Assembly: GCA_023247725.1 (NCBI GenBank)
Contig: JAHFFW010000016.1
Coordinates: 1 to 58,244, forward strand
Source of the DNA: Candidatus Omnitrophota bacterium
GTDB taxonomy: Bacteria > Omnitrophota > Gorgyraeia > Zapsychrales > JAHFFX01
DNA: 58,244 nt
Reading direction: 5' to 3'
Shown here piece after piece: positions 1 to 58,244 of the stretch. The notes under the pieces were generated by a model, which had not been told where the DNA came from, did not search any database, and saw only the letters and a list, made by a program, of their open reading frames with translations. The position numbers and the translations under genes were made by a program. Numbering within the stretch: position 1 is the first letter of the stretch; every line of letters starts with the position of its first letter.

Positions 1-101
1 GTGGTAAAGGTGAGCGAAACTAGTGGTAAAGGTTCAGCGAAACTGCTGGTAAAGGTTAGCCGAAATCAGTGGTAAAGGTTCTCCGAAATTGCTGGTAAAG
101 G
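1..101. repeat. Five degenerate ~23-bp direct repeats (TGGTAAAGGTnnnsCGAAAy...), resembling the multi-repeat end of an IS21-like element
   Basis: TGGTAAAGG at 2, 24, 47, 70 and 93 (spacing 22-23 bp), each followed by CGAAA except the last, which runs into the interrupted ORF. Confidence 0.7.
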
Positions 102-245
102 TCCCGCGCGGAACGCAGCCTTATGGCTTTTGGGCATTTCTTCTGAATATTTGAGGGCCTCACTTTCCCCGCTTGAATCAACGTACCATTCAATTCGAAA
201 TTTTTGCCCCTCAAATGCTACATGTTTGCTCTCATCAAAGCTCAT
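66..245 (-). pseudogene. 5' fragment of a Gp49/HigB-like (RelE-superfamily) toxin truncated by the repeat array
   Basis: Manual minus-strand translation MSFDESKHVAFEGQKFRIEWYVDSSGESEALKYSEEMPKSHKAAFRA, then array-derived residues GPLPAISENLYH*. Confidence 0.55.
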
Positions 246-628
246 TTTAAGTGTACCACTTTAGTTGTACATTTGCAAATACTCTTTTGAATATATTTAT
301 GGTCATACTTTCATAACTTATTGCTCGTTAAATCTTTACAATAGCCTTCGCTATTCTCTCCATTGTCATCCTATAACGCATCCATCTGCCAGCCCCAAGT
401 CTGGATGAAAACTTTTTTCTTATCTTGTTGTGTTTCCATGTCTTATGATTTCCAGTCTAAGTGTCCAAAACTGTATGAACCGATGAATGTATACGACGGT
501 AAATTTTCTTAACTCTTTATCTCTCATACATTTGATTTGATTCTTGCCTTTTCAAAAAATATTAAATTTTTAGTCGATTTTTCCATTTTAGGATGTCCAA
601 CTGTCTAAAACTGTAAAGTAAATTTTCA

Positions 629-1081
629 TCAAATTTTATTCCACGGCCAGAGTAGATTGTCACGCAACTTTTGCTCAATATGTTTATAGTCAGTTGTTTT
701 TAAAAACCAAAGTTTTATTTCTTTGCCAGCACGAGCCTCTTTTAGGATTAATTTATTGACGCGACAGTTTGTTTCCTGACCATTGATAAAGCAATTTCTC
801 GGAGAGATCTGCCCGTAACCCATATTGTAGCGCGAGGAAAGATTTTCGCATTCTCCTACGTACTTACATTTTTTGTTGACTATAATTACATAAACGCCGG
901 ATTGCTCAATATCTACTGGGATGCGGAACTGGCAAAATCTTCCTGTGCCATATTTGTTTAATGCAATAGTTTTTCTATTTTTGTACCTGTTTTGTGGTTG
1001 AAGCTGAATAATCCTGCCATTGGTTTTCTTTTTAGGCTTTATTTTGTAGATCAAGACAAAATTGTAGCCGTTTATATTCAT
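629..1081 (-). CDS. GIY-YIG-like nuclease domain protein
   Basis: ORF 150 aa; GVYVIIVNKKCKYVGECENLSSRYNMGYGQISP has GIY..YVG and following Arg signature. Confidence 0.7.
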   Translation of the reverse strand: MNINGYNFVLIYKIKPKKKTNGRIIQLQPQNRYKNRKTIALNKYGTGRFCQFRIPVDIEQSGVYVIIVNKKCKYVGECENLSSRYNMGYGQISPRNCFINGQETNCRVNKLILKEARAGKEIKLWFLKTTDYKHIEQKLRDNLLWPWNKI

Positions 1082-1082
1082 C

Positions 1083-1497
1083 TTATACTTTCACCCGATT
1101 TTTCCATTTCATTAAGTTTTCAATGTCTAAAACTATAAAAACCGGATAACGCCGATAATCGCGTTTTGGCCTGACCCATCCCTTGTGAATCCAATAGTAC
1201 AATGTCTGCCGACGAACTCCCAATAACTGCGTGGCTTGCGTCAAGTTGTATCGCTTTTGTGATCTTTGAACAGCTTTGCGAATGATTTTTCTGTCGCATC
1301 CTTCAACCTGGCTTTCGATTTTCTTCTGATCCCGATCTCGTTTCTCTAACAGCCTTACAAATGTTTTCTTGTCTGCCTCAAACAGAATCTCTAAAACCTG
1401 CTCGACCCTTTGATATTCTTCACTTTTTTCGGGGTAAACGGCAATTATGCTTCCCTGTTTATCATGTAGAACCAGTTCTTTTTTTGAAATTGTTCAT
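1083..1497 (-). pseudogene. HTH (excisionase/Fis-like) DNA-binding protein with a frame disruption in an A7 tract
   Basis: ATG at 1497 reads MNNFKKRTGST*; skipping one A in the 7-nt run (1479-1485) gives MNNFKKELVLHDKQGSIIAVYPEK...RYNLTQATQLLGVRRQTLYYWIHKGWVRPKRDYRRYPVFIVLDIENLMKWKNRVKV*. Confidence 0.6.
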
Positions 1498-1507
1498 AAG
1501 CATCCTT

Positions 1508-3271
1508 TCATTTTTTGTCATTTGGTTGGAAGCCAAGAATCAGATGGAGAGTCAGCCACAGTAAAAAAATACTTGAAGAATTGTTAATATCAGCGGAGGA
1601 CATTAAACCATGACATACCCGATTTCTTAAATTCGGGCCAGTTTTTTCAATCAGAAGAGATCTCATTTCCCAGAGTAAATCTTTGCCAAAAATTTTCTCT
1701 GCTTCAGGATCAGTTAAAAGCTGGTTCAAATCACGTTCCTGCTGCACTCCCTCGCGGACCGCGGTAATTTTTAATTTATTTGCGCCAAATATCAATCTTA
1801 CTGAATTTTCAATCTGTGGAACGATGAGGTGAGTGAACAGTAATAAATCACCTTCAAATCCGGCAATAATTGCCCGCTCATAAATATCTGCCCTATCCTT
1901 CGGCACGAATACGCTTGACGCTATAAATTCCTTTATACCATCTTTCCAAGAGTCGCTTGACTGGACAACTAAATCAATGCCCCGTTTTAGGGTAGTGCTT
2001 GCTGACAGACTTTGCCCCAGATTGTAACCCCGGACGGCGTGAGCTTTAATACTCTCTTCATAGTTATCTGTCATGCCCGGAATTGTGGCTGCCACATTGC
2101 CTTCTTCTGTAAATATTTGCGTGTTAAATAAACCCTGCAACGGGTGTTCCTTCAGCATTTTCTTTGCGGATTCTTCTTCATGCGCATACGAAAAGGGAGT
2201 AACCAAGATTGCAAATGCCTCAATCACCGCAATCCCCGTTTTGTTCCCGATTCCTTCATCTGCGATATTCAATAAAGGGGCAGCATCAATGAGCGGACTG
2301 GTAATCGCCTTCATTTGCCCAAGAGCCATTTTATTTGCTTCTTTTAATTCATGCACCAATTGTTCAGCCTTTGCACTATTCCCTGCCTCACGATAAGCAT
2401 AAATAGCTTTCTCAAGTCTGTGGGCTAAATTAAATCCATCACCGCCTCCAGGCGTCTTAAAAGACCTTGCTTCATCTTCCCAATGTTTGGCAAGAGCTAA
2501 TTTCGCCTGTTTTGCTTTTTCTGTTTGATTTGCTAGTTCATAACACTTTGCCGCTAATTTGTAATATTTTCGCGGAGCATCGCATCCAGGAGAAATTGGA
2601 AATCCCTTTGCAATAGCCACTGCTTTATCGCCCAAGTCATTCCAATCATCAGCAAGTTTATTTTCTATAATGAGTCCAAGTAATGTAGCCGGCCAATAAT
2701 CTTGCCTATCTGTGAAGCATTTTGTTCTTCCATCTTCAAAAAGCTGTAACAGTTTTTGTTTGATAATTTGCCGCTCTTGTGCTTTCTCTCCTAGCTCCAT
2801 TGCGATTTGGGTGCTTCTTTTGAGCCACTCACTTTTAGGCACCCATGTTTCATCATTATCCTCATCAACAGATTGCAAGTAAGCTTTTATTGTCCTTTGG
2901 GCATACAAAAAATTCTTTTTACGTATCCAGAGAACGTCACAGATTCTTGCGACAAAAGCGGGGTTATCTATTCCTTCAAGAGTTTCTTCTAATTGTGCTA
3001 ATTCCGCACTAGTTAAGTCTTCGGGTATAAGAGTTCTTCCTTGCGGTCCTGACATAAGTGGTCCAAAAGGTTGCCCTTTAGCAAACTGGAAATACATTGA
3101 GAAGACTCCCCATAATAGCCGCATGAATTTTTCTAATTCTTGATCTCCTGCCTTTTGGGCGGCGTCTTGTATTTGCCGGAATGCCGACAAGAAATCAGGC
3201 ATTTTCTGGTTTTTAACAGCCGATACAGCATCTTTGCAAGCTTCCAATAATCGTTTATCCATTGTAATCAT
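1508..3271 (-). CDS. Large helical protein with C-terminal DUF4209/HEPN-like region
   Basis: 587 aa ORF; C-terminus ...GPNLRNRVCHGLMSS contains an R-x4-H motif typical of HEPN-type domains. Confidence 0.6.
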   Translation of the reverse strand: MITMDKRLLEACKDAVSAVKNQKMPDFLSAFRQIQDAAQKAGDQELEKFMRLLWGVFSMYFQFAKGQPFGPLMSGPQGRTLIPEDLTSAELAQLEETLEGIDNPAFVARICDVLWIRKKNFLYAQRTIKAYLQSVDEDNDETWVPKSEWLKRSTQIAMELGEKAQERQIIKQKLLQLFEDGRTKCFTDRQDYWPATLLGLIIENKLADDWNDLGDKAVAIAKGFPISPGCDAPRKYYKLAAKCYELANQTEKAKQAKLALAKHWEDEARSFKTPGGGDGFNLAHRLEKAIYAYREAGNSAKAEQLVHELKEANKMALGQMKAITSPLIDAAPLLNIADEGIGNKTGIAVIEAFAILVTPFSYAHEEESAKKMLKEHPLQGLFNTQIFTEEGNVAATIPGMTDNYEESIKAHAVRGYNLGQSLSASTTLKRGIDLVVQSSDSWKDGIKEFIASSVFVPKDRADIYERAIIAGFEGDLLLFTHLIVPQIENSVRLIFGANKLKITAVREGVQQERDLNQLLTDPEAEKIFGKDLLWEMRSLLIEKTGPNLRNRVCHGLMSSADINNSSSIFLLWLTLHLILGFQPNDKK

Positions 3272-3282
3272 TGAGTAGGGGA

Positions 3283-3720
3283 TTACTTTTCTTGCGCTTT
3301 GATATTCTCTTCTTTCAATTGAATATCCAGTAAGTCCAAATCTTTCTGTTTAATCCACAGATCCCTCCGCATTGCCAAGACAACATTTAAGAAATTATTT
3401 CGTGTTGGTGATTCAATAAAAATTTTTGCTGCCCGTATGACTTCTTTCGAGGCATAGAGCAACATTTCATGGTACTCTGCCTTTAAGTATTCCATTACGT
3501 CTTCCGCTGAGGCGATATCCGGCTGTCGACTAGAAAGATATTTGATGTTTTTGGGTTTTTAAAATACGTCCATGTACAAAAGCATGCTTTTGTATCGTTT
3601 CTGCTTTTGTTCCAATTTTTGAAACTCAATCTCCTTCGACTTGTTAAATAATGCGGTGATTATCCCCCCGATACCGATAATGCCAAGAAAGGAAAGTATG
3701 AGTTGAGTTATTGTTTCCAT
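3283..3720 (-). pseudogene. Small membrane-anchored protein with internal in-frame TAA
   Basis: METITQLILSFLGIIGIGGIITALFNKSKEIEFQKLEQKQKRYKSMLLYMDVF*KPKNIKYLSSRQPDIASAEDVMEYLKAEYHEMLLYASKEVIR...; same frame before and after the stop at 3559-3561. Confidence 0.6.
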
Positions 3721-3973
3721 AGCGAAATTATGCAGAGCAGTTTTTATATATTTTTCTCACAACCCCTTCACTCCAAACCATTTATCTTCTTCAAAATCCC
3801 TAAAATCGTCGTACGGTACTTCACCAACGGTCAGCCATAGGTTTGCACAAAAACTTTTTTGCTCGGCGAATTTTGGATCGTCTACTTTCCTTTAAATGTA
3901 CGATAATCGACCCGAAGAGATCAAAAACTTTCATAAAGCGTCTACGTTCCTGCTTTCCTGAGCATTGCAGAGG

Positions 3974-4201
3974 CTATTTGCTTATCAGGAACACGGTGCT
4001 CCTGTTTTCAAAGTTGCTACGTCCCTGTCGGGTTGGCCAGCCACCGCTGCTTCTCCAATTTGGTTTCTTGGGCTGCACTAAGGAGAACTTTTTTAGGCTA
4101 TCTTCCCTCGTGCCTTGCGCGCTTACTCCGCTGACAAAAAGAAAAACTACGCACGACGCAACCGCCGCAGGCAAAATAAACTTTTGTCGATTAGAACGCA
4201 T
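3974..4201 (-). CDS. Small putative secreted protein
   Basis: 75 aa ORF with signal-peptide-like N-terminus (MRSNRQKFILPAAVASCVVFLFVSGVSAQG) and GGAGGA ribosome-binding site upstream. Confidence 0.35.
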   Translation of the reverse strand: MRSNRQKFILPAAVASCVVFLFVSGVSAQGTREDSLKKFSLVQPKKPNWRSSGGWPTRQGRSNFENRSTVFLISK

Positions 4202-4254
4202 CGTTATTAGTCCTCCCTATTGATTGAAATTTCATCACTCTGAGAGTCCGCACG

Positions 4255-4287
4255 GAACCGTATGAGGAGTTTTCCTTCATACGGCTC
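4255..4287 (-). ncRNA. 33-nt hairpin resembling group II intron domain V (possible relic)
   Basis: Minus strand GAGCCGTATGAAGGAAAACTCCTCATACGGTTC: AGC near 5' end, GTTC at 3' end, near-canonical length, but no clear canonical 3' bulge. Confidence 0.3.
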
Positions 4288-4414
4288 TTCGGTTGAACCT
4301 TTATTTAACCGATGACAAAGTGTAGATGGTGTGATAGATCTTTGGCATCGGGTTAAGGGGACAGGCTAATTTTTCAATTTTTTTGCCAAGGATATTTTTC
4401 GTTGAGGATTTCGC

Positions 4415-5475
4415 TCATATTTTATTCAAAAGACCTAGGACAATCCAGATAAATACCCCGGTTAAAACCAAATTGAATGCCAGGCTCAAGACCGCGAGAT
4501 TATTTTCGTACCCGCTAAATCCATATCCTAGGCCGATCAGTAAAACCGCTGCTCCCACTTCTCCTCGAGGAAACATGGCCACACTTAAGGCAGCCGTTCC
4601 CGCCAGGAGGCTTCCTGACGGTAACAGAGAAAACAAAACGATTTCCCCAAATTCGATAAAAACGTAAGGATGACAATGTGCCAAAATGTTTGCAGGAATC
4701 CAAAAGAACCGATGGCAACCTTCGGAAACGAAAAACCCACGAGGAACATGAAGAGACCTTTGATGGCCGTGTCCAATTTGACAAATGTGCGCGGCGCTGG
4801 TTTTTGTTCATGATCGGGCGAACGCATAAGGCATCCCCACATGAAGGCAGGAATAAGAACCTCGAGGTGGATGTGAGTGGCATGCTTGAGGAAGAAGAGG
4901 ATTCCGGTTAAACCCAAGGCATAGAACAATAGCCAACCTTCGGAAACCGGCCAGGCAATCGTATTTTGCCAGTGAAAGGACACGAATAAAAAAAGCGAGA
5001 TGAGAACAAGTAAGGCGATCGATTCCCATTGAAGACCACCGATCACAACTTGCAGCGGCGTCAAAAAAAGGATGGTGACCAGATCATCCAGGACCGCCAA
5101 CACCCGTGCCTTTTTGAAAACCCAGGTCGCGCTTAAGCCCGCCGCCTGCATCATGGAAAAAAGTACTCCGGCCGAAGTGGGCGCACAGGAAAGCCCGGCG
5201 ACCAGAGCCGGTTTCCAAGGGCCATGAAAGAATAGCAAGAAATAACCAAACCAGAGGAATGCTGGAACTGCGGCCACCGCCGAGGCGACGGCCGTATCCC
5301 AGCCATAACTGCTCATCACCCTTTTCTCAACGGAAAATTCCAGTCCCACCTCCATCATGATATAAGCCAGACACACTGAGGCCAGAAGCGTCAAAGGCTC
5401 ACGCAGGACGGAAACATCAAATATCTGTCCAAAGATAATTCAAAGAAGTAGCAGGAAAGAAAAAAGCAGAATCAT
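4415..5475 (-). pseudogene. Cation:proton antiporter (CPA2-like), disrupted
   Basis: MILLFSFLLLL*IIFGQIFDVSVLREPLTLLASVCLAYIMMEVGLEFSVEK... in-frame TGA at 5440-5442; frame change near 4588-4596 joins ...CYRQEASWRERL to ALSVAMFPRGEVGAAVLLIGLGYG... Confidence 0.65.
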
Positions 5476-5772
5476 TTATCCCCCCGCTACTGATCCAACA
5501 ATGAGAAATGGTTCTTGCCCCGAAGCGACCGCATCTGGTAACGGAAGATCAGGTGATCCAAGGGAAAGGTCTTCCTTGCAAACAAAGAATCGCAGGAAAG
5601 GTCGGCGCTTTTGCGTGACATGATCCCGAATGGTCCCACGCAGCATGGGATAACGCGCTTCCAGGGCATCAAGCACCGAGCGCTGCGTTATCTGGCCTTG
5701 GACCTCTAGAATGACCTCGCCATCGACGTGCGCGAGGATTTTGAGATGGGAAGGAAGAATGACGCGAATCAT
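5476..5772 (-). CDS. MoaD/ThiS-family ubiquitin-like sulfur carrier
   Basis: 98 aa beta-grasp-like ORF ending exactly in -GG. Confidence 0.7.
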
Positions 5773-5882
5773 TTTTCTTTAGAGAAACCAAGAGTCACAA
5801 GTCACCAGTCACAACGTCACCAGTTATTTTGACAGGTTGCAAGAGAAGTATTTCTTGTGACATGTGACCTATGAATCAACGC

Positions 5883-6272
5883 TTACTTGATCAGTCCAGA
5901 CTTTGTCTCCGGGCGTGGAGATTTCTTCAGTTCCTCGATTTCTTTCAATATCTGAGTCTGCTGGTCTTCCAAGGCTTTCAAGCGTTCGTCGGTTTCTTTA
6001 AACCGTCGCGCCATATATTCCTTGGTGCCTTCCACGATGACTTGAGCGCCGACCTTGCGGGTCTTGGCACCCTGTGGCACGACGAGTTTTCCGCTACCGC
6101 CGATCTGAACTTCTTCCATGCCTTCGGGTATTTCCAAATTCGAGGAAATCCTTTGGCCTTCGTAGAATTCCGGGTTTAAGTCCTCTTCTGTGGCCGGGGT
6201 TCCTTCTTGGTTTTGGGCCAAGGCGATGGCGGAGAAAAAAAACAGTAAACTTAAAACAAAATGGATTTTCAT
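5883..6272 (-). CDS. Hypothetical secreted protein with C-terminal coiled coil
   Basis: Start moved to MKIHFVLSLLFFFSAIALAQ signal peptide within the 170-aa ORF. Confidence 0.55.
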   Translation of the reverse strand: MKIHFVLSLLFFFSAIALAQNQEGTPATEEDLNPEFYEGQRISSNLEIPEGMEEVQIGGSGKLVVPQGAKTRKVGAQVIVEGTKEYMARRFKETDERLKALEDQQTQILKEIEELKKSPRPETKSGLIK

Positions 6273-6384
6273 GGAGTCCTTGTCACCGGAGATTGTCACC
6301 GATCTTGGATTAGATAATTTGCAACCATATTTCTGAAGATCTGTCTTTGGACTGTGACTTGTGACTTTGTGACGTGTGACTTGG

Positions 6385-7557
6385 TTATTTTTCAAACGCC
6401 TGCGCCTCTACCGACAACACCGCCGGAAGATCATGGACAATCGTTTCCCAGCTGTCGCCACTGTCGCGCGAACCATAGACTTGTCCCCCGGTCGTGCCAA
6501 AATAAACGCCGCAGGAATCCAGGGGGTCAACCGCCATAGCGTCGCGCAAAATATTGACGTAACAATCGCGCTGCGGCAGACCCTTGGTCAAGGGCTCCCA
6601 TTCGTTTCCGGCCGTGCGGCTGCGGTACACGCGCAGTTTTCCATCGAGTGGATAATGTTCTGAATCGCTTTTCATAGGAACGATATAAACCGTTTGTGGC
6701 TCATGGGCGTGAACTTCAATGGGAAATCCGAAATCCGTCGGCAGGTTCCCACTCACCTCATTCCACAATTGACCGGCATTATCGCTACGCATCACATCCC
6801 AATGCTTTTGCATATACAAAACATCGGGTCGCGCCGGATGCATGGCAATCCGGTGAACGCAATGGCCAATCTCTGCGGTCGGATCAGGAATGTATTGGGA
6901 TTTCAAACCTTGGTTGATCGGCTGCCAAGTCTTTCCGCCGTCATCGGTGCGAAAGGCGCCGGCGGCCGAGATGGCGATATAAATGCGTTTCGGATTTTTG
7001 GGGTCGAGAAGAATGGTATGAAGACACATGCCGCCGGCGCCGGGAGCCCATTTTGATCCAGTCTTGTGTCCGCGCAGGCCCGCCAATTCCTGCCATGACT
7101 TTCCCCCATTTTTGGTGACGAATAAAGCTGCATCTTCCACACCGGCATAAACCATATCCGGATCGGTTAAAGAAGGTTCGAGATGCCAAACCCGTTTAAA
7201 TTCCCAGGGGTGTTGGGTGCCGTCGTACCATTGGTGGGTTGTGAGGGGTTTGGCCGAGGTGTCATAAAAAAATTTATTGCTTATTCCGGCTGGCGGAGCA
7301 GAGGGATCAGGCATCTTCTCGCCTCCCGGCGTATTCCATGTCTTTCCACCGTCATCCGAACGCTGGATGATTTGGCCGAACCAGGCGCTCGTTTGCGAAG
7401 CGTAGATTCGATTCGGGTCAACCGGTGATCCCTTCATATGGTAAACTTCCCATCCGCCGAAAAATGGTCCTTGCACATTCCACTTTTTGCGCTTTCAATC
7501 GGAACTAAGAATGAATGCGCCTTTGCGCGTTCCCACCAAAACCCTGACCTTGCTCAT
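6385..7557 (-). pseudogene. BNR/sialidase-like beta-propeller protein with internal TGA
   Basis: [54 protein letters not shown]...; in-frame TGA at 7495-7497; repeated DDGGKTW BNR motifs. Confidence 0.7.
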
Positions 7558-7780
7558 CCTGACCTCCCTTTTTGCGATGCCTTAACTTTTCACTGGGTGG
7601 AATTATACAAGTTTATCCCTGGCAAATCCATGATGAATTTGTTCCAAACGATTTTTCCTGCGTGGCCCTTCTCTCACCCCCGGGGTGAGAGTGAGAGGGT
7701 TCGATCATTTGGCTTTGCATTTTGGTTTTTTTGACTACAATACATTTGTCCGTGAACGAGCATCCCAAAGGAATTTTATA

Positions 7781-8923
7781 ATGGAAAATCCGATCGATCA
7801 GTTTTCCGCAGGTGAAAAAATCCGGTACGCGCGCCAAATGATTCTGCCCATGATCGGTCAAGCCGGACAGTTGAAGCTGAAAAAGGCGCGCGTTCTCATC
7901 GTCGGCGCCGGAGGTTTGGGCTCATCGCCGGCGATTTACCTGGCGGCGGCCGGTGTCGGAACGATTGGTCTCATTGATCCCGATGCCGTTTCCTTATCCA
8001 ATTTGCATCGGCAGATCCTCCATGATACTTCGGACATCGACAAACCCAAGGTTGATTCCGCCTATGAAAAACTTAAAAAGATCAATCCCTACGTCAACAT
8101 CGATACGCATCAGAAAAAGCTGAATGCTGAGAATACCCAGACCGTCTGCGCCGATTATGATTTGGTCATCGATGGAACCGATAACCTTCCCTCCCGGTAT
8201 TTGATCAATGATGCCTGCTTCTTTTTAAGGAAGAATTTTCTTTTTGGAGGGGTATTCCAGTTTGAAGGACAAGTGAGCATGTTTGGCGCCGGTGGACCAT
8301 GTTATCGTTGCATCTTCCGTGAGCTTCCGCCGCAAAATGAAATGCCTTCCTGCGCCGAGGCCGGGGTCATGGGAGTTGTGCCAGGAATCATTGGACTCAT
8401 GCAGGCCAATGAGGCGATCAAGTGGATTTGTCAGATGGGTGAAACGCTCTTAGGACGACTTCTGATCTTTGATGCGTTGGCGACGCGTTGGCGCGAGGTC
8501 AAAGTCAAAAAAGACCCGGGGTGCCCGCTTTGCGGGAATCATCCGACGATTCATACTTTAGAAGAATACAACTGGCCGTGCGCGGCGGAAACTTCAGCGG
8601 CACCTATTCAGGAAATCCCTGTTCGGGATTTGAAGAAATTGCGTGATGCGGACCCGGAACTTTATTTACTCGATGTGCGGGAAAAAGTTGAATGGGATAT
8701 CGCTTGCATCGAAGGCGCGCATCTGAAACCATCCAGTATTTTAAAACAGAATTTTGTGGATATTCCGAAGGACAGACCAGTTTACTGCTTTTGTAAGCTC
8801 GGCGGCCGCAGCGTAAAGGCCGTTGAGTTTTTGAAATCTCAAGGCTATTCGAATGTGATCAAGGTCAAGGGAGGAATTCAAGCGTGGGCTGAAGAAGTTG
8901 ATCCGAAGGTTCCGCGATATTAA
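7781..8923 (+). CDS. ThiF/MoeB-family adenylyltransferase with C-terminal rhodanese domain
   Basis: Nucleotide-binding VLIVGAGGLGSSPAIYLAAAGVG, CxxC pairs CYRC/CPLC, CAEAGVMG, and rhodanese loop CKLGGRS. Confidence 0.9.
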   Translation: MENPIDQFSAGEKIRYARQMILPMIGQAGQLKLKKARVLIVGAGGLGSSPAIYLAAAGVGTIGLIDPDAVSLSNLHRQILHDTSDIDKPKVDSAYEKLKKINPYVNIDTHQKKLNAENTQTVCADYDLVIDGTDNLPSRYLINDACFFLRKNFLFGGVFQFEGQVSMFGAGGPCYRCIFRELPPQNEMPSCAEAGVMGVVPGIIGLMQANEAIKWICQMGETLLGRLLIFDALATRWREVKVKKDPGCPLCGNHPTIHTLEEYNWPCAAETSAAPIQEIPVRDLKKLRDADPELYLLDVREKVEWDIACIEGAHLKPSSILKQNFVDIPKDRPVYCFCKLGGRSVKAVEFLKSQGYSNVIKVKGGIQAWAEEVDPKVPRY

Positions 8924-8939
8924 TTATTTTTGATGCGAA

Positions 8940-8985
8940 GGCGGGGGCCAGCCGTTTTGGGGCTGGCCCCTGCCTGATTTTTAGT
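8940..8985. terminator. Strong hairpin between convergent genes
   Basis: GGCGGGGGCCAGCC / GGCTGGCCCCTGCC stem followed by TGATTTTTA. Confidence 0.75.
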
Positions 8986-8989
8986 AAAA

Positions 8990-9397
8990 TTATCCCGGCT
9001 CAATCGAGGTGACTCGGATCGACTTGCTATTGATGACGAGCGCCCCGGAAGTAAAGACCAGCTGCAATTCAATGTCTGCACTTTTTTCCGATGGAAGGGA
9101 TAATGTCGTCGGTGTCATGTTCACTAGAATATAACAATCATCCAGATCAACGGGAAGTTTAGGGATGTCGCCGATCGTAGCGACCTTCTTCAAATAGATC
9201 TCAACAGCCAATTTTTGAGCGTTTGTAGGATCATCGGCCGGATGAGCGTTTGCCCCGCCGAAGCGAAGGCGAAGATCCTCGCCTTCTTTTTCAATCTGCT
9301 CGATGACCGCATTGTTGAAATCAACCACGTGATCGCGCCTGCCCTTTACGCTCATTCCCTGCAAGTCTTCGTTACACATAGCGTCGCCAAAATTCAT
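8990..9397 (-). CDS. Hypothetical protein
   Basis: 135 aa ORF, no recognised motif. Confidence 0.5.
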   Translation of the reverse strand: MNFGDAMCNEDLQGMSVKGRRDHVVDFNNAVIEQIEKEGEDLRLRFGGANAHPADDPTNAQKLAVEIYLKKVATIGDIPKLPVDLDDCYILVNMTPTTLSLPSEKSADIELQLVFTSGALVINSKSIRVTSIEPG

Positions 9398-9431
9398 TAA
9401 CCTTCCGTTTTATATCCTAGGATTTTTGCGT

Positions 9432-10097
9432 TTACAACAATTCCTCAGCAATTTCTTTGCGCCATTGGTCAAAGAATTTTTTTAATTCATCGATCGACAA
9501 TGTCTTCATAAGCATTAGAAAATCAGCGGAATTGGAATCAAAGTTTTGGATCCTTTCGAACGCTACCCCAAGCCAGTACAAATCAAATCCTGGATCTTTT
9601 TGCTTTGCTCGATCAATTAACTGACCTTTTGAAAAGTGTCCTTGATGGATAAGGAAATAAACATCAATAAAATCTCTTAAAGTCGCTCTCCCAAATAGCG
9701 CCAATAATTTATTGGAAGCAATGTCGGTTAAGCTGTCAATCTTGAGTTTGGGAAAATCAGGAAATTCTTGGGTTGGTTCAAATCGGAAAGCCGAATCTCG
9801 GGCGAGATGAACCAATGTTGTCTCTAAATCCTTTGTCACCACCAATTCCACAAAGGAATGCAGTGCTCTTTGTCGTCGGCATTGATAGCCAAAAGTTTTT
9901 AAATGGGTTTCAAGCTGTTGACTGAAAGGTCCAATGGTTTCTTCTTCAAAGGCAAAAAGGCCCAGATCTCTGCTTTGTCTATGTCGTAAATAAAAATACG
10001 ATAGAGCCGTCCCGCCGGTGAGATAGAATGGCTCGCTACCGGGGATCTCAGGAAGGGTTTTGAGAATGGTTTCTTGGACTTTGTTAATGATCGGCAA
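9432..10097 (-). CDS. AbiEii/AbiGii-like nucleotidyltransferase
   Basis: FYLTGGTALSYFYLRHRQSRDLGLFAFEEE matches the family's GG...D-x-[D] pattern, with Gly at the second Asp. Confidence 0.7.
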   Translation of the reverse strand: MPIINKVQETILKTLPEIPGSEPFYLTGGTALSYFYLRHRQSRDLGLFAFEEETIGPFSQQLETHLKTFGYQCRRQRALHSFVELVVTKDLETTLVHLARDSAFRFEPTQEFPDFPKLKIDSLTDIASNKLLALFGRATLRDFIDVYFLIHQGHFSKGQLIDRAKQKDPGFDLYWLGVAFERIQNFDSNSADFLMLMKTLSIDELKKFFDQWRKEIAEELL

Positions 10098-10329
10098 AAA
10101 AATCCTCCCAAAAAGCCTTTACCTCCCCGGCCAGGAATTGCTTGATCTTTGAAAAGATTAGTCTTAATTGGTTTAAATCAACATTCGCCAGAAGGATTTT
10201 GACATCCTCCGTCCGGCCTCGGGAAAGGACCTGCTGGACATACATCTCCATTGTTGCTGGATTGTCTAAATCGAGCTCGGCATTTTCTTTGAGAAACCAA
10301 AAGAGATTTTTATTAAGCGGTATTTTCAT
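10084..10329 (-). CDS. Small partner (putative antitoxin) of the AbiEii-like gene
   Basis: 81 aa ORF overlapping the start of the downstream nucleotidyltransferase gene by 14 bp. Confidence 0.5.
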   Translation of the reverse strand: MKIPLNKNLFWFLKENAELDLDNPATMEMYVQQVLSRGRTEDVKILLANVDLNQLRLIFSKIKQFLAGEVKAFWEDFFADH

Positions 10330-10402
10330 GTCTTCTCGCTTTCTTTGAGAAGGATAGCATAATTAAAATATTATTTCTACAAGCCGTACTATTTGTTTTA
10401 AC

Positions 10403-10948
10403 TTACTCCGCTATTCCTAAAAGTCCATCGATGCTCAGGGTATTTTTTTGCTTTCGATATTCCTGAAGTTGGGTCCTCCCCTTGGCCTGAGCCCATTTGT
10501 CCAGCGCGTCGCGATCCTTTTGATAACGATACAATGGAACACCCATACCGCAGGAATCCGCAATGCGTTTAACCTTAACGCGAATGATGGCGCGCGTTCC
10601 GAGATTTACCGGGAAATGCTTTAAAAGAGAGGCAAAATTGGAGTGATCAGCCCTCAAGACTTCTGCCTGCCCGTGCAGGCGGACAATCCTGGGTGGGCCT
10701 TCAAAGGCGCAGAACATGATCACAATGCGGCTGTTTTCTCTAATATGGGCAACTGTTTCAATGCCACTGCCGGTCAAATCCTGATAGATTACTGTTAAGG
10801 GATCGATGATCCGGAGCGATTGCCCTCCTTTGGGAGAACAATTGATATGGCCATTGGCCGCCAACGGAGCAGTCGCGACAAAAAAAACGTGTTGCGCTTT
10901 GATCCATTCGGCAAGAGGGTGATCGATCGCAGGATAGATTTTTCCCAT
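10403..10948 (-). CDS. Pyridoxamine 5'-phosphate oxidase family protein
   Basis: FFVATAPLAANGHINCSPKGG...IDPLTVIYQDLTGSGIETVAHIRENSRIVIMFCAFEGPPRIVRLHGQAEV. Confidence 0.8.
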   Translation of the reverse strand: MGKIYPAIDHPLAEWIKAQHVFFVATAPLAANGHINCSPKGGQSLRIIDPLTVIYQDLTGSGIETVAHIRENSRIVIMFCAFEGPPRIVRLHGQAEVLRADHSNFASLLKHFPVNLGTRAIIRVKVKRIADSCGMGVPLYRYQKDRDALDKWAQAKGRTQLQEYRKQKNTLSIDGLLGIAE

Positions 10949-10954
10949 GTTTGA

Positions 10955-11701
10955 TTAGCCCATCAATCTCAGAAAAGCCATGACCAAGATCCCTAACATG
11001 ATACAAACCAGTTGTCCAAAGGAAACAGCCAAGCGGGGTTCATGACAGTGCAATTCCGGGATCAGGTCTGATCCCGCTATATAGAGAAATCCGCCGGCAG
11101 TCACAGGAAGTACATACATGGACAAATTCTGTAATTGTGTTCCAACCAGAAAGATTGCGAGTCCTCCCCCGAAAGCCGCGAAGGCCGATAAAAGGTTATA
11201 CCAAAGGGCCTTGCGCACGGAAAGCCCGCCGTGCACCAGAATCCCAAAATCACCAATCTCCTGAGGGATTTCGTGAAAGACGACCGCCAGTGTCGTGGCA
11301 AAACCCACCGACGGGCTGACCATAAAGCTCGAGGCAATGATCATCCCATCGAGCGCATTGTGCACCGCATCACCGATCAAATTCAAGGCCACCATCGGAT
11401 GTTTGTGTTCGGAAGATGTCGGGATATGGCAGTGCTGCCAGCGCAGGAATTTTTCCAGGACAAAAAATAACATGATTCCCAATAATATGAGGAAGGAAAC
11501 TGTGAGACTAAAACCGATTTTTTTAAAAGTTTCCGGCAGTAAATGGATAAACGTATCGCCCAGCAAGCTCCCCACGGCAAAACTCACCAAATACAAGAGC
11601 AGTTTTTTTAAATATTCCGTGTTGATGGCCAGAGTGAAAATGCCAATCAGTGAAATCAAGCTAACAACGGTCAAGCTGGCAAAGGTATAAAAAAAAGCCA
11701 T
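10955..11701 (-). CDS. ZIP family metal transporter
   Basis: Polytopic; NLIGDAVHNALDGMIIASSF and VVFHEIPQEIGDFGILVHGG motifs. Confidence 0.85.
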   Translation of the reverse strand: MAFFYTFASLTVVSLISLIGIFTLAINTEYLKKLLLYLVSFAVGSLLGDTFIHLLPETFKKIGFSLTVSFLILLGIMLFFVLEKFLRWQHCHIPTSSEHKHPMVALNLIGDAVHNALDGMIIASSFMVSPSVGFATTLAVVFHEIPQEIGDFGILVHGGLSVRKALWYNLLSAFAAFGGGLAIFLVGTQLQNLSMYVLPVTAGGFLYIAGSDLIPELHCHEPRLAVSFGQLVCIMLGILVMAFLRLMG

Positions 11702-11722
11702 GAGGCTTTGCTCCTTATTTTT

Positions 11723-12322
11723 TTAAGGAATTGCGTTTCGGTGTTCCTCTTTTGCCGCGCGGTAAACCTCTCTGGCGGCGTTGGCGTTTAAGCTTGCGAT
11801 CCCCAGCCCCACAAGGAAGTCCGGCCAAATCGAAGGAAAATACGCGGTTAGGATTCCTGCGCTGACGATCGCGAGATTGGCTAACACATCATTGCGGGCA
11901 GAAAGAAATGCCGCCCGCGCTAAACTGCCGGCGTGCGTTCGATAGCGGGTTAAAATAAACGCACAGGATAAATTTACCAGAAAAGCGCCCGCGCCGGTTA
12001 GGGATAATGGTACGGGTGCCGGCGGCAAAGGTAAAGAGAATTTTTTCCAGGCAGTCCCTAAGGCGGCTATTCCCGGAATGAGCAAAATGCCGGCGAGCGC
12101 CATACCGACTCGCGCCCGAGCTAACGGGCTCCATCCCAAGGCAAGAAGGATCAGGAGATTGATGGAAGAATCTTCCAAGAAATCAATGCTATCCGAAAAC
12201 AAAGATACCGAACCAATTCCTAAAGCGACGGCAAACTCAATTCCGAAATAGGCGAGATTGAGAATGGCGACAAGTTTGACCGCCCGGCGAAAATCAGAAT
12301 CATGAGGTTTAAGGATTGTCAT
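11723..12322 (-). CDS. Cation diffusion facilitator-like membrane protein
   Basis: SLFSDSIDFLEDSSINLLILLAL resembles CDF HxxxD-type TM2. Confidence 0.65.
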   Translation of the reverse strand: MTILKPHDSDFRRAVKLVAILNLAYFGIEFAVALGIGSVSLFSDSIDFLEDSSINLLILLALGWSPLARARVGMALAGILLIPGIAALGTAWKKFSLPLPPAPVPLSLTGAGAFLVNLSCAFILTRYRTHAGSLARAAFLSARNDVLANLAIVSAGILTAYFPSIWPDFLVGLGIASLNANAAREVYRAAKEEHRNAIP

Positions 12323-12457
12323 TACAATGATAAAAATAAAGACGTTCAGGATTAGCCTTGGGCATCTCCTTGAATCTTACTGATTTCCGTATAAATCATA
12401 GAACATTTACGGAAGCAGTGCTGCCAACGCAGGCAACAACTTTTACTGATGCGTTGG

Positions 12458-13312
12458 TCAATATTTGCTACTGCTTTGTTGTAACCTTGGCTCCGGCGTT
12501 TGAAAACCTTCGCTCAAAACCACCGCCGCACTTCCCAGGACACAGCGCAACACCGCCCGCATCGCCTTGCGGCACGGCGGGGCAGAAAAATAAACATCGG
12601 CGGAAACCTTGGTGATTTGTTTACCATTGAGAAAGACGTAGGGTTTCAAAAGATACGCTTCTTGATTTCCATAGGGTGGTAAATTGACGGTCGTCTTCGA
12701 TTGGAGAAGGCCAATATAGTTATAGATTTTTTCATCCGCATAGATGTTCAGGTCGACCGTTTCTCCCAAATGCCAGGGAACGATCCTTAAGTAAAATCCT
12801 CCCGAAATGACATCCAACAATTGATTGGGAATGGGAACGGTTTTTCCTTTATGAGTGACAAAATTTTGATAAGTGGCGATTTTATGTTCGTAATCAAAGT
12901 CGACGGCAGATTCCAGAAACTTCCCTCCTTTGATGTACTCTTCATGGCGCAGGACGACAAATTTTTGCGCGTCCATGTAGGATACATAGCGATCTTTGGT
13001 GTTAAACAGTCTGGCAAAAAAGGGCAGAGTTTTGACCTGAACTTCAAGGCAGTACGCATGACGTCCCCGGAAATTGGTGTGACCTTTATTCAAAAGAATA
13101 AATTCACCAATGGTAATGCCAACATATTTGGCCTTGTAAACAAGCTTCTCGGGTTCTGGTAAGGCGGGCGGCAGGACCGATTCTTTTTTCCCGTGAGTCG
13201 ATTCCTTGATCTCTTGAGCTTGGCGAAGGATATCTTGTTTTTTGATCGGGGTTGCGCAGCCGAGAAAAAAGCACGATCCAAAACAGGTAGCTAAGAACAA
13301 CTTCTTATTCAT
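12458..13312 (-). CDS. DUF3108-like lipoprotein
   Basis: MNKKLFLATCFGSCFFLGCATP lipobox; LVYKAKYVGITIGEFIL...VKTLPFFARLFNTKDRYVSYMDAQ. Confidence 0.7.
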   Translation of the reverse strand: MNKKLFLATCFGSCFFLGCATPIKKQDILRQAQEIKESTHGKKESVLPPALPEPEKLVYKAKYVGITIGEFILLNKGHTNFRGRHAYCLEVQVKTLPFFARLFNTKDRYVSYMDAQKFVVLRHEEYIKGGKFLESAVDFDYEHKIATYQNFVTHKGKTVPIPNQLLDVISGGFYLRIVPWHLGETVDLNIYADEKIYNYIGLLQSKTTVNLPPYGNQEAYLLKPYVFLNGKQITKVSADVYFSAPPCRKAMRAVLRCVLGSAAVVLSEGFQTPEPRLQQSSSKY

Positions 13313-13625
13313 GACAGGATTCCACTGTATACAAAATGGGCTCAAATTTTTCGCAGATCTGCATGATCTGTTGCATGTGGGCAGTGGCCTCGGAATTTTG
13401 AAAGATGGCCTGAAAATCCTCGAGGCTGCGCCACTGCGCATAATTGGCGACCTTTGTTCCATCCAAACTTTTGTGGATGGTGGCGGAGATAAAGCCCGGA
13501 AGTTTCTTCATGACCTCTTCGGTGGCCTGCTGGAGGAGTTGGATGACCTCGGACTGCCGTTCGGGTTTAATGGTAAAGGTATTGATGAGGGTTACGAATT
13601 TATTATTGGAAGAAATGGTCGGCAT
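13305..13625 (-). CDS. Antibiotic biosynthesis monooxygenase (ABM) family protein
   Basis: FVTLINTFTIKPERQSEVIQLLQQATEEVMKKLPGFISATIHKSLDGTKVANYAQWRS. Confidence 0.85.
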   Translation of the reverse strand: MPTISSNNKFVTLINTFTIKPERQSEVIQLLQQATEEVMKKLPGFISATIHKSLDGTKVANYAQWRSLEDFQAIFQNSEATAHMQQIMQICEKFEPILYTVESCHE

Positions 13626-13766
13626 TGAATTTTTCTTTAGAACATCCCGTTCTGGTTGGAAGAGTCCTTCGGCACCACTTGCGCTACATCCTATATCTCG
13701 ACAATCCGGTCCTCCTCGAAAAGAAACAGAATGAATTGTTTTTGTACAGCAGAAAAAAGACGGGGC

Positions 13767-14069
13767 TTAGGGCCACAGCGAGGGGTTGGTCGTCCAATAG
13801 CGGCTGAAGTAATCGTTAAAGGTGAGAAGAATCAATATGCTCAGCCAAAGGAGCGTTCCCACCGCGAAAATCTTAACGAGGATCTCGGCGGACTGGATAT
13901 GCATGTAATAGTAAATGATGATGGAGGCCTGTAGACAGGCAATGAGGATCGCGATGGGAAAATTCATCCCGCCCAGATTAATCAATGCGATCCCCGAGGT
14001 GGCGAGGGTCAATCCGGCAAGCCCTAGAAAAAGAAAAAGAAAATTTTTTGGCGAAGAAACCATGTTCAT
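13767..14069 (-). CDS. Cytochrome c oxidase subunit IV
   Basis: Three predicted TM segments and position at the end of the cta operon; IAILIACLQASIIIYYYMHI. Confidence 0.75.
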   Translation of the reverse strand: MNMVSSPKNFLFLFLGLAGLTLATSGIALINLGGMNFPIAILIACLQASIIIYYYMHIQSAEILVKIFAVGTLLWLSILILLTFNDYFSRYWTTNPSLWP

Positions 14070-14710
14070 CCAAACCGTCCCAATAAATAGAGTGATGGGA
14101 AAAGAAAAATCCAGATCAGATCAATATAATGCCAATATAACCCAAAGGTGTACAACCATACGGTGGAATCTCGGACTCTGGGTTTGTGGGAAAGAACGAA
14201 GATGAGCCAGGCCAAAATTCCTATGCCCACGAGCAGATGCAACGCATGGACTCCCGTCATGACAAAATAAAGGCCAAAAAAGATGCGTTCTCCGACGGGC
14301 CAATTCTTTTCTGGCATAAACACCCCTCCTGGATACAAATGGTGCTGGAATTTATGGCTGTACTCCAAGGATTTGATTCCGAGAAACGTTAGCCCCAGGA
14401 AGGCGGTCATGATCAAACAGCTAAGGCTGGATTTTTTGTTGTCGTTTTCGGCGGCTAAAATCCCCAGGGTCATGAAGAGTGCGCTCAACATCAAGATGAT
14501 GGTGTTGATTGTGCCCAAAATCAAATCATTCTCCCGGACACCGGCGGCAAACGCCTGCGGGAACGAGTATCGATAAACAAAATAGGCCAAAAAAAGGCCA
14601 CCGAACAAAAGGGCCTCACTGGCCAGGAAAATCCACATGCCGAGTTCCGCGGTCCTTTTGCGGTTTTCTGCCATCAAGGCCGAATCTTCCAGACTCGCAG
14701 ATGACGTCAT
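14066..14710 (-). CDS. ctaE: Cytochrome c oxidase subunit III
   Basis: [25 protein letters not shown] ... [14 protein letters not shown] ... [19 protein letters not shown]. Confidence 0.9.
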
Positions 14711-16305
14711 GGCTTTTCCTCGTAAGAATACGGGTCTTCGGTGACTATGGGCGTTTGATCAAAATTGTGAACCGGCGGTGGCGATTCTGTCTTCCATTCC
14801 AGACCGGTCGCCCGCCAGGGATTTGGTTCAGCCCGGGGACCGCGGAAAAATGACCAGGCCAAATAAAAAAACGGAAAAATATATCCGACCCCCAGGATCG
14901 AGGCCCCGGCGCTGGAGAGGACATGCAGGGCTTGAAATTCCTCCGGATAAAAATGATATCGGCGCGGCATTCCCATATATCCGAGAAGAAATTGCGGGAA
15001 AAAGGTCAAATTGAATCCAATGAAAATCAACAGCGCCGATAAACCGGGCCAACCTTTGGGATAAAGCCGTCCGCAAATCTTCGGCCACCAAAAATGAATC
15101 CCGCCCAAATATCCCATAATCGCGCCGCCCACCATGATATAGTGAAAGTGCGCCACGACAAAATACGTATCCTGGACATGAATATCCATCCCCAGGGCGG
15201 CCAAAAATAAACCGGTCAAACCGCCAATCGTGAACAACCCGATAAAACCAAAGGCATAGATCATCGGCGTCGAAAAAGTGATTGTTCCGCGAAACATCGT
15301 CGCCACCCAGTTGAAGACCTTGATCCCCGAGGGAATCGCGACCAGAAAACTGAAAAGGGAAAAAATGATTCCGGCGTAAACCGATTGACCGGAGACAAAC
15401 ATGTGGTGTCCCCAAACCAAGAATCCCAAGGTGGCGATGGCGAGACTCGCACAGGCCATCATCTTGTAGCCAAAAATTTTTCGGCGCGAAAAACAGGGAA
15501 CGATTTCACTGACGACCCCCATGGCGGGCAAAATCATGATGTAGACCGCCGGATGGGAATAAAACCAGAACAGATGCTGAAATAAAACCGGATCCCCTCC
15601 CAGCGACGGATCGAAGATCCCGATATGCAGCGTTCGCTCGACGATCATCAATAGGAGCGTCACGGCCAAGACCGGTGTGGCCAGGACAAAGATGAGGCTC
15701 GTTGCATAATGAGCCCAGATAAACAAAGGCAAACGGCCCCAGGTCAAGCCCGGCGCGCGTTTTTTATGGATGGTGACGATGAAATTGAGACCGGTAAGGA
15801 TCGAAGAAAAACCCGAGATGATGATCCCCAGCCCGGCATTTAAAACCTGCCCGGATGCGTACGAAGAACTGTAAGGCGTGTAAAAAGTCCAACCCGTATC
15901 CAGCCCTCCGAACAAGATGGAAATCAAGGTGAAAATGCCGCCAAGCATGAAGATGTACCAACTGGCTAAATTGAGCCGGGGAAAGGAAAGATCATCGGCG
16001 CCGATCATCAGCGGAATCAAAAAGTTCCCCAAAACCGACGGAATACTCGGGATCAGAAAAAACCAAACCATGATGATGCCGTGCATGGTAAACAAGCGGT
16101 TGTATGTTGCCGAGCTTACGAAATCGCCGGCCGGGGTTAAAAGTTCTAGCCGGATCAAAAGCGCAAAGAAGGCACCGATGGCAAAAAAGAATGTGATGGA
16201 AAGCATATAAAGGATAGCGATCCGTTTGTGGTCGGTGGTTAAAAACCAGGAACGCCATCCGTATCCAGCCATCAAGTAATTTTCCTTGTCAGGGTGTTCG
16301 TTCAT
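14707..16305 (-). CDS. ctaD: Cytochrome c oxidase subunit I
   Basis: Haem-copper signatures: [50 protein letters not shown]. Confidence 0.95.
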
Positions 16306-17264
16306 GGTGTTTTCTCCGAACTCGCCGGGCCTGGGCTTACTCCTAAAGATTTGATAAAGGCAATGAGTTGCAGGATTTCTTCTTCCGATATCTGGTCTTT
16401 AAAGGTCGGCATGACATTCGCGTATCCAGCGACCAGTCTGCGTCCAGGATCCACAATCGATTCGCGAATATAGGTCTCATCGGCCACGATGGTGCGCCCG
16501 TCCGATAAATGCACTTTACCGCCGTATAGTCCATCAAAAATTGGAGAGGCGATAGTACTTCCTCGTTGGTGGCATTGCCAGCAGCCGTATTTCGCGATGA
16601 GCTGTTCTCCTTTGAGCGCCATGGGCTCCTTTTTTCCCCGATCAACCCACGATTCGTATTCGTCCAGAGTCATGGCGATGACTTTTCCCTGCATGAGCGA
16701 ATGCCAAAGCCCGCAGTATTCGGAACAAAAAATTTTGTATTCACCGGGTTGGTTGACTTGAAACCAGAGGTTCGTATAACGGTTGGGCAAGACATCCATC
16801 TTGGTCCGAAATGCTGGCACAAAAAAACTATGGATCACGTCCTGAGAAATGAGCGTCACTTGAATTGGAACTCCGATGGGGATGTGCAGTTCATTGATCT
16901 CGCGTTTGCCTTCCGGATGCTGGAACTTCCACATCCACTGTTTCGCCACACAGTAAATGGGGAGTGCCCCGGCGGGCACTTGCATCTGCTGAAAGTAAAT
17001 CTTGGCCCCCCAGAAGAAGATCACCAAGAAAACGATGAGGGGGACACCGATCCAGATCGCTTCGATGAGGCCGGTTTTTTCGATGACGACGTGGGAGACT
17101 TCATGTCCCGGCCGTCGACGGTATTTCACCGCAAAAAACAGCATCAAAAAAATAATCAATCCCGAAGTCAATACCGTCAAGAAGACCAGAAACCAATATA
17201 ATTGGTCCACCACACCGGACATCGTGGTCACCGGTCCGGCAATCCGGATCGCTTCATGGTGCAT
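16302..17264 (-). CDS. ctaC: Cytochrome c oxidase subunit II with C-terminal cytochrome c domain (caa3 type)
   Basis: CuA region [13 protein letters not shown] and CWQCH haem motif; start set at [11 protein letters not shown]. Confidence 0.9.
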
Positions 17265-18081
17265 AGGCCCTCTCCTGTCTTCGCAGAAGATAAATGAGAA
17301 GGCCCACCAGAAAGACGGTGATCCCGGCTGCCAGCCGCAGCAGATTAAAAACGGCAAGGCTGTATCGGCCCATGTGCGGATTGTAGGCAAAGCAATACAT
17401 CAGGATTTGATCAGTAAAAGTTCCCATTTTTTTTTGGCGGGAATCAGCGAGCGCGAGCTTGATGTCGCGCGGCGGATATTCCAGGCCAAAAAGATACCGG
17501 CTGATTTTTCCATCGGGTGTTAAGACCATAAGAACGGTGGAATGAGCGTATTGCTGGTTTTCAGTTTTTTCATACGCAAATCCTGAGGCCTGGGCCAGGG
17601 CGCGGATCAAGGATTCCTCACCGGTTAAAAAATGAATTCCATTTTCCGAGCCGGGTTTATTGAGAAGGTCGGCCAATTGTTTTTTTCTTCCCTGCGCCTG
17701 GGAGCTTGTGTCTTTGGGATCGATACTCACCACCAGCAATTCATAATCTTTGCCTGGCCTCTCTTCGATAATTCGCAAGGACTGACCCAGGGCCTTCATA
17801 TTGAGCGGACAAAGCATGGGGCAATTGAAATAGACAAATGTCAAAAGCACGGGTTTGTCGCTAAAAATTTCCTTTAGTGCGATTGTTCGTCCGTTATCGT
17901 CGGTGAACGTTAACTCTAAGGGCAAGCGCTCACCCAAACGCTGCCGGACATCCATGGCCGGTAAATCGCTTTTCTTTTCTGCCCGAACTGCCGCGGGCAA
18001 AGCAGTTTGGCCCAATGCCAATAAACCCAACGAAATAAGAAGGACCATGATCCTGCGGCGAAATTTTTTTTCGTGCGTCAT
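17254..18081 (-). CDS. SCO1/SenC/PrrC family protein
   Basis: VLLTFVYFNCPMLCPLNMKALGQSL; downstream His in HSTVLMVLTPDG. Confidence 0.9.
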   Translation of the reverse strand: MTHEKKFRRRIMVLLISLGLLALGQTALPAAVRAEKKSDLPAMDVRQRLGERLPLELTFTDDNGRTIALKEIFSDKPVLLTFVYFNCPMLCPLNMKALGQSLRIIEERPGKDYELLVVSIDPKDTSSQAQGRKKQLADLLNKPGSENGIHFLTGEESLIRALAQASGFAYEKTENQQYAHSTVLMVLTPDGKISRYLFGLEYPPRDIKLALADSRQKKMGTFTDQILMYCFAYNPHMGRYSLAVFNLLRLAAGITVFLVGLLIYLLRRQERAYAP

Positions 18082-18473
18082 GGCTGTTCCTGATTTTTGG
18101 GTTCCGGCGGTTTCTCTAATTCATGGCTCTGCAAGAGGCGATCCATGGCCTCATCAATGGGGATGCGGGCCACATCATTATCCCGGTCGGACCAGCCGTA
18201 GGTATTGAGAATCATCTTCTCTTCCTTTCTTAGCTTTTGCAGATTTTCGGAAAAAGTGGATTCAAGAAGGGGCGCATTGGGTTTCGACTGGCTCGGGTTG
18301 GGTGATGGGTGGCGCGGCCTTTCTCTTTGGAATAAAACCAGCAGAAAAAAGGCACTCAATTGAACCAGCAGAAAGAACGCAGCCAATAGGCCCAACGTTT
18401 TTAAAATCATCGGGGTCGTGATGTTCTCTTTGTCTTTATCGCTAGTTGGGTTCATGACGCCAGGTTTTTCCAT
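18078..18473 (-). CDS. Hypothetical single-TM protein in ACIII operon
   Basis: 131 aa; one TM; ends ILNTYGWSDRDNDVARIPIDEAMDRLL. Confidence 0.6.
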   Translation of the reverse strand: MEKPGVMNPTSDKDKENITTPMILKTLGLLAAFFLLVQLSAFFLLVLFQRERPRHPSPNPSQSKPNAPLLESTFSENLQKLRKEEKMILNTYGWSDRDNDVARIPIDEAMDRLLQSHELEKPPEPKNQEQP

Positions 18474-19548
18474 TCATTAGAATGATGAAATAAAGACTGA
18501 CCACCGACAAGGCCGCGGCCACATGGCCCAAACTCATTTGGGATAAAGTTCTGCCTAATGCGGGGAAAACGGTCCAAGCGATATCCATGCATCGCATCAC
18601 AATGACCCACAGGGCAATCCCGATCAGGGTTTGGGGATCCTTTTTGAAAGCCCTTCGCAGCAGCAATAAAAAGGGAATGAAAAAATGTCCGACGATGAGA
18701 GAACACGCCACGAATCCCCACCCTCCTTTGATTCGCGGAAGATACCAGTTGATTTCCTCTGGAAGGTTTCCCATCCAGATGATGAGAAACTGCGCAAAGG
18801 ACATATAAGCCCAGAGCATGACCATGACGAGGAGCAAGTTGCCCAGATCGCGGAAGACAAAGGCCTCCTCTGGCCGGGGCTGGGGATTTTCAAAAAAGAT
18901 GAACAATACAATTAGGAAACAATAACCCAACAGAACGCGGCCTTCGACGGACAGGATTCCGAACATGGTTGAATACCAATGATAGTCAATGCTCATCACC
19001 CAATCGATGGAGGCAAAGGTCCCGGAGAAAACATACAGAACGCCTAAGAGACCGGCCAAATTAAATCGTTGCGGACCAGAGAGCCAATAAAGACTTCCCA
19101 GCCATATTGCAAAATATAAAACCGTGCGCAGAAGAAAAAACGGTTGATTCAGATACAGACTTTTACTCGCCAGCATTTCTGGACTTACGTTCATCCATCC
19201 GTAAATCCGGTGCAGCCAAAAAAGATTGGGCAATCCCAAGACAAAGGCGATCGGCAATGACCAGGCCATCGCCACATAATATTTTTTAATGACCAGGCCC
19301 CAGGCCCCTCCCGTTAAGGTGTGGATGATCCAAATGCCCAGGGCGCCAATCGGAATGCCGACGACGAACAAAAATCCATAAAAATATCCTTCCACGAAAC
19401 TCTGGCGGTCGGTCATGAATTTCCAAAGACTGACAAGGATGGCTAAAGCAAAAGCAATCCATAGATTCTTAAGGACCCCTTGCCTTCTTTGCTCATCATA
19501 AGAGGTTTTCATCGACTCAAGAGGTTTTGGTTTCACCGACGGATTCAT
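18442..19548 (-). CDS. actF: Alternative complex III subunit ActF (quinol:cytochrome c oxidoreductase)
   Basis: Polytopic, SIDYHWYSTMFGILSVEGRVL; operon position. Confidence 0.85.
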   Translation of the reverse strand: MNPSVKPKPLESMKTSYDEQRRQGVLKNLWIAFALAILVSLWKFMTDRQSFVEGYFYGFLFVVGIPIGALGIWIIHTLTGGAWGLVIKKYYVAMAWSLPIAFVLGLPNLFWLHRIYGWMNVSPEMLASKSLYLNQPFFLLRTVLYFAIWLGSLYWLSGPQRFNLAGLLGVLYVFSGTFASIDWVMSIDYHWYSTMFGILSVEGRVLLGYCFLIVLFIFFENPQPRPEEAFVFRDLGNLLLVMVMLWAYMSFAQFLIIWMGNLPEEINWYLPRIKGGWGFVACSLIVGHFFIPFLLLLRRAFKKDPQTLIGIALWVIVMRCMDIAWTVFPALGRTLSQMSLGHVAAALSVVSLYFIILMNGKTWRHEPN

Positions 19549-20192
19549 TGGGGGAGAGCTGGTTCTGGATTTTTTTTCGGTTCCACAAAGGCATTGGGAT
19601 CATCTTCACTTAATTTGTTCAGTTCTTTCTGGATATCCGGGGTGACCTGGTCGATCGGAACCTGCCGGCTCTGTTGCAGGGCCCGGATATAAGCGGCCAC
19701 GGCCCAGCGATCGTTTTCATCTAGCACATCGCGGTAGGGAGCCATCTTTCGACTGCCGTCGGTCATGATGCGAAAGAAGTACCCGACGGGCATTTGCCGC
19801 AAGCGCGCGATGTGAAATGACGGCGGTTGAGTAAACCCTCTTTGCACCACCATGCCATTGCCTTCTCCAGTCTGAGCGTGACAGACCGCGCAGTAAATAT
19901 TGAACCGCTCCCTTCCTCTTTCGAGCACCGCGCGATTGACTGGGATAGGGCAATAGGCAAGATATTTTCCGCTTTCCATCCCGGAAAAAAACGGCGAATC
20001 GCCTTTGAGGTGGCCCCGGGCCACGGTTCCGTTCACCAAAGGCCGGGCAGAACTCCCATCGGCAAAAAACGGATCCTCTTCATACGGTTTTAAACGGGAA
20101 TTATCCGCCATCTCATGCTGGCCGCAGGAGGTCAGGACAACGAGCATGAGAACCACCCACATCAACCGGCTTAAGGCATTCCATGGTTTCAT
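19545..20192 (-). CDS. actE: Alternative complex III monohaem cytochrome c subunit ActE
   Basis: RERFNIYCAVCHAQTGEGNG; lipoprotein-like N-terminus. Confidence 0.85.
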   Translation of the reverse strand: MKPWNALSRLMWVVLMLVVLTSCGQHEMADNSRLKPYEEDPFFADGSSARPLVNGTVARGHLKGDSPFFSGMESGKYLAYCPIPVNRAVLERGRERFNIYCAVCHAQTGEGNGMVVQRGFTQPPSFHIARLRQMPVGYFFRIMTDGSRKMAPYRDVLDENDRWAVAAYIRALQQSRQVPIDQVTPDIQKELNKLSEDDPNAFVEPKKNPEPALPQ

Positions 20193-20752
20193 TAATGTTC
20201 CACCCGGTTCATATCCGCAGCGTTCGTCTTTTTTAAGAATTCGCTCACTTCCTCTATATTAAACTTCGGATCATCGGCCATAATGCAGAGAAAAAAACTA
20301 TCCAAGCTCGCCCGGTCAAAGGTCGGGATATTAAAAACTGGATGATAAATTTCGGGAAGGCCGCAACGGGAAAGGAGTGTCACAAAACCCGTAATGGCGG
20401 CGAAAAGCACCGTCAGCTCAAAAGTGATAGGAATAAAAGCGGGCCAGCTATTGAAAGGCCGACCACCAATATTGAGTTTGTCATCAAAGACATTGGCATA
20501 AAATTGCATGAAGAACCCGGCTAAACATCCCGTAAGTCCGCCGAAAAAGACCGCCCAGGGCAGACGCCGGTCTTTGTGCCCCAGGATTTCAAATAACTCT
20601 TCGACGGGAAACGGCGAATAAGCCTCCATGCGGGTATAACCGTTACTTCTGGCGAGGCGGGCAGCCTCAACGAGTTGGTCTTTATCCGCATAACGGGCGG
20701 CCATCCCGAAGAATCCTGTTGGTTTTTGTGAAACCAAATTATTTGTGTTCAT
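20192..20752 (-). CDS. actD: Alternative complex III subunit ActD (DUF3341)
   Basis: MEAYSPFPVEELFEILGHKDRRLPWAVFFGGLTG. Confidence 0.9.
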   Translation of the reverse strand: MNTNNLVSQKPTGFFGMAARYADKDQLVEAARLARSNGYTRMEAYSPFPVEELFEILGHKDRRLPWAVFFGGLTGCLAGFFMQFYANVFDDKLNIGGRPFNSWPAFIPITFELTVLFAAITGFVTLLSRCGLPEIYHPVFNIPTFDRASLDSFFLCIMADDPKFNIEEVSEFLKKTNAADMNRVEH

Positions 20753-22082
20753 GAGTCAATAACTCTTTCACCTCAAAACTCGCGATCATAGGCAAGGTCC
20801 GCACAAAAATTAAAATCGCGACAAAAAAGAAGCCAATGGTTCCAAGATAAGTCGACCAGTCCCAGACCGTCGGATAATACATGGCCCAGGCCGAAGGCAT
20901 AAAGTCCCGATGCAGGCTAACGACGACAATGACAAACCGTTCCAGCCACATGCCAATATTAAAAATGATGGATAGGATGAATAAAATGACCGGATTTCTG
21001 CGGACCTGAGGAAACCATAGGATCTGAACCGCAATGACGTTGCACAGGATCAGCATCCAGTACATGATCCCGTACGGACCCGTGGTGACATTTTTGATGA
21101 GAAAATGTTCATACAAATTTCCGCTGTACCAGGCGATAAACATCTCCATCATGTAGCCGTAGCCCACAATCAATCCGGTCGTGAGCGTCACCTTTGCCAT
21201 GACATCCAGATGCGCTTCGGTAATGATCGATTCCAAATGATAAATTTTCCGTACCGGAATCATGAGGGTCAGGACCATCGCAAATCCGGAATAAATCGCT
21301 CCGGCGACAAAATACGGCGGGAAAATGGTGGTATGCCAGCCGGGAACAATCGAGGAGGCAAAATCGAAACTGACCACGGTATGGACGGAAACAACCAGCG
21401 GTGTCGAGATCCCCGCTAGCAAAAGGTAAAGCGTATTGAATTTCTCCCAGTGAACCGCAGCCCCGCGCCAACCCAACGAAAGAATTCCATAAATCCGTTT
21501 CTTCCAGTATGTTTGTGCCCGGTCGCGCGCCGAGGCCAAGTCCGGGAGCAATCCCGTATACCAAAATAATAAGGAAACCGTAAAATAGGTCGTGACCGCG
21601 AAGATATCCCACATGAGCGGGCTGCGGAATTGCGGCCACAAACCCATGGTATTGGGATACGGAACCATCCAGTAGAATCGCTGCGGCCGTCCCAAATGCA
21701 GGATGGGAAACATCCCGGCGCACATGACGGCAAAAAGCGTCATGGTTTCGGCAAATCGGTTGATGGCCGCGCGCCACGGTTGATGCAAGAGGAATAAAAA
21801 GGCCGAAATAAAAGTGCCGGCATGGCCAATCCCGATCCACCAGACAAAGTTGATGATGGCAAACCCCCAGCCAACGGGAATCCGGATGCCCCAAATTCCC
21901 ACGCCTTTAACGAAAAGCCAGAAGATGGAAATCTGTAAAACAATGAAAAGTGGAAAGGCAACGGCAAAGACAAAAAGCCACGGCCGGCGGAATCCCTTCT
22001 CGAGAGGAATTCCTATGACGCTCCGATCGATCGAGGCGTAATCCGGTTTTTCAGCGGTTATAAAATGCTCGTGTTTGTCCAT
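20739..22082 (-). CDS. actC: Alternative complex III subunit ActC (NrfD-like)
   Basis: Polytopic NrfD/PsrC-like; FVWWIGIGHAGTFISAFLFL. Confidence 0.9.
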   Translation of the reverse strand: MDKHEHFITAEKPDYASIDRSVIGIPLEKGFRRPWLFVFAVAFPLFIVLQISIFWLFVKGVGIWGIRIPVGWGFAIINFVWWIGIGHAGTFISAFLFLLHQPWRAAINRFAETMTLFAVMCAGMFPILHLGRPQRFYWMVPYPNTMGLWPQFRSPLMWDIFAVTTYFTVSLLFWYTGLLPDLASARDRAQTYWKKRIYGILSLGWRGAAVHWEKFNTLYLLLAGISTPLVVSVHTVVSFDFASSIVPGWHTTIFPPYFVAGAIYSGFAMVLTLMIPVRKIYHLESIITEAHLDVMAKVTLTTGLIVGYGYMMEMFIAWYSGNLYEHFLIKNVTTGPYGIMYWMLILCNVIAVQILWFPQVRRNPVILFILSIIFNIGMWLERFVIVVVSLHRDFMPSAWAMYYPTVWDWSTYLGTIGFFFVAILIFVRTLPMIASFEVKELLTHEHK

Positions 22083-25049
22083 TTAAACCATCTTGGGATT
22101 AGGATTTTTAATTTTGGCCAAATAGGTTGTTCTCGGCCGGGTCCCCAAATCCGTCAAGATGCCGTAATGAAGATCATGCCCTTTCTTCTTCGAAACCTGA
22201 GATTGCGGATCGCGTATGTTGCCAAAGGTGATTGCCTGCGCCGGACAAACTTGCTGGCAGGCCGTGATGACCTCTCCATCGCGGATTTTCCGGTTTTCTT
22301 CTCGGGCTTCGATGCGTGCGTGGTTGATGCGTTGGACACAATAGGTGCACTTTTCCATGACGCCCCGGGTACGGACCGTGACATCGGGATTGCGGGCAAG
22401 CCGGATGAGATCCGGCTCTGCCTGGGTGTACGCATAAAAATTGAATCTGCGGACTTTATACGGGCAATTGTTGGAGCAATAGCGGGTGCCGATGCAGCGG
22501 TTATAGGTCATTTCATTCAAACCTTCTTGGCTGTGTGTTGTGGCCTCAACCGGACACATCAGTTCGCAGGGCGCGTTTTCACAATGCATGCAGGGCACGG
22601 GCTGATGATGCGTCTGCGGATTCTCTACGGGGCCTTCATAGTATCGGTCCACGCGGATCCAATGCATTTCCCGGCTGTTGATGACTTCACTTTTACCGAC
22701 GACGGGGATATTGTTTTCAACCTGGCAGGCCAAGGTACAAGCGTTACAGCCGATACACAGATTCAAATCAATGGCCATACCCCATTGGTATTCGTTTTCC
22801 AAATGCTCTTTAGGATGGTACAGCGTTTCTTCCTTTTCCGGAGAAGGGGAAACAGTCCGGGAGACAAAATCTGGCTGCGACTGATAAGTGGAAAGATCGG
22901 CCGCAATAACCAGGTCTCTCCCCTCCATGCTGCTGTGCTGTTGTGAGCTGGCGAGTTGGATCAATGTCCCAGTCTTTTTAACGGCAACGCCCTGTATTTC
23001 AAAAGGACTGACGGAATTTTGTATTTTGAATGCATCGAAGCCTAATCCGTTGCCGATAGTGCCGGCGGCTCGGCGGCCATACCCTAAATGAATCGTGATC
23101 ACCTGATTCGCCTGTCCGGGAAAGATCCAAATCGGGGCTTGGATTTTTTGATTATTTTTGGAGATTTCAATGACTTCGCCATTTGTCAAATTGGAAGATT
23201 GCGCGAACGTCGGAGAAATCAAGGCAACATTTTCCCAAGTCAGGCGGGTCAGTGGTTTGGGTAATTCCTGCAGCCAGCCGTTATTGGCAAACTGTCCATC
23301 CAGAATATGCGGGTCGGGACGAATGAGGAGAGTGAATGGTTCCGGGCCGACGGGGTGATCGTCGTTCACTTTAATCAATTTTGGAGCCGGTAGTGAAATA
23401 GCCGGCGATGCGCTTTGCTCCATGACTCCATCGTGCAAAGTTTTGTTCCAAAAATCAGGGAAGTCGGCTCTCGGGTTTTTTTCACTCCAATATCGTTGGA
23501 TCATTTCTAAGGATGACTCATTGCCCCGGTCAACAAAAAGGGCGCATAAATCATAGTCCGTTTTGCCATTGTATAACGGTTCAATCAAGGGCTGACGGAT
23601 GGTGACGGTTCCATCAAAGGCCTTGAGATCTCCCCATGCTTCCAGTTCTTGAGCGGACGGGATATGCCATTGAGATAACCCAGCGGTTTCATCCAGATAA
23701 AGCCCCATATGGACCCGAAACTCGGCTTTTTCGTACGCTTCATTAAATTGCAGGTCGGCGGGAGTTGCATAAACTGGATTGGAGTCAATGACAAATAAAT
23801 CCGTAACTTTCTGATCGTGAAGCTCCTTCGCCAGGGTTCGAATTGATTCTGTTCCGTTTTCAGAAGCAGGTTCATTAGAGGCAATATAATCAATGGTTTG
23901 ACCAACGTTCGCTAAAAGATGATTGATCTGGCCAACCATGATTTGAATGTCAACGGGTTGTTCAGCCCCCGCAATGAGTAAAGACTTTTTTGAGTGCTGT
24001 GCCAAATCATCGGCCATGGCTTCCACCCGGCGCTGGTTTTCCTTGGACAAGAGGTTATGCTGGGACGGTGAATCGTTTTGCAGAAGTTTCCAAAGCGACT
24101 TAAGGAATATTCGCATTTCGATCGGCGAAAAAATGAGCCGATGGTCGGCCATGGCACCGGTTAAGGTGGGGGTTGATTCGAGCGCGTATAAACGGTTCAT
24201 TTTTAAGTTTTGGGAATCGATCCGACGGCGTTGGCTGAATTCCCGTGAATAAGCCAGAGCGCCTGAGCCTTGCGCCAGAAAATCGCTTTCTATCGAAACA
24301 ATCACGTCGGCATTTTTGATCCGGAAAACCGGCTGCAAATCCTGGCCGTACATCTCAAACAAGGCCTGACGGGAGCAATCGCAATGGATGGGACTATACT
24401 GGTGCCATTTCGCAGAAGGGAATGTTTGAAGAATTTGTTCTCGTAGTGAGGCAAGCGTCGGAGAAATGATGGGTTTGGAAAGGAATCGTAGTCCCTCCCC
24501 TTTCCGCGCCCGCAGTTTGGGCATCCGGGCTGCCAAAGCGTCGGTGAATTGCTTCCAGGTGGCCGGTAAATTATTAAAGAGAATTCCCCGCGAGCGGTCA
24601 GGGTCATAAAGCTGATAAAGGACCGCTTGAGTGATGCAATCGGTAGCGCCCAGGCTGTCGGGATGATGAGGATTGCCTTCAATTTTTGTCGGGCGCCCCA
24701 TGTGGCTTTCCACCAGGACCCCGCGGGCAAATCCAGAGAACGAAATGGCTGTCGCGAAGTAAAGCGGCTTTCCCGGGATGATTCCTTCCTGCGACTTCAC
24801 ATAGGGGATAATTTTTTCCACGGATTTGCTGCATCCGGCCAGGGCCAGCATCATGATTTGCGCGCTCATGAGTTTTAAAAAGGAACGGCGGGTGATCTTT
24901 CCGTCCCAAAAACTTCCGGACTGGGGAAATTCGTGGCGCAGATAATCCTGGACTTGCGGATCATCGGCAGCTTCTTCTAAACTCCTCCAAAAAGTTTTGT
25001 CGTTAGTTCGGACCAGATTTTTGAGTTTTTCAATTTTGTCCATAGTCAT
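22083..25049 (-). CDS. actB: Alternative complex III subunit ActB (molybdopterin-like + 4Fe-4S fusion)
   Basis: CIGCNACTLACQVENNIP, CMHCENAPCELMCP and CTYCVQRI motifs; RRSFLKLMSAQ. Confidence 0.93.
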   Translation of the reverse strand: MTMDKIEKLKNLVRTNDKTFWRSLEEAADDPQVQDYLRHEFPQSGSFWDGKITRRSFLKLMSAQIMMLALAGCSKSVEKIIPYVKSQEGIIPGKPLYFATAISFSGFARGVLVESHMGRPTKIEGNPHHPDSLGATDCITQAVLYQLYDPDRSRGILFNNLPATWKQFTDALAARMPKLRARKGEGLRFLSKPIISPTLASLREQILQTFPSAKWHQYSPIHCDCSRQALFEMYGQDLQPVFRIKNADVIVSIESDFLAQGSGALAYSREFSQRRRIDSQNLKMNRLYALESTPTLTGAMADHRLIFSPIEMRIFLKSLWKLLQNDSPSQHNLLSKENQRRVEAMADDLAQHSKKSLLIAGAEQPVDIQIMVGQINHLLANVGQTIDYIASNEPASENGTESIRTLAKELHDQKVTDLFVIDSNPVYATPADLQFNEAYEKAEFRVHMGLYLDETAGLSQWHIPSAQELEAWGDLKAFDGTVTIRQPLIEPLYNGKTDYDLCALFVDRGNESSLEMIQRYWSEKNPRADFPDFWNKTLHDGVMEQSASPAISLPAPKLIKVNDDHPVGPEPFTLLIRPDPHILDGQFANNGWLQELPKPLTRLTWENVALISPTFAQSSNLTNGEVIEISKNNQKIQAPIWIFPGQANQVITIHLGYGRRAAGTIGNGLGFDAFKIQNSVSPFEIQGVAVKKTGTLIQLASSQQHSSMEGRDLVIAADLSTYQSQPDFVSRTVSPSPEKEETLYHPKEHLENEYQWGMAIDLNLCIGCNACTLACQVENNIPVVGKSEVINSREMHWIRVDRYYEGPVENPQTHHQPVPCMHCENAPCELMCPVEATTHSQEGLNEMTYNRCIGTRYCSNNCPYKVRRFNFYAYTQAEPDLIRLARNPDVTVRTRGVMEKCTYCVQRINHARIEAREENRKIRDGEVITACQQVCPAQAITFGNIRDPQSQVSKKKGHDLHYGILTDLGTRPRTTYLAKIKNPNPKMV

Positions 25050-25058
25050 CAGATTAAT

Positions 25059-25712
25059 CTAGCGGTGACAGGCGGAACAATTGCGTATTTCTTTGACCCG
25101 TTTGGGATCGATGTTTGGGTCCCAAGGTTTATAACTCATTTCCGTCGGAGTCTTCGGGGGCTGCCTTTGATTATTTTGATGCAAGGCCACATAATGTCCG
25201 GGATGCTCATGACAACTCATACACCAGCCCATATAAAGGGTATTTTCTTTTCTCATCAAGGGCATGGACTCGACTTTGCCGTGACAAACCTGGCAGGCGA
25301 TTCCCTTTTGCACATGGATGCTGTGATCGAAATAGACAAAATCGGGCAGATTATGAACCCGATTCCAGACAATGGGCTTGCCGGTTCTATAGCTTTCTCT
25401 CACCGGCAAAAGCATAGGGGAATCCTTCCAGATTTCTTGATGGCATTTCATGCAGGTTTCGGTCGAAGGCATTCCGGCAAATGAACTTTTCTCAACGGAG
25501 GTGTGGCAAAACCGGCAATCAATCCCTAAGCCTTCCACGTGATGCTCATGACTAAAGGGAACGGGCTGAGCAAGGGGGATTCCGACACCAGTTTGGCTCG
25601 ATGACCATTGGTGCATAATCGCTGTGGTTATCCAACCGATCAGCAACAACAGGCCACCCACAATAATCCCGCGGAAAAAAGTATTATCGATGGGTTTGAA
25701 TATTTGCGCCAT
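25059..25712 (-). CDS. actA: Alternative complex III multihaem cytochrome c ActA
   Basis: Multiple CxxCH: CRFCH, CMKCH, CQVCH, CMSCH, CSACH. Confidence 0.93.
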   Translation of the reverse strand: MAQIFKPIDNTFFRGIIVGGLLLLIGWITTAIMHQWSSSQTGVGIPLAQPVPFSHEHHVEGLGIDCRFCHTSVEKSSFAGMPSTETCMKCHQEIWKDSPMLLPVRESYRTGKPIVWNRVHNLPDFVYFDHSIHVQKGIACQVCHGKVESMPLMRKENTLYMGWCMSCHEHPGHYVALHQNNQRQPPKTPTEMSYKPWDPNIDPKRVKEIRNCSACHR

Positions 25713-26198
25713 AAATTTTCGCGGGGGAGCTGCTTTTCGAAACTCGCGCAAGGCTTACCCGAAGGCCTTGGCTTAATGGAGGGAGGTTTTAAAACTATTC
25801 TGCTTCGCAAAAATAATAAGTTCGTTTAGTTTTGCTTCGCAGGAATATTCTCCCGAGCAGAATAATTCCTCCGAAGCCCCGCTGTGGGCGGGGCGAAGGA
25901 GAATAAGAAGAATCGAAACAATCAAGATAATAAGGACGATTTCCCACCAACGATTCTTCTCGTGAAAGACTTTCTCCCTTCTTTAAAATATTACGATGCC
26001 TATCAATCTTCTCTTGTCGCATAAGGAATACTAAGGAAAAGGTTTTAAATTTGTTTAGGACATTATAGATTGTAGCGTAAGTTTACTGTTTGGCCAGCGA
26101 GATTTTTAAAATTCCTTTATCGCTCCAAATCTGGTAGGGGAATGCGGATCGGAGGTTGGTAAATCGCAGAAGGAAATTTTAGAGGAAATGCAGTGTGA

Positions 26199-26486
26199 CT
26201 AGGGGAAATTTTTTCGGTTGGTGATCATATGCCCGCACCATTCTTTTTCACAAGGAATTTTGTCGCCATCGCCGTCAATCTTAACGCCGGGGCAATGATG
26301 GAGATAAAAGAGCGCTTCTTCGCAGGAAACCATTTGCGAGCAGTAGATTTTTCCGGCACATTGAAATCCGGAGGCCGCATTGGGGATAGAATTGGATTCT
26401 GCCGGTGGATGCGCTTTGGTAAGAAAAAAATATCGCCCCGCGGCGAGGAAAACAACAATACCAATAACGAGGATCCAGGGTTTCAT
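26199..26486 (-). CDS. Excalibur-like (Ca-binding) domain protein with N-terminal TM
   Basis: MKPWILVIGIVVFLAAGRYFF...KIYCSQMVSCEEALFYLHHCPGVKIDGDGDKIPCEKEWC. Confidence 0.8.
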   Translation of the reverse strand: MKPWILVIGIVVFLAAGRYFFLTKAHPPAESNSIPNAASGFQCAGKIYCSQMVSCEEALFYLHHCPGVKIDGDGDKIPCEKEWCGHMITNRKNFP

Positions 26487-26586
26487 GGTTCGGATGGGAA
26501 GCGCAAATGGTTGGCCTAAAAATGCGGGCGGCGCTGCACCGTTAAATTCAGCGCCGCCCGCAAGAATGAATCGATCCGGTAGAACC

Positions 26587-28494
26587 TCATCGGACTTGAA
26601 TAATCGGAACGGGCGTTTGGTTGATCGTCGCCTTGAAGGTCGCGGCATCGGAACTGCAATGGGTTTCCGAATTATCGTCGACGGTTAGCCGCACGTTATA
26701 GACGCCGCCTTTGGAATAAGTATGATTGGTGATGGCCTCACTGGACCCATCGCCATCGCCAAAATCCCAATGGTAGCTGAGATTGTCGCCATCGGGGTCG
26801 CTCGATTGCATACCATTAAAGACCGTGGATTCTCCCATACAGCAGGCGGTGTTTTCTCCGGCATTGGCCACGGGCGACGAGTTGACCTTGACCATCGTGC
26901 TCGCCGAAACACTCGAGCACTCGGCACCGCGTCCGTCGTCGGCAATGACGGTCACTTTATAATTTCCCCCCTTGGCAAATTTGTGGGAACCCTTGGGTCC
27001 GCCTTTATAAATGCTGCCATCGCCAAAACTCCAGAAATATTCCAGCTTATCACCATTGGGATCTTTGGCCGCGGCATCAAAGCTGATCTCCTCATCCACG
27101 CAGCCGGCATGAGAGGGTTTCAGTGAAATCACGGGAGCGGAATTAATTTCTACATTCACCATATCCGAGGAGGAAGGGCAATCTCGGCTATGGGCATTCT
27201 CGACGGTCAAGGTCGCCTGAAAACGTCCGGGCTTAGCGTAAATATGTTGAACCTTTAATCCTCGCTCGTACGCTCCGTCGCCAAAAGTCCATTTGGAAAA
27301 AAGCACTTCTTCTCCGTCCACCGATGAAGGCGTGCCGTTAAATTCTACCGGGTCCCCCACGCAGGCCAATTTGTCTTCTCCGGCCTTGGCGACCGGAGCC
27401 CGATTTAAATTGACGGTGAGAGTGTCCTCGCTCGCATTACAGGAAAGTCCGGAATCATCTTTGACCTTCAATTTCACTTCATAGCGGCCGCTTTTTCGAT
27501 ACAAATGCGAAATGGTTTTCCCGTCTCCAGTTTCTCCGTCGCCAAAATCCCAAACGTAAGACAATTTGTCTCCATTGATATCAGTGGTTCCGGAGGCGTC
27601 AAATACAACCGCTTGATTGGTGTCTTTATCGACGCAGGTGATGAGAATATCCTGACCCGCATTGGCGACGGGGGGCGCGTTGACCGTGATCTTTTTGGAA
27701 ACACGATCCGTGCTGCAACCGGTCTTCGCGTTGTCGTCAACCACTAAGACAATGTTGTAATCGCCGCCCGTTGTGTAAGTGTGGCTGACCGAGCGCCCCT
27801 GTTTTTGATTCCCGTCGCCAAATTCCCACCAAAACGTCACATCCTTCGGTTTATCGGATTGGCTTTCGTATCCCTGCAGATTGATTTCTTGATTGACGCA
27901 GACATGTTCCGGAGCATCAAACGAACCTTTGGGAGGAATATTGACATTGATGACTTGAGCACTGGCAGCGGTGCTGCAATTGCCTTGCGTATTGTCGGTG
28001 ATCAATAGTTTAACGGTGTATTTGCCGCTTTTCGCGTAAGTATGAGTGATGATGGGTTCCGTGCTCGTCGTGCTATCGCCCAAATCCCATTGATAGGAAA
28101 GGTTCTGATTGTCTGGGTCATACGACTTGGAGGCATCGAAGGTGAATTGATTGCACTGTGTGCCAGTGGTCGTGGTGACGTTAAGGGCCTCGGAGTTTTT
28201 CGCGGAAGACTCTTTGACATCGATATCCATCTGATCCTTGTTTGGTTTAGTTTCGTTGGGAGCCTCGTTTTGCGCGGACGGGGGTTGGGTGGATTCCTTC
28301 TTATTGTCCTCATGTTCTTTGGTTATGGTTTGTCCTTCCTCTGGGGTGCTTGTTTCTTCCGGGTTTGATTCCTCAAAGGGATCCTCGTTTTCTGAAGCAC
28401 GCAGGGCGAAAGCATTGGAGATATGGAAGGTGGAAATGGCGAGGGACAGCAAAGATAAACAAAGAAGCTGAGATAGAACTTGGTGCTTACACAT
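26587..28494 (-). CDS. Secreted protein with six tandem PKD domains
   Basis: Repeated W-x-FGDG/DLGD and H-x-Y/F motifs (WDLGDST, WWEFGDGNQ, WDFGDGETG, WTFGDGAYE, WSFGDGSIY, WDFGDGDGS). Confidence 0.88.
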   Translation of the reverse strand: MCKHQVLSQLLCLSLLSLAISTFHISNAFALRASENEDPFEESNPEETSTPEEGQTITKEHEDNKKESTQPPSAQNEAPNETKPNKDQMDIDVKESSAKNSEALNVTTTTGTQCNQFTFDASKSYDPDNQNLSYQWDLGDSTTSTEPIITHTYAKSGKYTVKLLITDNTQGNCSTAASAQVINVNIPPKGSFDAPEHVCVNQEINLQGYESQSDKPKDVTFWWEFGDGNQKQGRSVSHTYTTGGDYNIVLVVDDNAKTGCSTDRVSKKITVNAPPVANAGQDILITCVDKDTNQAVVFDASGTTDINGDKLSYVWDFGDGETGDGKTISHLYRKSGRYEVKLKVKDDSGLSCNASEDTLTVNLNRAPVAKAGEDKLACVGDPVEFNGTPSSVDGEEVLFSKWTFGDGAYERGLKVQHIYAKPGRFQATLTVENAHSRDCPSSSDMVNVEINSAPVISLKPSHAGCVDEEISFDAAAKDPNGDKLEYFWSFGDGSIYKGGPKGSHKFAKGGNYKVTVIADDGRGAECSSVSASTMVKVNSSPVANAGENTACCMGESTVFNGMQSSDPDGDNLSYHWDFGDGDGSSEAITNHTYSKGGVYNVRLTVDDNSETHCSSDAATFKATINQTPVPIIQVR

Positions 28495-28645
28495 GTTGGA
28501 CTCCTTGCCGAGAATTGAGTGAATTGATTAAATTTTTGTAAAAATAAGTATACCATCTTTACTTGCCTTTTGCCGAAATTCTTCTAGGGTTTTTTGCTTC
28601 TGGTAAGAAGAATATATTGAAGAAAGGGCCCAATGAATCAGCTCA

Positions 28646-28816
28646 TCAGCTTTGTTTTTTGCCGATGACGTAATAAAGAACCATGCCGATGAGCGGCATA
28701 AGGAGGATGACGATCACCCACACGAGCTTTTCGGTTGAATCTTTCTTGCTCTGTAAGACATCGGCCAATGCCATGATATCCAGAATAATAACAATGAGAC
28801 AGAGAATGAAATTCAT
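28646..28816 (-). CDS. PLDc_N-like small membrane protein (absent from the ORF track)
   Basis: Manual translation MNFILCLIVIILDIMALADVLQSKKDSTEKLVWVIVILLMPLIGMVLYYVIGKKQS*. Confidence 0.75.
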   Translation of the reverse strand: MNFILCLIVIILDIMALADVLQSKKDSTEKLVWVIVILLMPLIGMVLYYVIGKKQS

Positions 28817-28896
28817 AAAGCCTCCTCGGCGGTTTCTTAAATTTTTTTTGAAATCGGAGCCCGATGGATCATTCTTATTGAAGACGTCACGACTTA

Positions 28897-29469
28897 TTAT
28901 TCCTGAGCGTCCACCCGGGACAGAGAGGTTGAGCTCGGTTCAGTGAATGTGAAACTGCGGATTAACACCGCAAATAAATCTTTGTATTCCTCGAACCGGT
29001 TTCTGGTATTGACCGAAAAGCTGATCCGATAAAGCGCCTTATTTTTGATGACAAAATAATCCAAGATTTGCACATTGGGGTAGTGAATCGGATTGGCAAT
29101 GACGATTACCGCTTTTTGGCCGCCGACCCGCGATGGCCCAATTTTAAAATCCGGCTCATAATGGAAGTTGGCCTGCAAATTTTTGGGGCTAAGGTCTTCC
29201 CAAAGATATTGGCCTTGCGCGAACTTAGTGATCGTGACCGTCACAATATGACGTGGACGACCTTTGACCACCAACATCAGGCTTTCCGGCGAGATTTCCC
29301 TTTGCCAGTGAGGACTGCATTTGATCTGGAAGCCCAGATTTTTGTCAGTGCAGGTGGTCAAACGCGGTAAATGGGAAGCGGATGGCGCGGTGGATTCCTG
29401 GGCGGTCAAATTCTCTCCGGGACCCCAAAGCGTCGCGAGCAAAAATAAAAAAAAGAGGGTTCGTTTCAT
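28897..29469 (-). CDS. PsbP-like/hypothetical exported protein
   Basis: MKRTLFFLFLLATLWGPGENLTAQ signal peptide; start overlaps the upstream TIR gene stop by 4 bp (ATGA). Confidence 0.6.
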   Translation of the reverse strand: MKRTLFFLFLLATLWGPGENLTAQESTAPSASHLPRLTTCTDKNLGFQIKCSPHWQREISPESLMLVVKGRPRHIVTVTITKFAQGQYLWEDLSPKNLQANFHYEPDFKIGPSRVGGQKAVIVIANPIHYPNVQILDYFVIKNKALYRISFSVNTRNRFEEYKDLFAVLIRSFTFTEPSSTSLSRVDAQE

Positions 29470-30269
29470 TTGTCCAGGATCAGATAACCGTTTGCCTTTA
29501 AACGCTCGTGCAAATCCCTTTCCCAACGGCCGGATTCATCCATGGGCGTATAGACGGCGTCATAAAACTTCGTCGGCAGGTCAAAATTCGGTTTTTCTTG
29601 ATAAAGAATAAATACCTGATTTCGCTGTAGTTTTCCCATCACATATCCCATTTCAAAGACGACGTTCGCCGTAGCCTTGAGCCGGGCATCCTTAGGGATA
29701 CCGTCTTTTCGGAAAGCCAACTCATCGGCGGACAAGATGACCACAGCGAATTGGAATTCTCCGACCTCGGCCAGCTTCTGTGCCAAGGATTTACCCTCAT
29801 TGTATTGGTCGAAGGAAAGGGTGGGTTTAAGCGACCAGCCTTTCAATTTTTGTAAAACCTTGGCGCACATCAATTCATTACGACCATTAATGACAAAGAC
29901 CTTCTTTCGTTCAACTTGTCTTGGCTCCGCGGGTGGAGTTGATGCGCCTTCGGTGGGGGATTGGACTTGTGACTCTGGAATTGACGTAACGGTAGCCAGA
30001 GGCATGATCGCAGGTTCGCTCGGCGACGATGCTGGCAGCGCTTTAGTCGAAGTATTTTCAGAAGGCTTGACCTCTCCTACAGCTAAAGCCCCGGCTACGG
30101 GTGACGACGAGTCGCCGGGGCTTGGAATGATTGGCGAGACTTCGCTCAATTTTGTTTGTTCCGTTTCCGGACCTTTTTCGTTAGAGGGTTCATTCAAAGA
30201 CCTTGTCTTTTTGAGTCGATCGAGGCGCGAGCGAAAAAAAATTAGAACGTTAAACCAGTTTATTGGCAT
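29466..30269 (-). CDS. TIR-like domain protein (CAP12/Pycsar-type), copy B
   Basis: KKVFVINGRNELMCAKVLQKLKGWSLKPTLSFDQYNEGKSLAQKLAEVGEFQFAVVILSADE...ANVVFEMGYVMGKLQRNQVFILYQE; long low-complexity N-terminal region. Confidence 0.75.
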   Translation of the reverse strand: MPINWFNVLIFFRSRLDRLKKTRSLNEPSNEKGPETEQTKLSEVSPIIPSPGDSSSPVAGALAVGEVKPSENTSTKALPASSPSEPAIMPLATVTSIPESQVQSPTEGASTPPAEPRQVERKKVFVINGRNELMCAKVLQKLKGWSLKPTLSFDQYNEGKSLAQKLAEVGEFQFAVVILSADELAFRKDGIPKDARLKATANVVFEMGYVMGKLQRNQVFILYQEKPNFDLPTKFYDAVYTPMDESGRWERDLHERLKANGYLILDK

Positions 30270-31671
30270 CGATCGTAAATCCGCAATTTTTTAAGGTGCG
30301 CAGAAGATCAAACTGCCAGCGACCGTGTTTGTCGCAGGGGGTGTACAGCACATCAAAATAATTCGTTGGTATCTCAAAATTTTTTTCTTCGGGATAAAGC
30401 ACGAAGACGCGATCGCGTCCCAGTTTCCCGATCAGGAATCCTAATTGAAAGATGACATTTTGCCTGGCCCTTTGCCGGACGCTTTCCGGTGATTGATCCC
30501 GGTGACGTCCTAAATCATCGCTTGATAAAAGGACAGCGGCAAAGGACACATACGGGTAATCTCGGAATTTTTGGACGAGAGTTTTGCCCTGGTTGTGACC
30601 GATATCGGAGAGAATGGGTTCGAGACCAATTTTTTGTAAGGCAAAAACCACCTGATCGCGCATGAGTGTATCATAGCCGTGGACCACGAATACCTGTTGC
30701 CGGACGGTTAAGCGGAAATCTTCCGGGCGGCCGGCTGGAGGAATCGCAGCTGGAATTTCTTGGGCGAGGGAAGACTTTTCCGGTGGGGCTTGGAATTCCG
30801 GTAGCGGCCAAGACGATCCGGTATCCGATGGAGCGATCGGTGCCGTTTCCTTTTTTTCTTGATTTGATTCCTCGCTTTTGGATTGGGCGATTTCTCCACT
30901 TTTGTCCTTCTCACGCACATCCTTGTAACCCGGAAGTAACATATCCGCGATTTCATCGAATTCCTCATCGTCGATGTCGTTGTCGGCCGAAGGAAGCTCT
31001 GACGGCTTTTTTATTGGAATCTCCAGCGGGATTTCTTCAGCAGAAGACTCGGCCTTTGCGTGTTGTTGTGAATCGCCGGCAGATTCAGGCTCCTGCACCG
31101 GTTGGGTTTCTTCTTCTACTTTGGCTTGGGAGATAAAGGTTGTTTCTTCGTCTCTATTGAGCGGTTGAGGCGGGATTTCTATTTCATCTAAGAGTTCCAA
31201 TTCTTCAGGTGTCGGTTCGGGGGTGGTTTCCGCTAAAGATTCGTCCCGGTGAGCGGAACTTGTCAAAGGGGGTTCGGGTTCGGGGCGATCGAAGGTTTTG
31301 TCTTCTTTATCCGTTTGCGGTTGAGAAGCGAATGGAGACAAATCCAGGGCTTGGTCCATCTCTTCGCGCAAGGCCTCGGGAAGAGACCCTAGAAAAGGAT
31401 CTTGCAGAACTGCGTTCAAAAGTTTTTTGAGATTGAGAATCCCTTGCTGCCAGCTGGAGCGGTAATCCTCTTCCGTCGAATAAAAGGAACCCGGCGTAAA
31501 ACGGATCCGCTGCAATTCATGCCGGTAATCGGACGACTCGCCAAAGATATCGCGGATGGTTCGATCGGCTTCGTGGCGAAATTCGTCCAGCCGGATCTTA
31601 TTGCGATAAGGCAATAGATCGACTTTCTGCAAAAGCCCCCAGATCATTCCCTGTTTTTTGAATTCCGTCAT
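30250..31671 (-). CDS. TIR-like domain protein (CAP12/Pycsar-type), copy A, with acidic linker
   Basis: QQVFVVHGYDTLMRDQVVFALQKIGLEPILSDIGHNQGKTLVQKFRDYPYVSFAAVLLSSDD...RARQNVIFQLGFLIGKLGRDRVFVLY; likely start MTEFKKQGM (ORF extends to 31743). Confidence 0.8.
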   Translation of the reverse strand: MTEFKKQGMIWGLLQKVDLLPYRNKIRLDEFRHEADRTIRDIFGESSDYRHELQRIRFTPGSFYSTEEDYRSSWQQGILNLKKLLNAVLQDPFLGSLPEALREEMDQALDLSPFASQPQTDKEDKTFDRPEPEPPLTSSAHRDESLAETTPEPTPEELELLDEIEIPPQPLNRDEETTFISQAKVEEETQPVQEPESAGDSQQHAKAESSAEEIPLEIPIKKPSELPSADNDIDDEEFDEIADMLLPGYKDVREKDKSGEIAQSKSEESNQEKKETAPIAPSDTGSSWPLPEFQAPPEKSSLAQEIPAAIPPAGRPEDFRLTVRQQVFVVHGYDTLMRDQVVFALQKIGLEPILSDIGHNQGKTLVQKFRDYPYVSFAAVLLSSDDLGRHRDQSPESVRQRARQNVIFQLGFLIGKLGRDRVFVLYPEEKNFEIPTNYFDVLYTPCDKHGRWQFDLLRTLKNCGFTIDANKLV

Positions 31672-31711
31672 GGCCGTGCTACATCCCGGATCGAAAGGAT
31701 CGTTCCGCAAA

Positions 31712-33007
31712 TTATAATAATTCCCCGCGAACGGCTTGTCCATCCAACGTTGTTAACCGGACGAGCTTCAGTTGATTCTGCAGGTTGATCGAATCTCTGG
31801 TGCGGATTTTAACGCGGGCGTAATGATCGGTAAATCCAGCCCAATCACCCAATTTTTTTTCCTCAAAAAGAACGGATTGGGTCGTCCCCAAGAGATTGTG
31901 GAGAAACTGCTGGCGTTTGAGAACACTCAGATCTCTTAAAATTCGGCTGCGTCGCCGAATTTCACTTTCCGCCACCGGATCAGGAAGAAGTCTGCTTTGC
32001 GCATACCTTCGCTCAGAATAACTGAAGACATGCAGATAGGATAAAGGAAGTTCTTCCAGCCCTTGCACGGTTGCGGCAAAATCCTCGCTGGTCTCGCCGG
32101 GAAAACCCACAATGCAATCCGTCCCCAGGCAGATTTCGGGAACGACCTTCTTGACATTCCCAATAAAGTCCTGAAATTCCTGAATTGAATATTTTCGCTT
32201 CATCTTCTTTAAAATGACGTCACTGCCGCTTTGCAGAGGAACATGCAAATAACGGCAGAGCTTGCTGCCTTGCGCCATTCGTTGAAACAATTCCCTCGGG
32301 ATCGTTGTCGGTTCAATCGAAGAAATTCTGATCCTGCATAATCCGTCAATTCGTTCAAGCGCCTCGATGACATCCATAATTTTTTTGTGTTCGTGATCGT
32401 AGGTGCCCAGATTGATGCCGGTTAAAACCAATTCCTTGTGGCCGGCCGCGACGAGCGCCTGGGCCTCCCAGAGGATGTCCGCGAACTCGCGGCTGCGGGC
32501 GCGGCCGCGCGCGTAAGGGATTTCGCAGAATGAACAGAAGAAATCACAGCCGTCTTGGATCTTCAAATTGGCGCGCGTGTGAGCGCGATCGATTCCGGCC
32601 GTGGGAATTCTAAAGGCCTTTCTCGGGATAGGCGGAACAATCACCTGAGTTTGAACGGGATTGGGCTCTGCCTCCACGATGGTTGCCAGGTCAAGTTTTT
32701 GCGCGTTACCGACGACCCAGCGAACATTGGCCCAATGGGCCAGTTGCTCCTTTTGTATCTGCGCCTGACAACCCACCAGCGCAATCTTTGCGCCGGGATT
32801 GCGCATGTTGATGCGCTGGACCAATCGCCGTGCGTCGGCATCGCCATTTTCGGTTACGGTACAGGTATTGATGACCACCACATCGGCCGGTTGATCAACA
32901 TTCACCACGCGATACCCTTTGGATTCAAAGGAGCGTTGAAGGACAGCGGTTTCGGCTTGGTTCAAACGGCAACCGAATGTGTAAAAGGCTACGGATTCAG
33001 GATGCAT
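31712..33007 (-). CDS. mtaB: tRNA methylthiotransferase MtaB-type (radical SAM)
   Basis: FYTFGCRLNQAE and CDFFCSFCEIPYARGRARSR. Confidence 0.93.
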   Translation of the reverse strand: MHPESVAFYTFGCRLNQAETAVLQRSFESKGYRVVNVDQPADVVVINTCTVTENGDADARRLVQRINMRNPGAKIALVGCQAQIQKEQLAHWANVRWVVGNAQKLDLATIVEAEPNPVQTQVIVPPIPRKAFRIPTAGIDRAHTRANLKIQDGCDFFCSFCEIPYARGRARSREFADILWEAQALVAAGHKELVLTGINLGTYDHEHKKIMDVIEALERIDGLCRIRISSIEPTTIPRELFQRMAQGSKLCRYLHVPLQSGSDVILKKMKRKYSIQEFQDFIGNVKKVVPEICLGTDCIVGFPGETSEDFAATVQGLEELPLSYLHVFSYSERRYAQSRLLPDPVAESEIRRRSRILRDLSVLKRQQFLHNLLGTTQSVLFEEKKLGDWAGFTDHYARVKIRTRDSINLQNQLKLVRLTTLDGQAVRGELL

Positions 33008-33015
33008 GATTGAGG

Positions 33016-33759
33016 TTAAGGATTCGGCTCGTTACTTAAAAAATCGTCGAGGAAATTTCTTTTACTGTGGCGGAATAAGGATTGACCGGTCTCGGAACTG
33101 AAGTAATAGAGCATCCCCAGAAAAATAAAAGTGTGCAGCATTTCTAATTGGGTACTGAGATTCGGATGGTAACCATGCGAAACCTTAGCGGCCAGACCCA
33201 AGAGATCATTGATGTTTATTTGGCTTTGGGCGAGCAAGCCCTCCACTTTTTCACGATAAACGTAAACATAGGTTTGCCAGAAAAAGGAAATGCAGATGCT
33301 GAGATAAACAAACCATTTGACCCAGGGAAAAACAATCGTGAATCCGATTCCGGCCACAATAAGCCACATGCTTAAGATGAGATAAATATAAAGCCGCACC
33401 GGGTGGCTCATGAGAAAAAACACGGCTTCAAAATTTTTTAACCGTTCGATGGTCAAATAAATCTCATCTCGCCCCAGCTCAATATTTTCTTTGAGAATCT
33501 CATTTTGATTTAACCACTGGTCTTTGCTGATCCGGCCTTTGAAATAATCCTTGTCGAGTGTCCGACCAAGTCTTTGGGTGTTCACTTCGTATTCCAACAG
33601 CTTTCGGGAACGGAGTCCGTCCCAATCCGTGGGGCCGACGGAATTGACCACATCATTGAGATAAGTGATCCCGCTGATGAGAAGAATAATGCCGATGATG
33701 ATGGTTCCAATCGTCCCTTTTTGGATACTGCGGTTTAGCTTTAGATGGAGTGTTGCCAT
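33016..33759 (-). CDS. Hypothetical membrane protein
   Basis: 247 aa, multiple TM segments. Confidence 0.6.
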   Translation of the reverse strand: MATLHLKLNRSIQKGTIGTIIIGIILLISGITYLNDVVNSVGPTDWDGLRSRKLLEYEVNTQRLGRTLDKDYFKGRISKDQWLNQNEILKENIELGRDEIYLTIERLKNFEAVFFLMSHPVRLYIYLILSMWLIVAGIGFTIVFPWVKWFVYLSICISFFWQTYVYVYREKVEGLLAQSQININDLLGLAAKVSHGYHPNLSTQLEMLHTFIFLGMLYYFSSETGQSLFRHSKRNFLDDFLSNEPNP

Positions 33760-34115
33760 AAGATTTTAAAGAACGTCAGCCACGCTAAGAGAAAGCAAAT
33801 CCCCCCGAAGGGAGTGATGGCGCCCAGCCATTTTTGGCCGGTCACAGCTAGCAAGTAAAGACTGCCGCAGAAAAGCGTAATGCCCAAAATCAGCAGAACT
33901 CCGACCCATTCGGTTTTGGGATTGTTGGAGATGGAGCTAAACCAGGCTAGGATCAAAAGTCCCTGGGCGTGTACCACGTGATAAAGCACGGCCGTTTTGT
34001 AAATATCCATGGAATATTCAGAGATCTTTCCTCTTAATGCATGCGAACCAAAAGCCCCCAGCCCCACGGCCAGGAACATGGCGAGCGTCCCCCATCTGGC
34101 CCAAACGATTCCCAT
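33741..34115 (-). CDS. DUF423 family membrane protein
   Basis: LGAFGSHALRGKISEYSMDIYKTAVLYHVVHAQGLL...CGSLYLLAVTG. Confidence 0.9.
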   Translation of the reverse strand: MGIVWARWGTLAMFLAVGLGAFGSHALRGKISEYSMDIYKTAVLYHVVHAQGLLILAWFSSISNNPKTEWVGVLLILGITLFCGSLYLLAVTGQKWLGAITPFGGICFLLAWLTFFKILWQHSI

Positions 34116-34123
34116 CGGTTTCC

Positions 34124-35404
34124 TTAACTGTTCGCGATATTTTTATTAAGCCATTCCAAGGCTTGATCAATACCGAGGAGAGTGGCTTTGATTCTCAGAT
34201 CAAAATGCCGGTTGTGGGTTCTTCCCTTGTGTGCATGTACTTTGATGAGTCGAACATTTTCTTCCAGATCCGGATACGAGAGTTTTTCTTCGACGTGAAT
34301 ATCGTGGCCTAAAAGAGCTTGAGGATCAAATTCAAATTCATGACGACGATAAGTCCCATCTTGGCAACGGGCCGAGCACATGATTTTGACCGGTCGAAGT
34401 AAAGGAAACGCGAGCGACCCCTCGAGCCCATTACGAATGACCACTGCCCCGGGGAATCCGGCGCGCTCCGCAATCGTGATCATTTTTTCAGTAAAAGGCG
34501 GATGAAATGCCGAGGTGAATAAAATTCGCGCACCCGCCGGATTCAAAAATCGTTCCAACGTGGCCAGAAAGGGCCGCTTAATGATTTGTCGCCGGAGGTT
34601 GACCCAATGGTCTAAAGGGCGAGACAAAAATGCCTGATGCAGAAAATATCCGAACGCGGGTTGAGTGTCCGTGATTTCCGTATTATTCAAGGGAAAATGA
34701 CCCTTGAGGGCCGAAGATAAATCCAAAAGATTGTATCCGGATTTGGGTCCGCTGTTTCGGCCCACGAGACTGATCACCCGGTATCGGTGTGCGATCAGAT
34801 GCTGGGCCATAAGCGGAGTCAACAAATACGATTGATCAACACCATCGAAGGGTTCTGCCAGTTGAATGATGGGAAATCCCGGCGGGGTTGGAATCCGAAA
34901 CCCCCTCTCGATGGTTTCTTGGATGCTCAGGCGCAGGCCCTCATATTCTTCGGAGGTTTCATACCGCACCCGCAAGGCCGTGGCCACCAAACCCCGTGCG
35001 CCATCGCCGGGAAGATCGGAAAATAAAAAGCGCCCCAGTTCCAAAGCCTTTGAGAGAGGAAGTTCTTTGCCATCAAGGAGCTCCTGGCAGATCATTTGAA
35101 TGGATTCTGGCACATCATGGGCGAGGAATTGGGCAAGATTTCGGGCACTCTGAAGAGTGCCGGCCGGCAGGGCCGATTCTAAAATTTTTTCTGGTGGTGT
35201 AATTCCTTTCAAAAATAACCCGGCGAAAAAAGCCCCTTTCTCAACTGGCAAAATTTTTTCCGTCTGTAAATCCGAAAGGATTGCCTGAGCAAGTTCTGGG
35301 CTTAAGGCTTTGCTCCCTCTTTTTCCCACACCGACGGTTTTGATTCCAAGCCGGATGGGCGTATCCTGCAAGGCGGTTGGAGCTAACTCTGAAATAGGGT
35401 TCAT
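34124..35404 (-). CDS. Anthranilate phosphoribosyltransferase-like (glycosyl transferase family 3) protein
   Basis: VGVGKRGSKALSPELAQAIL...FHPPFTEKMITIAERAGFPGAVVIRNGLEGSLAFPL. Confidence 0.6.
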   Translation of the reverse strand: MNPISELAPTALQDTPIRLGIKTVGVGKRGSKALSPELAQAILSDLQTEKILPVEKGAFFAGLFLKGITPPEKILESALPAGTLQSARNLAQFLAHDVPESIQMICQELLDGKELPLSKALELGRFLFSDLPGDGARGLVATALRVRYETSEEYEGLRLSIQETIERGFRIPTPPGFPIIQLAEPFDGVDQSYLLTPLMAQHLIAHRYRVISLVGRNSGPKSGYNLLDLSSALKGHFPLNNTEITDTQPAFGYFLHQAFLSRPLDHWVNLRRQIIKRPFLATLERFLNPAGARILFTSAFHPPFTEKMITIAERAGFPGAVVIRNGLEGSLAFPLLRPVKIMCSARCQDGTYRRHEFEFDPQALLGHDIHVEEKLSYPDLEENVRLIKVHAHKGRTHNRHFDLRIKATLLGIDQALEWLNKNIANS

Positions 35405-35617
35405 GCATTTACCCAAAATGAGGATTCCATAAAAATCCTTTGTTATCAATGCCATTAGTATAACTTTCTAGGATTAAAAATCAACCCTTTCGACGCATGT
35501 TCCAATGCCAGGGCTTAGCATCCTTAGCAAATTCTTGCTTAACACCGGGTTTACGTTATAATTGAAACGAATTTTCTCATATGCGGATCAATTTGTTTCA
35601 ACCGAGCAAATAAACTC

Positions 35618-36613
35618 ATGCGTATCGGCAAGATTTCCATTGAAAAACCTTTAGCCCTCGCTCCCATGGAAGATGTGACCGAAGCCCCCTTTCGGCTCAT
35701 CTGTAAAGGTTTGGGAGCGGATTTGGTTTATACGGAATTCACGAGCAGTGAGGCACTCATTCGCCAGGTGCCGGCCGCGTTGCGTAAGATTGAAATCCTC
35801 GAGGAGGAGCGTCCCATCGGAATTCAGCTCTTCGGCGGATTGGAGCACTCGATGGAGGGCGCGGCGAAACTTGTTGAGCAATTTTCTCCGGATTTGATTG
35901 ACATCAATTGCGGGTGTTGGGTCCGCAACCACGTTGCCCGCGGCGAGGGTGCGGCCCTTCTCAAGGATCTCTCGCGTTTCGAATCCATTGTGCGCAAGAC
36001 GGTCCAGGCCACTTCCCTTCCGGTGACGGTCAAGACCCGTTTGGGCTGGGACGAGAATTCCATTGTGATTTTAGAGGTGGCAAAAATCGTCGAACAAGCG
36101 GGAGCCAAGGCCTTGGCCGTGCATTGCCGGACCCGGGCGCAAGCCCATCAGGGCTTTGCCGACTGGAACTGGCTGGAAAAGATCAAAAAAGTGATTTCGA
36201 TCCCCCTCATTGGCAACGGCGACGTCAACACCGTTGAGGATGTCAAACAAATGTTTGAAACCGGTTGTGATGGGGTCATGATCGGCCGGGGTGCCATCGC
36301 GAATCCCTGGATCTTTCAGCAGGCCAAGTCCTATATGACGAAAGGGATTATTCCGCTGGAACCTTCTCTTCGGGAGAAAATTGAGTTATGCATCGAGCAT
36401 CTGATGCTTTCGGTTCACTTTAAGGGTCCACGTGACGGAGTTGTCACGTTCCGTAAATTTTATTCCGGATACTTGCACGGGCTACCCAATGTCGCCAGGC
36501 TTCGCAATGAACTCATGCAGATGACGGCCTTGGATTCGATCATCGATCGCTTGCAGCAATTCCTCGACCAAAATGTCCATCGTTGGAACGAACCTGCCCT
36601 CAGTTCTTCTTAA
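35618..36613 (+). CDS. dusB: tRNA-dihydrouridine synthase
   Basis: APMEDVTEAPFRLICKGLGADLVYTEF...INCGCWVRNHVARGEGAALL...GCDGVMIGRGAIANPWIF. Confidence 0.93.
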   Translation: MRIGKISIEKPLALAPMEDVTEAPFRLICKGLGADLVYTEFTSSEALIRQVPAALRKIEILEEERPIGIQLFGGLEHSMEGAAKLVEQFSPDLIDINCGCWVRNHVARGEGAALLKDLSRFESIVRKTVQATSLPVTVKTRLGWDENSIVILEVAKIVEQAGAKALAVHCRTRAQAHQGFADWNWLEKIKKVISIPLIGNGDVNTVEDVKQMFETGCDGVMIGRGAIANPWIFQQAKSYMTKGIIPLEPSLREKIELCIEHLMLSVHFKGPRDGVVTFRKFYSGYLHGLPNVARLRNELMQMTALDSIIDRLQQFLDQNVHRWNEPALSSS

Positions 36614-36707
36614 ATTCTTTTCGCCACAAAAATTTCACAAGAATTTGCTTTTGATGGATAACTTGTTACAATGAAAATCCACAATTTTCCTTCAAGCGGT
36701 TCATCGC

Positions 36708-38102
36708 ATGAAACACTATGATTTGATTGTCATCGGTTCTGGCGGAGGCGCCAAACTCATTGGTCCTTGCGCTCGATTGGGACTCAAAGTCGCCGCCATT
36801 GAAAAACAAGCCTTGGGCGGAACGTGCCTCAACCGCGGCTGTATTCCTTCCAAAATGCTGATCCATCCGGCGGATTTGGCCATGGAAATCAAAGGCAGTG
36901 GCAAATTCGGCCTGCAGATGCCGGGGCGATTACGCGTGGATTTTGCGGCGCTCATCAACCGGATCTCGCAGACCGTGGATGGCGACTCGGAAAAAATTGC
37001 CGCCGGATATGCAAAAAATCCCAATATTGATTTTTATCCCTTCGAAGCGCGTTTCTTATCCGATCGTGTCATTGAAGTCCATGGTGAGAAAATGACCGCG
37101 GACAAAATTTTTATTGCCGTTGGCGCGCGGCCATTTGTTCCTCCCATTCCTGGTCTTAAAGGAACCCCTTTCATGACGAGCACCGAAGCCTTACGCAATG
37201 GGAATCTTCCTCAAAAAATGATTGTTCTCGGCGGTGGTTTTATTGCTGTGGAACTTGGACACGCCTACGGGGCGTTAGGTACAGAAGTGCACTTTTTGGT
37301 CCGCCGGCGCTTATTGTCCCGGGAGGATCGCCAGATCAGTGACGAATTCCAGCGAGTATTTTCCCAGTTCCATCAAGTCCATTTGGGTGTCATCCCCACA
37401 CGGATGGAATATGATGGAGAAGAATTCCATGTTTTCTTCCAAGATCAACATAAAAAGGAACATCGTCTTTGTGCCGACGCATTGCTGGTGGCCAATAGCA
37501 TTGTTCCCAATACCGATGCCTTAGGTTTGGAGAACACCTCGATTGCCCTCAATTCCGACGGGTTCGTCCTGGTGAATGATTTTTTGGAAACCACAGCCCC
37601 AGATGTTTATGCCTTGGGAGATTGCATCGGACGATATTTTTACCGGCATACGGTGAATTATGAAGGCGAATATTTGTTCCGTACTCTTTTTAAAGAAGAA
37701 ATCCGCAAACCGCTGGTTTATCCGCCCATCCCGCATGCCGTCTTTACTCACCCGCAAATCGCCTCCGTCGGAAAAACTGAGGATGAACTCAAGATGGATG
37801 GCGTTGATTACATGGTGGGTCTTAACCCTTATCAGAAAAGCGCCATGGGCATGGCGCTTTTATCGGATTCGGGCTTTGTGAAACTGTTATTTGAGCGCTC
37901 CACGCGAATCCTTTTGGGCGCGCATATCATTGGCGATGAAGCATCCAATATGATCCACATGCTCATTGCCTTCATGTATAAGAAGGCAACCTTGGATGAT
38001 CTCTTGGGAATGGTTTACGTGCATCCGGCGCTTCCCGAGATTGTGCGCAATGCGGCGCGAAATGCGCAGGCGGAGTTTGAAAGAGCTGGTAAAAGGGATT
38101 AA
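36708..38102 (+). CDS. Dihydrolipoyl dehydrogenase-like pyridine nucleotide-disulfide oxidoreductase
   Basis: GGTCLNRGCIPSKMLIH redox motif; YALGDCIGRY FAD motif. Confidence 0.92.
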   Translation: MKHYDLIVIGSGGGAKLIGPCARLGLKVAAIEKQALGGTCLNRGCIPSKMLIHPADLAMEIKGSGKFGLQMPGRLRVDFAALINRISQTVDGDSEKIAAGYAKNPNIDFYPFEARFLSDRVIEVHGEKMTADKIFIAVGARPFVPPIPGLKGTPFMTSTEALRNGNLPQKMIVLGGGFIAVELGHAYGALGTEVHFLVRRRLLSREDRQISDEFQRVFSQFHQVHLGVIPTRMEYDGEEFHVFFQDQHKKEHRLCADALLVANSIVPNTDALGLENTSIALNSDGFVLVNDFLETTAPDVYALGDCIGRYFYRHTVNYEGEYLFRTLFKEEIRKPLVYPPIPHAVFTHPQIASVGKTEDELKMDGVDYMVGLNPYQKSAMGMALLSDSGFVKLLFERSTRILLGAHIIGDEASNMIHMLIAFMYKKATLDDLLGMVYVHPALPEIVRNAARNAQAEFERAGKRD

Positions 38103-38236
38103 AGGAATTGGGGATTTTGGGAATTAGGGACTTGGATGAGAGAAGCGTCTTAATGGCCTAAATCCCATAATCCTTTATTCCCTAAATCCCAATCGCACGT
38201 TGACACACTAAAGTCACTTCCCTATAATAGGCCCCA

Positions 38237-38965
38237 ATGAGAAATTCTGAAATCGCCATCGCCCTTTCCAAAGTCACCAAATTCTACCAAAAATTTCAGG
38301 CCCTCGATAATGTCTCCTTTGAAGTCAAGCGCGGAGATTTTTTTGCTTTTTTGGGCCCGAATGGGGCTGGCAAAACGACGACCATCAACTGCCTTACCGG
38401 TTTATCCAATCATCAATCCGGCGAAATTCAGGTTTTCGGTTACGATACGACCCGCGAGTACATTCATTCCCGACGGCTCATTGGCCTGTGTTCTCAGGAA
38501 TTCAATTTTGATCCTTTTTTGACCCTGCACCAATTGCTGGTATACCAGGCCGGTTATTTTGGCATCCTTCCTTGGGAAGCTGCCCGGCGGGCGGATCGAC
38601 TGTTAGAACGTTTTCAGCTAACCGAGAAACGCAATTGCAAGCACCGGGCCCTTTCCAGCGGCATGAAAAAACGCCTCCTCTTGTGCCGGGCCCTCATTCA
38701 TGATCCGGAAATTTTGATCCTGGATGAACCAACTTCTGGTTGCGACTTGGAACTGAAATTCCTCACTTGGGATTATCTGACTCAGTTGAACAAAGAAGGT
38801 AAAACGATTTTCCTGACCACCCATTATATGGAAGAAGCAGAAAAACTTTGCAAAACAATCGGCATCATCAATCACGGCAGAATCGTCCGCATCGGTGATA
38901 AGAAAAGCGTCTTGCAGGACAAATCTCTCGAAGCGGTGTTTTTGGAAGTCACAGGGCCGGAATAG
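38237..38965 (+). CDS. ABC transporter ATP-binding protein
   Basis: GPNGAGKTTTINCLTG, LSSGMKKRLLLCRALIHDPEILILDEPTSG. Confidence 0.95.
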   Translation: MRNSEIAIALSKVTKFYQKFQALDNVSFEVKRGDFFAFLGPNGAGKTTTINCLTGLSNHQSGEIQVFGYDTTREYIHSRRLIGLCSQEFNFDPFLTLHQLLVYQAGYFGILPWEAARRADRLLERFQLTEKRNCKHRALSSGMKKRLLLCRALIHDPEILILDEPTSGCDLELKFLTWDYLTQLNKEGKTIFLTTHYMEEAEKLCKTIGIINHGRIVRIGDKKSVLQDKSLEAVFLEVTGPE

Positions 38966-39075
38966 CAAGAGGTTGCAAAGGTTGCTTCAACCATTCGTTG
39001 GATTTTAAAAGAAACCTCCATAACCTCCTCTACAACCTTAATAACATTTTCAACCTTTCATCGCTGGATTTTTCC

Positions 39076-39846
39076 ATGATCATCAACCCCGTCGGGACTG
39101 CATCGTTATCCAAACGCGAAATTTTACGATTCCTTTCCGTTGCCAGCCAAACGATCTTTCCTCCGATTGTGACCTCCATGCTTTTTATGTACATCTTTGG
39201 CGTGGCCTTAGGCCAGCGGATTGATTTTAGTCGGATGGGGATGACCTATTTGCAATTCATTGTGCCGGGGATTATGACCATGCATTTGATTTCCAGTTCT
39301 TACGAAAATACAAGCTCTTCGCTATTTATTGCCCGATGGCACAATCACATTCAAGAAGTGCTTCTGGCTCCTCTCTCCTATTTTGAGATGGTCCTGGGTC
39401 TCTTGGCCGGGGGGGTGGCCCGAGGCTTTTTGGTTGTATGCGGGGTTTTTCTTGCCGCCACCATATTTGTTCCGGTTGCCATTCCTCATCCGGTTGTTTT
39501 ATTGTACTTCATTTTGTCCATCTCGGTCATCTTCGCGTGCGCCGGCATGATTGGGGCGCTCTGGGCCGAGGATTTTAGTATGCTGAATCTTTGGCATGTG
39601 TATTTGATTGTCCCGCTCATTTTTATGGGTGGGGTTTTTCACCCGATTGAAATTTTGCCGCGTTCCATCCAAATCATCTCTGTCTTTAACCCCATGTACT
39701 ATCTCGTCAATGGCATGCGCTACAGTATGACCGGAATGACCGAGGTTCCCCTGGCCCAATGTGTCGTGTTCAGTTTTTTTATGGCGTTGCTTTTCTTTTT
39801 TGTCACGGTCTACCTCTTCAAAATCGGCTATAAGTTAAGAACCTGA
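39076..39846 (+). CDS. ABC-2 type transporter permease
   Basis: Start moved to MIINPVGTASLSKREIL; GVFHPIEILPRSIQIISVFNPMYYLVNGMRY. Confidence 0.88.
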   Translation: MIINPVGTASLSKREILRFLSVASQTIFPPIVTSMLFMYIFGVALGQRIDFSRMGMTYLQFIVPGIMTMHLISSSYENTSSSLFIARWHNHIQEVLLAPLSYFEMVLGLLAGGVARGFLVVCGVFLAATIFVPVAIPHPVVLLYFILSISVIFACAGMIGALWAEDFSMLNLWHVYLIVPLIFMGGVFHPIEILPRSIQIISVFNPMYYLVNGMRYSMTGMTEVPLAQCVVFSFFMALLFFFVTVYLFKIGYKLRT

Positions 39847-39882
39847 TTCTGGCATTTTATTAGCCCGCGAGGATTGGATCAC

Positions 39883-40564
39883 ATGGCCGAAGAATTCAAT
39901 TCCAACCCTCATCCGCGCCAAGATCAAGAAAGCCCAAAAGGCCCAATTGTCCGGGGGGAAAATTTCTCAAGGGCCCATGGATGGCAGCGGCCCGCCCAAT
40001 CGCCACGGCATGCCCAAACTCCCTCCGGGCCAGCGCGAGGTTCCCAACTGGCCTGTTTTAGATCTCGGCGTCAAGCCAATCATTTCCCTGAAGGATTGGA
40101 AGCTGGAGGTGAAAGGAGAAGTTGAAAATCCTTATTCGTTGTCGTGGGAAGAATTCCTGGCTCTGCCCCAAGTTAGTGATATCTCCGATTTTCATTGTGT
40201 AACGAGTTGGAGCCGGATGGATAATCATTGGAAGGGAGTTCAATTAAAGACCTTGGCACAAAAAGCACTCCCTAAGCCAACTGCAAAATTTATTTACTGC
40301 ACCGGCTATGACGGTTATTCTACAAATCTCCGTCTAGAAGAATGCCTGGATGAGGATGTCCTTTTGGTTCATACTTGGGAAGGCCAACGACTGCCCATCG
40401 AGCATGGTGGTCCGGTTCGGATGATCACACCGAGGAAATATGCCTGGAAGGGCAGCAAGTGGATTAAGGAAATTATTTTCCTGGCTCAGGAGCAGCTAGG
40501 ATTCTGGGAATTGCGCGGGTATTCGAATACCGCCGAGCCCTGGGACAATGATCGTTATTCCTGA
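39883..40564 (+). CDS. Sulfite oxidase-like molybdopterin oxidoreductase (apparent N-terminal frameshift)
   Basis: PPNRHGMPKLPPGQREVPNWPVLDLG...FHCVTSWSRMDNHWKGV...YAWKGSKW; removing one C at 39906-39908 joins MAEEFNSN to LIRAKIKKAQKAQLSGGKISQG. Confidence 0.8.
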
Positions 40565-40854
40565 CCTTCTTTGAGGTTTCTTTCAATGTATTCCTGCGCG
40601 GTGTAGGCGCAAATAGCCAAGGCGTGGATCTCGCTTTCGAGCTCGGATTGAAGGCAGGCATAAATCTGCCGGTGCCGCTCGAGGAAAGAAGTATGCCGGA
40701 AATGATCCGACACAATGAGAACCGAAAAATGCGTGCCCCCGGCCGAGGCCGCCTCCAGATGATTGGCATGCAAGTGACTGTCGTCTTTAACTTCCAGGAA
40801 GACTGGTCGGAATTCCCGGTTCAATAATTCGTTGACACGTTCGATGGTTGGCAT
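40555..40854 (-). CDS. BolA family protein
   Basis: LEVKDDSHLHANHLEAASAGGTHFSVLIVSDHFRHTSFLERHRQIYACL. Confidence 0.85.
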   Translation of the reverse strand: MPTIERVNELLNREFRPVFLEVKDDSHLHANHLEAASAGGTHFSVLIVSDHFRHTSFLERHRQIYACLQSELESEIHALAICAYTAQEYIERNLKEGQE

Positions 40855-40896
40855 ATTTTCCTTTAATTTTAGTTTAACACAGTTCCCTTTTCCAAA

Positions 40897-42123
40897 ATGA
40901 ATCTTTCTTTGAACGTGCAAATCCTGATTGGCACCATTGCGGGGATCCTTGGCGGATTGGCCTTATCTTTCTTAAGTCCCTCCTCTGTTTTTTATGCATC
41001 GGTCATTTATGTCTGCGATATTCTTGCCGGCTTATTTGTGAATCTTCTCAAGATGATTCTTATTCCGCTCATTTTTACTTCGGTCGCCGCTGGAATTGCG
41101 AATCTGAGTACTCACCGGCAAATAAAAAAAGTCTGGACGTACACCTTAATTTATTTCGGATTCTCCTCAATGGTGGCTGCCACTCTAGGGCTGACAGCGA
41201 TGAATGTGTTTAAACCGGGCTTTGGCTTACATATCTTTTCGGCCTCGCCGGAATTAAAAGCGACACAAATGACCCTGGCTCAATTCATACAGTCGTTTCT
41301 ATCCGGCCTGTTCGTGAACCCCGTGAGCGCCATGGCCCAGGGCAATATTCTAGCGACGGTTGTTTTTGCCTTTTTTATGGGGGCCGCCTTAATTGCTTTT
41401 CGTGAGCGGACAACAACATTGTTCCGGCTTTTGAATGAAATTGTCGACATCATCATGCTCATGGTCCAATGGATCATGCGGTTAGCGCCATGGGGGATCA
41501 TGGCTTTATTGATCAAACTGATGGCCACTGCGGATTTCGCGCTGTTCCGTGCAATGGGAACATTTATGGCGGTGGTCTTGGGTTCGACCATGATCCACGG
41601 GTTCATCATTCTGCCCGCGGTTCTTTATTGGCTGACGAAAAAAACGCCGCTGTTCTTCTTTAAAGGATTTTATGAAGCCCTCATCACCGCCTTTACGACC
41701 AGTTCCAGCAATGTCACGCTGCCCGTCAGCATTCGTTGTGCCCGGGAAAAACTGAACATCGATCAAGAAATCAGTGGATTCGTCTTTCCGCTGGGCGCGA
41801 CGGTGAATATGGACGGAACCGCGCTTTACGAAGCCGCCGCTGCCCTGTTCGTGGCCAATGTAGTGGGCGTGCATTTGAATCTCGTGCAGCAGATCATTGT
41901 GGTGTTGATGGCGGTCGTCGCCTCCATCGGCGCTCCGGGAATTCCCAGTGCGGGGATGGTCACCATGCTCATGGTTTTGCAAGCCGTCGGTCTTCCCATT
42001 GAGGCTATTTCTCTCTTATTACCCATCGATCGGTTTCTCGATACCTTCCGCACCATGGTCAATGTCGAGGGTGATGCGGTCTGCAGTTTAATCGTTCAGC
42101 ATCTCGTGAAGGAAAACCCCTGA
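40897..42123 (+). CDS. Dicarboxylate/amino acid:cation symporter (DAACS)
   Basis: TTSSSNVTLPVSIRCARE, GATVNMDGTALYEA. Confidence 0.93.
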   Translation: MNLSLNVQILIGTIAGILGGLALSFLSPSSVFYASVIYVCDILAGLFVNLLKMILIPLIFTSVAAGIANLSTHRQIKKVWTYTLIYFGFSSMVAATLGLTAMNVFKPGFGLHIFSASPELKATQMTLAQFIQSFLSGLFVNPVSAMAQGNILATVVFAFFMGAALIAFRERTTTLFRLLNEIVDIIMLMVQWIMRLAPWGIMALLIKLMATADFALFRAMGTFMAVVLGSTMIHGFIILPAVLYWLTKKTPLFFFKGFYEALITAFTTSSSNVTLPVSIRCAREKLNIDQEISGFVFPLGATVNMDGTALYEAAAALFVANVVGVHLNLVQQIIVVLMAVVASIGAPGIPSAGMVTMLMVLQAVGLPIEAISLLLPIDRFLDTFRTMVNVEGDAVCSLIVQHLVKENP

Positions 42124-42462
42124 TTCATCCGGCGTCGCTCCAAATCTTTCGATGGGGGAGCTTCGCCGGATGCCCGGCGAAACTGCACGCGAAAGCAATG
42201 AAGCGAAGAAGGACACTTTGGCAAAAGACGGGTCATACTAAGGTGCCGCGGGCTCTGTCTGTGGGGTTCCATTCCTTCAGTAAAAATCAATTGGCCAAAT
42301 AAAATTGATCCGTGGCGGATTTTCCAAACTCGACAAGGGAACATTTTTGTGTCATATTAGGGCTGGCCAAAACTCGCTCAATTTCTTAAAAGTCATTCGG
42401 CGGGTTACCGGCCCGGCGTCATTTGAGATTTTGGGATGAGCCAGTGATGTGAGGTAAAACGG

Positions 42463-43752
42463 ATGGTCCAGGTGCAACAGATCAATCAAAGCCAATGCGG
42501 CAAAATCCTTATCGAGCATCTCAGAGAAAAACAGAGCGCGATTCTTTCGTGGCTCAAGGCTCACGAGACATCGAAAGAGCTGCCTTTGTATTCTTCGGTT
42601 GATATCCGCGATGCCTGTTTTAAAATCGCGGTCGTCGACACCAATCTTTTCCCCGCTGGATTTAATAATTTGTGTGAGCATGGCATCGCGGATGCCAGCA
42701 AATATCTCCGGCAAGCGGTTTTGGAACGTGTTCCCTCTTGTCGCGATATCTTGATTGTGGCAGAAGATCATACCCGTAACACCTGGTATCTGGAAAATAT
42801 TCGCGTCATCAAAGAAATCACTCAAAACGCTGGTTTTGCGGTCAAGATCGCCATGTTCTTTGACATTCAACCAGAATTTTGCGAAAACGGCGGATCTGTT
42901 CAATTAGAAACAGCGACGAAGAAGCTCGTCCGAATTCATTGCTTACGAAGACTTCTGGAAAAATTTCCGGTCGATCAACCGCATTTTGATCTTATCATCC
43001 TCAATAACGATTTGACCGGCGGTATTCCGCAAATTTTAAAAGAATCCCAAATCCCGATTTATCCTTCGATTCAAGCCGGATGGCACTCCCGATCCAAGTC
43101 GCGGCACTTCAAACTAGCCAATGAATTGTTAAAGGAATTCGCCAAAATCATTAACATGGATCCGTGGTTCTTTTCTTGCCTGTATCGAACGATCGATCAG
43201 GTGGATATCAACCAAGAGGCGGATCGCCAGAAAATCAAATTATTGGCCAATGATTTGTTTGAAGAGATCAAGCATAAATACCGTCAGCATCGGATTGAAG
43301 AAAAACCGTTTATCTTTATCAAATCTGATTCCGGAACCTATGGCATGAATGTTGTCCCTATTGAAGACCCACAAGATATTCTGGAATTGAACCGCCGCGC
43401 CCGCAACAATCTCTCGAAGGGCAAGAGCGCGCAGGTCATTGACCGCTTTCTTCTCCAGGAAGGGGTTCCGACGGCGTACCAGATTGGTGATCAGGTCAGC
43501 GAAGCCTGCGTCTATCAAATCACCAATAATATGGTGGGGGGATTTTATCGCAGTAACGCCGCCAAATCTGAACGAGAAAACCTCAATAGTCCGGGAATGG
43601 AACTTAAAACCATGTGCCCCCACCTTCCGAAATACGGCCTGGATGAGATTCATCCCGATGTCAATATCTTCGATGTTTACCGCGTTCTCGCCCGCATTGC
43701 GGGAATTGCGGCCCACCGCGAAATCGTCCAGATGGAGCAGGATAAAGAATGA
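42463..43752 (+). CDS. gshA: Glutamate-cysteine ligase (GshA ATP-grasp type)
   Basis: FIFIKSDSGTYGMNVVPIEDP; overlaps the glutathione synthetase gene. Confidence 0.85.
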   Translation: MVQVQQINQSQCGKILIEHLREKQSAILSWLKAHETSKELPLYSSVDIRDACFKIAVVDTNLFPAGFNNLCEHGIADASKYLRQAVLERVPSCRDILIVAEDHTRNTWYLENIRVIKEITQNAGFAVKIAMFFDIQPEFCENGGSVQLETATKKLVRIHCLRRLLEKFPVDQPHFDLIILNNDLTGGIPQILKESQIPIYPSIQAGWHSRSKSRHFKLANELLKEFAKIINMDPWFFSCLYRTIDQVDINQEADRQKIKLLANDLFEEIKHKYRQHRIEEKPFIFIKSDSGTYGMNVVPIEDPQDILELNRRARNNLSKGKSAQVIDRFLLQEGVPTAYQIGDQVSEACVYQITNNMVGGFYRSNAAKSERENLNSPGMELKTMCPHLPKYGLDEIHPDVNIFDVYRVLARIAGIAAHREIVQMEQDKE

Positions 43753-44714
43753 ATTTCGTTTTTCTGATGGACCCCTTGAGCAGCGTCATCATGGAAAAAG
43801 ACACCTCTTTTGCACTGATGCTGGGGGCTCAGGAACGTGGTCATGCCGTCTTCTTTGTCACCGATGGAGGCGTGAATCTTTTAAACGGAAAAATTTATTT
43901 TCAGGCCCAATCGATCGTCGCGCAAAAAGTCCCCGAACAACCCTTTATTCGCCAACGCGCCCTCGAGCTTCCTGCCGAAGAAGTCAATGCCGTTTTTGTC
44001 CGAAGCGATCCGCCCTTTGATTATCAATATCTGCTGAACACTTGGTTGTTAGACCGTTTGCCATCCTGGATTCCTGCTATCAATAGCCCCGCTGGATTGC
44101 GTAGCGTCAATGAGAAACTCTGGTTAACCCAGTTCCCTTCTCTGACGCCGCGGACATTGATTAGTCGAAACCGCCAGGACATCATCATTTTTTTTAATGC
44201 CGAGAAAAAAATGATCGCCAAGCCCACGGATAACTATGGGGGCTTTGCGGTCTTTTTGGTCGAACACAATGACCCCAATGCGAATGTGATTTTGGAAACA
44301 TTGACCGCGGGATGGACGAGAGAAATCATTGTACAGCAATATGTCCCAGAAGCCCGGAAAGGCGATAAACGAATTCTGATTTTAGATGGCGAACCATTGG
44401 GAGCGGTCTTGCGGGTTCACGCCCCCGATGATCACCGTAATAATTTTTTCTCCGGCGGCAAACCGCATGCGTGTGACATAACCGCCAGGGATCGGGAAAT
44501 CATTTCTGTCCTGCGCCCGCATTTAGCGCGCCTGGGATTGTATTTCGTGGGGATTGATATTCTGGGCGATTACTTGACGGAGGTCAATGTCACCTCTCCG
44601 ACGTGCCTGCAGGAAATGAATCGCCTCTATGATCTGAAATTGGAGTTAAAAGTTATTGAGTTTGCCGAAAGATTGGTTGACCGCCTCCGGCGCGAAAGTA
44701 CAATAAAAGCCTGA
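43749..44714 (+). CDS. gshB: Glutathione synthetase
   Basis: MNFVFLMDPLSSVIMEKDTSFALMLGAQERGH...VRSDPPFDYQYL...TEVNVTSPTCLQEMN. Confidence 0.93.
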   Translation: MNFVFLMDPLSSVIMEKDTSFALMLGAQERGHAVFFVTDGGVNLLNGKIYFQAQSIVAQKVPEQPFIRQRALELPAEEVNAVFVRSDPPFDYQYLLNTWLLDRLPSWIPAINSPAGLRSVNEKLWLTQFPSLTPRTLISRNRQDIIIFFNAEKKMIAKPTDNYGGFAVFLVEHNDPNANVILETLTAGWTREIIVQQYVPEARKGDKRILILDGEPLGAVLRVHAPDDHRNNFFSGGKPHACDITARDREIISVLRPHLARLGLYFVGIDILGDYLTEVNVTSPTCLQEMNRLYDLKLELKVIEFAERLVDRLRRESTIKA

Positions 44715-44743
44715 CATTGTTTGATTGGCCAAGTTGAACGAAC

Positions 44744-44983
44744 ATGCCAAAGTTGTCGTTTTACTATTTTGAAGGCTGTCCATACTGCGCCCGGGTTCGT
44801 GATTATATGGCTAAAAATAATATCGCCATTCCCCTCAAAGATATCCGGAAAAATCCTTCGGACCGTGATGAACTGATCCGGATTGGCGGAAAGAATCAGG
44901 TTCCGTGTCTGGTGATTGATGACAAGCCACTCTATGAGTCGACGGATATCATTGCGTGGCTAAAAAAGAATTGGAAAGGATGA
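44744..44983 (+). CDS. Glutaredoxin
   Basis: YYFEGCPYCARVRDYM...QVPCLVIDDKPLYESTDIIAWL. Confidence 0.9.
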   Translation: MPKLSFYYFEGCPYCARVRDYMAKNNIAIPLKDIRKNPSDRDELIRIGGKNQVPCLVIDDKPLYESTDIIAWLKKNWKG

Positions 44984-44990
44984 GCCAGCC

Positions 44991-45248
44991 ATGACGCTTG
45001 AGGACATGAAGCGCACGATTGAAACAGCCATCCCGCAGTCGGCTGCCTACATTTTGGATCCGATGAATGATGGACAGCATCTGCAAGCCTTTGTCGTTAG
45101 TCCAATCTTCGAAGGATTACCTTTGTTTAAACAACAGCAGATGGTGATGAAGGCTCTCAAAAATGCCTTTGACAGCGTCCATGCCTTGGGATTAAAGACG
45201 TTCACCCCAACCGAATGGCAGACTGCGCGACTAAAATACGGATTATGA
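44991..45248 (+). CDS. BolA family protein
   Basis: FVVSPIFEGLPLFKQQQMVMKAL; between glutaredoxin genes. Confidence 0.8.
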   Translation: MTLEDMKRTIETAIPQSAAYILDPMNDGQHLQAFVVSPIFEGLPLFKQQQMVMKALKNAFDSVHALGLKTFTPTEWQTARLKYGL

Positions 45249-45357
45249 ACCTCCCTGGCTTTTGCAGGCGTGTGAAATTTTTGGGAGGTTCATTCCTTCG
45301 TAGCTCAACGCGAAGCAATGGAGCGAAGGAGAATAAATGACTACACGGAGGTTTTAG

Positions 45358-45666
45358 ATGGAAATCAAGGAAACGATCCAGAAGGACATCACCGACAACA
45401 AAGTCATGATCTATATGAAAGGCACACCGGATTTTCCCCAATGCGGATTTTCTGCTCAGACCATCAATGTTTTTAAATCCTATAGCGTCCCGTTTGGTGC
45501 GCGCAATGTCCTAGAAGATCCGAATTTGCGCCAAGGGATCAAAGATTTTACTGATTGGCCGACGATTCCGCAGGTCTTTATTGGCGGGGAATTTATCGGC
45601 GGTTGCGACATCATCATGCAGATGCATCAGAATGGAGAATTAAAAAAACTGTTGGAAAAGATTTGA
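45358..45666 (+). CDS. grxD: Monothiol glutaredoxin (Grx4 family)
   Basis: CGFS motif: MKGTPDFPQCGFSAQT...WPTIPQVFIGGEFIGGCDI. Confidence 0.93.
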   Translation: MEIKETIQKDITDNKVMIYMKGTPDFPQCGFSAQTINVFKSYSVPFGARNVLEDPNLRQGIKDFTDWPTIPQVFIGGEFIGGCDIIMQMHQNGELKKLLEKI

Positions 45667-45706
45667 TTTCACTTAAAGTCACGAGGAACGAAGGACGATC
45701 GCTTCG

Positions 45707-47068
45707 CTAGGACGATGGACGAGAAGCCTTCGCGTCCCTCGTCCCACATCCCTCATCCTTCGAATGAGGGATTTCCCTAATTGTCTTGTACGGGTAAATC
45801 CCCGACGTATGGCCATCATTCCAGTTGATCCCGATCGCATAATTGCCTAAAGGGAAAATCTCTTTTGGTTTAATATCGGCCTGGACATGTTCCGGTAAAA
45901 GTTTTTGATTTCCGGTTAGTTCATCCACACATAACGCGCAGCGGCAACTTAAACGCAAATCTCGGTTCGAAACTTTAAGTTCTTCCCCATTCGACCATTT
46001 GAGATAAGTAAACCGATCATCAAAGCGGATCTGGGGAATTTCTTTCCGGCTGATCCTGGTCTTTCCATGAGCCCGCACCACCTGATCCACGGCTTCTTGA
46101 ATCAAAGGGTTTTCAATCTGTGCGTCGAGAGACGTGGTCAGTTCCTTGAGAAGTGGAATCTGGGCTAGCGTCGGCAGACCAAATCGCTCTTCCAGCGTGG
46201 TTGACTGACTTCCCCCAAAAATGTAATGCCTTTTTTGGCATTGATCGCAGATAAAGTAAGACATATTCTCGATGATTCCAAGAATGGGGATATCCACCTT
46301 CTCGAACATGAGGATCCCGCGGGATACATCCACTAAGGATAACGTTTGCCGGGTGGTGACAATGACCGCCCCGCTTATGCGCACGGCCTGCGTGATGGTC
46401 AATTGGATGTCTCCCGTTCCCGGCGGCATGTCAAGGAAAAGATAATCGAGCTCTCCCCAGGCGGTATTGTGCAGCAATTGCTGAATGTAACGCGACACAA
46501 TAGGCCCGCGCAAAACCGCCGGCGCATCGCCTAAAAGAAAACCAAAAGACATCACCTTCAGGGAATGGTGTTGGAGCGGAATAAATTGATTTTTATCATT
46601 GACGTAAATGGTCACATGACGCAAGTTGAATAAGGAAGGAATCGACGGCCCATAAATGTCCGTATCCAATAAGCCAACCCGGAATCCTCGTTTGGCTAAG
46701 GCGAGCGCCAAACATCCACTAACGGTGGACTTGCCCACTCCGCCTTTCGCCGAAGAAACCGCAATGATCGATTGGACGCTGGTCAAACCGCTCTGTTGAA
46801 TGTCCGTCGCTGAACCTTGCGACCGAGGGGTCGCAGTCATATGGACCTTGACTGTGCGCACTCCGGGAAGCTGACGCACGGCCTCTTGTGCTTGAGTTTG
46901 GAATTCGGTTTTGACCGGGCAGGCGGGGGTTGTCAGGTCAATATCAAAAGCGACGTTGCCGTCATTGATGGATAAATTTTTAATGAATCCCAGGGACACG
47001 ATGTCCTTTTGAAAGTCCGGATCAATGATGTTTTTTAAGGCGCCGAGAATTTCTTGTTCGGTGGGCAT
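45707..47068 (-). CDS. Mrp/NBP35-type P-loop ATPase with DUF59 and C-terminal DUF971
   Basis: AVSSAKGGVGKSTVSGCLALAL; N-terminal DUF59-like; C-terminal LRLSCRCALCVDELTG...YAIGINWNDGHTSGIYPY. Confidence 0.92.
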   Translation of the reverse strand: MPTEQEILGALKNIIDPDFQKDIVSLGFIKNLSINDGNVAFDIDLTTPACPVKTEFQTQAQEAVRQLPGVRTVKVHMTATPRSQGSATDIQQSGLTSVQSIIAVSSAKGGVGKSTVSGCLALALAKRGFRVGLLDTDIYGPSIPSLFNLRHVTIYVNDKNQFIPLQHHSLKVMSFGFLLGDAPAVLRGPIVSRYIQQLLHNTAWGELDYLFLDMPPGTGDIQLTITQAVRISGAVIVTTRQTLSLVDVSRGILMFEKVDIPILGIIENMSYFICDQCQKRHYIFGGSQSTTLEERFGLPTLAQIPLLKELTTSLDAQIENPLIQEAVDQVVRAHGKTRISRKEIPQIRFDDRFTYLKWSNGEELKVSNRDLRLSCRCALCVDELTGNQKLLPEHVQADIKPKEIFPLGNYAIGINWNDGHTSGIYPYKTIREIPHSKDEGCGTRDAKASRPSS

Positions 47069-47098
47069 GGCTTCTGTTTTTTTCTAAAGATAATGCGA

Positions 47099-47142
47099 GG
47101 GCGGCGCCCCGCCGCACTTTAAAGCTGGGCGGGGCGCCGCCC
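47099..47142. terminator. Perfect 15-bp GC-rich hairpin between co-directional genes
   Basis: GGGCGGCGCCCCGCC (47099-47113) and GGCGGGGCGCCGCCC (47128-47142) are exact reverse complements. Confidence 0.6.
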
Positions 47143-47149
47143 CGAATTT

Positions 47150-48169
47150 TCAGACCTTCATCCGTTCAATTTCTTCGTCAGAAAGTTTCTTCGCCCGCAC
47201 TTTACGGATATTCGTACGATCCTTCACCAGCCAGTATTCGACCTCGATTTCTGGTGAATCCTTAAAGCTCGAGAATCGCTGCACTAGTCCCGCAGCGATG
47301 GTCAGGACTTCGGGGCCAGGATCATAGCCTTTAAGAACCAACGTGGGCCCCTTCTTATTTTCAACTTCAAAAATCAAATCATCAGAATGAGCAAAGGAGC
47401 GTAATGACTCATTTTCCGGTTCATCGCGGCCGAGAACCAGTTTGAAATCTTTGGAGTAACGAAAATGCCGGCCCCACTTGAGGCTGATCGTTTCACGGAA
47501 CGTGCGATAACCATGGTCGAGGGTGTCCTTCATCCGCCGGGCAAAATTTTTATCGGTCAATAAACATCCGCCGGCGGGCGGCAAAAAATCCTTGATTTGA
47601 TAACGCCGGGCCAATTCCAATTGAGGTTTACGAGTCCTTCCGGAAATATTGAGCAGTCTTTGGCGGTCGATGAGGCCTTCTTGTTCGGGAATCGTTGGTT
47701 CCAGTAACTGAGCGCATAGGGGTCTTAGTAAACAGCCCTCCAATTGGCTTTCCCTTTCAATCATCCGGAGGCTATGGCGCATCTGAGACATCGGCCGTTG
47801 CCCAAGGATTTCTCCGGTAAAGACAAAATCCGCCCCAATCGAGCGCATATATTGACCGGCGCGGGCAAACATGTGGATTCGGCAATCGACGCAGGGGTTA
47901 AGCGCCGAGCCATAACCGTGTTTGGGTTTCTTCACGATCTCGAGGTAACGTTCATCCAACTGCAAGACGATGCAATCGATGCCCAATTGGGCGCTAGCCT
48001 GCAAAGCCTTGGTCTTGTCGCAGCATCCCCAGGGCATGGCAAAATACACCCCTTGCACCTTAACGCCAAGCTCCTGAACAATCTTGGCAGCCAAAATACT
48101 ATCGAGACCTCCGGAGATGAGGCCCACGGCCTTGACGGTTTTGGGTTGGGCATTCGATTGCTGAATCAT
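47150..48169 (-). CDS. PP-loop ATPase, MnmA/ThiI-like tRNA thiolation family
   Basis: AVGLISGGLDSILAAKIVQELG; NPCVDCRIHM. Confidence 0.75.
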   Translation of the reverse strand: MIQQSNAQPKTVKAVGLISGGLDSILAAKIVQELGVKVQGVYFAMPWGCCDKTKALQASAQLGIDCIVLQLDERYLEIVKKPKHGYGSALNPCVDCRIHMFARAGQYMRSIGADFVFTGEILGQRPMSQMRHSLRMIERESQLEGCLLRPLCAQLLEPTIPEQEGLIDRQRLLNISGRTRKPQLELARRYQIKDFLPPAGGCLLTDKNFARRMKDTLDHGYRTFRETISLKWGRHFRYSKDFKLVLGRDEPENESLRSFAHSDDLIFEVENKKGPTLVLKGYDPGPEVLTIAAGLVQRFSSFKDSPEIEVEYWLVKDRTNIRKVRAKKLSDEEIERMKV

Positions 48170-48469
48170 CGATTTCCTTAAACTTTTAAACTTTGGGATG
48201 TTACTATAGCGAAATTCATTTCGATAAGCAAGCCGATTATCGCTTTATTGACCTTTCTTCCATTAAAAGCATTGCTGTGGAAGTCAATACTGCCTTTTCC
48301 CGAAGAGAAGAAAGGTCTAATACTGGCTTCCACTCTGCTTTTGGATGGGAAAAGGCCAGTAAAAAGTGTCCACTTTTAATTTTAAAATGACATGAAGGAA
48401 AATTTGGCTTGCTTAGGAAAAGTCCATTTGTTAATATAATCACCTTATTCCAACCCCAATTTCTGATCG

Positions 48470-50242
48470 ATGGAAACCAAAAATAACCCTCAAAGGATCG
48501 AGGCGAAACCGTCCTTCGCATCGGGACAAAAGCCAATGACCGGGGCCGAAGCCTTAATCCGTTGTTTGGAAAACTTCGGCGTGGAATATATCTTTGGTCT
48601 TTCGGGCGGGGCCGCCATTCCTATCTTTGATGCCCTAGTTGGATCGAAAATCAAATTGATTCTCGTCCGGCATGAACAGGGCGCCACCCATATGGCCGAT
48701 GGTTATGCGCGGGCAACCGGCAAGCCCGGCGTCGTCCTTGTGACCAGCGGTCCCGGCGCAACCAATACGGTGACTGGGATCATGACGGCCCACATGGATT
48801 CGGTGCCTATGATTGTCTTAACCGGTCAGACCATTAGCCCCATGCTAGGCAAAGATGCCTTTCAGGAAGCGGATATCTTTGGCATCACCATGCCCGTCGT
48901 GAAGCATAGTTACTTAGTGAAAACGACCAATGATATTCCTCGCGTTGTGAAGGAGGCTTTTTATATCACCAGCAGTGGCCGGCCTGGTCCCGTGCACATT
49001 GATTTGCCCAAGGACGTGACCTCCAGTCCCTTCACCGGGGAAACCCTTGATCCCAAAATGGATATTCCGGGTTACAAAGTACCGGGAAAAGGCAAGAAAT
49101 CCGACATCCTCAAGATGGCCAAATTATTCCAAGGCTCGAAGCGTCCGGTTTTACTCGTCGGACACGGAGCCGTTATTTCCCGGGCTGGCGCCGCGATCAA
49201 AGAGTTAGCCTACAAGCTTCGTTCCCCCGTGACGAATACCCTGTTAGGAAAAGGCGAATTTCCCGAAACCGATCCGCTTTCCCTGGGGATGCTGGGAATG
49301 CATGGGACGGCCTATGCCAATCTTGCTTTGACGCGCTGTGATTTGATTTGTTCCATTGGTTCACGCTGGGATGATCGGATCAATGGCAACCCGGCCAAAT
49401 TCTGCATCGGCGCAAAAAAACTCCATATCGACATCGATGAAGCCGAAATAAATAAAATTGTTAAACCCGACGCCTATTGCGTGGGCGATGCAAGGCTGAT
49501 CGTAGAAGAATTAGTGAGGCATATTGAACCTTTGGATACAAAAGAGTGGTTGGAAGAACTCGAGGGTTACAAGAAGCAGCATCCCTTAAAATTTCATAGT
49601 GACCGAGGTCTCACCGCCCAGTATGTCCTCTATGAATTACAAAATGTCACCCAGGGTCGTGCCACCATCTCCACGGATGTGGGACAGCACCAGATGTGGA
49701 GCGCGCAGTTTAACTTGGCGATTAAGGGGGATCGCTGGCTGTCTTCCGGGGGTGCGGGGACCATGGGATTTGGTTTTCCGGCGGCGATTGGCGCGCAATT
49801 CGGTCGTCCTCACGATCTTGTCATTGCCGTCGTCGGTGATGGTGGATTTCAAATGACGCTTTATGAGCTGGCAACGGTCTATGTTCACAAATTGCCGGTC
49901 AAGGTTTTGATCATCGACAACAAATATTTAGGAATGGTCCGTCAGTGGCAGGAGCTCTTTTTTGATAATCGCCTTTCCGGCGTGGACCTGGAGGGAAATC
50001 CGGATTTTGTGAAGCTGGCCGAGGCCTATCATGTCAAAGGAGTTCATATTGATAAAGTCGAACATGTGCGCGAGCGCCTTGAGGAAGCGATCAATCACCC
50101 TGGCCCCGTTGTCATCTGGGCCGAGGTCATCAAGGAAGACAATGTGTTTCCCATGATTCCGGCAGGAAAATCCGCCTACGAAATGATCATCGAACCGCCG
50201 AAAAAAGATCAACGATTGGAAAAGCCATCGGGAAGTACATGA
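48470..50242 (+). CDS. ilvB: Acetolactate synthase large subunit
   Basis: ThDP enzyme: VRHEQGATHMADGYARATGKPGV, GDGGFQMTLYELATV...NKYLGMVRQWQELFF. Confidence 0.95.
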   Translation: METKNNPQRIEAKPSFASGQKPMTGAEALIRCLENFGVEYIFGLSGGAAIPIFDALVGSKIKLILVRHEQGATHMADGYARATGKPGVVLVTSGPGATNTVTGIMTAHMDSVPMIVLTGQTISPMLGKDAFQEADIFGITMPVVKHSYLVKTTNDIPRVVKEAFYITSSGRPGPVHIDLPKDVTSSPFTGETLDPKMDIPGYKVPGKGKKSDILKMAKLFQGSKRPVLLVGHGAVISRAGAAIKELAYKLRSPVTNTLLGKGEFPETDPLSLGMLGMHGTAYANLALTRCDLICSIGSRWDDRINGNPAKFCIGAKKLHIDIDEAEINKIVKPDAYCVGDARLIVEELVRHIEPLDTKEWLEELEGYKKQHPLKFHSDRGLTAQYVLYELQNVTQGRATISTDVGQHQMWSAQFNLAIKGDRWLSSGGAGTMGFGFPAAIGAQFGRPHDLVIAVVGDGGFQMTLYELATVYVHKLPVKVLIIDNKYLGMVRQWQELFFDNRLSGVDLEGNPDFVKLAEAYHVKGVHIDKVEHVRERLEEAINHPGPVVIWAEVIKEDNVFPMIPAGKSAYEMIIEPPKKDQRLEKPSGST

Positions 50243-50339
50243 AAAAAGTCCCAATAACCAAGATACAATAATCAAACATTTTGGTGGTTTGAATTTGGAA
50301 TATTTTTGGTTATTGCCTCTTGGGATTTGGTTATTCATA

Positions 50340-50845
50340 TGAATATTCCCAAAAAAAATCCCAATGTGCATACGATCAGCATGCTGGTGGCCAACAAGCC
50401 CGGCGTTTTGGTTCGCTGCGCTCAGGTCTTTGCCCGGCGGGGATTTAATATTGATGCCCTTGTTGTTTCCGCCTCCGTCAATCCCAAATATTCTCGGATG
50501 ACGATCACCGCAACCGGGGACCCGCAAACCCTCGAGCAAATCATCAAACAGACGGCGAAGCTCATCGATGTCATTCATGTCAGCGAGCACACCGGCGTTG
50601 ACTCCATTGACCGGGAATTCGCGTTATTCAAGTTGAACGTCCCTCCTGCCAAACGCGCGGCGACCCTTAAGCTGATCAAGGGCCGGGCCCATGTAATCGA
50701 TGAGAAACAAGGAAGCCTCATCGTTGGCAAAACTGGCACCACCGATGACCTGGATCAGTTTGAGGAAGAATTAAAGAAATTCGGAATTATCGAGATGGTG
50801 CGGTCGGGGAAGCTCGTGATGGCGAAGGGAAAAGAATCGACCTAA
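50340..50845 (+). CDS. ilvN: Acetolactate synthase small subunit
   Basis: ACT-domain MLVANKPGVLVRCAQVFARRGFNIDALVVS. Confidence 0.95.
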
Positions 50846-51261
50846 TTTTGATCGGCCAACGAGCAAGGCAGGATTTTGGGAAGTTCTTTAGGCGGCAGGA
50901 CCACTTCAGAAATTTCAACTCCCCTTTCATCGTATTCAATCGACGTAATGCGGCACCGGTCTTGATCAATGTCTGGCCGGTCGATCCCCAAATACTGCGC
51001 GATCGCGGCACGCAGGGCCTCCCACTCGAGGTGAAGAACGAATTGGCGTTCTTCATCGCCGTCACAGGCCAGCTGTTGGACTAACCGCGCATACTGAAAA
51101 TCGAGGATTTCTTCCAAGGTTTTTCCTGCACAGAATTCGGAAAAACCCGTCGATGCACCAATTTCGCGGCTGCAGGTGATCTTGGCGAATTCAAATTTAA
51201 CGAATCGTTCATTGTTATCCAGGCGAATGTTCAATCCGGATGAACTGTCTGAGCATGGCAT
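50842..51261 (-). CDS. Hypothetical protein
   Basis: 139 aa ORF. Confidence 0.5.
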   Translation of the reverse strand: MPCSDSSSGLNIRLDNNERFVKFEFAKITCSREIGASTGFSEFCAGKTLEEILDFQYARLVQQLACDGDEERQFVLHLEWEALRAAIAQYLGIDRPDIDQDRCRITSIEYDERGVEISEVVLPPKELPKILPCSLADQN

Positions 51262-51269
51262 AGCGTCAC

Positions 51270-51665
51270 CTATTGTTTAACATAATACAATCCAGTATCT
51301 TCATCAATTGAACATTCGATGGAATTAAACAATTTTGTACAAGCCGTTATAAAGTTGGTTCGCGTGAAGTTCTGTTCCTTAGAATCATTCTTTCGGTGGT
51401 CGGCTGACAAAAAGTCATAAAAAATGATCGTCAGTCGATCAGGGAAATCCTTGACTGGCATAATCCGCCAAATTCCTGAATTCTCTTGTTTGGCTTGAGA
51501 TCCTTTCCTCTTCCAGATGACTTGCCAGTAATGACCGTCAGCCTTTAATGTCAATTGTTCCGTTGATTCTCCGTAATTGGCCTCGTAAGTCCCTACCAAA
51601 TCTTTTGGATTTAATGAGCATCCCGTCAAGATGATAAACGAGATCAAACAAATGAATCGGCGCAT
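51270..51665 (-). CDS. Hypothetical lipoprotein
   Basis: MRRFICLISFIILTGCSLNP lipobox. Confidence 0.65.
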   Translation of the reverse strand: MRRFICLISFIILTGCSLNPKDLVGTYEANYGESTEQLTLKADGHYWQVIWKRKGSQAKQENSGIWRIMPVKDFPDRLTIIFYDFLSADHRKNDSKEQNFTRTNFITACTKLFNSIECSIDEDTGLYYVKQ

Positions 51666-51737
51666 GCAATCGGTATTCTCTTTGCTTATTCAGTATTACA
51701 GAAAGCGGATCATTGAGAAATAAAAATTTGGACCGCT

Positions 51738-51780
51738 ATAAAAAAGACCCTGAATCATTTCATGGCCTTTGAGGCAGGGT
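51738..51780 (-). terminator. Rho-independent-like terminator of the nrdA-nrdB unit
   Basis: Minus strand ACCCTG...CAGGGTCTTTTTTAT. Confidence 0.5.
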
Positions 51781-51794
51781 GAGCTAAAAAAAGT

Positions 51795-52877
51795 TCACCA
51801 TTCCAGCGCGCCACCGGTTTGATATTCGGTGACCCGCGTTTCAAAGAAGTTCTTCTCTTTCTTAAGATCAATCACTTCGCTCATCCAGGGGAACGGATTC
51901 TCGCAGTGATATTGTTTGGGCAGACGCAATTTCTCCATCCGCCGGTCGGCAATGTACTGGACATATTCCCGAATCATCGGGACGTTTAACCCCAGTACCC
52001 CCCGCGGCAAACATTCCTTCGCGTAATTGATTTCCAGCTCCACGGCCTTTTTGATGCGGCCGATCAAATGCCTCTGGAATTCCGTCGTCCAAATATCCGG
52101 ATTCTCATCGACGATTCCGTTAATGAGCGCGATCCCAAAATTCATGTGGATGCTCTCATCTCTGAGGATGTACTGGATCTGTTCGCACGTTCCCGGCATG
52201 CGGTTCTGGCGGCCAAAGGAGAGCATCGTCACAAACCCGCTGTAGAAAAAGATTCCCTCGGTCACCACGTAAAATCCCACAAGATTATTGATGAATTCTT
52301 GTTTTCCTTCCGTTGTTTTTAAATCCATGCTCTCATCCAAAATGCCATCCGTGCAGCTCATCGAGAATTCATCTTTTTCATAAATCTCTTTATTCTCCCG
52401 ATACATGTTGAACATCTCCCCCTGGTCCATGGATAACGACTCGATGATGTACTGAAAGGCATGCACGTGGATGGCTTCTTCGAAGGCCTGGCGCAACAAG
52501 TATTGACGGCATTCTGGATTATCTACGAGTTTATAAATAGACAGGACGATGTTATTGCCGACCAGAGTTTCCGCGGTTGAAAAAAATCCCAGATTGCGTT
52601 TGATCACATGGCGTTCGTCATCGGTGAAGGCCTTGGGATTTTTCCATTGCTCAATGTCGCGCTGCATGGAGATCTCCGTCGGCATCCAGTGATTGGCGCA
52701 GCCATCCAAATAAAAATGCCAGGCCCACTGGTATTTGATGGGGACCAGCTGGTTGACATCCACGGTACGACCGTTGTTAATAAGGAACTTATTGTCAACG
52801 GAAATTCGTTCCCGGGTCATTCGAATGCTGCCGCTCGCCGTTTTACAAACCTTTTCCTGGGGTGTAATCTCCGACAT
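51795..52877 (-). CDS. nrdB: Ribonucleotide reductase beta subunit (class I, Phe at radical-Tyr position)
   Basis: [11 protein letters not shown]...[17 protein letters not shown] diiron-type ligand motifs. Confidence 0.92.
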
Positions 52878-52910
52878 AATCCCTCCCGACAAGGTTACCC
52901 GGTTAAATAT

Positions 52911-55900
52911 TTATTGGCAGGCTTCGCAGTCCTGTTGTGGTTCGGTAGTACCAGTTTGACTGATGCGTCCTTTGTCATCCCGGCGTCTTTGGCCAACGAC
53001 GTTGGCATACTTCGTGACATCGAGTGTGCTTTTTTCAATCCGCGTCGCACCCATCGAACGCAGATAATAGGTCGTCTTTAACCCCTTTTCCCAGGCCAGC
53101 ATATACATGTCGCTCACCTTTTTGCCGCTAGGTTTCGCCTGATAGAGATTGAGCGACTGGCCCATATCAATCCACTTTTGCCGACGGCTGGCGGCCTCCA
53201 TCATCCATTCATATTCAATTTCAAAGGCCGTCGCGTATTTGATTTTGATGTGTTCCGGGATGCGGGAGATCTCTTGCACGCTGCCATCAAAATACTTAAG
53301 ATCATCAATCATCTCTTTGTCCCACAAAGACAATTTCTTTAAGTCTTCCACCAAATATTCATTAATGACGGTGAACTCTCCGGACAAATTGCTTTTGACA
53401 AAGACATTTTTGTACATGGGTTCAATCGAGGCCGTGACCCCCACAATGTTGGCAATGGTTGCGGTCGGGGCGATCGCCATGGTGTTACTGTTGCGCAGGC
53501 CGAATTGAGCCATTTCCCGACGGACCACGGACCAATCCATTCGGCTGGAGCGATTCACCTCCAAATACCCGCCGCGTTCTTTCTCCAGAAGATTCAAGGT
53601 ATCCAGGGGTAAAAGTCCGCGGTCCCATTTTGAGCCTTTGTAAGAAGGATAGGTCCCTCGCTCTTTGGCTAACTCAATGGAGCCGAGAATTGCGTAAAAG
53701 GAAATCGCCTCCATGCTTTCATCGGCGAATTGAACAGCCTCGTTCGAGGCATAGCCGAAATTTTGAATGTACAAGGCATCCTGAAAGCCCATGATTCCCA
53801 GGCCAACCGGCCGGTGTTTCAGATTGGAATTCCTGGCCTCTGGAGTTGGATAATAATTGACATTAATGACATTGTCCAGCATGCGAACGGCCGTGGCAAC
53901 GGTTGCCTTTAATCGTTCGTGATCAAGTCCGCCCGGCGTTGTATGCGCCGCGAGATTGATGGAACCAAGATTACAGACCGCGGTTTCATCTTTGGAGGTG
54001 TTGAGTAAAATTTCCGTACATAAATTGGAACTGTGCACCACCCCGACATGATCCTGCGGCGAGCGAATGTTCGCGGGGTCCTTAAATGTGATCCAGGGAT
54101 GGCCGGTTTCGAAAAGCATGCTCAGCATCTTGCGCCACAACTGGACGGCCGAGACCACTTTGTGCTGTCGCAGTTTTCCTTCTTTAGCCAAGGCCTCGTA
54201 TTCCTCATAACGCTTTTCAAAGGCTTGCCCATAAAGATCGTGAAGACCCGAGGCTTCATTGGGAGAAAACAACGTCCAATTACCGTTGGATTTGACCCGC
54301 TTCATGAATAAGTCCGGAATCCAATTCGCCGTGTGCATGTCATGGGTCCGGCGGCGTTCATCCCCGGTATTTTTGCGTAACTCCAGGAATTCCTCAATGT
54401 CCAAGTGCCAGACCTCGAGGTAGGCGCACATGGCCCCCTGCCTTTTGCCTCCCTGATTGACCGCTAAGGCCGTGTCATTGGCCACTTTTAAAAATGGAAT
54501 CACACCTTGGCTGCGACCGTTGGTTCCTTTGATGCGGGCGCCCATGGCGCGGACATTGGTCCAATCATTGCCAAGCCCGCCGCTCCATTTGGAAAGCATG
54601 GCGTCATCCTGAATGCATTTAAAAATATGATGCAGATCATCCATGACCGTTGTTAAAAAACACGACGAGAGTTGTGCATGCAGCGTTCCGGAATTAAACA
54701 ACGTCGGAGTCGAAGAAATGAAACGGAATGTCGAAAGGATATGATAAAATTCCACGGCCATTTGATTCTTATCTTTGCCCTCATTGCCTGCGAGTCCCAT
54801 CGCTACCCGCATCCAAAATATTTGCGGCAATTCCATTCTCCGGTCTTCCCAATGGATGAAGTAACGGTCATACAGCGTTTGCAATCCCATGTACCGGAAA
54901 AGAAAATCCCGCGATGCATCGAGTTGTCGTCCCAGAAAATCGAGATCAAATTCTAAGAGGTTGGGGTCAAGCAATTCAAGTTCGATGGCTTTTTTGATGT
55001 ACTGTGGGAAATACAAGGCATAATGTTCTTTCATTTGTTCAAAATTGACTTCCGTCTTCAAGGCTTCTCTATATTCATGCAGCAACAAAAGTCTGGCAGC
55101 GACAAAACTGTAGTTGGGTTCGACCTCAATCAAAGACCGCGCCGCCATAATATTGGACAACGTCATTTTGGTCTCGGTGATACCGTTGTAATAATTCTTG
55201 AGCGATTCGTTGAGGACTTTCTCGGCCGAAACATCGGCGAGTCCCGAAGCGCAGGTCTCTATCTGAAAACGCAGGACATCCAGATCAATAGGCTTTTCTT
55301 CTCCCGTTGAGGTTTTGACCACAAGATTTTTGACCCAGGCCAAAGGAGAAGGATGCTGCTGCGGTTCTTTTTGTCGAATCTTGGCCCGTTCTTCCCTATA
55401 AAGAATGTAACGCCTCGCCACATCATGGTAGCCAGAACCCATCAGGATCTTTTCAACCAGATCCTGGATCTCCTCGATGTGAATGGATTTTCCTTCTGGC
55501 CAAAGTTTTTTAATCTCAGCGACAACCTTATCGGAAAGCTCGCGGGATTTTTCAATGAGAAGTTCATTGAGCTCTCCGTTATGGCTGGCGCGGAAGGCCT
55601 TCGCAATGGCGAGGGTAATTTTTTCTGGTTTAAAGGAAACGATCTTTCCCTCCCGCTTGGTCGTCGTGTAAAGCTCAAACAAGGCTCGGCGGGCCGCGTG
55701 GTGGCGCCGGTAGCTGGCATAGCGCTCACCGATTTCTTTGAATCCATTTTCATAAAGTTGCCGGATGACCTCATCCTGGATTTCTTCCACAGTTAAGAAT
55801 TCCTTATTTTGGGTCCGGCCCCGCAAGACGGAAAAAACGCACAGAGCAATTTTGTTGACATTGGCTGAATCAATATCCGGGAGATCCACTTCTCGGGGGA

Positions 55901-56024
55901 GACGGTTGTATTCCTTAAAGGCGTTGGCAATCGCATGGTTGATACGGCCGGCGTTAAACGTCACAACTTGCCCATTGCGTTTTTTGACCTTGATTAATAC
56001 CGCTATGGTTTCCTTGGACATCAA
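52911..56024 (-). CDS. nrdA: Ribonucleotide reductase alpha subunit with N-terminal ATP cones
   Basis: VKKRNGQVVTFNAGRINHAIANAF and IVSFKPEKITLAIAKAF ATP cones; NLCTEI, RPVGLGIMGFQDAL; C-terminal CEAC. Confidence 0.95.
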   Translation of the reverse strand: MMSKETIAVLIKVKKRNGQVVTFNAGRINHAIANAFKEYNRLPREVDLPDIDSANVNKIALCVFSVLRGRTQNKEFLTVEEIQDEVIRQLYENGFKEIGERYASYRRHHAARRALFELYTTTKREGKIVSFKPEKITLAIAKAFRASHNGELNELLIEKSRELSDKVVAEIKKLWPEGKSIHIEEIQDLVEKILMGSGYHDVARRYILYREERAKIRQKEPQQHPSPLAWVKNLVVKTSTGEEKPIDLDVLRFQIETCASGLADVSAEKVLNESLKNYYNGITETKMTLSNIMAARSLIEVEPNYSFVAARLLLLHEYREALKTEVNFEQMKEHYALYFPQYIKKAIELELLDPNLLEFDLDFLGRQLDASRDFLFRYMGLQTLYDRYFIHWEDRRMELPQIFWMRVAMGLAGNEGKDKNQMAVEFYHILSTFRFISSTPTLFNSGTLHAQLSSCFLTTVMDDLHHIFKCIQDDAMLSKWSGGLGNDWTNVRAMGARIKGTNGRSQGVIPFLKVANDTALAVNQGGKRQGAMCAYLEVWHLDIEEFLELRKNTGDERRRTHDMHTANWIPDLFMKRVKSNGNWTLFSPNEASGLHDLYGQAFEKRYEEYEALAKEGKLRQHKVVSAVQLWRKMLSMLFETGHPWITFKDPANIRSPQDHVGVVHSSNLCTEILLNTSKDETAVCNLGSINLAAHTTPGGLDHERLKATVATAVRMLDNVINVNYYPTPEARNSNLKHRPVGLGIMGFQDALYIQNFGYASNEAVQFADESMEAISFYAILGSIELAKERGTYPSYKGSKWDRGLLPLDTLNLLEKERGGYLEVNRSSRMDWSVVRREMAQFGLRNSNTMAIAPTATIANIVGVTASIEPMYKNVFVKSNLSGEFTVINEYLVEDLKKLSLWDKEMIDDLKYFDGSVQEISRIPEHIKIKYATAFEIEYEWMMEAASRRQKWIDMGQSLNLYQAKPSGKKVSDMYMLAWEKGLKTTYYLRSMGATRIEKSTLDVTKYANVVGQRRRDDKGRISQTGTTEPQQDCEACQ

Positions 56025-56083
56025 GCTCTCCTCATGATAAGGGACGAAATGAATAAAACAGGTTGGGAATATCGGTTGAGATT

Positions 56084-56129
56084 ATACAATATATTGTACA
56101 GCTAAATTTACGAGTACAATATGCAGTAT
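56084..56129. promoter_or_regulatory. Tandem NrdR-like boxes upstream of nrdA
   Basis: ATACAATATATTGTAC (56084-56099) and GTACAATATGCAGTAT (56114-56129), 30 bp apart. Confidence 0.7.
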
Positions 56130-56191
56130 AAAGATTTTCAAAACGATGTCAAGCGCAGAGTTGGTTTTTTTAGTGATTTTGCCGTCGAGGG

Positions 56192-56243
56192 AAAAAATGG
56201 GGCGCCCTTAAACAAAAAGACTCTCAAGGAAAGAGCGCCCGTA
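56192..56243 (-). terminator. Terminator-like hairpin after sod
   Basis: Minus strand GGGCGC...GCGCCC followed by CATTTTTTCC. Confidence 0.5.
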
Positions 56244-56251
56244 GAAATGGA

Positions 56252-56875
56252 TTATTTTAAAGCGGCCTGATAACGACGCGAAACCGCCTCCCAGTTGATC
56301 ACATTCCAAAAGGCCGTGATGTATTCCGGTCGACGATTCTGATATTTGAGATAATAGGCGTGCTCCCAAACATCCAGCCCCAAAATAGGAATACCCTTAC
56401 AATCAGCCACATCCATTAAAGGATTATCCTGGTTCGGTGTTGAACAGACCGACAATTTTTTCGCTGAGACGCACAGCCACGCCCATCCACTGCCAAATCG
56501 AGTCTTGGCGGCGGCTTCGAATTTTTCTTTAAATCCGGCAAAGCCGCCAAATTCTTTTTGAATCCCTTCCGCGAGAGGACCGATCGGTTCACCGCCGGCC
56601 TTGGGACTCAAAATTTCCCAGAACAAGCTGTGATTGGCGTGGCCTCCGCCATTGTTGCGAACCGCGGTGCGAATATTTTCCGGCAAGGAAGAAATTTTGG
56701 CGATCAATTCTTCCACCTTCAACGATTCGAGTTGGCTGTTTCCTTTCATGGCATCATTCACGTTATTGATATAGGCTTGGTGATGCTTGGTGTAGTGGAT
56801 TTCCATGGTTTTGGCGTCGATGTGCGGCTCGAGCGCATTGTAATCGTAAGATAATTTCGGTAGGGTAAAGGCCAT
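56252..56875 (-). CDS. Superoxide dismutase (Fe/Mn)
   Basis: [36 protein letters not shown]...[22 protein letters not shown]. Confidence 0.95.
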
Positions 56876-56902
56876 TGTCGTCCTCCTTTGCTCGGGATAT
56901 CT

Positions 56903-57418
56903 TTAAGTCGCTTTTTTGACGGCATCCAAAGCCGCTTGATAATCTGGTTCGCTCGTGACTTCCTTGACAATCTGGATATACTGAACTTTTCCTTTTGAAT
57001 CAATGACAAAAACAGCCCGAGCCAAAAGTTTGAGCTCTTTGATCAAAACGCCGAAATTGTTGCCCATCTCCAGGTGCTTGTAATCCGAAACGGTTCGAAG
57101 ATTCGAAACCCCCTCGGCGGCACACCAACGTTTTTGCGCAAAGGGCAGATCCATGCTGACGGTTAGAATCTGGACTTGATCTCCCAAGCGCCCGGCTTCT
57201 TCGTTAAACTGTTTTGTTTCTTTATGACAAACACCCGTATCCAAAGATGGCACGGTCAGCAACAGGCATTTTTTTCCTTTAAAGGAAGATAATTGGACTT
57301 CGGAAAGATCATTGGCAACAACCGTGCAATCCGGGGCATTTTTGCCGACCTCGACCTCACTGCCGGTCAATGTCAAGGGATTGCCCTTCATGGTGACGGC
57401 TCCTTTTCGATCTGACAT
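56903..57418 (-). CDS. tpx: Thiol peroxidase
   Basis: VPSLDTGVCHKETKQFNEEA and SMDLPFAQKRWCAAEGV. Confidence 0.95.
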   Translation of the reverse strand: MSDRKGAVTMKGNPLTLTGSEVEVGKNAPDCTVVANDLSEVQLSSFKGKKCLLLTVPSLDTGVCHKETKQFNEEAGRLGDQVQILTVSMDLPFAQKRWCAAEGVSNLRTVSDYKHLEMGNNFGVLIKELKLLARAVFVIDSKGKVQYIQIVKEVTSEPDYQAALDAVKKAT

Positions 57419-57445
57419 TATGAACTCCTTGATTGATGAGAACAG

Positions 57446-58105
57446 TTATTCGAGAATTCTTTGGTAAGTGAAGGTGGCTAAGATTCCGCCGAGGATGGGA
57501 CCGAGCCAGTACAGCCAAAGATTTTGTAATCCGCCGCCTAATAAGGCGGGACCCAAATGCCGGGCCGGATTCATGGCCGCTCCGGTTAAGGGGCCGCCGA
57601 TGAGAATATCCAGGGCCACGGTTAACCCGATAAAAAGACCGCCGACTTTGGGAGCGCGCGGATCAACCGCCGTACCATAAACCACAAAGACCAAGAAAAA
57701 AGTCAAAATGAGTTCGGTGATTAAGCCCATGGCAACGGTGACTTCATTGGCCAAAGCCGGCGTTCCCATATTGATCACTTTGAGAATTCCCGCGGGAACA
57801 ACCGCCTTGATGAGGCAGGCGGCAGCAATGGCGCCCAGACATTGAGCCAGGACATAGCCAATTGTGTTGAGGGAATCAATTTTTTTTGCAAAGAACAGAC
57901 CAACGGTCACGGCCGGATTAAGATGACCGCCGCTGATAGCGGCCGTCGCACTGACCATGACCGCAATCGTGAGCCCGTGCGCCAAGGCAATCCCAACGAG
58001 GCCAGTCTGTCCGCCGTTCATGAGATTGCCGGCAATGGCTCCGACCCCGACGAAAATTAAGGCAAAGGTTCCAATAAACTCCGCTGCGCAAGCCTTTAAG
58101 TTCAT
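57446..58105 (-). CDS. MIP family aquaporin
   Basis: Two NPA motifs: GGHLNPAVTVGL and GAAMNPARHLGPAL. Confidence 0.93.
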   Translation of the reverse strand: MNLKACAAEFIGTFALIFVGVGAIAGNLMNGGQTGLVGIALAHGLTIAVMVSATAAISGGHLNPAVTVGLFFAKKIDSLNTIGYVLAQCLGAIAAACLIKAVVPAGILKVINMGTPALANEVTVAMGLITELILTFFLVFVVYGTAVDPRAPKVGGLFIGLTVALDILIGGPLTGAAMNPARHLGPALLGGGLQNLWLYWLGPILGGILATFTYQRILE

Positions 58106-58244
58106 AAGTCCCCTCGCTTTCTTACATTATTGACATTTTCTTATCCAAAGATGGAATAGCACTGATAGCGGGAAAGGAATCCTTCGGCGTCAGCAAGATG
58201 AAGGTATTAAAGTTCCAAGCCAGCCTGATGGAAGAACGAGCGAA

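What the first reader, a model, noticed from the sequence alone, without database searches (positions are those of the whole stretch)
29466..31671. Tandem overlapping TIR-like genes with divergent linkers
Seen: two adjacent genes (20-bp overlap) each end in a CAP12/Pycsar-type TIR-like domain preceded by a long low-complexity Pro/Glu/Ser-rich region; no cyclase or STING partner is visible nearby. Inference: a two-TIR module (hetero-oligomer) with disordered tethers, not an obvious CBASS or Pycsar locus.
Basis: partly seen in the sequence, partly recalled or inferred. Interest (0 to 1): 0.72.

Follow-up and report, generated by a model that had tools for sequence, protein, structure and literature searches.

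The report
Domesticated, catalysis-poor TIR gene pair
Two neighbouring genes in an uncultured Omnitrophota bacterium encode defence-type TIR domains that have lost key catalytic residues and are inherited beside a tRNA-modification gene, so a former phage-defence candidate seems to have been turned into an ordinary cellular gene.

Summary
Two minus-strand genes, A (31671–30250) and B (30269–29466), overlap by 20 bp. Each ends in a CAP12/Pycsar-type TIR domain (PF10137) after a long disordered acidic linker; no CBASS partner was found. The reading as a two-TIR defence module is only partly supported. A is the second gene of an mtaB–A–B–(PsbP-like) run. In at least 28 genomes of four families of this Omnitrophota order, a related TIR gene lies directly 3' of mtaB. 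Usually there is one copy; two are seen only in the window's family. These TIRs form one clade beside canonical PF10137, and their divergence tracks mtaB (Mantel r = 0.82). Of four active-site positions known from TIR-STING (R78, N80, E84, D110), canonical members keep all four (13/13); no member of this clade does (0/34). A has Q and B has E at the catalytic Glu; both lack D110. Where testable, the Glu-less gene is under strong purifying selection (dN/dS about 0.04–0.12, below mtaB). A's N-terminal domain matches only the candidate-defence family PDC-S35. Best reading: a PDC-S35-like protein domesticated at the mtaB locus, probably a non-NADase TIR assembly scaffold. The function is untested.

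The parts
31712..33007 (-). mtaB, tRNA methylthiotransferase (UPF0004 + Radical_SAM); conserved upstream neighbour
   Evidence: Pfam; 47-66% identical across the order; related TIR gene directly 3' of it in at least 28 genomes
30250..31671 (-). gene A, 473 aa: N-terminal helical domain + acidic disordered linker + C-terminal CAP12-type TIR
   Evidence: PF10137 79.7 bits; PADLOC PDC-S35 176 bits in 2 stretches; AlphaFold model
31327..31671 (-). N-terminal domain of A (about residues 1-115), homologous to the N-terminal domain of PDC-S35
   Evidence: matches only PDLC05005 positions 24-94, E 1.1e-5; 7 of the 11 domains aligned, A's included, match it
30703..31326 (-). acidic Pro/Glu/Ser-rich linker of A (208 aa, pI 4.1)
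   Evidence: pLDDT mostly below 50 apart from a helical stretch at residues 234-257; composition
30253..30700 (-). TIR domain of A; Q at the catalytic Glu position (NVIFQLGF), N at the D110 position (PTN)
29466..30269 (-). gene B, 267 aa: short cationic amphipathic N-terminus + linker + CAP12-type TIR
   Evidence: PF10137 64 bits; amphipathic stretch NWFNVLIFFRSRLDRLKK, p 0.003 against shuffles
29469..29906 (-). TIR domain of B; Glu kept (NVVFEMGY), T at the R78 position, K at the D110 position
28897..29469 (-). downstream PsbP-like secreted protein (name given by resemblance only); its likely ATG (29469) overlaps B's stop by 4 bp
   Evidence: no Pfam match; homologue follows the TIR gene in G002, G029 and G010

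Best explanation
A and B are domesticated descendants of a PDC-S35-type protein (N-terminal domain + CAP12-class TIR; a candidate, untested anti-phage family). The ancestor settled directly 3' of mtaB in an ancestor of this Omnitrophota order and has mostly been inherited vertically since, with many clean losses and one local duplication in the window's family (supported by synteny and trees). In this branch the NAD-binding and catalytic residues were relaxed (shown), so the protein is most likely not an NADase. Inferred mechanism: the TIR fold is kept as a protein-protein assembly module. It self-associates, or A associates with B, through TIR-TIR contacts at the end of long acidic flexible tethers. 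In the window A brings the N-terminal domain and B brings a cationic amphipathic N-terminal helix that could dock it on the inner membrane. The envelope genes downstream (pseudopilin, PKD protein, DUF1223) make an envelope- or pilus-related process the likeliest place of action.
For: TIR gene directly 3' of mtaB in at least 28 genomes of families f1, f4, f5 and f7, and next to dus in two more. One clade beside canonical PF10137: canonical side 99/92 support; mtaB-linked group 89/42. TIR and mtaB distances track each other, Mantel r 0.82, 0 of 5000 permutations. R78/N80/E84/D110 all kept in 13/13 canonical rows and in 0/34 of this clade, while Pro111, Gly87 and Trp128 are 34/34; the roles of E84 and D110, and loss of NADase in D110A, come from PMC9402430. 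His-type members are under purifying selection stronger than mtaB's. N-terminal domain matches PDC-S35. No SMODS or STING in the genome. Canonical Omnitrophota copies lie elsewhere; two of the three examined are near integrase-like genes.
Against: B keeps the catalytic Glu, so B may be active. An acidic residue three positions after D110 is common in the clade (27/34 D or E, where canonical members have Gly) and could replace it. Scaffold function and TIR-TIR contacts are inferred, not shown. dN/dS was measurable only in the His-type genera, not for the window pair. The mtaB tree has weak deep support, and TIR presence needs about 11 changes on it, so occasional transfer at the same site is not excluded. 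The amphipathic helix is absent from several relatives.
Confidence: 0.58

Rival explanations
1. Catalytic/regulatory pair: B (Glu present) is an NADase or NAD-derived signal maker, and A (Gln) is an inactive partner that licenses or restrains it through TIR-TIR contact.
For: B keeps E and N of the tetrad, A keeps R and N; the genes are adjacent and overlapping; the two copies persist in the sister genus.
Against: Both lack the D110 equivalent that completes the SfSTING active site in trans; in G002 both copies keep the Glu, so the active/inactive split is not conserved; most relatives have one copy, usually without the Glu.
Confidence: 0.17
2. Neofunctionalised enzyme: the active site migrated (clade-specific Asp at the canonical Gly116 position, His in place of Glu in two genera) and acts on another nucleotide or an RNA cap.
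For: Asp/Glu at that position in 27/34 members against Gly in 13/13 canonical; the His-type active region is highly conserved. Pseudoenzymes with migrated residues, and NAD-RNA decapping by TIRs, are in the literature (abstracts PMC10211241 and PMC10937652).
Against: The residue at the Glu position varies freely across the clade (E, H, Q, L, D, A, K, G), which suits scaffolding better than any single new chemistry.
Confidence: 0.12
3. An anti-phage defence module (PDC-S35 or Thoeris-like).
For: PADLOC PDC-S35 scores of 176 and 105 bits; canonical relatives are common on plasmids (1132 records).
Against: Fixed chromosomal place with mtaB rather than a defence island; co-divergence with mtaB; loss of catalytic residues; no partner found.
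Confidence: 0.09
4. A decaying remnant of a mobile defence gene without function.
For: Losses are frequent: 31 of 58 mtaB loci on the tree showed no TIR gene, some of them at contig ends.
Against: Intact frames, and dN/dS of about 0.04-0.12 in the relatives where it can be measured, lower than for mtaB.
Confidence: 0.04

Closest known systems
PDC-S35 (PADLOC candidate single-gene phage-defence family)
   Same: TIR domain and, for A, the N-terminal domain both match
   Different: about 200-aa acidic linker between the domains, degenerate catalytic residues, fixed mtaB locus, second copy without the N-terminal domain
CAP12 / TIR-STING (CBASS effector, SfSTING)
   Same: same TIR subclass; best solved-structure matches 9lmq and 7un8
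   Different: no STING domain, no CD-NTase of the SMODS type found, TIR at the C-terminus, E84 and/or D110 replaced
PycTIR (Pycsar effector)
   Same: weak TIR match (30 and 36 bits)
   Different: no cyclic-nucleotide-binding domain and no cyclase among the immediate neighbours
Dictyostelium TirB/C/D (domesticated CAP12/Pycsar TIRs; preprint PMC13142454)
   Same: a precedent for domestication of this TIR subclass outside phage defence
   Different: eukaryotic and horizontally acquired; the catalytic Glu is conserved there

Membership tests
PF10137 CAP12/Pycsar TIR domain | profile score over the curated cut-off | tested here: met
   79.7 and 64 bits against 24.7
PF10137 CAP12/Pycsar TIR domain | R78-N80-E84-D110 active-site residues, kept by all canonical members sampled | tested here: not met
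   A: R N Q N; B: T N E K; canonical 13/13 complete
PDC-S35 | N-terminal domain plus TIR as in the PADLOC profile | tested here: met
   A: both parts match; B: TIR part only
PDC-S35 | anti-phage activity | not testable with these tools
   a candidate family to my knowledge; no assay here
CBASS (Cap12) | CD-NTase partner gene | tested here: not met
   no SMODS match in the genome, E up to 1; other CD-NTase models not searched
CBASS (Cap12) | STING or SAVED sensor domain | tested here: not met
   no prok_STING in the genome; no such Pfam domain in A or B
Pycsar (PycTIR) | adjacent pyrimidine cyclase | tested here: not met
   none among the Pfam-scanned neighbours at 26587-35455; whole genome not searched
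TIR NADase | NAD+ cleavage | not testable with these tools
   residue pattern argues against it for A and weakly against it for B

The most novel reading that the evidence does not exclude
A bacterial immune TIR protein was converted, early in one Omnitrophota order, into a vertically inherited non-enzymatic scaffold linked to mtaB. In the window's family it doubled into a two-component, tethered TIR assembly at the cell envelope: prokaryotic TIRs used as adaptors, as MyD88/MAL-type TIRs are in animals.
Probability: 0.35. Interest if true: 0.75.

Novelty: new variant of a known kind. Interest (0 to 1): 0.55.

Why it matters
Bacterial TIR domains are usually read as NAD-consuming defence effectors. 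A clade that keeps the fold, loses the active-site residues, stays with a tRNA-modification gene and is under strong purifying selection would show that bacteria domesticate immune TIRs for other work. It also warns that PF10137 or PDC-S35 hits should not be counted as defence systems without checking residues and context.

Tried and rejected
CBASS: no SMODS or STING in the genome. Undetected degenerate TIR at the mtaB loci that seem to lack one: a relaxed profile search found none, so absences look clean. Pfam identity for A's N-terminal domain: none; PDB sequence search gave only chance matches; plasmid tblastn with this domain gave nothing convincing. Phages: only 4 records hold a relative of A, all matching only its C-terminal part with the TIR domain. 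Orthology between the window's A/B and G002's A/B: trees favour cross-pairing (window A with G002 B) but no alternative was rejected. A-B complex prediction was not possible with the tools. The N-terminal domain model was low confidence and is not interpreted. A second fold job was not run.

Full report
WHAT IS THERE. Two minus-strand genes follow mtaB. B runs 30269–29466 and overlaps A by 20 bp. The likely start of the next gene (29469) overlaps B's stop by 4 bp. Each protein ends in a CAP12/Pycsar TIR domain, PF10137, at 79.7 and 64 bits against a cut-off of 24.7; these are the only two in the 2.19-Mb, 91%-complete genome. AlphaFold gives a TIR fold for A with good confidence over most of the domain and low confidence for most of the linker, and Foldseek's best PDB matches are TIR-STING (Cap12) chains. 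The linkers are acidic (pI 4.1 and 4.4) and rich in P/E/S. The closest named records from the mtaB search are Candidatus Omnitrophota; the first four of them carry the TIR gene beside mtaB.

THE LOCUS IS VERTICAL, NOT AN ISLAND. In 92 related genomes, A found relatives in 33. I fetched the DNA 3' of mtaB in the genomes where mtaB was found and read off the genes. In at least 28 genomes, from families f1, f4, f5 and f7, the next gene is a TIR gene of this kind, usually touching or overlapping mtaB. In two more (G039, G077) it lies beside dus, with no mtaB found on the stretch. Further downstream a PsbP-like protein, DUF1223, a glutaredoxin-like protein, a pseudopilin and a PKD protein recur in varying combination. 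Where the TIR is absent, the gap is clean. On a tree of 58 mtaB proteins presence needs about 11 changes, far fewer than shuffled labels. TIR and mtaB divergence correlate at r = 0.82, with 0 of 5000 permutations as high. In a draw of 384 genomes across the phylum, PF10137 hits outside this order numbered four genomes; of these, the three in the same class had no mtaB neighbour in the stretch read.

ONE CLADE, DEGENERATE ACTIVE SITE. Canonical PF10137 sequences (plasmids, a phage and canonical copies in Omnitrophota) separate from all the others at 99/92 support. From the SfSTING structure paper (PMC9402430), the active site uses R78, N80, catalytic E84, and D110 supplied by the dimer mate; D110A abolishes NADase activity. 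I mapped these by the phmmer alignment to 7un8 (chain numbering offset by 8, my inference) and by MAFFT. All 13 canonical rows keep all four residues. None of 34 clade members does: E is kept in 8, N in 2, R in 5, D in 3. Structural residues stay: G87, P111 and W128 are 34/34. A reads R-N-Q-N and B reads T-N-E-K. The canonical set was picked by similarity to A or by profile score and holds two identical rows, so 13/13 is a sample and not a census.

SELECTION. In two genera of f5, where the Glu is His in every copy, the TIR gene has dN/dS of about 0.04–0.12 where dS is finite, below mtaB in each pair where both could be measured. Its protein is also more conserved than mtaB in every pair compared. 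Many pairs have saturated dS. So a Glu-less member behaves as a functional gene. This could not be measured for A and B themselves.

ORIGIN. A's N-terminal domain has no Pfam match. It does match positions 24–94 of PADLOC's PDC-S35 profile independently of the TIR, and 7 of the 11 domains aligned do so. A therefore has the whole PDC-S35 architecture with a long linker between the two domains. With the profile built from this order, the domain was found only in A-like proteins of this order. PDC-S35 is, to my knowledge, a candidate defence family without a published assay.

THE PAIR. Two tandem copies were seen only in the window and in G002, where a YcxB-like gene separates them. Window A's TIR is closest to G002 B's, and window B's N-terminus weakly resembles the middle of G002 A. 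Cross-pairing or exchange is possible but no alternative tree was rejected. B begins with a cationic amphipathic stretch (p 0.003 against shuffles); comparable stretches occur in G002 A, G017 and G034 but not in several others. The test was not corrected for the number of proteins scanned.

MECHANISM. Shown: position, clade, residue loss, selection in relatives. Inferred: no or little NADase activity; assembly by TIR-TIR contact at the end of flexible acidic tethers; possible membrane docking of B; an envelope-related role from the downstream genes. B's Glu and the clade's frequent acidic residue three positions after D110 are the main reasons for doubt.

VERDICT.

Noticed in passing
window 1508-3271 (-): 587-aa protein matching PADLOC candidate PDC-S39 at 372 bits over nearly its whole length.
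   Followed up: no
window 47153-48169 (-): Fusion of a ThiI-like PP-loop domain with an NFACT-R_2 RNA-binding domain.
   Followed up: no
window 45710-47068 (-): Mrp/NUBPL-type ATPase with an FeS-assembly domain at the N-terminus and a GBBH-like_N domain at the C-terminus.
   Followed up: no
G054:C136 (L151) and G068:C151 (L152): A separate long-branched pair of TIR proteins in the same clade, not next to mtaB on the stretch read, also lacking the active-site residues.
   Followed up: partly
L059 9670-10197 (G002): YcxB-like protein encoded between the two TIR genes of the sister genus.
   Followed up: partly
window 26587-28494 (-): Protein with six PKD domains, conserved downstream of mtaB or the TIR gene across much of the order.
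   Followed up: partly
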